64,000 nt of DNA from Nymphaea colorata (lineage: Eukaryota; Streptophyta; Magnoliopsida; Nymphaeales; Nymphaeaceae): positions 33,079,934-33,143,933 of the forward strand of contig NC_045138.2 in the NCBI RefSeq assembly GCF_008831285.2, read 5' to 3'. Shown in pieces: positions 1 to 64,000 of the stretch. The position numbers and the translations under genes are program-made. Every line of letters begins with the position of its first letter. Position 1 is the stretch's first letter. A model generated the notes under the pieces. That model was given only the letters and a program-made list of their open reading frames with translations. It searched no databases and was not told the DNA's origin.

Positions 1-89
1 AAATAACCAACAGTAATTCGGCCATGTCGAACTGGTACCATTCAAACGTCCAATCACAACATGCTTTATTTTAGTTTACCTTGTTTGCG
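1..89 (+). repeat. Dispersed direct repeat, copy 1
   Basis: This stretch is nearly repeated at 11303-11392, with the same order of short blocks (for example AACTGGTACCATTCAAACGT and CCAATCACAACATG) and scattered substitutions. The similarity ends after about 90 bases, and copy 1 may continue to the left of the window. Neither copy carries an open frame, so it is most likely a fragment of a dispersed repeat; the family is not recognised. Confidence 0.7.
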
Positions 90-360
90 GAAAAAGAACA
101 AAAAAGGGGAGACACCATGCATTTGGTTTTTGCTCTTGCCGTTACAAGATGAAATAAGAAAACTGATCATTAATCTCTTTGGCCGTAATTGACTGCTGAG
201 CATTGGCAAACCCTAGGAGGCGGTTTATAAAAGTTCAGCTTATCTTATGATTAAGGTTAATCATGAGATTAGTCAACCCTGGGCCTCCTAAAAGCAAACT
301 CATAAACATACATTTCTTCTTCTTCCTCCTCTCTGCTCATACTGCCGATTCTGCTGGTGT

Positions 361-394
361 CCCTGTGAGCAAGAGGAATGGTGCCAGCAGCCTT
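361..394 (+). repeat. Short two-module repeat A-B (partner at 984-1020 on the other strand)
   Basis: Module A (CCCTGTGAGCAAGAGG) is followed by module B (GGAATGGTGCCAGCAGCCTT), with a two-base overlap. At 984-1020 the reverse complements of both modules recur in the order A' then B', which is not the order of a simple inverted repeat. The only mismatch in module B is one base (CCAGC against CCGGC). The family is unknown. Confidence 0.6.
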
Positions 395-860
395 TGAACT
401 CCATGGATTAAATCAACAAGACAACTTTCAGAATAGGCGAGTTAAAAGAAAAGGAAGAAACTTAAAGAAGACACTACTTAAGCCTTGCATGTGTTATCAG
501 AGGCATAGAACAATGAAGTTACTTTATACGGACCAAATAATAAATCAACATCAGAAGGATATATCCTATTTACAAAGAGCAATACTTTAATTTGTTTGAG
601 ACCATTGAGGAGGTGATGTAAAAGAGGAACTAACACAATAACTTATCATCTTTAACCAAGTATGAACGTAGAGAGAGACAGAGAGAGAGTATCCACAACC
701 TGCGTAAACATAGAGAGGAGTTGCTGGCGAAGCGGCTGTCGGCAGCGGTGTTACAACAGCAGCATGGTGGCAATTGGCAAATCGACCACACATAGCGGAT
801 GGTTGGGTCTGCCGCTGCTGCATGCGAGCCCTGTTAGAGAAAGCATATATATAAAAGTGT

Positions 861-944
861 GACTGGGTCGGGAAAGCGTTTGTGATGTGGACGACGGCAT
901 TTGACTGGGTCGGGAAAGCGTTTTTGATGTCAACGAGGGTATAA
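861..944 (+). repeat. Tandem repeat, two copies of 42 bp
   Basis: The block TGACTGGGTCGGGAAAGCGT begins at 861 and again at 903, giving a period of 42 bases; the second half of each unit has diverged. It lies between the paired modules at 361-394 and 984-1020. Confidence 0.75.
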
Positions 945-983
945 ATTTTTTAGCAGGGTTTCTCCCTTTCCGATTTTCTCCCT

Positions 984-1020
984 CCCTCTTGCTCACAGGG
1001 AAGGCTGCCGGCACCATTCC
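984..1020 (-). repeat. Short two-module repeat, partner of 361-394
   Basis: CCCTCTTGCTCACAGGG followed directly by AAGGCTGCCGGCACCATTCC. Each is the reverse complement of a module at 361-394, but the module order is swapped relative to a plain inverted repeat. Confidence 0.6.
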
Positions 1021-1070
1021 TAAGCACCGGAGGCTCCGCTGGGCTTTTGCGGCAGGGTGAAGTATGAAAG

Positions 1071-1120
1071 ATACAAAGGGTTTTTGGTCTCTGGTCGTTG
1101 ATCAGCGATAATGGACGGTA
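1071..1120 (+). repeat. Dispersed direct repeat, copy 1 of 2
   Basis: About 50 bases that include GGTTTTTGGTCTCTGGTCGT recur at 4769-4818 with a single clear mismatch (GCGATAATGG against GCTATAATGG). Flanks differ, so this is a dispersed repeat rather than a local duplication. Confidence 0.75.
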
Positions 1121-2868
1121 AATATGAAAGATGTCACAGATCTACTGAACATTGGGATCAATTCGGGTTTGAGTTGGGTTGTCATAAACTACAATCACAT
1201 AAACATATGGGCGTTAGAGAATTAACACATTAATGAAGCAAAACACTAGCTAGTTTTCCTGTTAAATTGAATCGTTCAAGTAATTGTTTTGAGTAGTAAG
1301 AGATATGCGGATCAAATAACATGCGTCCTGACCCAAAAGAGTAAAACCAATTTTTGTGGTTGTCGAGATGGCCTTGAAATCTTTGCCTTGGGCATTCGTA
1401 ATAATCGGGGTACAGGTAACTGTAGACCTGACCGAACCATCAACTTCAAGGTGGTGAACATTTAATACGCCAGACGACAGATCGGACGTTGATTTCTGGA
1501 CGAGGTGATCACGCTGTCAATCAGGCTGTACTGTATGAAAGAGGACGGCCAACATTTTGTTAATGATGAGATGGCGTTTCCTCCTTTGTGTTCATCCTAG
1601 GAACGAAGTGATAAGCATGTAGTACAAGGCCACATTCGGATGCAATCTTCACCTTCTTCCATTTCTGCCTCAAGTTTCAATCACATTACGTAAGTTGTTA
1701 ACAGATATTCTCAAATTTAATTATATCTGATTTCTGCAGTTTTAACATTTTTGTTTTCTTTTGTATTTTGAAAGGCACACTTAAAATGATACGTTTTCGA
1801 AAGCTTGTTGAAAAAAAAATTGAAATCACATATGATTTATTATTGTTAAGATATTTCTTGAATTGGGAATGGAAAAAATTTTCTTAATTCTAAGCTAAGG
1901 ACAAAAAGTTTTGTAATTTGTAAAACAATAAAATGTCAAATCAGAAATGTAGTTTGAAAGACAAAGAGTAGATTTCCGTAGCTTTGACAAATGTAAAAAC
2001 ATTCCAAAACACCTGCAATCCTCTTGTTTGTCTATTGCTAAAGATGTTAAGCTCAAAGATTTTTGTTTATCTTTCTGTAGATGAAAGACTTACAAGTTAG
2101 TGCAGCATTCAGCTTCTAACCTTCGAGTGCTACATATAAAACCTCGATCTAAACAAGTTCAGAAATACTACCATTCTGATCCGCTGCATGTTATATCTCT
2201 TAAAAAAAAAAAAACAATCAGATATTCCAACTTTGGAACCATGAAGCCTCGATCTAAGGAGAAGAATTTCAGTTCTTTAAATTGGTTATCTAAAATTTTG
2301 ACAAGAGGCCAAAGCAAGCAACGCCCGCGTAGGTCTCTCCTGTGCCAGTGAGCTTGATATGAACAGACAAAAACGGACAAAAATCTCTGCCTTCCCCCTT
2401 TTTCTCGCCCGTGGATTTGGAGACGGGATCCCTTCATTAAGATTGCCATGAATCTCTCAGCTAGCCATCACATCCAATCTCAGAATGAGCCTCTTCAATG
2501 CTAACCAAAATTGCAATTTTCTAATGCCACCAATTATCAGGTTTTCCATTATGAACACCAACCGTTTGACTGGCAACTTTAGAGCAAAATGGTATTTCAT
2601 ACTGAAACCAGTCTCGTCTTCTCTCTCCCATTCTAATTCCGGAAATTCTTTACATGTAAATTCCACGTCCTTTTGATTTTTAGTGTGTCAAAAAGGATGC
2701 GTCGATGCCAGACATATGAAGTAGAAGTTGGTATTAGAAAAAGGAAGAGAAACAAGGACGGCCTTGGTATTTCCTTTTCTGGGGAGAGCTGGTTTTTTCA
2801 AAACCGCTGACTGCAGGTAGTGGTGCAAAACCGTAGGCTGGAGTGAACCATATCCATTTCCCTGCCCT

Positions 2869-2877
2869 TATATATAA
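2869..2877 (+). promoter_or_regulatory. TATA box of the wound-induced peptide gene
   Basis: TATATATAA sits 86-94 bases before the ATG at 2963. A start of transcription about 30 bases downstream would give a leader of roughly 60 nt, normal for a small plant gene. Confidence 0.6.
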
Positions 2878-2962
2878 TCATGTCCACTTTGCTTTCCATA
2901 CTTTTAACTCAAACCTTCTTGAGAATCTTTCATCTGCAAATCTTCTGCACAGAGAGAGTACA

Positions 2963-3241
2963 ATGAGTTACAGAAACAGAGGAATTATGACCGCTGGCAT
3001 CGCTTCACCAGTCGATGCATTGCAAGATCAAGGAACTTTGTTCCATTCCGTCATGGCGGACTTGGGCCAGAACGTGAGGAGGAATTCTGGCTCCGCTCTT
3101 CAACTTCAGGGGCTTCCATCTTTTCCAGTTAGCTCCTCTCCTTCGCCCTCTCCTACGAGAAAAATGGATGAAGAGAGAAGCGACCAGGCGGAGGCATCTC
3201 TGAGGATGGTCATGTACTTGAGCTGTTGGGGACCAAATTAA
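2963..3241 (+). CDS. DUF3774 wound-induced/wound-responsive peptide (WIP), 92 aa
   Basis: This is a small single-exon protein of the plant DUF3774 family. Members are induced by wounding; their biochemical role is poorly defined. The family hallmarks are at both ends: a short N-terminal stretch with the VDALQDQ block near residues 17-23 (family form (V)EALKDQ), and the near-invariant C-terminus LRMVMYLSCWGPN. The 92-aa length fits the family (about 80-100 aa), and the middle is a Ser/Pro-rich low-complexity linker. I chose the ATG at 2963 (MSYRNRG) rather than the in-frame upstream one at 2843. It matches the usual MSY/MSS start, and the upstream ATG lies before the expected transcription start. 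A second, diverged member lies on the opposite strand at 20679-20915. The 3' flank carries a perfect 26-bp triplication. Confidence 0.88.
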   Translation: MSYRNRGIMTAGIASPVDALQDQGTLFHSVMADLGQNVRRNSGSALQLQGLPSFPVSSSPSPSPTRKMDEERSDQAEASLRMVMYLSCWGPN

Positions 3242-3307
3242 CTGAAGAAGAAGGGGAGAGAGATGGTTGACAAAAGTGGAACCTGAGGGAAGAGTGCAGG
3301 AAAGCTG

Positions 3308-3385
3308 AAAAAATTGTTCTGCATTCTTTTTGTAAAAAATTGTTCTGCATTCTTTTTGTAAAAAATTGTTCTGCATTCTTTTTGT
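3308..3385 (+). repeat. Three perfect tandem copies of a 26-bp unit in the probable 3' UTR
   Basis: The unit is AAAAAATTGTTCTGCATTCT plus TTTTGT. Copies run 3308-3333, 3334-3359 and 3360-3385 without a mismatch, starting 67 bases after the stop of the wound-induced peptide gene. They are probably inside its 3' UTR. Perfect identity implies a recent expansion, and the copy number may vary between individuals. Confidence 0.9.
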
Positions 3386-3389
3386 AAAT

Positions 3390-6300
3390 CGTCTGTATAT
3401 AGCTTGAAGCTTCTGGAACATTATTTTTTTCTGATTAAACTGAAATTACAAAATAATGTTCCATCCACGCCTGATTTCTAAACTTCACGGTTGAAACACC
3501 ATGAACGGAATTTTCATGGTAAGAAAAGCAAGGATGGACTCTCGGATCATCGTGAAAACCAGTAAAGCCTTAAATTCATGAAGATGAACATGGTTTCGAT
3601 GGACGCAGAAATTGTTCGCACATGTCTCTCTCTCTCTCTCCATTTGAATTCATGCTTATGCTAAAATTTACTGAAAAACAAAACTGAAGGAACACATATA
3701 TTCAGAAATGTCTGCATGATTCGATACCAAATTGCAACAAAGTTATCGCCTCTTTACGGTTCCTCTGAACATCGCATCTCTTTCGGCTCGTCCCAAGAAA
3801 GGTTCGGTCAGCTTCTTGACTGTAGGAGGTTGCAAAAGCCAAACAAAACAGAGAAAACTGCATACTTTTTTTTTTTTTTTTCATTTTGTTTTTCCAACAC
3901 TTAAGTGGGAAAAACTGTGATTTCAAGATCCAAGAGAAAGGGATGCCGCAGGCAAGACGACTCTGCTTCCAAAATCATGGTATCATTGAAAACTGAAATC
4001 GACCCCACAATGACGAGTCTACTCAAAGCTGTTCCTTGGATCCAAAGTAAAGTGAAGAGTAGTAAAGCCAACATGCCTAGCATATTGTCACGCAAGGCAC
4101 CGTATTCAAATTAAATTGTTCCTCATACCATTTTAGCTGATAGTTCATACTGTAGGAAAACGTTACGTACAGACTACAGTTCATATTTAATGATTGTTTT
4201 TACAGTTGCATCTTAAAGTGGGTGGGTGCGGTGCTTTCTGCCCATGCAGTTCATGACCTTGACTAGTAGGTTGTTAACCTTTTATTAACTCCAAATGATT
4301 GTTGTTGCCCTTTAACAAATTTAATACTGAAATTAGAATTTGCAGTTATTTTAATTGTAATTTTCCATGGAATCAGTTTCCCAGCAACCAAAAGCCAACA
4401 TTCTGTAGTTGTGGCATGAAAGTTACCCCGGATACATTTGGGGCTGGGGCGGAGTTAGAAAATTATTTCATAAGGGGAGGGGGCCGAATTAAAGTTTTTA
4501 AATTTTGATTAGTCATTTTTCAAAATTTTTATATACAACAAGTAAAATTTTCAAAAATTTACTTGTAAATTTTTAAAAAGTAATTAGAAAGACTGATTAG
4601 ATTAGAATAAAATAGGAAACTAAGCTAAACTGACCCATGGACCTCAAAAGAATAAATACATAGGCAGCCGGGGATTGATATGGGTTGTACCTCGCAGTTT
4701 ATGTTGAATTCAGAGATCGAACCTGACTTAGATAAGTGGAGATCCGGGATCTGGTGATGTAGACGGAGATACAAAGGGTTTTTGGTCTCTGGTCGTTGAT
4801 CAGCTATAATGGACGGTACATATTCAAGACCAAAATTACCTTCGGTGTTCAGTCTTCAAGGTCGTCTAACCCCACCAACACCAGTTTGGTTGAGGTTCAT
4901 ACAAAAACTAAGGTGCTAGAAATCTTTTTCTTAAGAGGTGCTATTTTAAAAATTTTCCTTCTTTAGGGGACACAATACACAATATAAATAAATTAGTAAA
5001 TAATTGTAACCCGACTATATAAAAAAATCTTGAGACTGAAGTGGGCAAGCTTATATGTAGCTGCACTACAGTGCATAGGAGTAGTACCATGAGGTAAAAT
5101 AAATTTTCGCGTACAAGTCCTCATACATTGGCTAGATGTAGACGGTATCTCCATGATATTCAACAATAAGGAAAGAGAGCACAACTGAACTGGCCTCTGC
5201 TGACGACAATGAGACTTTAACTTAAAGTAATGACAGGTGGTGCTGTTTCTATGTCATTCTACAGATCAAGAAACCATCGATCGTTTCTTATACATAAAAC
5301 GGAACATGTCTTCACACAAATAAAAGCAAAAAAATAGAAGTTCTGAAATTTTAGGTCTTTTCGTTAACCGTATGCTTCAGAGTCCTTTAACAAAGAAGGC
5401 AACAGCATATTGTTCGATGTATGCGTCAAAAGCTAGAGCAGTCTCATTCGATTAGAATTAAAAAGAAGAACACTCAACTTATAAAACGAATGTAACGGCA
5501 CAATTTTTATTTTGAATCGAGGCAACGGGAGCCAATGAGGGTCTGGATGAACGTTTTCGAGTGGGCCGATTTGCGGGCGCTTTTGCGCGTCACGAGATCT
5601 GGTGTAGGACAGAAAGGAGTGGAAATTGTCGATGTGGAGAAAAAGTGAGGAGTCCCACCACTCCAATAAGGGTGATGGATACAGCCGGTTGTTTCCCTCC
5701 TCCATCTATGTGCTCCTTGGAACCAGTGGATCGTAAGGTGCAGGACGATACGATCAAGAATATTCACGACTTAAAATAAAAAAGTTTGGACGATCCATAG
5801 GAGTTTAAATTGTTCTACTAATGTGATGAAGCAGTTAAACTTGGCATGATAGGAGGGAGACAAAAGATATGGTTGTTGTTAGCTTTAGATCGATCTCCCT
5901 TTTTCACTGAGTTCTTCTCAGCATTGTATTTGTAGAGAGTCAATCATGAGGTTTGGCCAATTTTAACTTGTTCCTTAAGAAGAAAAGAATTTGTGTGTTT
6001 GGGGTCCCTCTACAAGCCACCAATCTTCAGTCCACCGTTCATTAATTGTGCAATCTGGTTGCCATCTTTTTGGTTTAGCTCAGTTTCAACTCTTTATTAC
6101 ACATCCAACTACATAAATGTGTTTCTCTTCTTTTTTTGGTTACATACAAGAGAGAGGTAGAGCCGCCCAAGTGGACAAGGCAGGCAATAAAGACGGCAAA
6201 AAGTCCACAAGCCATCACCAAATGTACAAAGGGGAGAAAGCGAGAGATTACAAGAAGTGGCAGAGCCACATGTAACTACCCACACCACCATTTTAATTTT

Positions 6301-7600
6301 TTTTTATTTTTACATTGGTAGATTTAATATTTACTTTTATACATAGAGGTGCTCCTTTAAATATGATATTTTTAAATAAGTGCCCCTCCAAACAATTTTT
6401 TTGAATTCGCCACTGTTTAGAAGGTGCCCATGCCCATTGTCAATTTCTTGTCTATGCGAAGGTTGTATGGCTGCCATTTTTCAATCACTTTTCGCAAATT
6501 CATGTATAAATTCCCCACTACTTGTTCAACTAAATTGTGAAAATCTTTTGAGCATTTCAATTTAGATAAGAGAATTAAGATTAATGATCTCAGCTTTTGC
6601 GATTTTTTTTTTTTTTTACATTTCCAAACATTCCACAACTATCTGTGCTAGTATAGTTTCCCGGAAAAATGCCCAAGTCTCTCATAGGGCACTTCTAGAT
6701 ATACAACTTGAATAGGACCTCAATATCTCCCTTTCTCTTTATATAAATTATTCAATTTGATTGACTGTTTATAAAGTCATAGATGTCAAAATACTTCTAA
6801 AAGAATTACATAACAAATACCATCAAGTTTTTCCAAAGTACTTTTCCATGTGAGCGTTTGTAATCCATGAAGCAAATTCACATTAAAGCACATAATGCTA
6901 GCATCGCTCAAAGTATGCGCTCCATAATCCAATATATTTTCGAACTTATTTCATGAACCCAATGTGTTTGTTCAGGCAAATTTTCTTGAGAATAGGAAAC
7001 AGTTGATTATATAATACTGTTGATTTGATCAGCCATGTCAAGCGTCTGGTGTTCGACATATTACGTGGTCGCGTGTTATACTGTCATACTATACTATTTA
7101 CTAATACTTACTTTTCTTATTACACATTCTTGCGGAGTAAGTATAAGTTTCTTGAATTCTTCCTTCTCCACGGTCTTTAATGCTTTGGATAAATGCACCA
7201 TCCCAGGCCTCTCCGTCTACGGTCACATACATGCATCTCGTCACGCATGGTCCTTCAACTAGCTAGCTGCACATTAGTTGTCAGCTTATGGGGGTGTTAG
7301 TGCATTGGTGGAATTAGTAGTTGGTAGGCAGCTAATTCCTTATTCTTATTACGGTGTAACCTCTTGTGCTATAAATGGGTAGGCAACAATGCAATATTTG
7401 ATGTATAGTATCCTACCGCACCGACATAACCCTGAACCCTTGGGCCAAAGAAAAGAAAGAAGGAGCTTCACACTGGTGTTGGTGTCCCTCTCACCCAAAA
7501 AAAGCCAAACTGCACATTAAATTATTATTGGTTTCTTAGGTTGCATCTCTCCATTCCTGCTAACGAATGAAGGGTTGATGCCTGAAATTATGCAAAGCTA
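3390..7600. other. Intergenic, no supported gene
   Basis: AT-rich spacer holding the second copy of the 50-bp dispersed repeat (4769-4818), poly-T runs and short overlapping frames with no recognisable motif. The block at about 7290-7480 has an LTR-like look (TGTTAGTGCATTGG start and a CTATAAATGGG TATA-like box), but I cannot find a partner copy or primer-binding site. Confidence 0.5.
4769..4818 (+). repeat. Dispersed direct repeat, copy 2 of 2
   Basis: Partner of 1071-1120, with nearly identical sequence in the same orientation 3.7 kb away. Confidence 0.75.
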
Positions 7601-7614
7601 TAAAAGCTGCATCT

Positions 7615-7830
7615 TACGTTTTGGGGTGAGCAACGAGTTGAGTAACTCGAACTCACCTTGTTAATCGAACTCAGCTTGAACTCGAGTTCAAGCCAGCTTT
7701 TCCACTCAATGAGCTAAGCTCGAGTTGATGGTTCAGCTCATTTATTTTATTGACTCGTGTTCAAGTTCATTTAACGAAGCTCACTTAACCAACTTGGTTC
7801 GTTAGCTCGAGTAACGTATATTCTTTGGTT
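7615..7830. repeat. hAT-like degenerate element rich in AGCTCGAGTT-type words
   Basis: The block starts GGGGTGAGCAACGAGTTGAG and is full of ACTCGAACTC / GAGCTAAGCTCGAG words that can fold back on themselves. A related block at 11116-11275 starts AAGGTGAAGCAATGAGTTGAG and ends TGTTCACCCTTA. GGGTGAGCA-type ends with internal GAGCTCGA repeats are common in non-autonomous hAT elements of plants. I found no clean target duplication, so the borders are approximate. Confidence 0.35.
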
Positions 7831-8667
7831 TCGTCTAAGCTTCACTTGCCCACTTCCTGTTCACATTTTTATTACCTGCTGGCTTCACTGGCCAACTGCA
7901 GACTACAAGATCAATGCTAAGGTACACTCTCTTGCTCTCTCAATGTAAAACCCACGACGTTAATCCTTTCGTTTTCTTTTGAAACTGCCCATTTTCATTA
8001 TAAAAGGAATAATGTGGAAAGAAGACGAATGATTTTCTAACTGAAAAGAATTAAAGGGATGAGAAATGAAATCAAGAGGCCGTTTCCTTTCTTGTGAGAA
8101 ACTGAAAAGAAAAAAAACGGATGACAATTAAGAAGGCCTGTAGAGGGTTATTTAACCCCATGTTTGAGAAAATGATCATTTCTTTTACTGCATTCACATA
8201 GGAAAAAGCTCAACGGCAAAGACTTTGAGAGAAAGTTTGAGAGAAAGAGGGAGAAGGTGAAGAAGAGATCCTCATTTGTGCTGCTGGAAAGGAACGAGAA
8301 GCAAAAAGAGGTTGCTGCTGGAAATCAATCTCGATTAGAAGGTATGGGGATTTTCTGCCATGATTGAAGCATGAAGCCATGTATTTTGATTTACTTAGAA
8401 GATGAATCCATGTATGGGAAATTTCAGTTTAAATGAAGCATGTAGCCGTATATTTCTTGGTTGATTTTTTTCAGTGGATAGATATGTTTATAAGCGAATC
8501 TGTATATGCAAATGTCTAGCGATGAATCCACGCATGAGGTTCTAGATATAAAGCATGCTATATTTTGATTTGAAGTGTGAAACGTGTTAATCCATGATGG
8601 CTGTTGAAACTCTCTGGTGATCATATTATCTGAAGTTGTTTCTCATTCCACCTGTGAGAAACCTAGA

Positions 8668-9039
8668 CTAGAATAACACAGCATGCATATTTGAGATGAG
8701 GGATGCGTTAAGGGAAATCAACCAGTTACAATAAAATTTTATACCAGAACCCTCACGGAGGGTCTGGCCATAGGAATTGATATACGGAATGCCAATGGGA
8801 ACTCGGCTGTTCAGAACGACGTCGACAGAGTGCAAGGCCTGCACTGCTCGACATACAGCCAAGGTAGAACCAACACACAAAAATGAGGAAGGGAAGGAAT
8901 TACAATTGGTTTTGCCAATGAGGAGAGGCAATCGCCCGCCCGACTGGAAACCAGTCGCTTTCCTCACGCTGGTAGCAGAGAAGCGTTTTGGGTAATGTTG
9001 AAATACAGCGCCCTCCTCCCGTAGCTCATCCTTCCCCAT
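8668..9039 (-). CDS. Doubtful hypothetical ORF, 123 aa
   Basis: This is an open frame on the minus strand starting MGKDELREEGAV at 9039. It lies in a locally GC-richer stretch, and a TATAAATA-like box sits upstream near 9310-9320 on the same strand. I do not recognise the product. A short stretch around VQALHSVDVVLNSR is only vaguely like small plant mitochondrial proteins of the NFD6 type, too weak to name it. One upstream ATG (near 9175) opens a very short frame ending in a stop. It could be a decayed gene or chance; an intron ending near 9053 (CTTTTTCAG) is possible. Confidence 0.2.
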   Translation of the reverse strand: MGKDELREEGAVFQHYPKRFSATSVRKATGFQSGGRLPLLIGKTNCNSFPSSFLCVGSTLAVCRAVQALHSVDVVLNSRVPIGIPYINSYGQTLREGSGIKFYCNWLISLNASLISNMHAVLF

Positions 9040-9739
9040 CAACGAGGCGAGGCTGAAAAAGAGCAACGGCGTTGGTCGGACGATTGGCTGCTGCTGGAGG
9101 CGTCGCTCGAACGGTGGGCGATGACGTGAACCCGAGCGTTGGAGCTAGCGGGAGGAGGACAGGTCCCTCCCCATGCTCCCGCTTTCCTCTGGTTTTGGTT
9201 GATTGAAGAGTCGGTGGAATCCACCGTCAATCGCTTGTGAAAAGAAGAGGACGGAGCAGGAGAGAGAAAATCAGGCGTAGAAATGAGAAAAAACGAGGGT
9301 TGGGCCATATTTATATCAAAGTTGGAAAATTTCAAAACGGGTCCACTAATTAGCAAAATATTCGAATAAGCTGTTAAAATTTTTAATCATTCATGACGCA
9401 ACGTTTTTGCTAAAAACATCTTCAAAAAGGGGTCTCCAAAAGTTATTTTCTATAAGAACCAAAGAACTCTTTCGAAATTGTGAATCAGTACCCCTTTGAA
9501 TTCCTAAAATTGTCAAAAGAAGGTTTTTATAAATTTGTTTGTAATTTCGATGGAAAACCCAAAATTTTATGCATTATTGCTTGTGGTATCTTTTGTATTA
9601 TTTAAATTTCAGGTAAAGGGTGTTGAACCCCCTTGTCTTGAAATAGTGATTGTTGTGTTTAGTCTGGATGTGATATGCTCTATACTAGTGCATGTCTTAT
9701 GTCTTATCGATCTGTTCTGGTGCCATTAAATTAAGACTT

Positions 9740-10650
9740 AAAATGGCTGAATCATTTTGTTTGGGAAACCGAGCCTGAGGGCGGTTTCTGTGTGAGGTAC
9801 TAGACGATGTCTAGCATTAGCAAACCCTCACTTTTGAAATTCAAAGGCGAAACGTGGACTTTGTGCGATGGTTTATGCGAGTGCGAGCTTTTTGTTTTGC
9901 TCAGTGTTTGGTTTCGTCCCGGAAGGTAGTGGTCACACTCCTCTGGCTGTACTGGAGGGCCCACAGGGTATTGGGCGGCACAAGGGCCCGGGATTCTGTT
10001 CTGTTTCTGTTTGGGAGCGAGACTCCTGGTCTCTCCACCCGGGTTCCTAGAGAGACCATGCTGCTGCAGCGGCGATCTGGGATATCTCAGGAGGCTTCAC
10101 TTCAGGTGCCCTCGATCCGTTGGATCGCCTGGTGAAGAGATGTTCTGTTCTGCCCGTGAGTGCCCACGGGGATTTCTGTTGCTCGGCACGATGACCTTGA
10201 CATTGTCAGAGGACCACGGTTGGAAGCCTACGAAATTTTGGGAGGTTGCACACCTCGTTTTGTTGCTGAACATGTGACGTTACTCTAATATGTGTTAAGA
10301 TTTGAAGATATTTGTTTTACAAAAATCAAATATTATTTTGATGGGCCATGTTCCACACATGGTTGGATTTTTCTCATACTCAGAGGAATTCTGACCCTTC
10401 TTTCTATCTACAGGTAGTCCTTGATAGATGTTGGCTTTGGAGCGACGACCTCAGTCTTGTGATGGACGGGCATTGGCATTCTGGACACTGCGTCGGTTTT
10501 GGGGATTTGTGGTTATTTTTGTTTGGGTCCAAGTATTTTATTATTGAAATAAAACAATGTCTTATGTTCTGGTCATGACTCAATGTTGTTTCCGCTATGA
10601 TTTATGTTAATGGAAAAAAAAAATTGTGTCAAAAATTAGGTCGTGACACT
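9740..10650 (+). mobile_element. Possible LTR-retrotransposon remnant (LTR-like)
   Basis: A moderately GC-rich block of about 900 bases ends in TTAGGTCGTGACA, a run resembling the 3' ends of many plant Ty3/gypsy LTRs. It contains short open frames only (up to 93 codons, in different frames) and no integrase or reverse transcriptase motif. I see no matching second LTR or clear target duplication in the window, so the borders and the call are tentative. Confidence 0.25.
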
Positions 10651-10667
10651 CAATCCCTCTACTCTCC

Positions 10668-10672
<5 letters not shown>

Positions 10673-10700
<28 letters not shown>
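10673..10700 (+). repeat. (TC)n microsatellite
   Basis: An uninterrupted run of 14 TC dinucleotides, followed by a partly duplicated flank (CCTCTCCCTCTGCTCTCCCC resembles the sequence just before the run). Confidence 0.9.
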
Positions 10701-10703
<3 letters not shown>

Positions 10704-11115
10704 TGCATTTTGTCCAAGCCTCTCCCTCTGCTCTCCCCTTCTCTCTCTCCCTCACTGATCTCACACTCTCTTTCATTTTGCCAAAGGAAGGCTTTCTGGG
10801 TTTTGCTCAAGCGAGGGTTTCCCTCACTCCCTAGGGTATGCCCAAATGTGAGTTTCAAAAACCCTCGCTTGGGCTGGTGAGGGTTTCACAAACCATCGCT
10901 TCGGTAGGAGCAAGGCCTTCTCACAATGTATGATTTGTGAAACATCTGTAACATGTTGTGGGTGGGGGAGAAGCAGGTTACCGCTGTGGGTTCCGATGGG
11001 TTCTGATGCATTCACATTTGCGTTAATTAACTATGTGAACAGAAAAATGCCAAGAGTTTGTTTTTGTTGGCATGGTGAAGACGATAGTGGTGGTAGTGGT
11101 AGATCTCCATAATTT

Positions 11116-11275
11116 CAAGGTGAAGCAATGAGTTGAGTTTGTGGTGCTTAATCGAGCTCGAGCTCAACAAATTGAGCCAAGTGGAGTTGGAGTTGCTTTG
11201 GCCGAGCTTGAAGTTTCATTAGTCAAGCCGAGTGCGAGCTGGCTGAACTCCAGCTTGGCTGGTGTTCACCCTTAA
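11116..11275. repeat. hAT-like degenerate element, relative of 7615-7830
   Basis: Starts near AAGGTGAAGCAATGAGTTGAG and ends near GGTGTTCACCCTTA, so the ends are imperfect inverted complements. The interior carries CGAGCTCGAGCTC words. It lies immediately before the dispersed repeat at 11303-11392. No exact target duplication was found. Confidence 0.35.
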
Positions 11276-11302
11276 TTATGTCATCTGATATACACCAAGC
11301 AT

Positions 11303-11392
11303 AAATGACCAACAGTAATTTGGCCATGTGGAACTGGTACCATTCAAACGTCCAATCACAACATGGTTTGTTTCAGTGAGGATCTTGTTTGC
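11303..11392 (+). repeat. Dispersed direct repeat, copy 2 (partner of 1-89)
   Basis: Carries the same blocks as 1-89 in the same order (AACTGGTACCATTCAAACGT, CCAATCACAACATGG, CTTGTTTGCC) with scattered substitutions. Similarity stops at about 11392. Confidence 0.7.
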
Positions 11393-12433
11393 CCATCGTC
11401 ATGACCAAAAGATTATACCAAATAGAACATAATGGTATTTAAATATAAGTGCAAGTAAAGCTTTAGTTAACTTGGAATGGTAGAAGGCCATAAGTGTTCA
11501 GTATCCACTTTAGCTGTCCTGTCTATTACATGGTGCAAATTTGCCTGCACTTGGCGTGTTATCCGTTGCTCTTTTGTTTTGGGAGTTCGAATGAACTGTT
11601 TATATGAAGAAACAAGGGCACAGACGCCACCCAAAAAAAAAAAAAAAAAAAAGGAGAATTGTAATAAAAGATACAGAATTCAAGCCCTTCCCACCACCGA
11701 CCATTTTTCCAAAACCAGGGGAGAGTTTCAGCTGATACAGCCAATGGTTTTGCTGCAAGCTGATCAATCTGCTGCTGAACCAAGATGTATCTGATCATCT
11801 GCTTTCAATAAAAAGTTTTTAGAAAGCGCAGATGTAGGCCGAGACCTTTTGATCATCGGCATCTCTCATATGATTGAAGCAAGGCCCTTTGATCAGAATG
11901 TTGCAAACATTCAAAAGTGATAAATCTAATCATAGAAAGATGAAAACCTATATGGCCACATAAATTATACATATATTCTGAAGAATGACTTTTTGAAAAA
12001 GTAATATTTAAGTTTTGGATATTAATGCATTGTTATAGGAGATGTTTCGAGAATATCATAAGGATTTTCCCTGCAATTATTCGATGTTGTTTTGGTGGTG
12101 AAACTGCAATCTTGTTATATTGCCATGACATAAATAATCATCAGAAATGTAGTTCTCAAGTAAGGTATAAATCTGATGACATCTTGAAAAGATTCACGGG
12201 ATCGAATTTTGAATAAACTCGGGTTTTGCATGAGACGGAGTGGTATTTCTTTGCTGCCCGTACCTACGGTCTCGGCCTTCGGCCCTTCGGCCCTTCAGTC
12301 AGGCTGAAACGTTTCATCTCAATAATTTTAAAATCTTCTTTGTCTCCAGCCAGCCTGGTTTGGTTTGGAGAAAAGGGATGTCACTTGTCAGTTGCCTGTA
12401 TTTGGACGAAGACTGCAGTTGTCGTGGCCCGCT

Positions 12434-12511
12434 ACCGACGTGTGGAACGGTTGCCAACCTTATCTTTCCGTCGGCAACTATATTTTTCTGGTCAGAAGCT
12501 ACCCCATTTGT
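12434..12511 (+). repeat. GCCAACCTTATCTTTC repeat, copy 1 (CACTA-like word)
   Basis: TTGCCAACCTTATCTTTCCG, then TCGGCAACTATATTTTTCTGG and CAGAAGCTAC. It recurs at 12659-12744. TTTCCGTCGGCAA / TTGCCGACGG words are typical subterminal motifs of CACTA (En/Spm) transposons, and a TTGCCGACGGGTGTCGG block follows at about 12755. No CACTA termini were found. Confidence 0.4.
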
Positions 12512-12658
12512 GTATTATACCGGGAACAAGAAAACGTGTTTTAGAAAACCACTTAGCAGACAAGATACTCTAGTATTAGAAAATGTGTTTATTTTTTTTC
12601 TTTTTCCTTTTGTTTGGAATTGGTTTCACATTCAAAGAAGGAAGTTTCTTGACTAAGT

Positions 12659-12744
12659 CCGGACGTGAGGAACATTTGCCAACCTTATCTTTCGGTCGGC
12701 AAGTGTATTTTTCTGGTTGCCATTGAGGGGCAGAAGCTACTCTG
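12659..12744 (+). repeat. GCCAACCTTATCTTTC repeat, copy 2
   Basis: Diverged direct copy of 12434-12511 (TTTGCCAACCTTATCTTTCG, CGGCAAGTGTATTTTTCTGG, CAGAAGCTAC) about 225 bases downstream. The copies may be the remains of a CACTA-type element or of a simple segmental duplication. Confidence 0.45.
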
Positions 12745-13101
12745 TGTGGTTAGGATTGCCGACGGGTGTCGGGTACTCCTAGGCAGATTCAATGCTTGAT
12801 CTTCTCAATTCTTTCCAATAAATTTTATTAAAAGAAAAGGACCGGGCCTTTCCTCAGCATGACTGCATCCAAAGGAGTGAAAGGAAAATAAAAACATATA
12901 TGATTTCAGTTTGTTTTAAAATGTCATGTGTTACATTTGCAATTCAAATCATTCAGTGGACTTTCGATGTAAGTATGCTCTATAGATATGTGGCCGTTCA
13001 ATATTAGCTCTTTCACCATAATCCTCGTCCCTCCAGTTTCAACTTCGTAACCTTCTTCATTATTCATAGCAGGGCATTCGATCGATCGGCCCTCAACCTC
13101 T

Positions 13102-14631
13102 ATGGGCAGCCTGCAAGACCACGGAGAAGAAAGGCTCGGCCTTCTTGATGCAGAGGAACTACGGAAACAAGCACGTCTGGTGGCTGATTTTATTGCTGAC
13201 TATTACAAGGCGATTGAAAGCTATCCCGTGTGTAGCCAAGTTCAACCTGGCTACCTGAGCAGCCGGTTGCCGGAAACGGCTCCTAACAAGCCAGCTCCCT
13301 TGGAGGCCATTCTCCAAGATGTGAAGAAACATATCCTTCCCGGCCTGACTCACTGGCAGAGCCCCAGTTTCTTTGCCTACTTCCAGGCTAATGTAAGCAC
13401 CGGGGGGTTTCTTGGGGAGATGCTTTGCAGTGGCTTCAACGTCGTTGGGTTCAACTGGCTTGCATCGCCGGCGGCCACGGAGCTTGAATCACTGGTCATG
13501 GATTGGATGGGCGGTATGCTTAATCTCCCGTCGTCATTCAGGTTCAACGCTTCCAACAATGGTGACAGTAAAAACGGTGATGGTGGAGGTGGCGTCATAC
13601 TTGGCAGCACATGTGAAGCCGTAGTGTGCACCCTGGTGGCCGCTAGGGACAAAGTCTTGAGCAGTATGGGCTACGACAGTATAACCAAGCTTGTAGTCTA
13701 TGGCTCTGACCAGACCCACTCATGCCTGCAAAAGGCATGCAAGATAGCAGGCATCAACCCTAATCACTACCGGCCACTTGCCACCTCTTACAAAACCGGC
13801 TTTGCACTCTTGCCGGACGTCGCCCGACGGGCAATGGCGAGCGACGTCGCAGCCGGCTTGATCCCCCTTTTCCTCTGCGCCACCGTAGGCACGACGGGTG
13901 TCGGCGCTGTAGACCCTTTGCATGGGCTGGCGCAAGTGGCTAAAGAATACAAAGCCTGGCTCCATGTTGATGCGGCCTATGCAGGCAGTGCTTGCATATG
14001 CCCGGAGTTCAGGAGCTACCTAGATGGAGTGGAACATGCAGACTCTATGAGCACGAACCCTCACAAATGGCTCCTCACCAACATGGATTGTTGTTGTCTA
14101 TGGGTGAAACACACTTCTCTCTTAGTGAATGCCTTGTCCACCAGTGCTGTTTTCCTCGACAATCCGGGCACCGCATCCCTAGAGGTCATAGACTATAAAG
14201 ACTGGCAAATTGCATTGAGCCGGCGGTTTCGTGCCATCAAATTGTGGCTTGTGATTCGCAGCTATGGCCTGAACGGCCTCAGGGAGCATGTAAGGAGGCA
14301 TGTTAGGCTTGCCATGCTCTTTGAAAAGTGGGTGAGCACGGATGAAAGGTTCGAAATCGTCGCGCCAAGAAGACTTGCCTTGGTCTGCTTTAGGCTCAAA
14401 CCAGGAGGAGGAGGAGATGGCGAGGGTTCCGAGCTCAACCGCAAGCTGCTGGAAGCGATCAACTCCACCGGGAAGGTTTACATGACTCACACAGTTGTGG
14501 ACAAGATGTTCGTGCTGCGTTTTGCTGTTGGCTCCACGTTAACGGAGGAAAGGCATGTTCGTGGTGCTTGGAGCATCATACAAGAGCAATCCAGTGTAGT
14601 TGCTGCTGGAGACGCGGCAAGCATTGCTTGA
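13102..14631 (+). CDS. TYDC/AAS: Aromatic aldehyde synthase / aromatic L-amino acid decarboxylase family (TYDC/AAS), 509 aa
   Basis: This is an intronless, full-length cytosolic group II PLP enzyme; plant members are typically about 490-530 aa. Seen: PLP-stacking His206 in SDQTH, pyridine-binding Asp290 in [16 protein letters not shown], Schiff-base Lys322 in NPHKW, and [16 protein letters not shown] around 363-378. Family knowledge: a loop Tyr (human AADC Tyr332, poppy TYDC Tyr350) permits simple decarboxylation. Phe at this site makes aldehyde synthases, which decarboxylate and oxidatively deaminate to aldehyde, CO2, NH3 and H2O2. Here the loop reads STSAVFLDN, with Phe351. Ser373 in IALS is the residue linked to phenolic substrates (Tyr, Dopa, Phe) rather than tryptophan, where Gly is usual. 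I therefore predict 4-hydroxyphenylacetaldehyde or phenylacetaldehyde formation. Unusual features: a Gly/Asp/Asn-rich insert at 149-164 and [10 protein letters not shown] in place of the common YFPSSGS. Confidence 0.93.
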
Positions 14632-14639
14632 GAGAATGA

Positions 14640-17600
14640 TGAATTTGTATTATTGCACCATATGTTGCTCAACTTCTGTTCAGTAGCTAGTAGGCTGAAT
14701 CTATTGTCTATGGTAAATTTGGTAGAGGCGAGTAGCTGAACGCGTCATATCTTTTCTTGATGGGCCACAAACATGTGTATGAGTGGTAAACACAATTACC
14801 TACATAAAACAAAAATAATCATTTCTGTATTCATTGTCCTCGTAAGAAGGTTATGTTCATCTTGAAGGGGCAATTTACAGACATTACGAAACCAAAAGGG
14901 ATGGTTTTCTGCATAGGAATTCATCCATGCTTCGTCGAGAAAGCATACTAGTTGCTTGCATACATATATAGTTTTCAAGAAACCCGAACCTAAAATAAAA
15001 GTTTTCTGCACTGAGTGAACTTGAGATTTCACTAGATATCAACTTCACATCAAAAGATATATATCTTGAAGCCCCAACGTTGATCAATGAAAAGGAGGTG
15101 GCAAATTCTTTCGGACGAAGTCTGCGTATGGGTTACGCCCTTGCCTCTTGTGAGAAAGAATGTGATTATATACAGCAAAAAATGGGGTACTTGAGAGGAA
15201 CTCTATCCCATAGCTACAGCCTCACTGAAAGGTCTCCAGACTCCACCTAAAATCTGGAGCTTGCCATTTCCTGCGAATGACATTGTCCGGAACACTAAAC
15301 AAAAAAAGTGAATGGCTTCAGGTGCTGGCCACCCTTTCTCAATCTTGATACTTGTCAAAAGATTCGCTTGTTTTACTTTTCCACCGTCCATTGTTAGCCA
15401 TCACTGCAATGCGCCCATCAGAAGCAAGCAGTTCAATAGGATAGCGTCTTCCAATTCGCCACCAAAGGAGGCATCCTATTGAACTTTCGCAAAAAGGAAA
15501 TGGTCAGATTCACTCTTGACTAGACCAGCAACCCCTAATTTTAAATCAAGCTTCCATGAGACTATGTGAATGTTAGCACAGATATCAGCTCCCTTAGTCC
15601 CCACTTCATCAGATTGTTTGGAGGTCAAGATGACACTCAAAAATTTTCCAAAAAAACAGCTGCCAAACCGGTTGAGTGGAGCGATGGGAGCATCACGTGG
15701 ATTCCTGATCGAAGAAGGAAGTCTTGAAGGTAGGGTTTTTGATTGGACAGTAGCTCTTGGATGGAGGATTCCATCATCCCATCGAGCAAACCCTCTCAAT
15801 ACGGTCGCAACTTGCTCAATCGAGGGTGGAGCACATCATCTGTCAGTTCACATTCTGTCTTTTGTCACTTTGAGCAATTTTCCACCAGATCTTGAATCGC
15901 AAGCTCTGACTATTCTTCTTCAAGATCCAGTAGCCAGGAAGAGCTGGTCGCACAAGCTTAATGGGGCATAATCTTGTTGCATATGATATGAGAGGATTTT
16001 TTCATTCATGACGCCATTTTTTAGTCTGCTTTGAACACTAGGGATCGACATTGGCTTTCTAACAACTCTTCTTGCCGCAGAGGGATGCCGTAATAGGTAG
16101 CGGATACTTCTCCTCTCATCCATCCGCATATGTGTTTCACTCCAGCCAGGGTACGGTCATCCATATTGACTAGACCGCCCGCTTTCTCAAACTCAATGAA
16201 AAAAAAAGTTCCATGAAAAAAACGATGTCATCAGCGTATAATGTGGAGTGTAAGCAAAGGATAGGTTGCTCATCCTTCGGCAGGGAGTTTGGGGAGAGAG
16301 AGAAAGGGAACTATTGAGAATGAGAGAAAAAAGAGAACCAATAACACAGATTTTTAAGTGGTTGGGTTCATAGACCTAGATCCTAGATGAATGCGAGAGC
16401 AGCTACTCCTTTGGTTTTCCCTTTTTCCTTGTTTTCTTTCTTTGCTTTACAAGTATTTTTCAGATGCATGAAGAAAGTTAAAATCAATGCAGAAGATCGT
16501 TGGTAGAGTTTACATGTAAACAAAATGACTGTGGAAAGAATATTACCAACATATATTGCTGCAATTCTTCAAGGTTCACACGATTTTAATAAGGCAAGAA
16601 TGAAAATGAACCGTTGAGCATGCTGCGCTGGATGTAATGACCACTTACAACAGGAACCACAACTGTGGTTGGTGTTGTTCTGGGTGAGAAGAAATGACTG
16701 CAAGGGAAGATTCTTGGCAACCAGCGGGACTTGTTTGGCACCATCACCGGTGACCTCAAACTTGAAGGAAGGGGCACCATTTTTCCAACTCCTCCGTGGA
16801 ACTTGACCACAAAGACAAACTAATACCAGACCCTAGATTTGGTTAATGGGTCCATCCCCTACTGCTCTCTCTACATCTCTCTCTGAATTTCCTTTAAAAA
16901 AAGAAGCCATGCGAATTTGATGGAGCATGAGATAGGGTGCGTTTGATGCACCTGGAAAAAAGTCAAATTTCGGAAGACAATCTCATTTCACTAGGAAGAT
17001 CTGTGATTTTTGTTGTTACTTTTAACACTGGATTAAAGTTTAAAAAAAAAAAAAAAGACTAACTTAACATACGTTTCTCACCAACTCACTCTTAAGATCA
17101 TATAAAGCTAGATTGCAGAAAAAGCACCTTAATAATTAACTTTAATATAATTGTCCACATGCAACCTAAATTTCTTAATTGCAATTTTTTTACTTTTGAA
17201 ATTGAATTTGATATATATAATTGCATTAGCGGAGATCGGTTTTCGATTCAGGGGAGTTGTACTGTTGTTGGTGGCACGTAAGAATTGGGCTTTCAGGGAT
17301 ATTTCTCCCGGTTTCAGCTTTTCATGCTTGAGGGCGTAGAAGGATATTCACCTCTCGATCAATCGCTGCTCCTCCTTGCTGCTGACTACGTCTTTCTTCC
17401 TTTCTCCGCTCTTTATTTCTTACATGTTTCCCATAGTTTTTTCGCCAACTGCCTGTCCCCTACTTCTGTTCATCATATTACCATTTTTATCCGCTTTCTC
17501 TCTTTATATCCCTTTCTCGCTCCTAGGGAGATTTTTTGTTTTAATCATAGTCACAAATTAAACGGTGATACGCATTATATCTAAGAAAAATCGGTTTTTA

Positions 17601-17980
17601 TTTGGTATAATAAAACGAGCTTGGAAAAATAAAAGAATATATATATGTGCTAAATTTTTAAAAAATTAAAAGCCCTAAAAATTAAAACAAATTGAAATAA
17701 TTGATAACATAATTATACAAACATAAAAAATAAGTAGATTTGCAATAAATAAAAATTAAGAAATAAAAACAAGCAGTTTGGCATTAAAAAATGTGAAAAA
17801 AACATGAAAAAATGAGTTTTTTCTCTTTTTTTGTATTGGTTTTTTTTTTTAAAAAAAAATGTACAGTGGTTTTTAAAAGTTGTATACGGCCGACTTATTT
17901 ATCATATTTTCTTATATATATATTATTTATTAAAAAAACACATTTTTTGTGATTAGAGTTTTAATGACAATCAAGAAAGC
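14640..17980. other. Intergenic; unresolved decayed ORFs at 15.2-16.1 kb
   Basis: No gene can be supported. At 15.2-16.1 kb both strands hold open frames of up to 133 codons, with several short minus-strand frames in succession, the pattern of a decayed coding sequence or retroelement piece. I could not match any frame to a family. From 17.0 kb the sequence becomes very AT-rich, with poly-A and poly-T runs. Confidence 0.4.
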
Positions 17981-17981
17981 A

Positions 17982-17989
17982 CTCTGAGG
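17982..17989 (+). repeat. Target-site duplication, left copy
   Basis: CTCTGAGG directly before the hAT-type element, identical to the right copy at 18421-18428. Confidence 0.88.
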
Positions 17990-18420
17990 TAAGGGTGGGC
18001 ATCCGGCGCCCAATAAAGAACCGTCGGGAACGGCCCGACGGGCCGTTGGGTCGGGCCCGGGCCTGGCCCGGATATTTAACGGGTTGGGCCGGGCTGGGCC
18101 CAGATATATGAAACCTGAGCCCGGGCTTGGCCCAGTTATAATAAAATAATATTATTTTTAATTTATAAAATATTTTTTAAAAAATAAAATAATATTTATT
18201 AGTGATAAATATATAATATTAAAATTAAAAATTTATATTTTAATTTTTAACGAGCCGGGCCGAGGCTGACCCGACAGGCATATCAGGCCCGAACCCGGCC
18301 CGTTAACAATTTTTCCCGGACCAGGCCCGGGCCCGACCCAGCCAACTTTTTCCAGGCCCGAGCCCGAGGCGGGCCGGGTACCGAGTACCCAGCGGTGGCC
18401 CGGCCCCGTGCCCACCCTTA
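17990..18420. mobile_element. Non-autonomous hAT-type foldback element (MITE), 431 bp
   Basis: The element begins TAAGGGTGGGCA and ends with its exact complement TGCCCACCCTTA. It is bounded by a perfect 8-bp duplication CTCTGAGG, the length made by hAT transposases, and the TAAGGGTGGGCA terminus resembles TAGGGGTGGGCA-type hAT ends. It has an odd three-part composition: two GC-rich arms of about 150 bases full of GGGCCCGGGCC-type words, and a central core of about 110 bases made almost only of A and T (18140-18250). The arms pair imperfectly, for example TTTAACGGG at about 18074 against CCCGTTAAC at about 18299, so the whole could fold into a long hairpin. There is no transposase; it would need one in trans. 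Exact ends suggest a fairly recent insertion. Confidence 0.88.
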
Positions 18421-18428
18421 CTCTGAGG
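18421..18428 (+). repeat. Target-site duplication, right copy
   Basis: CTCTGAGG immediately after the element end, identical to 17982-17989. Confidence 0.88.
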
Positions 18429-20678
18429 TGAGAGACCTGACCGCACCGCTTCCTAGACAACTTGATGCAGAGACCCTTTGAACGCCAAAACCTTCGGACT
18501 GAATCACGTAGTTTGCTTCTACTGGAGCCATCTCTTTGGCTTCTGTTTAGAGAGTCTTTTAATTAAACAGATTTTGTGCCTAACCAGATTTCCGTTAAGC
18601 TGAAAATTGAAGTTTAGAAATTTTGTTTTAGCTGCAAGAAAACTTACCCACAGAAATAATTTAAACGATGGATACCAGTCTCTGACTTCATAAGTTTTGG
18701 GTCATGAAGATGACATACTGCATGGTCAAAATTTTCCAAGGCGCAAAATTCGAAGCATAAGGAGCATTGTTGCCTCTTAGGAAGGCTTTCAACATAACAT
18801 AGTTCAGTAGATGATCAGTTTGAATGACGGGCAGCACGTAGACAAGGTTTTCAAGTATACGTTTCACAAGTTGGCAGCACGAATCCTAAAATAATGTCTT
18901 CATGCCAAAAGGAAAATGTCTAATATATATTGAATAAAAAAATTATGTGCTTAGATTTGGTTGATACAAGTTGCACCTTTGATATCCGCCTAACTATTTT
19001 CTTATGCCAACTATTTTCTCTCTGTGCTTTATTATAATGTAACTTTTTACATTTAGTTAGATGGTCACTGTTTTTCCATATTGTAATTAGCAGTTGCGTG
19101 GCCGTCCTGTTCATGGGAAAATTCCACGAACGTGAGCATCACATCGCATGGCCGCAGAATTCCGACTCCCATTCTCCAAAACCGCAGCAGGACGTGTTCG
19201 CCGCTTCATTTCTTTGACCGCTTTGTGGAAAAACTTTACGAGAAGAGGGGAGCACGCGTTGGTCCACACTCACACAAACCAATTTTTTCTTAGAATAAAT
19301 AGCAAAATTGATAATATTTTTTTTCTTAAAAATGTTTAAACTTTGCTGCCACCAAGTTTTCAAGTAATTTAATCATTGTTTATTTATCTCCTAAAGAGTC
19401 ACAAAAATGTAAAGTAAATTGCCACTAAATACAGTGGGGCCTTGTGAATCGATTCAACTTCATCCTAAAAAAAGCAAAACAAGGCCTTGAGGATCGATTT
19501 AATCTCATCCTCAAAACAAGTCGAACAATCCATAGTTCGCAAACTCACCAATCTGAGTTGTGAGTCACCAAGCTGAATAGAATCGCCATGATCAATTATT
19601 TTACATGTTCATCGAATCAACTGCCATGATCAATCAATTACATGTTCTTGTTGCTGAATAATAAAGTTTATTATTTTTAAAGTTGCAAAATATCACAAAC
19701 TTTATTAAATATAATCAAATACTGTATTACATTACCTATATCACACGTTATGCTGATGAAAAAAAATCAAGTATAGAGAAGGAGCCAGCCGGGGGGACGG
19801 CCTGAAAAAAAAACATAAACTTTACATGTAAAATTTTAAAAAAAATTATTTACTCTATATAAACATTCAAAAAATGGTATTTTGATCCAGAAACTATGAT
19901 TCATTTCTCTTCATGAAAAATTTCTGATTTCACACAAACTTACCTTCTCTTCCCTTGAGAGGTTTAGACATTGTTGCTTATCTACTACCTTCCACAAAGC
20001 CCTTTTCGTCATCCCATCTGTTAAGTAGAAAATCCCTATTCATTAATGAATCTTCTAAGGGGCAATTGTCTCTGTAACGTTCGCGAAATTATGGATACCG
20101 GAGTAGCATAAGAAGCACTATCAATAATGGCAAAGATTCATTCGTATTCGTATGAATTAGTGTATGAAACGCCCAAAAATAACAATCTATTTTCTCCTCT
20201 TTTTAGAGGCAAATCTTCATTCATAGTTGGTGTTCTAAGATGCAATAATCTATGCAACATTCCGTAATGGACAGCAAAATACCACAAGAAGCACTAATAA
20301 CAATCGCAAAGCTTCATTCACATAAACTAAATGCAAATTAAAGCACTTTTAGTCCTTATAACAGTACAAATATCAACAACCTCTTACACCACACATACCA
20401 ATATCCCTATACATATTAAACCAGGCATAAAAATATCTTTCCACCCGTGGAACAAATATAACATGAACGAACCAACATCGTCTCTGACCCAACAGAACAA
20501 CAAATAGGAGCTACATCAGAGCAAGATAACAATTCTGTGTAATGGTAGCTTCTTATTGCGCCAACTAGATAAAATTTACAATAACTCACTCTCACAACGA
20601 TATAAACAAACATTTACTATTCTCTTTTTCTTCTTTGGCTTTTCCCATGATCTGGTTGGACCAAAGGGGAGGACCGAC
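18429..20678. other. Intergenic, AT-rich, no supported gene
   Basis: Short overlapping frames only, with no family motifs. Part of 20400-20678 is probably the 3' flank of the minus-strand wound-induced peptide gene. Confidence 0.5.
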
Positions 20679-20915
20679 TCAGTTGGGACCCCAGCAGCTG
20701 AGGTACATGACGGTGCGTAGCGACTCCTCGGCCCGCCGGCGCTTCTCCTCGGCGGCTCTCCTCTTGACGGGCTCAATCGCGCTGGAGAAACGCCTGACGT
20801 CCCTCCGGCCGTTGACCTTGGATGCAACATCACACCTGGGAGCCTGGTCCTTCACCCCTTGCACCGCCTTGCTGCCGGCGGCGATGCAGATCCTACTCGC
20901 ATGCCTCAGGCTCAT
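20679..20915 (-). CDS. DUF3774 wound-induced/wound-responsive peptide (WIP), 78 aa
   Basis: This is a second member of the plant DUF3774 family, on the minus strand and single-exon. The C-terminus LRTVMYLSCWGPN is the exact family signature. The N-terminus MSLRHASRICIAAGSKAVQG followed by VKDQ matches the usual pattern MS...A.....A(V)EALKDQ. A basic, Arg-rich segment (RRAAEEKRRRAEES) precedes the signature. I chose the ATG at 20915; the frame stays open further upstream, but only this Met gives the family N-terminus and size. The coding region is GC-rich compared with its surroundings. The protein shares little with the copy at 2963-3241 outside the two ends, so the pair is not a recent duplication. 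Confidence 0.88.
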   Translation of the reverse strand: MSLRHASRICIAAGSKAVQGVKDQAPRCDVASKVNGRRDVRRFSSAIEPVKRRAAEEKRRRAEESLRTVMYLSCWGPN

Positions 20916-22995
20916 TCCCTTTCTAAAAGTTGCCGGAAAGAACCTTGGGAAAGGACTAGGGACGGATTTACAAACGACCCACTTGAAGAAATCGCCGGAG
21001 AAACTGCCGAAAAGCTTAGACGGATAGAATTCAGATCGATTTCCACGACCCACTTGATGATATCGTCGGAAAGGATCGTAGAAGGTGGATTCAAAAAGGA
21101 TTGGAACGATCGGGAAGGAAGATATCACTTTCGGCTGGGGCTCTATGATTCTATCAATCTGAGGAAACAAGCACCACGAAATTTTTTATAGGGAGAAAAT
21201 TCGCCGTTGGGTTGGAGGAAACCGGCGGCTGTTTAGGCGTAGGAGAAATGGGTCGGAAGAGGAAGACGGATCTACACGATGGACGGCGGTGATCTTGTTC
21301 GCAGTAGCGTGCCTTGTTTTTCAAGATTCTAGCCAGGTGAATACTGTGGGTGGGGTGACTTCAGTCGGTGCCCTGGTTTTTTACCGTCCTTGCCGGGGGA
21401 CGAAATTGAGGCCGCTACTTTCCGAAAGTAAGGCTGCTATTTGCAACTCCAAGTGATGGTATGTCATGGGATTGTCCGGCAAACGGACATCAAGACTCAC
21501 GGGATCCAAAAATTTTGATCTGTTTTGTAGCCTGCTTACAAATACAAGAGGGTCAACTGGTTTCAGATTTCATGCTGGACCGGATCTGCATCCATAAAAG
21601 CCTAGGCTCCATCGCATGTCAACGTTCCGAATGTAACCTGATACTTGATCTGATCCCAAATTCAAATAATTGGATTTAACAAGTTCCAATTAGTAATCAG
21701 ATGCAGATATGGTATACAAATTTTTATCGAGTTTGATATATATTTGATTTTTACAAACATCCGGATGGACTACATGTAAAAAAAAAAAAAAAGTATGGAT
21801 CTCAATTTAATTCTAAATCTAATTTAGCAATACAAAATAGTCAAAAATGAAATTTAACCATATGAGATCCGAATCTGATCAGCTAATATCTCTACTGAGT
21901 TTGGGTAAGTCATTTGTTCTCGAATATTGCCAGTTGACCCCAAGGGACTGGCAAAAGTGAGATGTGGTGGTCGAAGGGACAGTCACGATGCGATTGTCAA
22001 GCACGTCATTTCTTGAAAAGGTGAAATTTGCGGAGCCCAGCTTGAGGTTGAAGGGAACTAGAGGAGTGTTGCCATTGCTTTTAGCTCCAAGATTTTTCTT
22101 CCATTATACTTTCCGATGCAAATTCGCAGGGAGGAAAAGGCCTCTCTTAACCTATTATTACCAAAAGGAATGAACAAAATACATGAGAGAGTAAAAGAAG
22201 ACACAAGGAGGTCGTTTCAATAAGCCTCGGCGTACAAGAGATTATACTTTAAAACTAGTTTGGAAGAGGTTCAAAATCTAGAGAATCTTAGTGACACAAG
22301 TAATGGCTTGAGAAGAGAGCCTAATATTAAGAAAATGAGTTTTGCGAGACAAGACCCTGTTAACAGAAGCATACACAGCACCTTTCAATTTAACAAGATC
22401 TTTTCCTGTAGTAAAAACATAAAGATGCCTCAGCCCCAATTCTCCTTCCATACATTTACTTTCTCACCATTACCAATTATCCAAGAAACCAAATGACTGA
22501 TATTGTCCCAACCCCAAAGACAACTCTTCCATGCCCACGAAAAATGGCTTGTGTGTTTTTCTTCAATTATACTCTAAAGATCGCAATACTTTTTTTTGTC
22601 TGTTTTTATAGTTTGTTCATTTTGTCTATGCTATATGGAGGCAGATTAAAAACATTCTAAAATATCAGGAGGATTCCAAGAACATGTATAACACCAATCG
22701 GCAAGTCAGCATGGCATTCAAGAAGTGCATCAAATACTGTCTGGTTCACTTCATGTTTGACCAAACTTCAAATTTTGAAGACCACGGCAGTAAAATTGAA
22801 CATCTGAAGCTTTCTCGAGGGTAAAACGAATCATAGTGTTTTTTATTCCTGAGGCATACAATTTCAAACATTGCACCAATAAAATCATCCACTATGGGAA
22901 ATAAAGGGACAACCACAAACCTTCCAATTGATCATAACAAACCTTTTAAAGGCAACAAATAACTACTTCAGTATCACATAATGTAAGTGTTAATT
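20916..22995. other. Spacer between the wound-peptide gene and DGK
   Basis: The first few hundred bases are likely the leader and promoter of the minus-strand wound peptide gene. The rest holds short frames without motifs and a poly-A run near 21778. The part next to 22995 is the expected 3' UTR of the diacylglycerol kinase. Confidence 0.5.
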
Positions 22996-25900
22996 CTAAG
23001 GAGCAGGAAGATCATCGTCTACTGGTATTCTAAAGGTGTCAGCTGCTCCAAACTTCCTTCGTCCCTCAGACTCATCCTCAGATCCCATGCTGTCATCATC
23101 ATCTTCCTCTTCGTGCGCATGAGGAGAGTCAGGTTCCTGGAAACTCTTGGCTATACAACCATGAGTAGCTAGCATATTGACTTGACCAAGATGTGAGATT
23201 TCAACCACAACAGTATCATCTTCACTAGGAAGAGGCTGCTTCCATGGTTCTCCATCCATTCTCATGTAGGTATGGTCAGCCGCACCCTTGTGGAATTCAA
23301 AACGAACACGATGCGCCTGTGTCAAGTTGCCACAACAGTTCAAAGCAAGGTTGTGTATAGTAGACTTACATCATAAAAATTGTTATCACAGAATCAGTTT
23401 TCAGATACGAGTGACACAGCAATTATAGCTTCATCCATCGCTGGTATATAGGCAGGGTCTAGAACATGAACAAATGATGACCATATGCTCCAAGAAATAG
23501 CAAAATGAGAGTTCACCAATTTGGTGGGAAAATATTGACAACTCACTGAACGACCTGTGAAACAGAATGCCCAATAACAAACACGTCAAAGACAAACCTT
23601 GGCAATCTACCCAGTGGGACAAGTTACTCCTATGCCTTCGACCTTAATCTACCCACAGGAATTTTCGCATTATGGGAAACAACATCACGCGACATCTGAT
23701 TTCTCATTGCCTTCAATGCTTCACGTGGAAATAAAAGCAGAATGTTAAGATCTTATGGTAAATTCAATAACTTCTAACCTGTGCAAGTCGAGTCCCATGT
23801 CCTTTCGGGGCAATTAAAACAAGACCATGCCAACCATCTCTAAAACCTACCACCTCGAGCAGACCATCATCCACAAATGGCACAGTCAAGTCCCTCTACA
23901 AAATTTCACAGTCCACAACAACCAAAAGTAAGCAACTAATAAGGACCATAGTTATGACAAATTAAAGTGAAGATTACAGAAGGGAACTAACATCTCTCTT
24001 CTTCTTACTGTTTGGTGTTCCCCAGGGATTTAGTCCACCAGAAAAGCTAGGCAAATTTAGGCATATAATAGATCTGATGCTGAAGATTAACAATGAAAAC
24101 AAGGGTAGATATAAGAACATCAGCTGAAAAGATTTGGAGTAAAACAACTCATATTATTCATATGACATATCTTAATCAGAACTATGCCAAGAAACCGGAA
24201 TCCAATTCCAACCTTACCATTCCAATTTTATTGGATGTCCCGGAAGAGATAGAAGATTATTTATGAGTCAATGTATACATTCCTAAACCAAATGGTAGTT
24301 TTTGTGTGCTTATTTTATGTGCAGCTTGGATATTCTGTAGTCTCCATCTGTTTTAAAATATCAATATATTAACAAAGTTCTCCCACTAACAATTTTAACT
24401 TCATGATGTCTCTGTCAGCTGTAATTTTTCATGACCAACGTGGACGTTGATCAAATACAGAAATGATAAGACTACAATTATGTGGAAGTGTAGACAAATA
24501 AAAATAAAATTTTGATAGCACCATTCACCAATCATGACATCATAACATTGTCATTCATGTGCCTTTCTGATGGATATGCCAATATCTTTTGGAAAAGATT
24601 CTTTTATGTTTCAAAGACATGGAAATGGCTAATCCAAAAGTACACTCTATAGGTGCTTAATAATATATGTATCCTTTCAAAGACAGGAAATATTCCCTCT
24701 CCATGACACAGTGACACATCCTGCTATGATCTGGTCTAGCATCAGAAAATAGAAGACTATGTTCTCATCAAACATACCTGCGTGGAATGTGGAGGTCCTC
24801 CCAACGTCCATGCTTTTTCATTATCTTCACATTCGCAAGTTGAGCAATGTTACTGCCAATGTAATTCACAGGCTCAATCAAGTTTGCTTTCAGGGACAAT
24901 AAAACTAGCTTGAAGATACACATAGTACATTCAGGATAAATTAGATAAATCAATATGCTGGAATCTACATCTATTTAGTTATACAATTCCCCATGTGTAT
25001 TTGAGCTTCTTTCTAAGCAGCACCATCTGTTATCCATGAAGTATTATTCAATGACCAAAACCTAATATTTGACCAACCATAGGATCATAAAAACAAGACC
25101 AACATTTAGACGAGCTCCATCATGATATAGACTATATAGAAAATACCAGAAATAATAAACCTTTTACAAGTAGTTCATCATGTTATCATACCAATGGTTC
25201 CCCAATATAGAATAATGCAGGCATTTACTTTCAAATTATAACCAGCTTGACCATACCGAGATGATGGATGAAAAAGTGAAGCACAAAACCATCCTTGTGA
25301 GCAGCCAATCTTCGCATAGGTGCTCTACATAATTGCATACAGTGTCAATTGAATAAAAACATGGAAGAAGCCTTTGCATGAAATGACATCAAGGAATTAA
25401 GTGATGATGTTGTATTGGGACAAGCATAGGACAATGAAGATCTCTAGATAAAATGCTATGAGATTATTCTATCAACAGAAATGGATATTGACATGGCACT
25501 ATCACATCTCCAAACATTTTTTGCCTATTAACTGTTCCCAAGCAAGTGGTTCATGTCTCAGGTTACAATTGAATAAATTCCTTTAAAATTGATTTCTTAG
25601 GCTAAACTATTTAGTAGATAAAAAAAACCAAAGAATTTAATTACCCTAACATGTAGATACCTACGAAAATTGATTTATGTGCTACCAAGTCTCAGGCTCC
25701 TTACATTAGGCAACGAAAAATTTTCCTGTCCACTGCCCTGCTGTTCAGAAAGCTAGGCATCTAACTGAGAAATTATTGTAATCCATATTTCTCATATATG
25801 AACAACCCTATAAGTTCATCCCACTATGCATCATGGATCTTTTCCATCAGCACGATCAAAGTGTTCAGTATAGCAAAGACTAAGGGTTTTAATTTTTCCT

Positions 25901-28900
25901 ATTTTAGAAGATCATGATCAATTAATCTCAAGACTGAGGATTTAACTTGCTTGCACATAGTGATCAAATTGAACAAAGATACTCCTTCGCTGATGAACAA
26001 AAATGAGGCAGATTATTGTAATTCAAGATGTTGATTTCCCAGAGGGGTTTTTTAGAGGATTATTCCTAAGGCAATTCTATCACTAAACAGGGGAATGAAT
26101 CCAGTATCCAGAAATTTCAGCCTCAATACTGGAACCAAATTTAATTCCACATGCATCTGCGTTTAATAAGCAAAAGAAGGAACATAATTTATGGCAATAA
26201 GTGTAGCTTACCCTTAATCTTATGAATGTGCCCTGGAAAAAAGTAAATTTTCCATCCAACCATCATTTTTTAGGTTCTACACCATTGACAAAATGTGGAA
26301 TTTAAACTTATCAAGCAGGGTTGGCCAAGTATGAAATAAGGCCAAAAAGCTTGTCTGAGAAGAATAAAATGCCCATCAAAGTGCCAGACAAACAAATATA
26401 GCAGATGATGTAATTTGAATCACAGCGGAGAGGAAACAGGTATCAGATGCCAACACTTAAAGGAGTTGAAGTTTTTTACATTGAGTGTCTGAAAATACCT
26501 GGTTAACTAATTGATTTTTGAATTTTTCTGGATGCAGCTTCCTCTCTGAATGAAATGCATATGACACTTGTGCATCCATCCCTGAAGGTCAAAGAATATA
26601 GTCACCGTTAGCTGACCATAGTTATAAAATACTTCTAGAGCCACAGGAATTTTTTTTGCCAAGAATCTGACTTTCGAATAGTCAAGGAAAACATATTCTT
26701 GGCTGTGGTCCACATATGAGTTGCTTGCCAACACAGATTGCAGACACATTATTGATAAAACTTTGAATTCAAGTTAGTGTATGCAGCATACTGATTTAGT
26801 TTGGCAAACATGTCATAAAATGTTATAATTATATAAGGAATTATGAGTCATATATTGCAATTTACTTCATAATTATGTCTCCATTACAGTGAATGACGTT
26901 TAGACAGAAACGAAAAAACCCAAGATGCACCCTTCTAGTTTGGTGAAAATTAGACTAGATACTGGTGCTTATCATAATATATCGAAGTCAACATGATCAT
27001 TCAGTTAACTAAAATATATGTTCATAACGAGGATGTCTTACCCATGCTAAAGTAGTTCCAAAATCCACCCCGATATGTGTGATAGCCATCCTGGTAATAG
27101 GTCAGCAAGAGGTTATTACATAAAACATGATGGCCAGATAAGATGGGATCAACATTTTAGACCCAAGAAAGATTGGAGATGGCTTTAGGAGAATACCATG
27201 GACATGATTTGAATTGTTCATTGAATGAGATTTGAAAGATGCATTACAGGTGATGAAACCAACTATAGCATGGTAAATACAGCACATGAAGAACGCTCAT
27301 ACGGTTAGATCCGACATTCTATACCTAGATCCGCATGAGCCATTGCAATTCTATAGAGAAGAAAAATGAAAAGTTTTTATACAACAATTTTCAGTCCTTG
27401 CATGGTATATATTACAGAGTACAGTGTGCTATTTGAGATCACTGTAAATCAGTCTATGATTCAGTATATCAGAACAGAGGGTAAATCTAGTTTGAAAGTT
27501 CATAAAACAAAAGGACTTCAAGTGCAAAGAACGCAATTTCTTGAATAATTTACCTCATTCATTAAATCTGTGTCGGAGACACGTTTAAATGCATGCAAAG
27601 AATGTGGCAGCTCTAGAGGTGCAACAGGATCACAATCACCTTCTGCTGGAGCTTTCATCCTCATGAGAACATGCCAACTATATAGTATAAAAAAGATCAA
27701 TAAGAAACTGATCTGAATTACTTCTCTGAGCAGGCAATTGGTTTAGACTATTAGTCTAATAATATCAATGAATTAATAATTGAATTCCATAGGAGTGAAC
27801 CCAACGAACAAAAATAAACATCAAGCATGGGGCAGGAATTCGGAAACAATGGATCTGAGCAACAAGAAAAGGAACATCGCATTTATCCTGTCAGTACCAA
27901 TCAGTGTGTTCGTACTCTAATGAGTGGCCTCCAAGAAGCAATCATAAATGTGAAATAAAGTACCTATCTATTTTCATCTCCTTTGCCTTCTTCACTTCAT
28001 AAAGGAAAGACTTTACGGACTCCTTATCTGTACCAGGGTTTTTTTTCCCCTGTAAAGACATTTATCAATCAGTGCAAAGACAATTATTGCCAATTCCTAG
28101 GCAGAATTACCAGCGATAAGTATTGTAATTTAGCCAAAAGCACTAATAAAAAAACATTGCAACTAATTAATCAAATATATGGACATGCCCAGCTATTCAT
28201 TTGTGCACAAATTTCCAAAACACATTTATGAGCTCTTCTCACAAACTTATTTATTGTAGATATTGTTCCCTGCCGTTTCATTGCTTTGTCCTTTCATGCT
28301 TTTCATGTTTTCTTATTTTCCTTGGTATTATTTACATTTTTCCACTGTTTTCTCTCCATTGCAAGAGGTTGTCCTAAAACCTTATCGGAAAATCTTAAAA
28401 GGCTCAATAATCATATCCTGCGAAAGAACTGGCCGTAAATGAATCTTAGAATGAATGGCCATAGAATTAGTTAAATTCATGATAAAAACATTTTGACAAT
28501 CAAGGGTTCAAAAATAATGGCTTCCAAATTCAGAAAATAATAATTCACAACTTACCCAACCAAATGAAAATGGAAGATTGTTTCCAGTTCCTAGAGGCAC
28601 TGTAGCTACAGGAGGTGGCTGAGCTAATTTGAGATCACATACTACACCAAGAATCCAACCTGCTGTACCGTCTCCACCTGCAACCTGTATCAAAATGCCT
28701 ACAAACGTTCAACCGATACTCATTCAAACTTGGTCAAAGCCACGTTTAATTTTCAAATATGAGGAATCTTCTGGACACCCATATTTTCTGTAATGTAACC
28801 ATTCTAAAGATAGCAATCTGTCCGTAAAGCTGAAAGTGCCGATAGTGAAGAAAACTCACAATTATTCTCATCTTCTTCTCAATAGCAGAAGCAAAGTCGT

Positions 28901-29329
28901 CCCCACTTGCCTTGAGCCTTTGTAGGTTTCCATAAAGCTGGTGAAGCACCTTGTCGGGTGCAAGCTCTCCCAAATCGAAAACCTACATATAACAATCAAA
29001 TAGCAGATTATATACGTTTCTAGATTTCAAAATGCAACCCACCCTTTGTTTCTCTTCTATCTTTAAGAAGTTTCGAGTTGGAGTTAAAGAGCAAACTGTG
29101 CGTTCAGGGATGCGGCCAGCTGCCTTACCTGAGCTGAATTAAGAAGTGTCCGGTATGTCTTAAGCAAGTCTCCACCAAGCTGACCTCCACTTTTGGAGTT
29201 GATGAACACTATCACTGGACATTCCGGCATGTATGACATTTCCTGAAAGGTGGCATCAGGTACGACTATGTAATCTGGAATATAGAACTCTTTCAGGAGC
29301 TGATTGGTGTCTGAACTGCCGTCACCCAT
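22996..29329 (-). CDS. DGK: Diacylglycerol kinase, plant cluster II (DGK3/4/7-like), 12 exons, 487 aa
   Basis: It phosphorylates diacylglycerol to phosphatidic acid in lipid signalling. Twelve exons with GT-AG borders, all frame-consistent, give 1,464 coding bases: 29129-29329, 28860-28982, 28556-28684, 27964-28049, 27554-27677, 27042-27090, 26499-26581, 25257-25324, 24778-24852, 23992-24079, 23779-23895, 22996-23316. The catalytic domain starts with [15 protein letters not shown] (about residues 39-53). The ATP-binding [10 protein letters not shown] begins exon 3 (residues 109-118), followed by PLGTGNNL. The accessory domain includes [20 protein letters not shown] (223-242), [20 protein letters not shown] and FVDDGLLEV. 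There is no C1 domain and no membrane anchor, which with the length (AtDGK3/7 are about 490 aa) places it in cluster II. The acidic tail HEEEDDDDS is followed by a short C-terminus. No damage is seen. Confidence 0.93.
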
Positions 29330-31690
29330 CTCTCACTTCTTCTCGTACCTTGCACTAGACTCGTTCACGCCCTGTTACAAGTATCATTAGGATCTCACGT
29401 ACTAGAAGCAATGGGGAATTTGTATTAAATCCAGTAGAAAGTTAAAAATGATGAACACGCTGTTTCGGATGGGAAGAGCAGAAAAAGTCCATCATTACCA
29501 TGGACTGCCATCATAATTTACTCCTCCTTCCGTTCATTGTCAGTGAGAACAATGACACTTGTGCAGGCAGTGATCATTTAAGATCCCCGTGGTGAATGGC
29601 TTATTGGCAAACGAAACTTCGTTCCCATCCACCTAACATTCAAATCCAAAAGCATGTAAGATGAGCTTCTTCTCCATCCGGATAGCCCTAAAGCATTATC
29701 CAATTTTCTACAGTTCCGAAATGTGTACACGAGAACAGGTTGGGTCTCAGCCAATCTCAGAGCCAAAATGGTCTCACATCCCCAATAACTATTTAGCCCT
29801 TCCAGCCATTCCTTAGGCAGTCACGTGCCGGTGCAGCAACCCTTAACGTAAACGATAATCACCGATTATCCTGCAACTGATGATGGAAGCCCTTCAGTTT
29901 TAAACCATGTAATCGGCATATCATCTGATATCCCAGAGCCCACAGCCTGTATGGATTTGACGTCTTTTTATAAAGAGTAAACACATCGTTCCATTGAACA
30001 TACAACCTAAAAAACCCCGATGATTTGAATCATTTCTTTTACTCGAAAATATAAGAGAACCTCAAAGCTCCAACAGCGAATGAGCACTAAACTGAATCTG
30101 AAAGTCCACCTGCATCTCTTGCTTCTCAGATCAGTGGAGTCGAAATGTCCTCAGGATCTGATTCATAAGATGGAGAGGAAGAATAATCTCTGGACCCACT
30201 AATAGGGTTGTCAACCTTAGCCTACGAATTGAAATACTGGGGAGTGTCTACAGCTTACCTCACAGGCATACTCCAGTCCTCCGGGTTGTTTATACCGCTT
30301 AACCGCTTGTTCGGATGAAGGGAAAAGGAGGGAAATAAAAGGAAAGGATGGAGTTGTTTCTGTTTGGATGACTTATTGAGGAAAAGGGAAAGGAAAGGAT
30401 TGAATAACGGAGACCCGAACGGGGTATCAACTTTCGTGATGACTGATGACATTGTGATTGGTAAAGCTTGGTGATCAGGTCAACTCTCGCCTTCAATTAC
30501 AGATTCATGATGAAATTACTGCAATAGCAACAAAGGTTGTGGGTCTTAACTCTTAAATGCTATTGAAAACCTTGTTTTCTATTTATTTTCGGCATTTATT
30601 TATTTGAGTTGCTATGTTCTTGAGTAACTGAAAAAAGATATCAGAACGAAACATGTTTCTTCCTCAATCCTCGTCCTGGCTTTGGCAAGAATGAGAGCAA
30701 TAAGTCTATGTTTGGTTGTTTGGGTCCCGGGCTACAAGACACCGATGGCGCAGGCTGGGGCAGGTGAACAACTGGGCTCCTCCCGACAGCCAACTGGATG
30801 GGTTATGTTGCATAGATCCAAAGAGTGGATCCCCATGAGTCATCCCTTAACTTCCGTCATGGTCGATCTCGCGGGGAAAGTTCGAAAATATCCACCCTAG
30901 TAAAGATTGGTGCCCTTAATCTAAGGGTGCAAACCGGTCTGTTACGAACTTCTCGTTACCATTTTTTACTGAAATGCGGTTTCTTATTGCGTCAGCTGAT
31001 CCGAATCCAATCCGTTTGTTTGCATAAATTGTAGAAAGAATTTTCTCGTGATAAAAATAAATAAATTAATTGCCATAAATTTCTTTGCATATAATTTAGA
31101 AGAAATGGAAATAGGAAGGAAAAACAGGTGCCTAAGAAAGGAGTACCGTGATTGCGATTCTGCTATGTTATCGTCTAGACGAATTCCAAGTAATCGACAT
31201 CCCCACTCCCCGACAAAGATTAGCTCCAAGACCGGAATCAAACAGAGAATTCAGTCAATGACCAATTCAATCGTCGACCGACAGACGGTGGGCAGTTTTC
31301 GTGGATCTCCTTTTAAGAACCCCAAACTTCACGAAGTTTTCGTTCCCTACAAACAACAAGATCTTCGATTCCCTTGCCATGATTAAGAAAACAGAAGAAC
31401 CGGAAAGATGAGCAAAGAATCAATGACAAAGAACACAGGAAGCAACAAAATAAAGTGTTCAAGATCCGAAACACATGTTTGAGCTGCGGAGACAGAGGAA
31501 CGGCAAAAGACTACATGAAAACTCAAAACAACAGCATCTATTGACTATTGATCGCATGGAAGATTACCTCGATGGAGTTCCCCGCGAAACTCCGGAGAAA
31601 GCGGGTGGTCGAACGGACTCCGTCTTCTTCTTCTCCTCTCTCACTCGCTCGCTCGCTCTCTCTCTCTCTCTCCTTCTCCCTCTCTGAATA
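29330..31690 (-). other. Probable 5' leader of DGK with a 2.2-kb leader intron
   Basis: On the minus strand an acceptor (TTGTAACAG, exon resuming at 29371) lies just 41 bases before the DGK start codon. About 2.2 kb upstream, a GA-rich leader-like segment (complement of the CT-rich run at 31620-31690) ends in a good donor, ATCGAG|GTAATC, at 31568. I infer a non-coding first exon there and a long 5' UTR intron, common in plant signalling genes. An alternative donor is GCCTGTGAG|GTAAGC near 30257. The intron has no supported gene. Confidence 0.4.
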
Positions 31691-31699
31691 CCTGCGCAT

Positions 31700-33030
31700 T
31701 CAAGAGGAGCAGGATCATGCGGGCATGAGAAAAGTACAGGAGGAAGGAAGGAATGGACGGGAAGAGAAGCGAGGGGGGTTGAGGGGGCCGGTTATGCGGG
31801 GCCTACCTGTCCGAGCCTTAAACAAGGCCATCAAATTTCCGTGAGAGTCCAATATTTTTTGGCATTTTCTCCTTACTATTGATATTTTGCTGAAACACTG
31901 CTCCGAGTAACTTTCAACTTTAAAGAAAGGCCCCCCTCGGGCTCTTCTAATTCGGCATCTATAAAAATTTTGAAAAATGTAATATGCCGTTGTCAAGAAT
32001 TTCAAAATTTTTATTTAGCAATATAAATTTTTATGTTCATCCTTTCAATAAAAAAATCCAGGCATTAATTGAAGCGTAAGTTTCATGGATAAATTTGTGA
32101 ATTATATAATATTTATAAAAATAATAACAAAACTGAATAAAAAAATGACTACAGTACATGTCAATAAATAAAGAACAATACACAACATATGCAAACCACA
32201 ATTATTTTTAAATCCAAATAAATATAATGTCATAACAACTAAGATTCACATGAGTTTGTCATCTAAACGGACAAAATAACTAATAGTAGCTAGTTTGATG
32301 CAGTGAAGCTTGTTGGATATTTGAACAAGATGAAACGAAATCTAATTGTAATACGTATTTATAATAAGAGGAGGTACTATATCATGATGATGTTAAAAGG
32401 GTAAAATTTAGTAAGATAAGATAATCGAATATTGCCTGTGCTACCTTTTTTTGTTAGACATCACCTGAGACCACCGTGGCTGTTAAGTGAAAGAGACGAA
32501 TGAGGAGGACATTTAAACTAACTTGCCTGTATTTTTTTAGAGTAAACAGTTTGGATTTGAGTAGGAGTCCGGTCCTCACTAAATTCAACTAATTAGATTT
32601 TATAATACAACTAGCATAAAAAATGACATTTATATGTAATTGAGTCGGAATTTTATATTCAAATCTGATTGGTAGTTGAGATTTAGAATTAGATTCATAA
32701 TCGGATTTATGTAATCAATTTGCATCCTTACCCATGTTTGGTTTGCCTACTACACACAACCATTTTGCTGCATCAAATATGCCCTTAGAAACACTAGATC
32801 ATATCGCTGATTAAATATCAGGGCATTGATTGAGTTTAGTTATTCAATCACTGCATATTGCAGATAGTTCATAATTTTTAGATTATGCTCAATTAATTCA
32901 AGTTATGCTGATTGCAGTAGTTCACTATGAAATCCAGTATGTTAAAACAATACAATTGTGGTGGTTTTCTTAGAGTAATAGTTACAGACATGTTTTGTTG
33001 CCGTCATAAGCTCGAGCTAAATTCTGGCTT
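31700..33030. other. Intergenic, AT-rich, probable DGK promoter side
   Basis: No gene or clear repeat. 31.7-31.85 kb probably belongs to the DGK promoter or leader; beyond that the sequence is plain AT-rich spacer. Confidence 0.5.
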
Positions 33031-33039
33031 AGTTAGAAG

Positions 33040-33209
33040 TTCCCGCGCTTACCCGTTACCAAGAAAAGGTGGTTTATAAGTTCCCGCGCTCAGGTGGTTA
33101 CGCTCGCAGTCCCGCGCTTTCTCTCTCTCTCTTTCTGGTTTTGGAAGAAAGAACCCTTCGGCTTTCGATCGCTTGTTTCCCCTTCATTTCAAACTCGCGG
33201 TCCCGCGCT
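33040..33209 (+). promoter_or_regulatory. Cluster of four TCCCGCGCT boxes (E2F-like)
   Basis: The identical 9-mer TCCCGCGCT occurs at 33041-33049, 33082-33090, 33110-33118 and 33201-33209. Two copies are preceded by T, giving TTCCCGCG, close to the plant E2F site (TTTCCCGC). The last two sit in a local duplication (CTCGCAG/CTCGCGG before the box, CT-run and GAAGAAA after). Together with telo-box motifs downstream this is the layout of promoters of growth or cell-cycle genes. Confidence 0.5.
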
Positions 33210-33754
33210 CCGTCTCTTTCTTGATTTCGAAGAAACCTCACACGGGACGGTCCCCGGAGGTCCGTGAGTCGTCGGAGTGTCCCAACAGCAGGTCTCTCTC
33301 AGCCCCTAATCTCTCTCGATAGCCGCTGGTGTTTTCAACAAACTTATCTTCCGTCTTGTAGGGGGAGTTCTATGTATCTTCTTCTGTGATGCGGGGAGAG
33401 GGGCGCTTCTAACGTTGGGTGGGCCGCTCCATGGCTGGTTGGAGACATCGGCATGCATGCATCAATCGCCATTGAAGAGAAGGAACTTTTTAGGGGCGAT
33501 CCACGAATGCCGGTAAAGAAGGGACTCACTTCTGACGTGGGGCATCGCCAGTGGGGAAGGGGATGCTTCATTTCTGCTGAAACTCGTTCCCCTTCTCCCA
33601 GCGTTTTCAGTTTCCTTCCGTGCAGACACTCTGGCACCGCGACCAGGACGCCGATCTGGATCTTTCTGCTGTTACATTATAAATTCTTGTCGCCGTCTTT
33701 CTCTGCCGTCGAACAAACATCCCGGTCATCACCGATAGGAGGGTCCTCAAGAAT

Positions 33755-35690
33755 GGCCATGGTAAAACCCTAATCACTTCCTCACTCCGTTTCTTTCTCT
33801 CTCAATCTTGTTTACTCCGATCTCCATTTCTCTGAACCCACTGTTCCTTATAGCAGGGTGGACGCTGCAGCGTGGTTTGCCCTTGTTTGAGGCTCTTCAT
33901 CCGCAGCAATGGTAAAACCCTAGGTGGCTCCATTTCTATCTGTCCCTCACTCTCGTTTCTCTTCATCCGTTTCATGTATCTTTTGACGCCAATCCCACAC
34001 CACACCTCTACCCCCACCCTTTTCATCCTATTGCAGGGAAACTGCTCCTCTGTAGATTCTTCTTGCCTCCATCTATTCTGAACGGTCTTCTAGAATGAGA
34101 TGAAAATGTTGATGTTTCTTTTTTTTTCTTTTGTTGTTTTTGCTATTTGAAAAAACTTCCCGCCCCGTGGGATTCAAACAGAATATTCTATAATTTTTAG
34201 AGACATGGTTCTTGGCGTAGGCTTAATATGGGATACTATTTAGTGAATTTTCCAAACTTCGTGTGTCAGCCTGTTAGGATGTCTAGGGAAAAATGCATGT
34301 GCTCATCTTGTGAGTTTTTTTTTCGGGAAATTTACTTGCTGATTCAAAGTTCAAAATCAGATTTGGACCAAGTGACTAGAGGAGATCTAAAATAATAAAA
34401 AAAAAATACGTTCCTTGTATTATAGTCGCATCTGTTTTGCAGTTGAAGGTCTTTTCTTCAGTTTATAAGGCATAATGAAATGACATTTATTGAATTATTG
34501 TTGTTGATTGTCTGGGTTTTTCTGAAAGCTATGCTGAAGGTATAGCTTTTATGCTTATTTATTTGTATTGCTTATCCGATTACTCGTCTTATCTCTTATT
34601 TTATTGCTTTTTATAAGAGGTTCGTGCAACTGGTAATACTCGAATTACTTTGGAGTTTCTTGTGATATGAAATTAAAATGTTGTCAATTGTCATGCTTCC
34701 CATTTTCATATTAACCTTTAGTTGAAGACACTAATTATGCTTACTGTAACTACGATTTCATCTAATTAATTGCTCTATTGCATGTTCTATTGTCTCCATG
34801 TGATGTTCATTCTTTAATTTCTGTTTTTTTAATTTAATTTCATTTAAATGGAGTTCAAGCTATAATGGTTTTAGATAAAACAGGACTTCCAAGCCCACAT
34901 TTTAACCTTATTTGGAGGTCAAAAACTCCTCTCGCGCTATTTGAAGATTTCTACAGAAAAATGTCGAAAAGAAAGTAGAAAGGAGAATGGTGCTTGGTGT
35001 TTGAAGTTTTCTTAGGTATGAAGTATTGAAACTTGCCAATGTGTAGAGGATTCTGACTTTAAAGATTCAAATTCATGGTTTTAAATTGTTGTTTGGAGGA
35101 CTATATATAATTGTCTTTTCTGTCTTTCCCATAGCTGATGCTCCATTTCTTTTTTCTCCATTTTCTGGCAGATCAGATCAGTTTCCTCTTGGAAGCATTC
35201 AGTGATATTCCTTTCAAGGCTATCCCATACCATTCATAGGCGTTTTCAAATTGCACAGGTATCCTGATATTGCTTGATTCAGTAATATGTCAGCGACTTA
35301 TTTAGCCTGAATTTGAAGTCCTCTATTTCAACCCAATCTTAAATGGAAGTTCTGAATGGGGTGTATCCTTGATGAAATTGCAGAATTAAAGCTGCTACAA
35401 GGAGACATGATGTAGCTTTGCTCTTGTTTCAGAACATATATATCGATATAACCGCCAGTTTTTGTTCCTAACTAACTTGAATGTTTCTTTGCTGAAGTAA
35501 GGTGCCATTGCCACAAAACTGTAAATATGCAATGCTACCTTATGTGCAGGTCAAGAACCACTGCTGTTTTCATTTTCAGAACATGTTTCATTTTATAAAC
35601 AACAAAGAGATATTGCTGACAACAAAAAGGCAGTAAGACATGTTGCCATTAAAGGACTTTGATTTCCAATTGCCTGGTCTGTTGGAAAGG
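33755..35690 (+). other. Candidate unassigned spliced transcription unit
   Basis: Downstream of the E2F-like cluster there are several well-formed splice sites. ATGGCCATG|GTAAAACCC lies at 33753-33761, with an acceptor TATAGCAG before 33857. CGCAGCAATG|GTAAAACCC ends at 33911, with an acceptor ATTGCAG before 34037. A compact exon at 35172-35258 (TCTGGCAG | ... GCACAG|GTATCC) has 29 open codons that are Arg/Ser-rich, like a mitochondrial presequence. A possible next exon starts at 35551 after ATGTGCAG. Introns that begin right after ATG and carry AAACCCTA telo-boxes are typical of plant ribosomal-protein and growth genes. I recognise no product and cannot settle the exon chain; it may be non-coding. 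Confidence 0.3.
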
Positions 35691-38600
35691 CTCTCGACAA
35701 TCCAACGAGCAGTATCAACTTTCTCTTTCCAGTAAGTGGATCTTAGTGGTCATGTACTCTGCTGCATAAAATCTATTTAATTTTATGCGTTGTGGAGGTA
35801 ATTTTATGTCCGTTATGAATCTTCTCTTCCCGGATGTTATCCATCAGTTATAGCAGTGTCAGCCAGCTTACCATGTAGTCATAGTGTCTGAAAATAAATG
35901 TGCCAGGAGCCAAAAATCCTTGTAGAATTGAGGTTGACTCTCATTACAGCCCTTGATTGTTGCTATAACATGAAAGTTCTGTGTTATCTTTTCATGCAGA
36001 TGGTGCCACATTTCTTGTTTTAACATTGAATGCTACCTTTCTCTCATATTGTAGGTCGCCAGGTTGAGTTTTTTCCATCCTGGGACTGTATATGCGTTGT
36101 GCCTGACCCTCCTTTGTTTGCCGGAATTGTGGTGAAATTTCAATTTGCAAGAGGGAATCTACAATATAGTATATATGCCAAGTGCAAAATCCAAAACATG
36201 TAAATGTGAGTCTGCATACTATCTTCTTCTTGTGTTTTACTATATTGGTATGTTTACTTTTGTGGAATAAGCTGCTTAGATCATATGAACTACATATGGG
36301 ACATTTAATATTTCCATGATGGTTTCATCTCATCTGCAGATTGGCTGCTGGCATCAAATGTAATTGGTCCATTGGAGAGGTAATGTATAGAGTTCTCACT
36401 AAAATTTTTAGGTCGTTCATTCTGTAATTTTTGATGTTTTAGAGGACAAGATGCTAAGCCTTTAATAATAAAATAATGTTTGTGCCATTGGAAGCTGAAC
36501 ATTGCATATTCTTGTGGTAGACTTGGTAGGGGTAGTCTTTGATAATAATGAGGGCACTTTCACAAGATAGTCTACTATCTTGTTTTTTTTATGACAAATA
36601 CAGGTTGCTTCCTGCTTGTAGTTAAATGTACTGAATGTATTTTTGGTTGAACACTGTCTGTGTTTGTCTGCTTTAATGCTATTTGAGGATGTGAATTCCT
36701 AGGGTGTGACATTAATTCTTTGTGTGTAGATTTTTTATGTATATTTTTTTATAATCAGTAAATGAAATTTAAATTGTTAAAAAATTGTCTGGGGAGCGAA
36801 GTGGAAGGAAAACGTCATTTTTTACGTAAAATGATAAAAATACTCTTTATTCACCAGCATCCTTCAATTTCATCAGCATGTTTCCCAGTGAGCTTCCATT
36901 TTCCACGGACAAGGGGTGGTAGTTGATGACTTCTGAAGCTAGAATCCACAATCCATATAATCGTCCTCTACCTCCTAAATCTCAATAAAACATGCCCTTA
37001 GTTGGATAGAGTAGCACACACCATCGCCATGGTTCTTTGATTCTATTCCCAACACAGATCTTCTTGGCCATCATTCCCCCTCCCGAAAGGCTCCTGCTAT
37101 CTCGGGAAAGGCTTGTATTTCTCTTTATCTTCTCTTTTCCCCTGAAACGGAAGGACTGTCCAATCCCCTTCTCTCCATGTACTATTCACTTTTCCTCAAA
37201 TCAATCTTTGGATCATATAGTATAGGGATTTTTTACCGTTGAAAACCAATTGTCAAATGCCCAAGGTGCAGCTTTACTCAAGATTAGCAAATCTTTCAAT
37301 AAGCGATGATGGGCTTGGTCAAATTGAAGTGCACTTGAGCTTCTGTTCTCACCGTCATTAACTTCAAGTAAGTGCCCCAAAATTGTTGAATTGTCTTCAC
37401 CATCATTAACTTCAAGTTAAGTGCCCCAAAATTGTTGAATTGTTCGGTCGAGGGTTTCTTGACCATGAGTGCTGTGAGATGTATTCTTGGGCAAGCGGCA
37501 TATGGACGAGCTCTTAATGTGCATCTCAAGGCACCAAAAATGAGTTTGTGACATCCTTATTGCTCTGATTGACAACACAATACTTGACATAGGACATGCA
37601 ACGGTTGTGCCTTGTGTCATTGATAACTCCCTCCCTCCTTGTGCACCCATGGAAAGAGGCAAGGGAGGCAGGGGTCAGAGAAAAGGGGAGATGCATAGGT
37701 AAAGATGCTGAATGACAGGTCGCAATATGCGGAGTATTTTTTGGGGCACATGAAGGGTAGTTTTTTGTCATTGTAGAAAAAATAACATAATCCATTGGCG
37801 TGACTGCCCTTTGAGAATTTATCGACACCTATATGTTGAGTTTCAAGAGTTGGCTGGTAATTTGTTTCTTGCCCAAGCATTAGTTGGCGTTCTGTTGTGC
37901 TGTCTAATATTTTGTTCTCAAATTTTCATGACTTCTAAACCAAAAGATAGAAACCTTGCAAACATTTTTTGAGTTTTTTAAAAGGTTGACATAAATTAAC
38001 ATTCGTGAAGTTTGAACTCAACATATATTTGTGGACATGTGAGAACATTTTTACCACACTTAAATTTTCGAAGACTTTCTTCAGACTTTTGAAAAAGCAT
38101 TTTCTGGGTGTAGATGTCTTTTAATTTTACAAAGTTTTTCAAATCCGGATCGTCGTGCTCTTTTTTTTATTTATAATTCAAAACATTCCTAATTCTTTTG
38201 CAATTTATTATGTGCTCTTCCAAGTTTCCCTATAATATTATAAAGTATCACAAATTTTTACATTTTTTGAACTTGGTTAACGTTTATTCTCAAATTTTTA
38301 TTATCTTGAACCAAGATTTGAAAAATTTCAAACTTTTCTTGAAATTCTCTAAATCTTTGACATTAATGAGATATCAATGAACTTTGGTACTTATATATAT
38401 ATATATATGCAAGCTTATGGAAACATTTTTATCCAACTTGAAGTTTAAAATTTTGTCATTATTTTAAAGAAGTTTTCTTATTTTGCATTACACGAAACTT
38501 CGTAAAAATTTTCACAACAGAGTCTTTCTGCATGTAGAAACTATGTTGGCAGCTTTTATGTGCTTCATGAGCTGCCTTTAGAAGATAGTCTATCATTAGT

Positions 38601-41260
38601 CAGTCTATCGTACAAGAGATTTTCTTCACAGAGACGTAATTGGTCGTCTAGTTCGTTGTTTCTTTATATTTAAACTTTTTAACTGCGTGCAATTGAATGG
38701 ATCCATCTAATGTATTGTCTCCAATTATAGTATCTTCACATAATTAGAAAAATTATTCACTTGAAATTCAGTGAGATCTAGAAAGAGAGAGAGGAGTGCC
38801 CTTCTAGAATATTTTGACTTGGCTACAGATTATCTGCTACTCTTAGAAAAACTCATTTCTTTAAATCATCAGAATACAAATTCCTCCATTTGTTTAACCA
38901 CTACTTGGAAAAAAAAAGACGGGGGCGAGTTTTCTTCTTTGGGAAATCCATAAACAGTCAAACAAGCCAGGACCTAACACAAGGGCCATCATACTCTTAT
39001 TGGGACGCCAAGTGTATCTCAATTATCTTCTTAGTTTCTTTAGTTAGAAACTAAGCTAGTCACTTAAAACAAGTTTGTATGGCATAAAACCAAGAGTTGT
39101 TAAGAATTTAAAGGTCAAATGAATGAGTTTTTACAGCATATATAGCGGTTAATCTACAAAAGAGAGCGTTGATTAAAGGTATTTTCCTATGTTTTCAACC
39201 ATGAGAAACCCACGTCCCTAAGTTGTTTTCCTGGCATATATTCTCATAGCTTTGAATGTTACTCGCTGATATAGTATTTCCGATTCTACCATATATATTC
39301 CTGATCAATTGCGTTGCTCATTGGCGGGCGGTCGAGATTGGCTTTATTGATTAATTTAGTTCTAAGATTTCAGTAACTCGTGCTGGCTTCGGGCAAGGCA
39401 TGCAATACGGCAACGCTGAAGGATGATGGCAATAGCGTTGACGATAATTCAAATCGGAATGTGGTTGACTGATCTCTCTCTCTCTCTGACCTTTTTCAAA
39501 TGTGACCTCATACAAATCTTTGTGCATCAAAAAATGTTATAGTTGATTTTATGAACTATCTAGTACCAAAGCATAAAAGAATGGTTTTAATTTGATATGG
39601 ACATTTGCTTTTGATACTTTTTGTTGTATATAATTTTAACATCTCACGTTCATAAATATTGTTGAATTTTAAGAACCCTATGGAAGTCGAACGGAAGGGC
39701 TGATGAAAGTAGGGAGTTAATTTTGAGGCGAAATTTAACAACAATGAAATTTATTACTAAGTGGCAGTTTGTGAACATGTGATTGGAGCTAAGACTTATT
39801 CTATCGATTGGGGTCTCGCTACCTGGAAGGCAGGAGGGCGTCACGGGTTGACACGTGCCACCTCTCAAATGCCACGTCATAGCCTGACTTCTCCAGGCCA
39901 TTAAACGTTGGTGGGCATGCGTGCTTCGTTGAATTGCAGGCTTTTGTAGAGATCACAGGCTGCGCTCGTTTATTTATTGCACGTAGCACTCCATCTCGGG
40001 AAGGCGGGCGAGGTGTATCAGCATGCACTCTTGCGTCAGCCAAGCAAATCGGACCTTTTATCTTCAAATTTCTTCTTTCATCTCATAATCCGCTCTTTGA
40101 ACTCATAATCTCAGTTGCTTTTAAAATATAACTAAAGGGGAGTTTGGATGGTACCTTCATATTTGTCTCCCAAGGAGTGCTTGGATGTTACAAAATTGGA
40201 TTTGAGAAAAACTAAGTTTTGGCAAATCCTAGTTTTGTAAAAGGTAGTAAAAAACCGAACCCCCAGGTTATTGGAGAAAAATCAGGCTTTGAATACTGGA
40301 TGTCTCCAAAAGGACGTGTCACCCAAATAAAGATAACAAGTTTTTTAAATTCATTAAAAGTTTAGTTTTTATAAAACTAAAATTTCACAAAATTAAGTTG
40401 GATGAGGGTGTCATCAATACATGAACTGTTTAGCTGGTATTTGGAGACTGAAGCGTGTGAGTCTGACTCATGAGTCGTAAGTTGGAGCCCAAAAGGCTCT
40501 TTGCTGAGAGAAGTTCAGGTGTCGAATACTTGAAGTGAGTCTTAGGTCTTTATGCCCTTCGTAAAGTGGTGAAACTCCGCCTAACCCTGGCCCTTCTTCA
40601 TGAATGCCAGGGATTTTTTATATGAGCCGGTTGTGTGAGAGGGCACCGTTGGCTCTGAGTTGTTGGAACTGGTAGAGCCAGCCACGTCGGTCAGTGTAAA
40701 AAGACCTCAAATTTATAACCAAATTCAACAACGGATCAGATCTATTTAGTCAAAGCCCGTCTAGCAAACGTGTTTGATGAGGGGATCCAGCAGCTTCCTC
40801 GTCGAAGTTCATTCTGCAAACCAGAGCGAACCTTAGACAAGTCGACCCAGAACGATTCTTGGCTGTACCCGATTCGATCAAAGCTGATTCTCCCGGTATC
40901 TAGTTTCTCCAAATCCAAGGGACGTTGAGCATCCCTGTCAAGACAACCAGTGGATTTGCATCGTATCGGATAATCCGGTACGGTCATGGACGGTGGGACT
41001 GAAAGCGTCCGGTGGGGAGATTGCGTGTCCCTCAATAAATGGCGGCTCGTGGTGTGAATCCATGGAGGTCCTTTTTGTAGGGGTTGGCTTTTTTTTGGAT
41101 CCAATCAAGGGGAGGGAAAGACAGCGAAGAAGGGGCCACGAGGATCTCCTGGAGGAGGACACGTTGTAAAGTGCAAATACGAGAGCGATGGGGAAGAGAG
41201 GAGAACGAGAGGTTGGCCGGCGCCAAATCCTGGTTGACTTCTCGCCCGTCCTTCAACCCA
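34100..41260. other. Long gene-poor stretch
   Basis: Apart from the candidate exons before 35.7 kb, I see no supported gene. 36-38.6 kb is AT-rich with a short tandem repeat at 37347-37443. 39.8-40.1 kb and 40.4-41.2 kb are GC-richer; the latter has overlapping minus-strand frames of 74-122 codons without motifs and probably grades into the MYB promoter. Confidence 0.45.
37347..37443 (+). repeat. Tandem repeat, two copies of about 48 bp
   Basis: The unit contains CATTAACTTCAAGT and GTGCCCCAAAATTGTTGAAT. Copy 1 is 37347-37394 and copy 2 is 37395-37443, differing at a few bases and by one inserted T. Confidence 0.85.
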
Positions 41261-41267
41261 AACTTTC

Positions 41268-41274
41268 TATATAT
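41268..41274 (+). promoter_or_regulatory. Probable TATA box of the MYB gene
   Basis: TATATAT in CTTTCTATATATGC lies about 210 bases before the ATG at 41483. A start near 41300 would give a leader of about 180 nt that includes the CT-repeat at 41368-41385. A TTGAC W-box core (WRKY-type site) lies upstream at about 41234. Confidence 0.45.
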
Positions 41275-41482
41275 GCAGCACTCAATTTGGCTCTGTAGCT
41301 TCAAATCATACACCTCCCTCTGTTTCTCTGCGAATTTGCTCTCCACCTTCAAATCATAAGCCCATCTCTCTCTCTCTCTCTCTCGTCGAGTGATCCCCAC
41401 AAGGGGGGGAAGAGTTTCTAAGATTGTTGCAGGTGGGCTAGGTTGAAGTTTATAACTGTGGAGCTTACAGAAGGAGGAAAAG

Positions 41483-43053
41483 ATGGGGAGAGCTCCTTGT
41501 TGTGAGAAAGAGGGGTTGAAGAGGGGTCCATGGACGCCGGAGGAGGATAAAAAGCTGGTGGATTACATTCAGAAGCATGGGAAAGGCAACTGGAGGACAC
41601 TTCCTAAGAATGCAGGTACTTCCAGGAATTTTCCTTGTTCTTATCATTTTCAGTTGAAGAAAAAGTTAGGCGCCCCTCTAGATACTTGAAAGCTTAGAGA
41701 AGAATGATAACATTGCTATGAGCTAGAAACCCATATTTGTGACTTGCCGGGATATTCATCGGTAAAGTTATGAATCGGCCGAGGGCTTGATGGCGACCCA
41801 CTACCTCTTGGGTAGATAGTTGTTTAGCGCAGTGGGGCTAGTGTAGTTACATAACCTTGATTTAATCCAACAAGTAGACGGAAATGGGTTATGAGTTCCC
41901 TCTATCCATGTGAAAGGCAAAAAATGATCGTTTTTGTCGACTAAAAGCAAAAAAAAGGATCCTGAATTATTGTTGCATGCGTTGCTGCTGCTGAAAACTG
42001 ATATGTTACCTGTGAAATATGTTGTATTATGTTCATGGGACGATTAAAAGTTTATGTAATTGTTTTCTCTAATGATTCAGGTTTATCAAGATGTGGAAAG
42101 AGTTGCAGGCTTCGTTGGACTAATTATCTGCGGCCAGACATCAGAAGGGGTCGATTCTCCTTTGAAGAGGAAGAGACCATCATTCAACTGCACGGCGTTC
42201 TGGGAAACAAGTAAGTCTTATATATTGAGACGAAACTAAATTCAAAAGTTCTGTTCGCAGTTCATGTAAGAAACCAGCTGATCCGTTTCTTCTTTGTTAT
42301 TGAAGGTGGTCTGCAATTGCTGGATATCTGCCAGGAAGGACGGACAATGAGATCAAGAACTACTGGAACACCCACATAAGGAAAAGGTTTCTAAGGATGG
42401 GAATCGATCCAGTGACTCACAGTCTTAGGCTTGATCTCTTGGATTTCTCTAGTATAGCTTCCATTATCTCATCTTCTCTCAATAATGGCATTGATCCTCT
42501 ATCCAATCCTGAGATACTCATGCTAGCTAGAAACTTCTTAGCAGCACAGAGGCAGAACATGACTCACAGTTACAACAATCAATGTCCCATGCCCCACCAG
42601 GCAAACTACTCCTTAGGCCCTCAGATTGAGAACCGATACGATGATTTCAATGCACGAGACACGATCATTAATATCCAAAACTCCAACATAGCAGATGCCC
42701 AAAATTTGGACCGGACAGAAGCTATACAAGCAGGTGCCTGTCATGAGGTGGTATCAGGTGCTCATACTTTTGACATCTCAACAAATCTGCAAGAAGGTTT
42801 ATCTCCATCCGTTGATCACTGCCTCTTTTATTCTTCAACAGTGCACTCGGACATTGACATTTCCCCTTCCACTTTGTACTCAACTGATGACCAAAATTGC
42901 AACCATTCCGCAACGATCTCTGCGCAGAGTCCCGGATCTTGTGTGCCTTTGAATCCAATGCCAATGGATTCAGGAAGTTCTATTGAAGATGAGAGGGAGA
43001 CCTTCATCAACAACTTGCTGCGTTTTGCAAGTCTTGAACTCCTTGGAATCTGA
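41483..43053 (+). CDS. R2R3-MYB transcription factor, suberin/cuticle clade (subgroup 10/11/24-like), 336 aa
   Basis: A nuclear DNA-binding regulator. Three exons (41483-41615, 42081-42210, 42306-43053) with GT-AG borders join in frame to 337 codons including the stop. Introns fall at the two usual positions inside the MYB repeats. R2 has the spaced Trp residues W17, W37 and W57; R3 has F70, W89 and W108. The start [20 protein letters not shown] is classical. No bHLH-interaction motif ([DE]Lx2[RK]x3Lx6Lx3R) is present in R3. After R3, RMGIDPVTH (118-126) and LDLLDFSSI resemble the (M)G(I/F)DPxTH and (T)DLLDLSSI motifs of the Arabidopsis MYB41/49/74/102, MYB9/107 and MYB39/53/92/93 groups. These regulate suberin and cuticle lipids and stress responses. 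The exact subgroup needs a tree. The C-terminus is Ser/Asn-rich and acidic at the end, as in an activation domain. Confidence 0.9.
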
Positions 43054-45030
43054 TATTATCTGTTTTTGTTTGTATTCCCTCAACTTTTTTTGATGCCTTT
43101 GATCATCTGTACATATAAAAAAACCCGCCGTGTATTATCTATATAAACTGTCACCTTTGGTCTGCTGTAATTCGCATGGCTATCTTTGCAAACAAAGAAC
43201 AGTGATCTGTCGGAAAAGGACCAAAGCTTGTGGATTTCCAGAGGTCCTTGTAGACTTGCAGTTATCCGGAGCATGGAAACTAAAAGCTTGTCGAGTAGTT
43301 AATGAGTAACAAAAAAGACCTTGAACACCACCGGCCGGACAACCACTAAAGGCCGAACGAATCGCCGATTTCCGACAACCGAAGTCCGCATCTTGACGAG
43401 GGGCCGGCCAACAGCCGGACGCAAGTTCATCACGCGTAAAAGTCGGAGACTCCCGAGAAGAGGCGCTGGCGCTGCCGACTTACATTAGTAGAAGCCACGG
43501 ACTGATAAGAGACCAACAACGATCTCGTTGCTTCTGCAGGTAGATGCGGAGTTGGGACCACATGCCACCTGTCCTGAATCATTATTGGCTCCAAAAGTGC
43601 TGGGCCGCTCTCCCAGTTTACACGTCATCGTGGTCCTTACGCTGCTAATAAGTGGTCCCCACACAGAAAACCTCTCCCTGTTATTTCTGTATTCATCAAA
43701 ACGCAAATTTTATTTATACAATATCTTCCGCACTGGTCTCTTGGTTCTTTTCACCCGCTCCCCCCATTTGGGGATGGTTCCGACCATCATGGACGGACCC
43801 GGATCCAACACCTAGATATAAGCATATCCAGCTATTATTTGTATCCAATTCCAAATTAATCAATTAGAAATCAAAGTTTCAATTGTTCAGAAATTTTCTT
43901 ATAGATCTGATTATATGCAAAGATTGCCGTCGTTCGGTTTTTGTAATTTAATGTACATCTAATTCTTCACTCAAATCAAAGAGACGTTAGCCCATCTTTG
44001 GGAAAGGAACCAGCGACCTGCTCCTTCCCCTGGGCTCACTGGCTAATCCCATCTTTTTTCTTCTTACTTTGTAAGGATGTTCGAATGTGTGAATCTGTAC
44101 CACTCATCATGAATTCAAGATAAATACACGAGTGCATGTGCCCATGCATGCGCGCACCGATGTGAACGTGAAAATGCAGGTGACTTTCATTTTCTTTCTG
44201 CATGCTATTTAGAATGATTAACTCGCAAAGCAAGTTTTAACTAGTACACTTTAGCAAGCGCAGGTAAGCTTATTATTGTGTTTGGCTTGTAGATGGGTTG
44301 TCTTCAAGCTCAAACCGAAGTTCATCTATGACTAATATGCTTTGCCCTACCATGAGGTAGATTTTCGTTTGGCTCATAAGGAGAGGTCAAAATTTTTCAC
44401 CGTCACAGCTTGAATTTTATTGCATATATCTAAATCTTTTTGCAATTGGAAATAAAGAAATGCAATCCTAGAGCTTTTTGAGAGCAGTGATAAAATCTTA
44501 CAGGTCCTTTTGGATCTAGGAGTGAGTTTTGCAGGGAGATGGGTGCACAAATATCAGTTTAAATCCGAATAATTCCGACTAGCTGTAAAATGATGCATTA
44601 TGTTTGTATTGTCGTTTGAGTCTCTTTTAAGACCATGTAGTAATGAGGATTACTTCTACTCACCCTCTTGCTATCTAAATTAAAGTTCACGTTTTTTCAA
44701 GAAAATGAAAATTGCCTTCAAAAGCTCGCATTCTTCTCGGCATATGAGCATCTACATTTCCATTGCGGGTGAAAAGCAGAAGTTTCATTATTCTAAACCG
44801 CAATCGTGATTGTATTTTTATTCAACTATTTTTATATTTCAGAACAAACGCTAAAATGTGCAGAAAAGAATGAAGAATTTGCCTTTAGAACTAAGACGGG
44901 GACATTTTTGAATGAGCACGCTTTTCAGTTTTGAGAGACGAGATTCCCGCTTCCAAGGGCTTAAAGAAGTCCCATCGGAAAGCGGCCTGCGGCAGCCACC
45001 AGAAAACGTATGAGTGGCCAAATCGGATGA
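43054..45030. other. Intergenic between MYB and PPR genes
   Basis: 43.3-43.6 kb is GC-rich with repeated GGCCGGAC/GGCCGAAC-type words but has no open frame of note; the rest is AT-rich. No gene is supported. Confidence 0.5.
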
Positions 45031-46575
45031 ATGATCAGTACACTCGCCGGAAAATTTCTCCCTCCTGTCATCCTCCAAAAATGCGCCACTATGAAGCAGC
45101 TCAAGCAAATTCACGCCCACTTTATCACTGCCGGCCTCCTCGACAGCAACGTCTTCCTCCTCGGCCGCCTATTCGCCTTCTGCGCGGACACAGATTCTGG
45201 TGATCTGGACTATGCGCACCTTGTGTTCACCCAAATTCGAAGTCCCGATATCTTCTTCGTCAATACCATTATCAGGGGATATTCAACCAGTCCCACTCCC
45301 ACTAAATCCATTCAATTCTACACTCACCTTCTCCGGTCGCGTCAAGCCCCCGATCTCTACACTTTTCCGTTTGTTCTCAAGGCGTGCACGCAATTGTCGG
45401 ACGTCTGGCAGGGAGAAACGATTCATGGGCAGGCGATAAAATTTGGATTTAGCTCATATGTGTACGTGGGGAATGCGTTGATTCATATGTATGGGTTCTG
45501 CGGGCACGTCGAAACTGCTCGCCAACTGTTTGATGGAATCTCTGAACGAGATGTTGTGTCCTGGAACTCAATGATATCGGTTTATGCTAAGCTGGGCGAT
45601 GCCCGCGAAGCGCGGTCGCTTTTTGATGCAATGCCGGAGAGGAATGTGATCTCTTGGAGCGCCATGATTGCTTGTTATGTGCAGCAGGGATCTTCTAAGG
45701 ACGCCTTGAATATCTTTTCTCAAATGCAAGCTGATAAGGTTATGCCCCATAAATCCACTTTGGTGAGTGTGCTCTCGGCTTGTGCCCATCTGGGCGCTCT
45801 CGAACAGGGCAAGTGGGTTCATGCTTTTGTTGGATCTAACGGTATGAAACTGAGCGTCGTACTTGGAACCGCACTTATAGATATGTATTCCAAGTGTGGC
45901 TGCGTAGATCTTGCTTTGAAAATCTTTCATGAGATGCATGAGAAGAACCTGTTGGCATGGACCACTATGATCAAAGGGCTAGCAATGCATGGGCGCGGGC
46001 ATGAAGCGGTCAATTTGTTTACTGATATGTTGGCACTAGGCATTGAACCTGATGATATTGCCTTTATTGGAGCGCTCAGCGCCTGCACTCATGCAGGGTT
46101 GGTAGCCGAAGGTCGCCAATATTTTGAAATGATGAGTACAGTGTATAATGTTAGCCCCAAAATTGAGCACTACGGATGCATGGTTGATCTCCTTGCACGA
46201 GTTGGGCAGCTTGATGAAGCAAGGGAGATGGTTGAAACGATGCCAATGTGTCCTGATAGTCTTATCTGGGGTGCTCTGTTGGCTGGTTGTAAATTTCACG
46301 GGAATGTGGAGCTCGCAGAGTCTGTAGCCAAGCATTTGATTCAATTGGAGCCTGAGAATTGTGGGGTTTATGTCTTGCTGGCTAATATATATGCTGCATC
46401 TGGTAGGCATGGAGATGCCAGGAAGTTGCGAGAAAAGATGAAAACAAAGAGATTGATGAAGACTCCTGGGTGTAGTGTCATCGAAATTAATGGTACCATA
46501 CACCAATTCCTTGTTGGTGATACCTCCCATCCTCAAATAAAGAAGATACAAGCAATGTGGGAAGGGATAGGCTAA
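45031..46575 (+). CDS. PLS-class pentatricopeptide repeat protein, E domain, reading frame ends early at the DYW domain
   Basis: An intronless plant PPR protein. Such proteins bind organelle RNA one base per repeat, and the E/DYW classes direct C-to-U editing. The 514-aa frame holds roughly ten alternating P, L and S repeats, for example DVVSWNSMISVYAKLGDARE and NVISWSAMIACYVQQGSSKD. An E region follows (IWGALLAGCKFHGNVELAES, GVYVLLANIYAASGRH, then an E+ part with GCSVIEINGTIHQFLVGD). The frame stops seven codons after AMWE, exactly where DYW proteins continue with RLIKLEGYVPD. That sequence follows in another frame (see the next feature). Start: 45031 is the first ATG in frame; MKQLKQIHAHFI at 45091 is an equally plausible start. 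N-terminal targeting cannot be judged. The truncated product could still act as an E-type PPR. Confidence 0.85.
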   Translation: MISTLAGKFLPPVILQKCATMKQLKQIHAHFITAGLLDSNVFLLGRLFAFCADTDSGDLDYAHLVFTQIRSPDIFFVNTIIRGYSTSPTPTKSIQFYTHLLRSRQAPDLYTFPFVLKACTQLSDVWQGETIHGQAIKFGFSSYVYVGNALIHMYGFCGHVETARQLFDGISERDVVSWNSMISVYAKLGDAREARSLFDAMPERNVISWSAMIACYVQQGSSKDALNIFSQMQADKVMPHKSTLVSVLSACAHLGALEQGKWVHAFVGSNGMKLSVVLGTALIDMYSKCGCVDLALKIFHEMHEKNLLAWTTMIKGLAMHGRGHEAVNLFTDMLALGIEPDDIAFIGALSACTHAGLVAEGRQYFEMMSTVYNVSPKIEHYGCMVDLLARVGQLDEAREMVETMPMCPDSLIWGALLAGCKFHGNVELAESVAKHLIQLEPENCGVYVLLANIYAASGRHGDARKLREKMKTKRLMKTPGCSVIEINGTIHQFLVGDTSHPQIKKIQAMWEGIG

Positions 46576-46871
46576 TTAAATTGGAAGGCTACGTACCAGA
46601 CAGAACTCAAGTGCTGTTTGATATTGATGAGGAGGACAAGGGAGAAGCGCTGTCTCAGCATAGTGAGAAGCTTGCTATTGCGTTCGGCTTGCTGAACACA
46701 AGCTCTGATACTGTCATTCGGGTCGTGAAGAATCTCAGGGTCTGCAAGGATTGTCATGATGTGTCTAAGTTTATCTCGAAAGTTTATAAACGAGAAAATT
46801 GTTGACTCAGAGACACAACACGATTTCACCGGTTCCAAGGGGCCACTTGCTCTTGCAACGATTACTGGTAG
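46557..46871 (+). pseudogene. Disrupted DYW deaminase domain of the same PPR gene
   Basis: Directly overlapping the end of the PPR frame, and in a different frame, is a nearly complete DYW domain. GYVPDRTQVLFDIDEEDKGE is followed by the zinc-binding HSEKLAIAFGLL, then by KNLRVCKDCHDVSKFISKVY with its CxxCH-type cysteines. This frame is then cut by a TGA at 46803-46805. Reading straight on past that stop in the same frame gives TCSCNDYW and a TAG at 46869-46871. So two lesions separate the parent gene from an intact DYW protein: one frameshift at about 46560-46575 and one nonsense codon. The zinc ligands and the active-site Glu of HSE are kept, so decay is recent, or one or both lesions are sequence errors. 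Confidence 0.85.
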
Positions 46872-49800
46872 CGATTTCCTCCAAAATTTTTATGCCTGTA
46901 AATTATTATGATCATTTTTTTTTTTGAATTTTTTAATTCCATACACGACCAATTGTTCTATATCATGCCCCGTTATTTCCACTTCCTTTCTACGCATTAT
47001 TTGACTTTGATTGAAGAAGTGGCCGTCAACATATTTCAAGCGATCTCACATGTCACTTAACACATGCAACCCACCTACATGGATCTTCTATCAGTATTTA
47101 TATATATGTAGCGAAGCTTCGTTAAAGTTGTATTGGGCACATCACTCCGGTTCTTAGTTCAAATTACTGAAGGAGAACATACTTAACTATGCTGCTTATG
47201 GGTCACGCCTAGTAGCCAAGATTGTGCATCTGGAGCTCAATAGAGATAGCTCTTGGGGATCCAGGAGATGTTCAGGCCCAAGGTAATCCAGTTGGTAAGC
47301 CAAAAAGTTAATGTTTCTGAATAGCTGTTGCAGATGAAACATGAAGCGTTGGCTTCTCATTTAACCGTTTTATTTCCCCATAAGGAAGAATGTTCGTCGA
47401 GAGGCCTATCCAAATAGCTAATGAAAAGTTTAAAAGCCAGACTAACACGTAAAACGAATACCTTCTCATGATGCTATGGCTGATGTGAATTTTCTTGGGC
47501 CTTTACTTCAAAATTTCTAAGAATGACACACTTTAAGAAAGACGCCATGTTCAAACAAGGGCCTCTTTATGGCTGATGTGAATTTTCTTTATTGCAACTC
47601 GCTTAGAACAAAAAGGAAAAAATTATGAGGCTTCTATTTACTTGGATCTATTGACAGATATAGCATCACGAAGAGCAAAACGGAAAGGAGAGGTTCATTT
47701 ACCTAGCGGTCAAAATTAAAGAAAATTCTGTGATGTTCAATATGAATAAAGTTCCAAGGAAAATTTCCTAAATCCTAATAAATTCACCCCTTATGGTCCA
47801 ATTTCCTGAAAACAATGTACGATATTTATCAAACCGATTGCCTATGCTGATATTGACAACGTATGAAACCATAAGAGTTGAATTCTGGGTTTAATGGTTG
47901 AGGTTCTGACCCCATCTTCTGGCGCTAGATCGACCGACTAAAATTATGCAAGCAAAGCTTATAGATCTCCTTGCCAAAGTAACAAAGCAAAGGCTAGGAT
48001 TACGCTTTATATCTGATCGAGTAGATCGATATAAAATTGGCTCATTTGTATCATCCGGTGATTCAAGAGAGAAGTATTCAGAGATATCTCTCCTGTTTTT
48101 CAACATTCATGAATTACTGAATTGTACATACACGAATTACTGAGACACTCATGAAAACCAGGAAGTCGATCAATGCAAGGAAGTGTATCATGACTTGAGG
48201 CTAACGAGAACTAGCATATATGCCCAAGTTTTTTTATCATTATGAAATACTCGCATGTAAATAACGAGAGGCCCAGGGCACTCGATGCCTCTGATACTTC
48301 AATTTACCCCAAGTTCCTTTAGATAAATCCAATTTATTTACTTTAGTTGAGTTTTCTTAGTAATTTAATGCCGGTATTGGATGTTATTTGAGACTGTATT
48401 ACTGAGCCTTTTGGAAGACAACACTCTCAGAAATCTCCCTAATTTTCAACGTCCAGTTATTATTGGAAAAGACTTCAATTGATTTGCCAAAAAGAAGAAA
48501 GATGCAACCACGTTACCTTATTGGGAGACCTTGTTCAACTTTGGTATCAAAAATTTTATTTTCTTCGACCTTTGCGTTTTAAAAGGCCATTTAATTTTTG
48601 TTTTTAGAACACCAAAAACAAGACGTCCTGTTGCAAGCATCTTAAGAACAGGATGAACAAAGACGTCTCAACAGCAGCTGCATTTTCTGTCTTGGTTCTG
48701 ACTTGCTTTAGAGTTTAGGTAGATTCACAGTATATTTTTTTAACTTGAGTGTCATGCTTGATATTATTTGCAGCAAAAAAAAAGAAAAAAAAGGTAACAC
48801 CAGATCCGAACAGTGACCATGAGATTCAGACTCCCGATTTGTAAAATATATATTGGCGCTTACATTGTTCTTGTGGTTCTATCGTCTTCATCCTCATAAT
48901 TGACGGAGACACATGTGGCCTTTTGTGGGCAATTTCCCACATATCGCTCACTTGCTTATTCATGCCGCATAGTCATATATATTACTATACCTCAGCCATT
49001 GATGTCTGATTTTCAGTCAAAAAAGTTCTAGCTCCGTCACTAAAAGCGCAAAATAGTGTCATGTGGATGTCGAAATGCGGACAGGCAAACTCCATGCGTC
49101 TCGCATTTGTGTCGGTGGTTGATCTGCTCTACGCGCAAGTGTCCTCTAAAGTGGACAGGGACAATGAGATCGGGCTTTTAACAAGAAAATTCCTCAAAAT
49201 TCAAGTAGTTTTTTTAGTTTAAGAAAAAGAACTTTTCATCAGAACAAGCCTCAGGAAACCCAGTCTTTATGTGCTTTTAGTTTTCTTGGAATCCCATCTA
49301 AAATTATTTATTATAATGGACACAGTGCTTGGGAACACAAGGCTACAAAGAGAGACAGACAAAAGAAGAAAGAAACAAAAACAAAAAGGGAGGAACAGAA
49401 GTACTGGAATTAGGGGCAAAGCAGGCGTTTGTATGTGCTGAAAGCCAAACAATTGGGTTCATCTTCCTTGCAGAATCCATGGTAAAGAAAGAAGAAGAGT
49501 CCAAACTCAAGGACTAGTGGGCACTTGGTTTTGTGTCTAAACCGACCACGGAAGGGAGACCCACACGTTTGCTCTTGGACAAAAAGGGCAACTGTGCTCG
49601 GGGTCACCTCACACATTTCCAACATTCAAAACAAAATTTTTTTAGTAACCCTAAGCTCTTTCCACATTTGTCTATATATATGTATATATATATGCATATT
49701 CTCAAAATATGCAGCCCTCAAGGGTACAAGTTCAAAAAATGATACAATTTTGATGTAAAAATCAGGAAAACGTGATATTGCATGTTTGATTTTTAGGTCT

Positions 49801-52800
49801 TACAACATAGAGTTTGGGACGATATAGAAGGCAACTGGTGGTGTGTTACGACATTACACTCGTGACTCGTGACGGTAGAATCCTCAATAATTTATATAAA
49901 ATGAAAAACTGCTTTAAAAGGAGGACAAAGAAGTCGAAAGAAGAGACCAAACTGACTTACGCTTATATATATTGGTTTTACTTTTTACGAACTTGCTAGT
50001 AAATGAGTGAGGTGGGGAACGTTTGGACGTCCCTTTGTCCTTTTTGACGTTGAAGGGTTTGGATTTTCAGGCGTTGCTGATAAGCTCAGGGTTTGTTTGC
50101 ATTCGAAGCTTTCATTTTCTCTGGGCCGCAGTTGTCTTGGACATGTCCAGTCCATAGTCCATATCATGTTCTCAATAGCAAAAGCTATTGTAGGTTATGA
50201 TCATTCACATAGGGACAGCTGACGGTGGCTAGTTACCACTTTTTTTTAACTGTTGATCTTTTTATTTAGCCTTCCAAAGGCCATCTTGTCAGCCATGGCT
50301 GCTTAATCTTTTTTTTTTTGTTCGTTTGTCACATCTTATTGCATTTACAGACATGAGAACGGCTAGGGAAACACCACCAAAAATAATTTACAAATGAGCG
50401 TGTCGATGAATTGATAATTATACATAACTACAAAAAATGTGGTCCTAGCGGTGTTGCACATTCTGGCTTTGTTTGATCCATTAGATTGTGTTGTTCAAAC
50501 GAGAAGGCCCAGATGCATACCAATTGGTTCAGGTTTCACGTGCTTGGTCTGAATTTTTAATGGCATTTTATGAACTCGCATCTTAGTTATGAAGGTCCGT
50601 ACTAAAACGGGGTCTCCGGCAGATTTCCGAACCGGAGATTAAGATGCTTATTGTTCTTGAAATTCATGAGTCTCTAGTTAGACGATGAGTCTGACATGAA
50701 ATCCGAACTTCTCAAGATTTCACATCATCTTGGACCTCAAATGAAATGTCTCCAGGCTGGAGCCCTTTGATAATAGGAACAATATGTAATTGTTCCATGA
50801 ACATGTTATAGAAAAACTGGGATGGATTCATAGAATCTGTTCTAACTCATGCAACAGTTACACGGAATCTGTTCTAATCCGCCCGCGTGGCTCCGCCATT
50901 AGGGCTTCATTGGACAGCAATTGGAATGTGATGGGCTGAAGTTCCATACAAACCTGTAACAGAGTAGAAATTAAGCTAAAGGTAAAAGCTTTAACATGGG
51001 TTTTCCAAATTAATAGAATCACTAATCTATTTGGTTTCAATCGCTTACAACTTCAAATCCTTTCTAAAGCTATTTGGCATCGCAGAGATTCCAAAAGAAG
51101 AGCATAGTGTCTTTAGGAGGCGATATTTCCAGAGTATCATCAGGTTACCCGACCTCAAAAGTTTGAATGGAGAAAGGGAAGGCAACTGATGCCCTAAGCG
51201 GACCAACAAGAGGACATAGCATCGCAGGATATGTCAAAGGGCAGCCATTCCAAGCAAGGGAACCTGTCCTGTGCCATCCACGTGAAAAAGAAGAGGGCAA
51301 GCAGACAAACTTTCTTCGTTCACAAATCACAGGTACTCCCTCTTTCGCATCGTCCTTTCAATGGGGATCCTCCTAATTCATCATTACGCTTTTCTATGCA
51401 CCTTTTTCTCTGCTGCCATTTACCATAACCGCTCTCAACAAGACAGATTGACGACATTTTCACGTAAAGGAAAAGGGAGAAAGAAAGAGCACCGGCAGGG
51501 TGAAGAAGACGAGAACTGGCGAAGGTTAAAAGGGAAGCCTCGGAAAGAGGCCCATGCTCACTAGCAGTTGAGGCTTTCCGCTTCAATCCTTGTGCATGAT
51601 TGTGATCTCCCCTTCCTTTTTCCCCTTTTTGGTTTTTCAACTCGCAACTTTTCTTTCATGATGAGATGAAAAGGAGCAACCCTAGTCGGAAATACCGCTG
51701 CTTTTCACTTGCATACCCGTAAAGCTCCCCTCGATTTCTCGTGGGTGCCAACTTTCTCGATCCCTCCGACTCTTAAAGGTCCTCACTCAAACACGATCCC
51801 GATTGCAGAAAATGGAACCTCAAAATGGTGGCTTAGTCACAAAAGGTGCCATCTTTATAGAACAGAATGGTGTATTTTATTTAGCATAACTGCAAATCTG
51901 CTAGGTAAGCACCATGTTTTCATATTAAAGAATGTTTCTGAATCCTTTTCTCTCACTAGAAAAAGCACCAGATATGCGGGGTGGCCCTATTTTCTCATCT
52001 GAATCCTAAAAAACTCCACTAGCGAGTTCTGTTTAAGAATTTGTTTCCCACCAAAGCTAGAAGTAGGTAATTAATCTACATGTAGATCTTTTTAGAAAAG
52101 GACTTTTGTTAAGTGGTTCAGTTCATGCTTAGTAGCCGAGAAATCACTAAAGCATTCTGCCATCTAGGGGAAAATAAACCGTATCCAAAAGAAGTTACGA
52201 AATACCGCAAGATTCAAGAATAATGAATTTTCTGGGCCTTTGTCTTAAACATTTGAACCTAAAAAGAATACCCAGATGCAAAAAAATGTGGGTAAACGAG
52301 TGGCGTATCTGCAAAATAAAACTTTCAATTTGGATTGCATGGCCAACAAAAATGAGCCATTGGGAAGCTCACTGAGCTCCTGGTTTATCTCAGATGAGCC
52401 ACGATGTTTTCCGGCGATCTTTTCACACCAAACAGGCGGAGCGCCATGCTGACGTCTCCTTGTGCTCCCTTGTCTTTATTGGAATGGAATAATGGGATAA
52501 TGCGAAAACTTTTACAATTCCAGATAATTATTGGGGGCGTATCGAGGATTTTCCCCTTTCTTTAATCCGATTATTATATTTGGCATTGAAAGAGATATTA
52601 AAAAGAAAGGAAAAGGGGAGACATGGACAATCAAATCTGCACCTGCCCCTCCTTTTCTTTCCTTTAATTTCTTTTTACTGCAATTTTTCACCCTTTTCAG
52701 CGTTTTTTTTTTTTTTTTTTAATTGTTGTGAATCTTAGCTTTTGTCCTCTTGGGATAGATACCTAACTCGAATGGCTTTTGGCCGTCCACTGACGACCTT

Positions 52801-54660
52801 ATCAATATTGCATATTCTAGAATCACGGACGCTCATTCTGACCCCCTTTCCTCTCGAAGGTTGAAGGAAGAAGGAAGAGAACTCCAACTATTGATGAAGA
52901 AAACACTTTCGTGGGGAAGCCACTATTTCATACTTATTATCCCTTTGATAATTTGGAAAGTTGATGCTCATGAGATTCGAACCAAAGATCGACTGACTGG
53001 TTACTGGCCTCTAACTCTAACTCAAGGACAAGTATCATGGAATTTAAAGAGGTAATTTTTTTGCTGCATAAAAAGTTAAACCAGCGCTGAAAGCGATTGT
53101 TTTCTTCTGTTCCCCAAAACAAAAAATAAAAAAGGGTCACAGAGGGGACAGCTATTTTCATATGAAAATGCCATGTTTTCTCTGCCACAAAGGAAAAAAA
53201 AAAAAGAAAAAGAAAGAAAATGCGGGGCCATCTCTTTTCTCTGGCAGAAGAACCATTCCATATGATAAGAAAAGGTTTCGCTATTGGGACAGCCGGGAAA
53301 AACTGTTCCTCGGCTCTCAAGAGAAAGAGAATTGCAGGTTTTGGTGTTTGCTTCCCATGAAATTAAGGGAGATTCGGCCTCCTGGCCTGGAACAAGTTGG
53401 TCCCATGTCTGGTCCTCCGTACATGACTCTGCAGGAGGATGGGCGAAGAAAATGGTTTGAACCAAATCCATTTCCAACCCTTCGCATCAATCAATAAAGA
53501 ATGCTCCAAACAGAACTACTGTACCAACATTGGAAACCCGATTTCCTCAACTCCTTTCACATGTTCCTCCAATTATCAATACGGGAAGCACGGCGGCCCA
53601 TGATCCACTTTTTTGTTATCAGATCCACTTTAAACAGGTCTGGATTCGGGTCGGTAATGGGACATCCCTACTGAAATATCTTAAATAAAGTGTTAATGGT
53701 CGGATATAACACCTCATTTTATCTATATATATATATATATATATATAAAATAGCCATGTAATAAGAAGCCATGTCTCAGTTGGAGGTTTGACCAAAACCA
53801 AAACTGATGGATTTAAAGGCCTGATAAAATGCACTACGGACTGGGCTGCAGAGACTGGTGGCAGTCTGGTCATCAGACGCTCAGGTTGATCCCTGAAACA
53901 AAGGCAAGAAAATTTACGTCTAGAGGGCCACCATTTAACCAATATTCCCCAAGAGAGACCGACATTTTAACAGTAGACTTGAAATTCATTTCCGCGATCC
54001 AAATCCAAGTCTGGATCCAACTTCCATAAAAAAGTGGACCCAAACCAAATGTGAAAGGTTTACATCCCTAATATTCTCTCGGCCATGGTTTCTAATGTTA
54101 CATAACGGAATAATAGTGGTGGTGATTGCGAGAGAAGGGGTTAATTCAGACCAAGGTTTAAATAATAATGCCGACTGCCTTTTACGTGATTTGAATGGGT
54201 CCCAGTGGTATATCCAATTCAAATACTGTCAGTTCAGGCTGGGATCGGACCCACTTTACAACTCCAATAACTCAAAAGCAGCGAGGCTTGCTTCAATACT
54301 TCAACATCCAAACAGGATCTACAAAAGCGGATTTTCACATGGTGGACCCGGCCCCGGCAGCAACTGCAACTGCAGCCCAAAGAAAACTAATACTTTTGGA
54401 TCTACTGATACTTTTCGATCCAAACAATCTCAAGACGATACAATAAACATGGCAATAACCAATCCGTGATTTTTCGAAATGCGGTTATATTGTTACCGCA
54501 GTTGCAGGATTTTTTGAAAACCTAAACTAAATTTACAATAAAAAAAATGCACTGTTATATTATCCTGAATATCGATGTGACAAGGCATGTTTGATTTCTT
54601 TAAACGTGCACACTTTGTTATATAAGCAAAAAAATTTCAGAGGAAAGCGAAAATTCTCAG
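46872..54660. other. Long intergenic stretch, no supported gene
   Basis: AT-rich spacer with simple repeats (TA-rich at 49670-49695 and 53724-53747). Short related segments occur at 47481-47525, 47570-47590 and 52223-52270 (GTGAATTTTCT-GGGCCTTT). Overlapping frames up to 133 codons at 53.0-53.5 kb occur on both strands without family motifs. Confidence 0.5.
53724..53747 (+). repeat. (TA)n microsatellite
   Basis: Twelve uninterrupted TA dinucleotides. Confidence 0.9.
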
Positions 54661-54667
54661 AGCTTAC

Positions 54668-54838
54668 AAAATCTTCTCCGATTCTCGCAGATGCAGGAAC
54701 CGTGAATCGTCCAAGACGATGGGGCGAGATAAGCATCTTGCCGGCTGCTGGGTGCTGCTGCACTAGTGCAGCCCCATTCATGGCGCCGAGCGTCCGGCAG
54801 AGAAAGGAATCGCCGCTTTCGGCCTTGCAGTTTTGCAT
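54668..54838 (-). CDS. Doubtful exon-like segment, 57 codons
   Basis: A GC-rich island in AT-rich surroundings, open on the minus strand from an ATG at 54838 (MQNCKAESGDSFLCRTLGAM) to a good splice donor, GATTTT|GTAAGC, after 54668. The base composition shift and donor suggest a coding exon or a captured gene fragment. I do not recognise the peptide and could not find a convincing partner exon; a possible acceptor is GGGCTGCAG near 54375. The plus strand of the island is also open, so strand is uncertain. Confidence 0.2.
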
Positions 54839-55648
54839 CGAGCTCGTGACAAATTGATTCGATTCATGGGCTCTATGCATAAATCTGTGTTTAATTTGTT
54901 TTCTATATATTTTAATTATTTTTGCTACCTGCAATAGTGTTTTTGCTGATTTATAGTGGACTGAACTGAACATTCCAATTGCAGATTAAATATTATGTAA
55001 AAGAATGGCAGAATGTTTTATAGCTTCTGACACGAGAATTTCAGTTCACACTGATATTTCCGAATAGCCTTTTTTGTCACCGCTTAGTAATAAAAGAGAA
55101 CAGGAAAAACGATGAATTTTTGGGCGTAGCACAGTAGAGTTCAAGTTGAATTCGTTGGTAATTGTTTGGTGGGCTTTTGCGCAGTACGTACGTAGTCCAT
55201 GGCCAATTTGAAAGGCCAAGCACGAGGGCTTCGTCTCCACCACGCTCTCTGGACAATGTCGTCGTCTTCCTCTGGGATTTTGGTTTTTTATCCTCTTCTG
55301 TTCTCACTGGCATTGATTTTGAAACTGTGGATTCTGGAATTCTTTATTCGTCCTCAACCAAGACAGCCATTGTTTTTTCTTCTAAAAGATGGGTCCATGA
55401 CCATCTAGACTTTGCTATAACAGTTCGTTGAAAAACGAGCATATAGGATTTCACACAAGAACAGTGATTTTTTTCACAGCTTACGTGAAATGCAGAAGAA
55501 TTTTGGACACGGCAAGTTCCTGTTCCGTTTTAGACTTATATGACGTGAAATCATGTGCCCCACCCCCACCTTCTACAGTCCATATCACCCGTGAATTTTA
55601 CGTTATTTTCAGTCTGTACTGCTATGATGATTATGATAAACAACGAAA

Positions 55649-55875
55649 AAGCTAGTCAGCATCTGTTGCAGTATGTTACGAACTGCAGCTTGAAATTTCC
55701 AAAAGTTGACGGAAATCGAAATGTTTAAACTGGAGAATTTCATCACCTAAAATCTCGCGATGTTTTGGACTGTCGATCGAGTTCTCACTCCTTATTAAGT
55801 CTTATCGATCCAAAGTAACCATTCAAATAGCAAATTCGTAACATACTGCAATATTGTTCAGATGCTGACTAGCTT
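55649..55875. repeat. Inverted-repeat element, 227 bp (MITE-like)
   Basis: The left arm begins AAGCTAGTCAGCATCTG and continues TTGCAGTATGTTACGAA (to about 55682). The right arm (about 55834-55875) is its reverse complement, with seven extra bases between the two blocks. The middle of about 150 bases is unrelated. No clear target duplication was found, so the superfamily is open. It could fold into a long stem when transcribed. Confidence 0.7.
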
Positions 55876-55899
55876 CAATGATCTTGACTGAGATAAGTT

Positions 55900-57761
55900 G
55901 CAATTATCCTATTATTTTACTTATTTATTTTCAATGATCTTGGGTCAGACTCGAGCCGTTATGTCCAAATTCACATGAGAACGCTGCACCCCAACGTGAA
56001 AAGCGATAAAATAAAAAATTAAAAAAAAAAGAATACGCGCAATGGTTGGGACAAACTACAAGAAGGAAGGAAGAAGAGGAGGTCAAAAATAAAATAAAAC
56101 GAATAAATAAATGATTATAAAATTAGCAAAAAATAAAGAAGTGAAAAAAAAATTAAGATTATAAAAAGAAAAGGTATATTTGTACGTGTAGCAGAGGGAG
56201 ATCACATGCGTTTGCGCCCCAAAACGGGTCGCGAGGGAATGAGATTAGGAGGAGGCGAACAGGAGAAAGGACGGCGGCAGAAGGCAACAAAAACCTGCCC
56301 AGCCTTTCTCGCACGACCCGCGGTCCTCCTCATTTTTTATCGAGAAAAAAAAAGGAGGCTTCTCTCTCTCTCTCTCTGCGTAGGAATCTGTTGAATTATC
56401 GCTGTCATTCGTCGTGTCTCTCTTTTTTCTAGCTCGGGTGAATCGGCACAGGAGGAGAACGAGAACGAGAACGAGGAGGAGGAGGCAGAGAGAGAGGTGA
56501 GAAGAGGGAAGGCTCCTGCTACAACTTTTGGTGGCAGGTAATAGCCGGGACGATGGTGATGATGGTGTTTTCTGTCCAGTGTCTGACTCTTACTCCAGCA
56601 AGATAGCGGCCGAGTTCGCGATTTTCTCGGCTTTTCGCTCTGTCCGCGACGCCACCCATCCCCTACAGCCCTCGCTAGCGACGAACAATTTCTGTTCTTT
56701 TTCTCTCTGCGTCCTTCTGCAGTCTTCCGGCCGCGGATCTCCTTTTCAATTGGGTATCCCTCTCGCGTGACCGTTTCACGTCAACGGCCAGTCGTCGGAA
56801 GTCTCCGGGGGCCGGGGCTTTTTGCTCTCCCTCTCTCTCTCTTTCGCTTGCAGAGCGGGGAGAAAAAGGCGTTTTTTTCTGCCTTTCTGGGAACCTATTT
56901 TCGTGCTGTGGACCAATGTGACGCGGCTTCCCTCGTTAACCCGAGAGCTCTGAGTAAGGGCTCCTGCTCCAAATGTTTCGTATTCCTTTTGGAATTCCGG
57001 CAGGTTCGCCGGCCGTTCCTTACTGTCCTGCATTTCATCTCATCTTAGCGAGCGGCATTTTCTCTGTCCTGCTCTTTCTCGAGAGTCCCCTGGCAAGAGT
57101 TTGCACCAGAGGAACATTTCCCAGCTGCGCATTCGTTTGTCGTGCCCTTCTGCGCCAGTTTTTACGTGCAAACTTAGTCCAAGAGTTGTCATGCTTGTAA
57201 TTCCTGAAGTTTTGCTTATTTTTTCCGTGAAAATTTTGCAGGCATTGTGTCGTTCTCGACGTCGTGTGGCCTCTCTGGCCATCCCTCTGGAGCCCTTCCG
57301 TGAAAGAGAAATTTTAGCTCTTACAGAGTTTGCTTCTCGAGATTCTGCAACATCGGATATTTTCTTCAGAGAAATTGCCAAGAGCAGGCGCTCAAGTCAC
57401 GTCGAGTCTTCGACAAGTTCTGATCAGAGGGCACACAGACGAAGGCTTGATTTTTTCACGTTTTCCAGACGAGATGGTAAAATCCTCCTGAAGAAGAAGA
57501 AAAAGAAGAGAGGAAACGAAGGACGTCTCTTCCTCGTCACACTCTCCTCGCCTTCCACCGTCTTATTGAATAAGAAGAGATCTCCTTCACGAAGCAGAAC
57601 CTGAGGACGTGTCCTCTTCCACTCGCTCGCTCACGTCTTTCTCGTGCGGGACAGAACAGAGCAAAGCAGAAACTGAACTTCTTCAACACTACCGATTTAG
57701 TTAGCCCTTTCATTCCGCTCTTTCTCCGAGTTCTTTCCTACCTGCCAGAATCCAACCACCC
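55900..57761 (+). other. Promoter and CT-rich leader region of the GPI-anchored protein gene
   Basis: From about 56200 the sequence becomes GC- and CT-rich, with a (CT)n run at 56360-56377 and purine-rich GAGGAGG stretches, typical of plant leaders. No frame here matches a family; the longest, 57101-57604, is low-complexity near its end. The true transcription start and any leader intron cannot be placed from sequence alone. Confidence 0.4.
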
Positions 57762-59387
57762 ATGAATCCCCTCCCGTTCATTGCGGCTCTCCTTCTGGCG
57801 TCTCTCGTTCTCGGCGACTCTGCCAAGGACAAGGGCTCATCGTCGGACCCGATGAACCCCGGCGAGTCGCCGGGAACCGTCCCGGCATTCCCGGTCCAGT
57901 CAGAGGCGCAGTTGTGCCGGCTGGACCTTTCGGACGAGCTGTTCGGCGGGGTGAAGGAGGCGTGCGGGCAGGTGCTGGACAGGAGTCGGTGCTGCCCTGT
58001 TCTGGCAGCTTGGCTCTTCGCTGCTCACGCCCGCTCGGCGCTCCAGCCGGCTGGACCGGTCTCGTCGGAGCTGCCCGCGATGCCCGACGACTCGCAGAAG
58101 TGTGTCAGTTCGCTGCAGGCGTCTCTGCAGAGCCGAGACATCTCGCTGGCCCAGCCCAACGCCACCTGCGACACGGTACTCTGCTTCTGCGGCATCCGGC
58201 TCCACCAGATCGGCTCGCTCAGCTGCCCGGCCGCGTTCAACGTCACCAACTCCTCGCGGTCCGCCGTCCCCACGCCGGCGGTCCGCGCTCTCGAGTCCAG
58301 CTGCCGGAACGCCTCCTACTCTGGCTGCACCCGCTGCCTGACCGCCCTCCAGAAGGTATGTGGCCCACCGCACCGTTCATGAGTCCTGCTTCTTCCGTTC
58401 AATCCTGTCATCGTTGTTTCCATTTTTTTTATTTCATTTTTCTTCCTTCTTTATTTGGGGAAATCTGGTGGTCTGAGTCGAATCAACCCGTCCTTCGTTG
58501 TCCTTTTCTTTTGGCACCTTGGTTAGTCTTTTGATGCACAATACTTATCCAGAAATTCTGAGATATCTCAGATTCTCAGTTGTTTTCTGGACAATTTGAA
58601 GACAAATGCATTCCAAACTACCAATGGTACTGGAGAATTGGCACTGGTTTTTTGCGCAAAGGAGTGTGAGAAAAATGGCGTTTCTTTCTTCTGCTAGGAA
58701 AAGTTTCTTTTGTTTTTTCAAAAGGTTTACCAAACTAAATTTCCAGGTAAACCCAGACTCCTTGAACCCATACGCTCTTCCTTTTTCATTTCAATGTAAC
58801 TAAGAGAGCAATTCCCAGTTCCATGATTGGGGTCTGCAAGATTTCTCTGTCCCAAATGCTGCTCTGAATCTGAACAAGTTTCGCTTTCTAGGACAAGTTT
58901 GTGCATGCAAAGCACAAGAAGTACCTGATCCAACTTGAACTTTAACTCCCACTGTGACACTGTCTTGTCTTATTTGGATCTGATGTTGGTTTCCCAAACT
59001 CAGCTCAGTTTAATTACCGCCGTGGTTGTTGGCCTGATGCAGCTTAAGGAGGGAGAGAACTACACCAAGGATGGCAATGACCGGGCGAGCAAGATGTTCA
59101 GCAGGGACTGCCAGCTGATGAGCCTGACTTGGCTTCTGGCCAAAAACAAGACGGCCTACATTCCGACCGTGTCCGCCGTTCTCCGGGCAGTCATGTACAG
59201 CACGCATCCTCACCAGTCGAAGTGCAGCCCGGACCAAGAGAACATGCCTCTCGCCGTCGACTCGCTCCAATTCCTCAAGCCGGAATCGTCCGCCGCCATG
59301 AGTTCGCCCAAACCAGTGATGGCCCTCCTCTTGCATCTCTTCCCTCTTGTGTTTCTTGCCTTGGATCGGGTCGTGTGGATCTTTTAG
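57762..59387 (+). CDS. SPARK-domain GPI-anchored protein, At4g28100-like, 312 aa
   Basis: A secreted protein predicted to sit on the outer face of the plasma membrane through a GPI anchor; the biochemical role of this plant family is not established. Two exons, 57762-58355 (198 codons, donor AAG|GTATGT) and 59043-59387 (acceptor GATGCAG), join in phase 0. Residues 1-20 form a signal peptide with hydrophobic core FIAALLLASLVL. The ectodomain is rich in conserved Cys (ACGQVLDRSRCCPVLAAWLF, CDTVLCFCGIRL, CRNASYSGCTRCLTALQK), the pattern of the SPARK domain. Several N-glycosylation sequons are visible (NAT, NVT, NSS, NAS, NYT, NKT). The end is a hydrophobic tail (VMALLLHLFPLVFLALDRVV) after a small-residue SSAAMSS region, as in GPI-attachment signals. 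Length is close to Arabidopsis At4g28100 (about 300 aa). Exon 1 is strongly GC-biased compared with the spacer. Confidence 0.88.
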
Positions 59388-61272
59388 ATTATACTGAATC
59401 TGGATCTCGTTTTGTGCATACATAGAGTTGGATACTACGGCTAGGCCGATGGTGGTCTTTTTTGTGTCTATGGTTCTTCATTGATTATATGTTATAATCC
59501 ATATCTCTGGTTCTATGTGATTCCATAGTGGGCTGTTTAATGAATATAGCATCTCTCTGACTGGAATTTGGATCAGTACTTCTTCTTTTTCTCCCTCGTT
59601 GAAAGGATGGACAGGGATTCTGGTATCTGTCGGTCTTTCGGGTAACTGGGCCAAGTCTGGTCAGGCCATTGATGGTCCTTTCTGAAAGGGGTCTGCCGGA
59701 ACCCAGCCCCGATCGACAAAGCAATGGGCCTAACTTTCTCCTCCTACCTCTCAATCATTTTGGTGGGTCCTGCACCGGCTGGCTCAGTGTTTGCAACTAT
59801 TTTGAATCTCATATTTACATAATATTGCACTAAGTAATACGTTACCAAATAATCACATATCTAAATGTTTCTTTCGGTAAGGTAAGAGCGTCTTGAACTC
59901 TAGGATAAAAGTTGGCCGGATCAGATGGTTATAATATATTATCTAGGTTCAAATAATGTGAATATGGATAGGGTAAGAGTCATGAACATTCTCATTTGCT
60001 CTTGGTCAATAAGCGAGAGGAATCATTCAATATAAAAAGGAAGGCATTGAATTTGGGATTCACGAGATGGTAGGCGAGGAATCTAGCGTATGTGAGCGTG
60101 CACGTATGCCCGTTTGGTAAAAACTGTTCGTTCGTTTGTTTTCCCACTTAAGAGGTAAAAGCAATAAATTTTACAGTTAGTGGATTCACATGCTTAATGG
60201 GAGTTTTCACCGCCGGCCCTCATGCTGAATGTTTGTTTGTCTGTCTGTGACTTCATTCATCAAGGGAATATGTGGTAGGAGACAAATGCATTCCTCTGGT
60301 CTTACAGCATTGATTTTTGCGGTAAACTTTTCTTAAAGGTTTGGGGTGAAAAAACGAGTCCGTTTGTCGCTTAAGGAATCTGCATTTTGTCTCTTCTTAC
60401 CCGTTGTGATCTTTTAAATAAACTTGTACCTGAACCCTCTTGGGCGCGGCGTTGCGGTATATATATATATATATATATATATAGACAACCGAGAGCAAGA
60501 CCAATGAGTTTTTTAAACTGTTTCATACCAATCCAAGGTTTAATATGATAACGTGACAGTCCAGGTATCGATGCATTTAGATTATCTGGATCTAGTGGAG
60601 AACTGTTTTAATTCAATTCTAGCATCTATTAGCGACCCACAACAACATCCGGACCTACTGTCGTGAAAAGAGTAAATGAATAAATGGTTGAAATTACTTC
60701 ATGACTCGTGAGAATTCACTCTCTGTCTAGAGTACCACCCGTCATACGCTTTCTTTTGCAGTATTTCAAAAGAATTTTAACTTTTTCTCATTTTAATTTT
60801 TCCATATATTTTCTTCGAACTTTTGAAAATTTTAAGTAATAATATTTGTCGCTTGAAATCGCTGAATCGGAACGATTCCCGGTATCGGCAGCCCGGCCGA
60901 TTTGATTCAATTTGTCATTTTCACGACACCGAACTTGGAAGCATACAGCAACATTTCTAGTTTCCTTTTTTCCGCTAGTATTTAAGGTTTTAAATTAATT
61001 TGCAAACCATTATAACATCCGATGCGGCGGTGCAAACCTTTCTTCCGATTTTGCTTGAGTGGGCTCGGGCTGTGCAAAAGCAGTGGATTAGATTTTTTAC
61101 TTTTTACCTCCATGGGTAAATTCTTCCCAGGATATTCGCAGCCTGAAGATTATTTGGTAACTACCGTCTTTATTTGCATCGGCGTTCTCTTACTTCTGTA
61201 TGACATGCATGTTCTGCAATCGGCTCCCACTTTTCTCTCTCTTTGCACCGCCACAGTCTTAACAGCGTCGGC
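59388..61272. other. Intergenic between GPI-protein and cysteine-rich peptide genes
   Basis: 3' flank of the GPI-protein gene, then AT-rich spacer with a (TA)n run at 60458-60483. No gene is seen. Confidence 0.5.
60458..60483 (+). repeat. (TA)n microsatellite
   Basis: Thirteen uninterrupted TA dinucleotides directly after a GC-rich GGGCGCGGCGTTGCGG segment. Confidence 0.9.
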
Positions 61273-61692
61273 TCAGTTGGCGCAGCAAATCAAGCACTTT
61301 GGAGTCTTCCGGCCATATCGCCAGCAGTAGCAGCATTTGCACCTGTAATTGCAATCTCCTGCAACCAAAATGACGACAGAAGAAATCATCAACGACAAAG
61401 CTGCAGGCAGTTGAAGAAACGCATGTTCGCAACAGTATCAACTATTCCCGACGATAAATTTACAGTAGCAAAACATGTTGAAGACGCTTCGAGCAAAAGA
61501 TGAACAGTCGAGAGAACCTGTTGCAAAGGGACCATCCGATGAAATATTTTTTGGGACAACTTGATCCTGAGCCAGTGAGCCGAGCATAGAGGATGGGGCG
61601 AGGGCGACCGAAGATGGCAGCACCACCACCATTGAAACAGAGAGAAGGATGAAAAAGAAAGAGTGAGCCCTCATTTTCGTTGATCCTGCCAT
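61273..61692 (-). CDS. Candidate secreted cysteine-rich peptide, two exons, 86 aa (80 aa from Met7)
   Basis: I inferred this gene from splice sites; neither half is convincing alone. Exon 1 (61518-61692) ends ACAG|GTTCTC. Exon 2 (61273-61358) follows GGTTGCAG. They join in phase 1 as a GGA codon, and the 159-bp intron is plant-sized. The product has a clear signal peptide (core FFFILLSVSMVVVLPSSVA, cleavage near ALA), a short Ser/Pro/Asp-containing spacer, then GDCNYRCKCCYC followed by WRYGRKTPKCLICCAN and a stop. That is eight Cys in 24 residues, spaced C-X3-C-X-CC-X-C-X9-C-X2-CC, so up to four disulfides. A TATA box 21-28 bases before the first ATG suggests that translation starts at Met7, which also gives a better signal peptide. 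It is not snakin/GASA, defensin, RALF or EPF by Cys spacing; the family is unknown to me. Function might be signalling or antimicrobial, but this is inference only. Confidence 0.5.
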
Positions 61693-61712
61693 ATCCTAGA
61701 ACCTTTAATCCA

Positions 61713-61720
61713 TATTTATA
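61713..61720 (-). promoter_or_regulatory. TATA box of the cysteine-rich peptide gene
   Basis: TATAAATA on the minus strand. With the usual 25-35 base spacing, transcription would start at about 61695-61685, at or past the first ATG (61692) but before the second in-frame ATG (61674). Confidence 0.5.
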
Positions 61721-64000
61721 CTGGTTTTGAAACCAGTCGTGACATCCACGTTGCAGCTATCAATCGAGATGCCTATTCTTGTTTATATCGAATAACTTTT
61801 GAGTAAATTAGTCTGGATCTGATGACAGATGCTGATGCATGCGTTTGTAATTGTTGGAATCGCTCCTCTTTTTGGAAAAGTTATTCTCATTCATTTTCTA
61901 ATTTGAGAAAGGCTTTGTGGCAGAAGGATTATACTGGTTTTATGCGTGAATCGATCGCCATGTTCTCTCTGCCTTACAGGCAAAGATTGGCGCTTCATGC
62001 TTACAGTAAACTTTACACGGTAAGGAATAAGATACTATCGCCATTCTTACTACAAGGGACGCAAGGTTCCAGACACTTGCTAATAGATTTTGTACACAAT
62101 TTTCTTTTGTTTGGATAATGGTGGCTGCTGAGCATATTCTAGGCACATTCTCGTTCTGGACGCAGATCAGTACCTAAAGCACTGCTCATTAATATTGGTT
62201 CTTTTGGTACAACTTAACCTGCTTCGTTAAGCCTTGAAGCCAGAACAAAATAGCTTAATCAAATGGTTGTTGGGTCTTCGATTTTTTATTTTCCACTACA
62301 GTGTGTACAGTCGTAAACCAATTTGCTCAAGTCAGTCTGAAAAATGACGTGATTGACGGTAGCTGAGATGAAATTACTAGTGCTAAAGAGTCCTACAACT
62401 ACATGGTTGAAATTCTAAGTAAAACAAAACTAACAAAGCGTTCATGATTGTCCTAAAGGTCTGCAATTGGTACTTTTATAAAGAGAATGAACAATAATGA
62501 CAAGGACTTTTCAACAATATTAGTACGCAACAAAAGACTAAAGGAAATATTCTCGAATCAAGTTAACTATTGAAGACCAACCATATAGAGAAGCAAAGAT
62601 ATCAAAGAGAAAATGAAGAAGCTAGGAGAAAATACAGCCACGAGACCTTTTATTTGTTTCAGATTTGTGGAAATCAAGCACAAGATACATTAAGCTTTCA
62701 AGAGTAAGCAATCGACTAAAAACGGAGCTAGAAAAGCCAACTAGTGTTCCATGTGTTGGGAACATTCATGATACACACAAAACATATACATGGATGTTAA
62801 TGGATTGCCAATAAATTTGGAGATTAAGCACTAGTGGAATAAAGTTCCGAGAGTTAGCCGTCTAGACGACTATAGCCATCTACCACCTTGGATTGTCATG
62901 CTTCATGGATATCTCCAAGCGTTGTCACCAAAAACCATTGCAGAGCAGATACTTGGAGTGACAATGTAGTAAGGCACAATACAACAGATAAAAAGTAATC
63001 AACAGGATTGATCGTAAAATGGTATGGGTTAAGTTTTCTATCAAAAGCCACTAAAATAGTGTCTTCTACATAAAAGGTTCGTTTAAGGGTGATAAGTTCT
63101 CCTAAATGTTGGGTCCTCAACTAATTAAAATTTTTGCAAATGGTTTTGGGTTGAACTCTTCTCTTTCCTTGAAAGAAGCCCAAGACAAACCAATCCTAGG
63201 CGGTGGGTTTTGTAAAATCATAAGGTAGATGATAACGACAACAATGGGATTGAACTCTACTAGACTCTAAGTGTAATGCTGTCTGCCAAACTTTGATTAG
63301 TTTTGTGTCATGGTTACATGAGGAATCTACGAAATGATGATCTTTCAGAAACATAACCTCACAAGGGACGAGTTATCCTCAAACTCTATCATAAAAATAG
63401 AGCTTTGTCACTAGCAAAATTTTCCAAATTCTCTTGTTGTAAGGTTTCCTTGTAGAGGTTGGATGCTTGATTACTAAGGGGAAATAGTGACTTATATAAC
63501 TCACTCTCCTGCACACCTAAACACTACTTTTAGGGCAAGTTAGGTTTGAATGGTTTGAGATGCTTTTAATCATAATCTCAGGTTTAGGATCAAATGGGTC
63601 AAGCAGTTCCCCGAGATTTCTCCGCCCAAGCATATACATAAAAAAAAGGTCCAAAGTACATGACTCAAACTAATGTTTTCCTATTTAAAATACAATTCGA
63701 AGGTTATGAAAAACGACAAACCACAACCCTAGGTAGCACATGCAAAACTTGTTAAGAGATAATACTCTAAGCAATAACACACAAAAACAACATGTAGAAA
63801 TCAAAGCAAAATCACCATGTCCTAAAATGCCCCTATCTCCCTAAGTAAATGGAAATTCTAGAACTTGTAAGGGTGGGCAGGTCCAGAAATTTTATCTATT
63901 TGATTAAGATACAGAGTTTTAAAAATTACAGAAAAATTAGAAATAGAAACTAAAAAGATGGGGAAAAACATTCCAAAAAAGTATAATTGAACAACTTTTT
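61721..64000. other. Right-end spacer, probably repeat-derived
   Basis: No supported gene. 62.6-63.9 kb is A-rich with a repetitive feel and one 74-codon minus-strand frame ending near 62896 (FLVTTLGDIHEA), which could be a retroelement fragment. The window ends inside this stretch, so a larger element may continue to the right. Confidence 0.4.

What the first reader, a model, noticed from the sequence alone, without database searches (positions are those of the whole stretch)
61273..61692. Cryptic two-exon gene for a secreted peptide with a dense, unfamiliar cysteine pattern
Seen: a minus-strand TATA box, a signal-peptide-coding exon with a GT donor, an AG acceptor 159 bases further on, and a short second exon. 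In the phase-matched frame, 8 of 24 residues are Cys (C-X3-C-X-CC-X-C-X9-C-X2-CC), followed at once by a stop. Cysteines are absent from exon 1, and the other two frames of exon 2 do not show the pattern. Established: plant secreted Cys-rich peptides often have exactly this layout, with the first exon carrying the signal and the last the Cys core. Inference: this is a real, unassigned peptide family, or a very diverged member of a known one.
Basis: partly seen in the sequence, partly recalled or inferred. Interest (0 to 1): 0.7.

Follow-up and report, generated by a model that had tools for sequence, protein, structure and literature searches.

The report
Two-exon plant secreted cysteine-rich peptide gene
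A small, probably real plant gene appears to make a secreted, positively charged 28-residue peptide packed with eight cysteines in a spacing that matched no family searched here, perhaps a defence or signalling peptide; its plant relatives could not be looked for.

Summary
On the minus strand, exon 1 (61692-61518), a 159-base intron and exon 2 (61358-61273) splice into an 86-aa precursor: signal-peptide-like stretch, acidic pro-segment, cationic 28-aa core with 8 Cys, stop.

It is more than chance. The Cys cluster is the densest in the window. All 8 TGC triplets of exon 2 lie in the splice-matched frame; 3 of 100,000 local shuffles reach 8 Cys in that frame, open. A complete model of this kind arose in 0 of 2,405 and 0 of 2,545 Markov windows. 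The splice pair ranks first of 394 by a recalled plant matrix.

Weak points: poor donor (CAG|GTTCTC), uninformative codon usage, no homologue, no RNA.

Pfam, PHROGs and PDB gave no match, NCBIfam one chance match. No plant collection was searchable, so "unassigned family" is untested.

Best reading: a real plant cysteine-rich peptide precursor whose core may form a disulfide-locked hairpin, most likely a cationic defence peptide. The kind is known; the cysteine framework is apparently new among the sources searched.

The parts
61714..61720 (-). TATA box candidate TATAAAT (a second candidate, TATAAAC, at 61781-61787)
   Evidence: pattern; second one read by eye
61518..61692 (-). exon 1: Met1 at 61692, Met7 at 61674; signal-peptide-like stretch and acidic pro-segment; ends CAG|GTTCTC
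   Evidence: best 12-residue Kyte-Doolittle mean 2.98
61603..61674 (-). probable signal peptide if Met7 is used: MRAHSFFFILLSVSMVVVLPSSVA, cut after Ala30 (or after Ala32)
   Evidence: inferred from hydrophobicity and the -3,-1 rule (recalled); SignalP not available
61519..61602 (-). pro-segment LAPSSMLGSLAQDQVVPKNISSDGPFAT, computed pI 4.2, charge -1.2, one N-glycosylation sequon (NIS)
   Evidence: pI, charge; boundaries inferred
61359..61517 (-). 159-nt intron, GC 0.42, 41% T, ends TTTTGGTTGCAG
   Evidence: acceptor 61358 scores above about 99.9% of 7,738 AGs in the window (both strands), donor above 89% of 6,329 GTs
61273..61358 (-). exon 2: 28-aa core GDCNYRCKCCYCWRYGRKTPKCLICCAN and stop; 8 Cys, pI 8.9, charge +4.7 (first base of Gly59 is in exon 1)
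61169..61174 (-). AATAAA polyadenylation-signal-like hexamer, about 100 nt after the stop

Best explanation
This is a real protein-coding gene of a land plant for a small secreted cysteine-rich peptide. SHOWN by the sequence: an open spliced frame with a hydrophobic leader, an acidic pro-segment and a cationic, 8-Cys, 28-residue carboxy-terminal core, framed by TATA and AATAAA signals. INFERRED: the leader sends the precursor into the endoplasmic reticulum; the eight cysteines oxidise to four disulfides that lock a short beta-hairpin (strands KCCYCW and KCLICC around the basic turn RYGRKTP); the acidic pro-segment balances the core's charge and is removed by proteolysis near the SDGPFAT/GDC junction; the free core acts outside the cell. 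The cationic, aromatic-bearing hairpin most likely acts as a host-defence (antimicrobial) peptide. The confidence given is for 'real secreted cysteine-rich peptide gene'; for the defence role alone it is about 0.4.
For: Frame and architecture. Splice pair first of 394. Cys density unique in the window. 8 of 8 TGC in phase, 3 of 100,000 shuffles. Full model in 0 of 2,405 and 0 of 2,545 null windows, 2 of 2,295 and 0 of 2,284 with relaxed cut-offs. Exon GC 0.50/0.50 against intron 0.42 and flanks 0.38/0.43. Core pI 8.9, charge +4.7; pro-segment pI 4.2. AlphaFold2 on one sequence: two strands at 10-15 and 23-28, best mean pLDDT 75.4. The two-exon layout (signal exon, mature-peptide exon) is described for plant small peptides (PMC3924332, passages); plant antimicrobial peptides are described as mostly basic, 2-6 kDa, with two to six disulfides (PMC4695807, passages); the core computes to 3.3 kDa.
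Against: The donor CAG|GTTCTC is weak (score 0.6, against 5.99 for the neighbouring gene's donor). Codon log-odds of the spliced CDS is 1.8, and 49% of 621 stop-free stretches score as high, so it does not discriminate; in exon 2 another frame scores slightly higher (2.22 against 1.47). A degenerate TGC run (TGCTGCTACTGCTGG) supplies three of the eight Cys. No homologue and no transcript. The AlphaFold2 model had no alignment, the five models ran from 50.9 to 75.4, pTM is 0.33, its first two residues are read from the intron side, and Foldseek found no PDB match. Nothing tests the defence role directly.
Confidence: 0.7

Rival explanations
1. Same gene, but the peptide is a signalling ligand read by a cell-surface receptor kinase (as with ESF1/PCP-B or EPF peptides), not an antimicrobial.
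For: Same precursor layout. PCP-B-like peptides are small, typically basic, secreted, have 7-8 Cys, and their authors point to a functionally essential aromatic residue shared with ESF1.3 (PMC5215366, passages). The core here has one W and three Y.
Against: Pfam gives no match to any ligand family and no PDB sequence matches. High charge and an acidic pro-segment suit defence peptides at least as well (inference).
Confidence: 0.25
2. Chance or transient open frame: a TGC-rich stretch near a hydrophobic ORF that is not expressed as this peptide, or a young orphan without function.
For: Weak donor; uninformative codon scores; partial TGC repeat; no homologue found, although the collections searched hold no plants.
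Against: 0 of 2,405, 0 of 2,545, 2 of 2,295 and 0 of 2,284 null windows. Five of the eight Cys lie outside the TGC run, and all eight are in the same phase as the signal exon.
Confidence: 0.2
3. A very diverged member of a known plant CRP class, for example a compacted hevein-like or knottin peptide, or a relative of the SAR8.2 proteins.
For: The first six Cys follow the order CXnCXnCCXnCXnC that PMC5743680 gives for six-cysteine hevein-like peptides (passages). From memory, SAR8.2 proteins also end in a Cys cluster closing with CC and Ala.
Against: Loops are 3, 1, 0, 1, 9 here; bleogen pB1, from its stated Cys positions 2, 9, 17, 18, 22, 33, has 6, 7, 0, 3, 10. A one-residue second loop leaves little room for a knot (inference). 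No Pfam model matched up to E = 10, though HMMER's filters can miss short Cys-rich peptides.
Confidence: 0.15
4. A metal-binding, metallothionein-like peptide.
For: The core holds CKCCYC; CXCCXC occurs in the carboxy-terminal patterns of MT2-2 and MT2-3 (PMC3677015, Table 1).
Against: Signal-peptide-like leader; four aromatic residues in the core (aromatics are scarce in metallothioneins, recalled); no Pfam match.
Confidence: 0.07

Closest known systems
Plant small secreted cysteine-rich peptides (CRPs) as a general class
   Same: Short precursor, leader in exon 1, Cys-rich carboxy-terminal core in exon 2, basic core (PMC3924332 passages; PMC5215366 passages).
   Different: Cys spacing C-X3-C-X-CC-X-C-X9-C-X2-CC; no Pfam model matched, and six written forms of parts of the motif were in none of the held papers.
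Six-cysteine hevein-like peptides (bleogens)
   Same: Order of the first six Cys, CC at Cys III-IV, basic, three-domain precursor occurs there too (PMC5743680 passages).
   Different: Much shorter loops, two additional Cys (the CC at the end), no Pfam match.
SAR8.2 family of Solanaceae (recalled)
   Same: Secreted precursor whose Cys cluster closes the protein with CC and Ala (recalled, not tested).
   Different: No Pfam match; spacing differs as recalled.
PCP-B / ESF1 peptides
   Same: Small, typically basic, secreted, seven or eight Cys, conserved aromatic residue (PMC5215366 passages).
   Different: Their fold has a helix and a three-stranded sheet; the low-weight model here shows two strands and no helix; core only 28 aa.
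Plant metallothionein type 2
   Same: CXCCXC string (PMC3677015 Table 1).
   Different: Leader, aromatics, one Cys domain, no Pfam match.

Membership tests
Plant secreted cysteine-rich peptide (class, not a homology family) | short precursor (under 160 aa, PMC5215366) with amino-terminal signal peptide | tested here: met
   86 or 80 aa; best 12-residue hydrophobicity mean 2.98 near the start. Hydrophobicity only; no SignalP run.
Plant secreted cysteine-rich peptide (class, not a homology family) | carboxy-terminal Cys-rich region | tested here: met
   8 Cys in the last 26 residues, none before
Plant secreted cysteine-rich peptide (class, not a homology family) | expressed, spliced transcript | not testable with these tools
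   no RNA data
Six-cysteine hevein-like peptide | Cys order CXnCXnCCXnCXnC | tested here: inconclusive
   first six Cys fit the order, loops 3,1,0,1,9 are far shorter than bleogen pB1's, and C-X2-CC adds two Cys
Six-cysteine hevein-like peptide | sequence profile match | tested here: not met
   no Pfam model at E up to 10
Non-specific lipid transfer protein (eight-cysteine motif) | CC at Cys III-IV followed by CXC at Cys V-VI (recalled order) | tested here: not met
   Cys V and VI are nine residues apart; no Pfam match
Plant defensin (CS-alpha-beta) | CXXXC in a helix bonded to a CXC in the central beta3 strand (PMC4695807) | tested here: not met
   model shows two strands, no helix (low weight); no Pfam match
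SAR8.2 | match to the family profile | tested here: not met
   no Pfam match at E up to 10; HMMER filters can miss short Cys-rich peptides
Metallothionein type 2 | two Cys-rich domains with the published spacing | tested here: not met
   one domain, other spacing; compared with PMC3677015 Table 1; no Pfam match
PCP-B/ESF1 | sequence match to a solved member (ESF1.3 was solved by NMR, PMC5215366) | tested here: not met
   no PDB sequence up to E = 10; whether that entry is in the copy was not checked

The most novel reading that the evidence does not exclude
A plant peptide class of its own: an unusually compact four-disulfide core, a 28-residue cationic hairpin with eight cysteines in 24 residues (C-X3-C-X-CC-X-C-X9-C-X2-CC), overlooked because its two-exon gene is too small for gene finders and too dense in Cys for family models. 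(How compact it is against all known plant peptides was not surveyed here.)
Probability: 0.35. Interest if true: 0.6.

Novelty: new member of a known kind. Interest (0 to 1): 0.38.

Why it matters
Small one- and two-exon peptide genes are hard for gene finders and often missed in plant genomes (PMC3924332, passages), and each new cysteine framework is a possible new disulfide scaffold and a new defence or signalling peptide. If relatives share this spacing, four disulfides in 24 residues would be a very tight scaffold to study. If it is only this one locus, it is an ordinary lineage-specific peptide gene.

Tried and rejected
Whole-genome search: no genome is held for this window. Homologue searches: bacterial and archaeal genome contigs (213 pattern matches, none confirmed), viral contigs (21 pattern matches, none confirmed), plasmids (4 records at E 6-8, chance). 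None of these is a plant collection, so the misses say nothing about plant relatives. Profile searches: Pfam none, NCBIfam one chance match (E 0.2, acyl-CoA synthetase), PHROGs none (core only).

Other copies in the window: tblastn of core and leader found the locus itself and otherwise weak chance matches (best E 0.038 for the leader, 0.060 for the core); blastn of the locus gave three other short matches (14-23 nt, E 0.13-0.45), no second copy. Repeats over 59500-63500: only short pairs; no dedicated search for mobile elements was made. Rfam: no match at gathering scores. ARAGORN: no tRNA gene.

Other splice choices: exon ends at 61630, 61627 and 61624 with the same acceptor rank 2 to 4 and give Cys-free tails; an end at 61533 (rank 5) keeps the core and shortens the pro-segment by five residues; 61518 with the acceptor 61400 (rank 6) keeps the core and adds 14 residues. 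The antisense ORF 61204-61503 gave only sub-threshold Pfam matches. The coding-potential test was uninformative. The splice matrices were written from memory; as a control, the neighbour gene's donor ranked 1 of 92 and its acceptor 5 of 83.

Literature: ten searches. Strings of the core and of the Cys motif; descriptive searches. Searches returned nothing. One search returned one human epigenome paper and two papers, on yeast engineering and on hepatitis C virus; I saw only their listings and take them as chance letter matches. One search listed eight, of which I opened two (PMC3677015, PMC5743680). One search listed four, of which I opened one (PMC5215366). One search found 72 and listed 15, of which I opened three (PMC3924332, PMC7902602, PMC5557327). 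Searches (1 paper; one found, 15 listed; 1 paper): listings only. PMC4695807 was opened by its recalled id: outline with abstract, passages, section 33. The other six were seen as passages only. The passages I saw of PMC7902602 (pollen tube secretomes of Amborella, maize and tobacco) and PMC5557327 state no Cys spacing of this form; I did not read them through.

Full report
What is there. Reading the minus strand, exon 1 runs 61692-61518, the intron 61517-61359 (159 nt) and exon 2 61358-61273; together they give an 86-aa protein ending in TGA. The unspliced frame runs on into the intron and stops after 84 codons, so intron retention would give a short protein with the same leader but without the core.

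Is it more than chance? Six-frame Cys density: this is the only 24-residue stretch of the window with 8 Cys, the six others listed reach 6; first-, third- and fifth-order Markov windows reached 8 in 0 of 60, 0 of 60 and 2 of 60. Within exon 2, all 8 TGC triplets fall in the frame that the splice joins to exon 1, and there is no TGT; of 100,000 dinucleotide shuffles of exon 2, 3 had at least 8 Cys and no stop in that frame, 5 in any frame. The whole architecture (hydrophobic leader, donor, acceptor, phase, at least 7 Cys before the stop) appeared in 0 of 2,405 (order 3) and 0 of 2,545 (order 5) simulated 64-kb windows; with loose cut-offs in 2 of 2,295 and, for 8 Cys, 0 of 2,284 (order 5). In the real window it was the only locus, also when only 5 Cys were asked (10 tails, 1 with a model). 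The cut-offs were chosen after seeing the locus, and Markov sequence is simpler than a genome, so these are orders of magnitude, not exact probabilities. Part of the cluster, TGCTGCTACTGCTGG, resembles a triplet repeat and gives three of the eight Cys; the other five lie outside it.

Gene signals. The acceptor is outstanding (above about 99.9% of 7,738 AGs in the window), the donor only fair (above 89% of 6,329 GTs); as a control the same matrix put the neighbour's donor first of 92 and its acceptor fifth of 83. Exons have GC 0.50 and 0.50, the intron 0.42, the 300-nt flanks 0.38 and 0.43. TATAAAT is at 61720 and AATAAA at 61174. With the usual TATA-to-start distance (recalled) the first TATA favours Met7; another TATAAAC at 61787 would allow Met1. 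Codon log-odds trained on three window ORFs does not discriminate (score 1.8; 49% of 621 overlapping stop-free stretches are at least as high; in exon 2 one wrong frame scores 2.22 against 1.47).

Surroundings. The window looks like land-plant DNA (inference from its genes): an aromatic amino-acid decarboxylase at 13102-14631 (Pfam; best PDB relative a tyrosine/dopa decarboxylase), a PPR protein with E motif at 45031-46575, and an ORF with a DUF3774 wound-induced-protein domain at 20679-21170. The nearest gene that I could model, 57762-58355 joined to 59043-59387 on the plus strand, encodes a 312-aa Cys-containing protein with a signal-like start and a hydrophobic carboxy end, no Pfam match up to E = 1; it is convergent with the peptide gene. 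Repeats around the peptide gene (59500-63500) are only short pairs, and there is no second copy in the window.

What it most likely is. The precursor has three parts: a leader with a long hydrophobic stretch (best 12-residue mean 2.98) and Ala-containing cleavage sites; an acidic 28-aa pro-segment (pI 4.2); and a cationic 28-aa core (pI 8.9, charge +4.7, 3.3 kDa) (part boundaries inferred). AlphaFold2 run on the core with two extra residues in front, read from the unspliced window, without an alignment, gave two strands, K10-W15 and K23-C28, which I read as a hairpin; best mean pLDDT 75.4, the other four models 50.9-69.7, pTM 0.33. Foldseek found no PDB match. If the strands pair as a hairpin, the cysteines numbered 5 and 6 and those numbered 3 and 7 of the core would face each other; this pairing is my inference, no distances were computed. 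The mechanism I commit to: secretion, disulfide locking, pro-segment removal, and action of the free cationic hairpin outside the cell, most likely against microbes (about 0.4), less likely as a receptor ligand (about 0.25). Shown: sequence architecture only. Inferred: secretion, disulfides, processing, function.

Relation to known families. No match in Pfam up to E = 10 (HMMER's filters can drop short weak matches), PDB sequences or PHROGs, and one chance match in NCBIfam. The order of its first six Cys fits CXnCXnCCXnCXnC of six-cysteine hevein-like peptides (PMC5743680, passages), but its loops are far shorter and C-X2-CC adds two Cys. CKCCYC resembles CXCCXC in metallothionein type 2 patterns (PMC3677015 Table 1), but leader and aromatics speak against a metallothionein. 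nsLTP and defensin features are not met. Six written forms of parts of the motif were in none of the held open-access papers; this does not cover subscription papers, supplements, other notations or sequence databases.

Limits. No plant genome, transcriptome or proteome could be searched; the misses in prokaryote, viral and plasmid collections do not bear on plant relatives. So the claim 'unassigned family' stays open, while 'real secreted Cys-rich peptide gene' is well supported by the sequence alone. Verdict: observation confirmed, interpretation partly supported, a new member of a known kind with an apparently new cysteine framework.

Noticed in passing
57762-58355 and 59043-59387, + strand: Two-exon gene model for a 312-aa Cys-containing protein with a signal-like start and hydrophobic carboxy end (looks GPI-anchored; resembles, from memory, the uncharacterised GPI-anchored At1g61900/At4g28100 group); no Pfam match.
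   Followed up: partly
13102-14631, + strand: ORF without introns for an aromatic amino-acid (tyrosine/dopa) decarboxylase.
   Followed up: partly
20679-21170, - strand: ORF with a DUF3774 'wound-induced protein' domain at its carboxy end (residues 97-162 of 163), Pfam E 3.8e-14; the listed TTG start is probably not the true one.
   Followed up: partly
61438-61692, - strand: Intron retention would give an 84-aa protein with the same leader and a different tail holding three Cys.
   Followed up: no
61204-61503, + strand: Open frame (stop to stop) antisense to exon 2 and the intron, only sub-threshold Pfam matches (DUF1218, E 0.016; DUF5086, E 0.082); probably chance.
   Followed up: partly
3308-3388 and 37349-37443: Short minisatellites, 26-nt unit x 3.1 and 49-nt unit x 2.0.
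   Followed up: no
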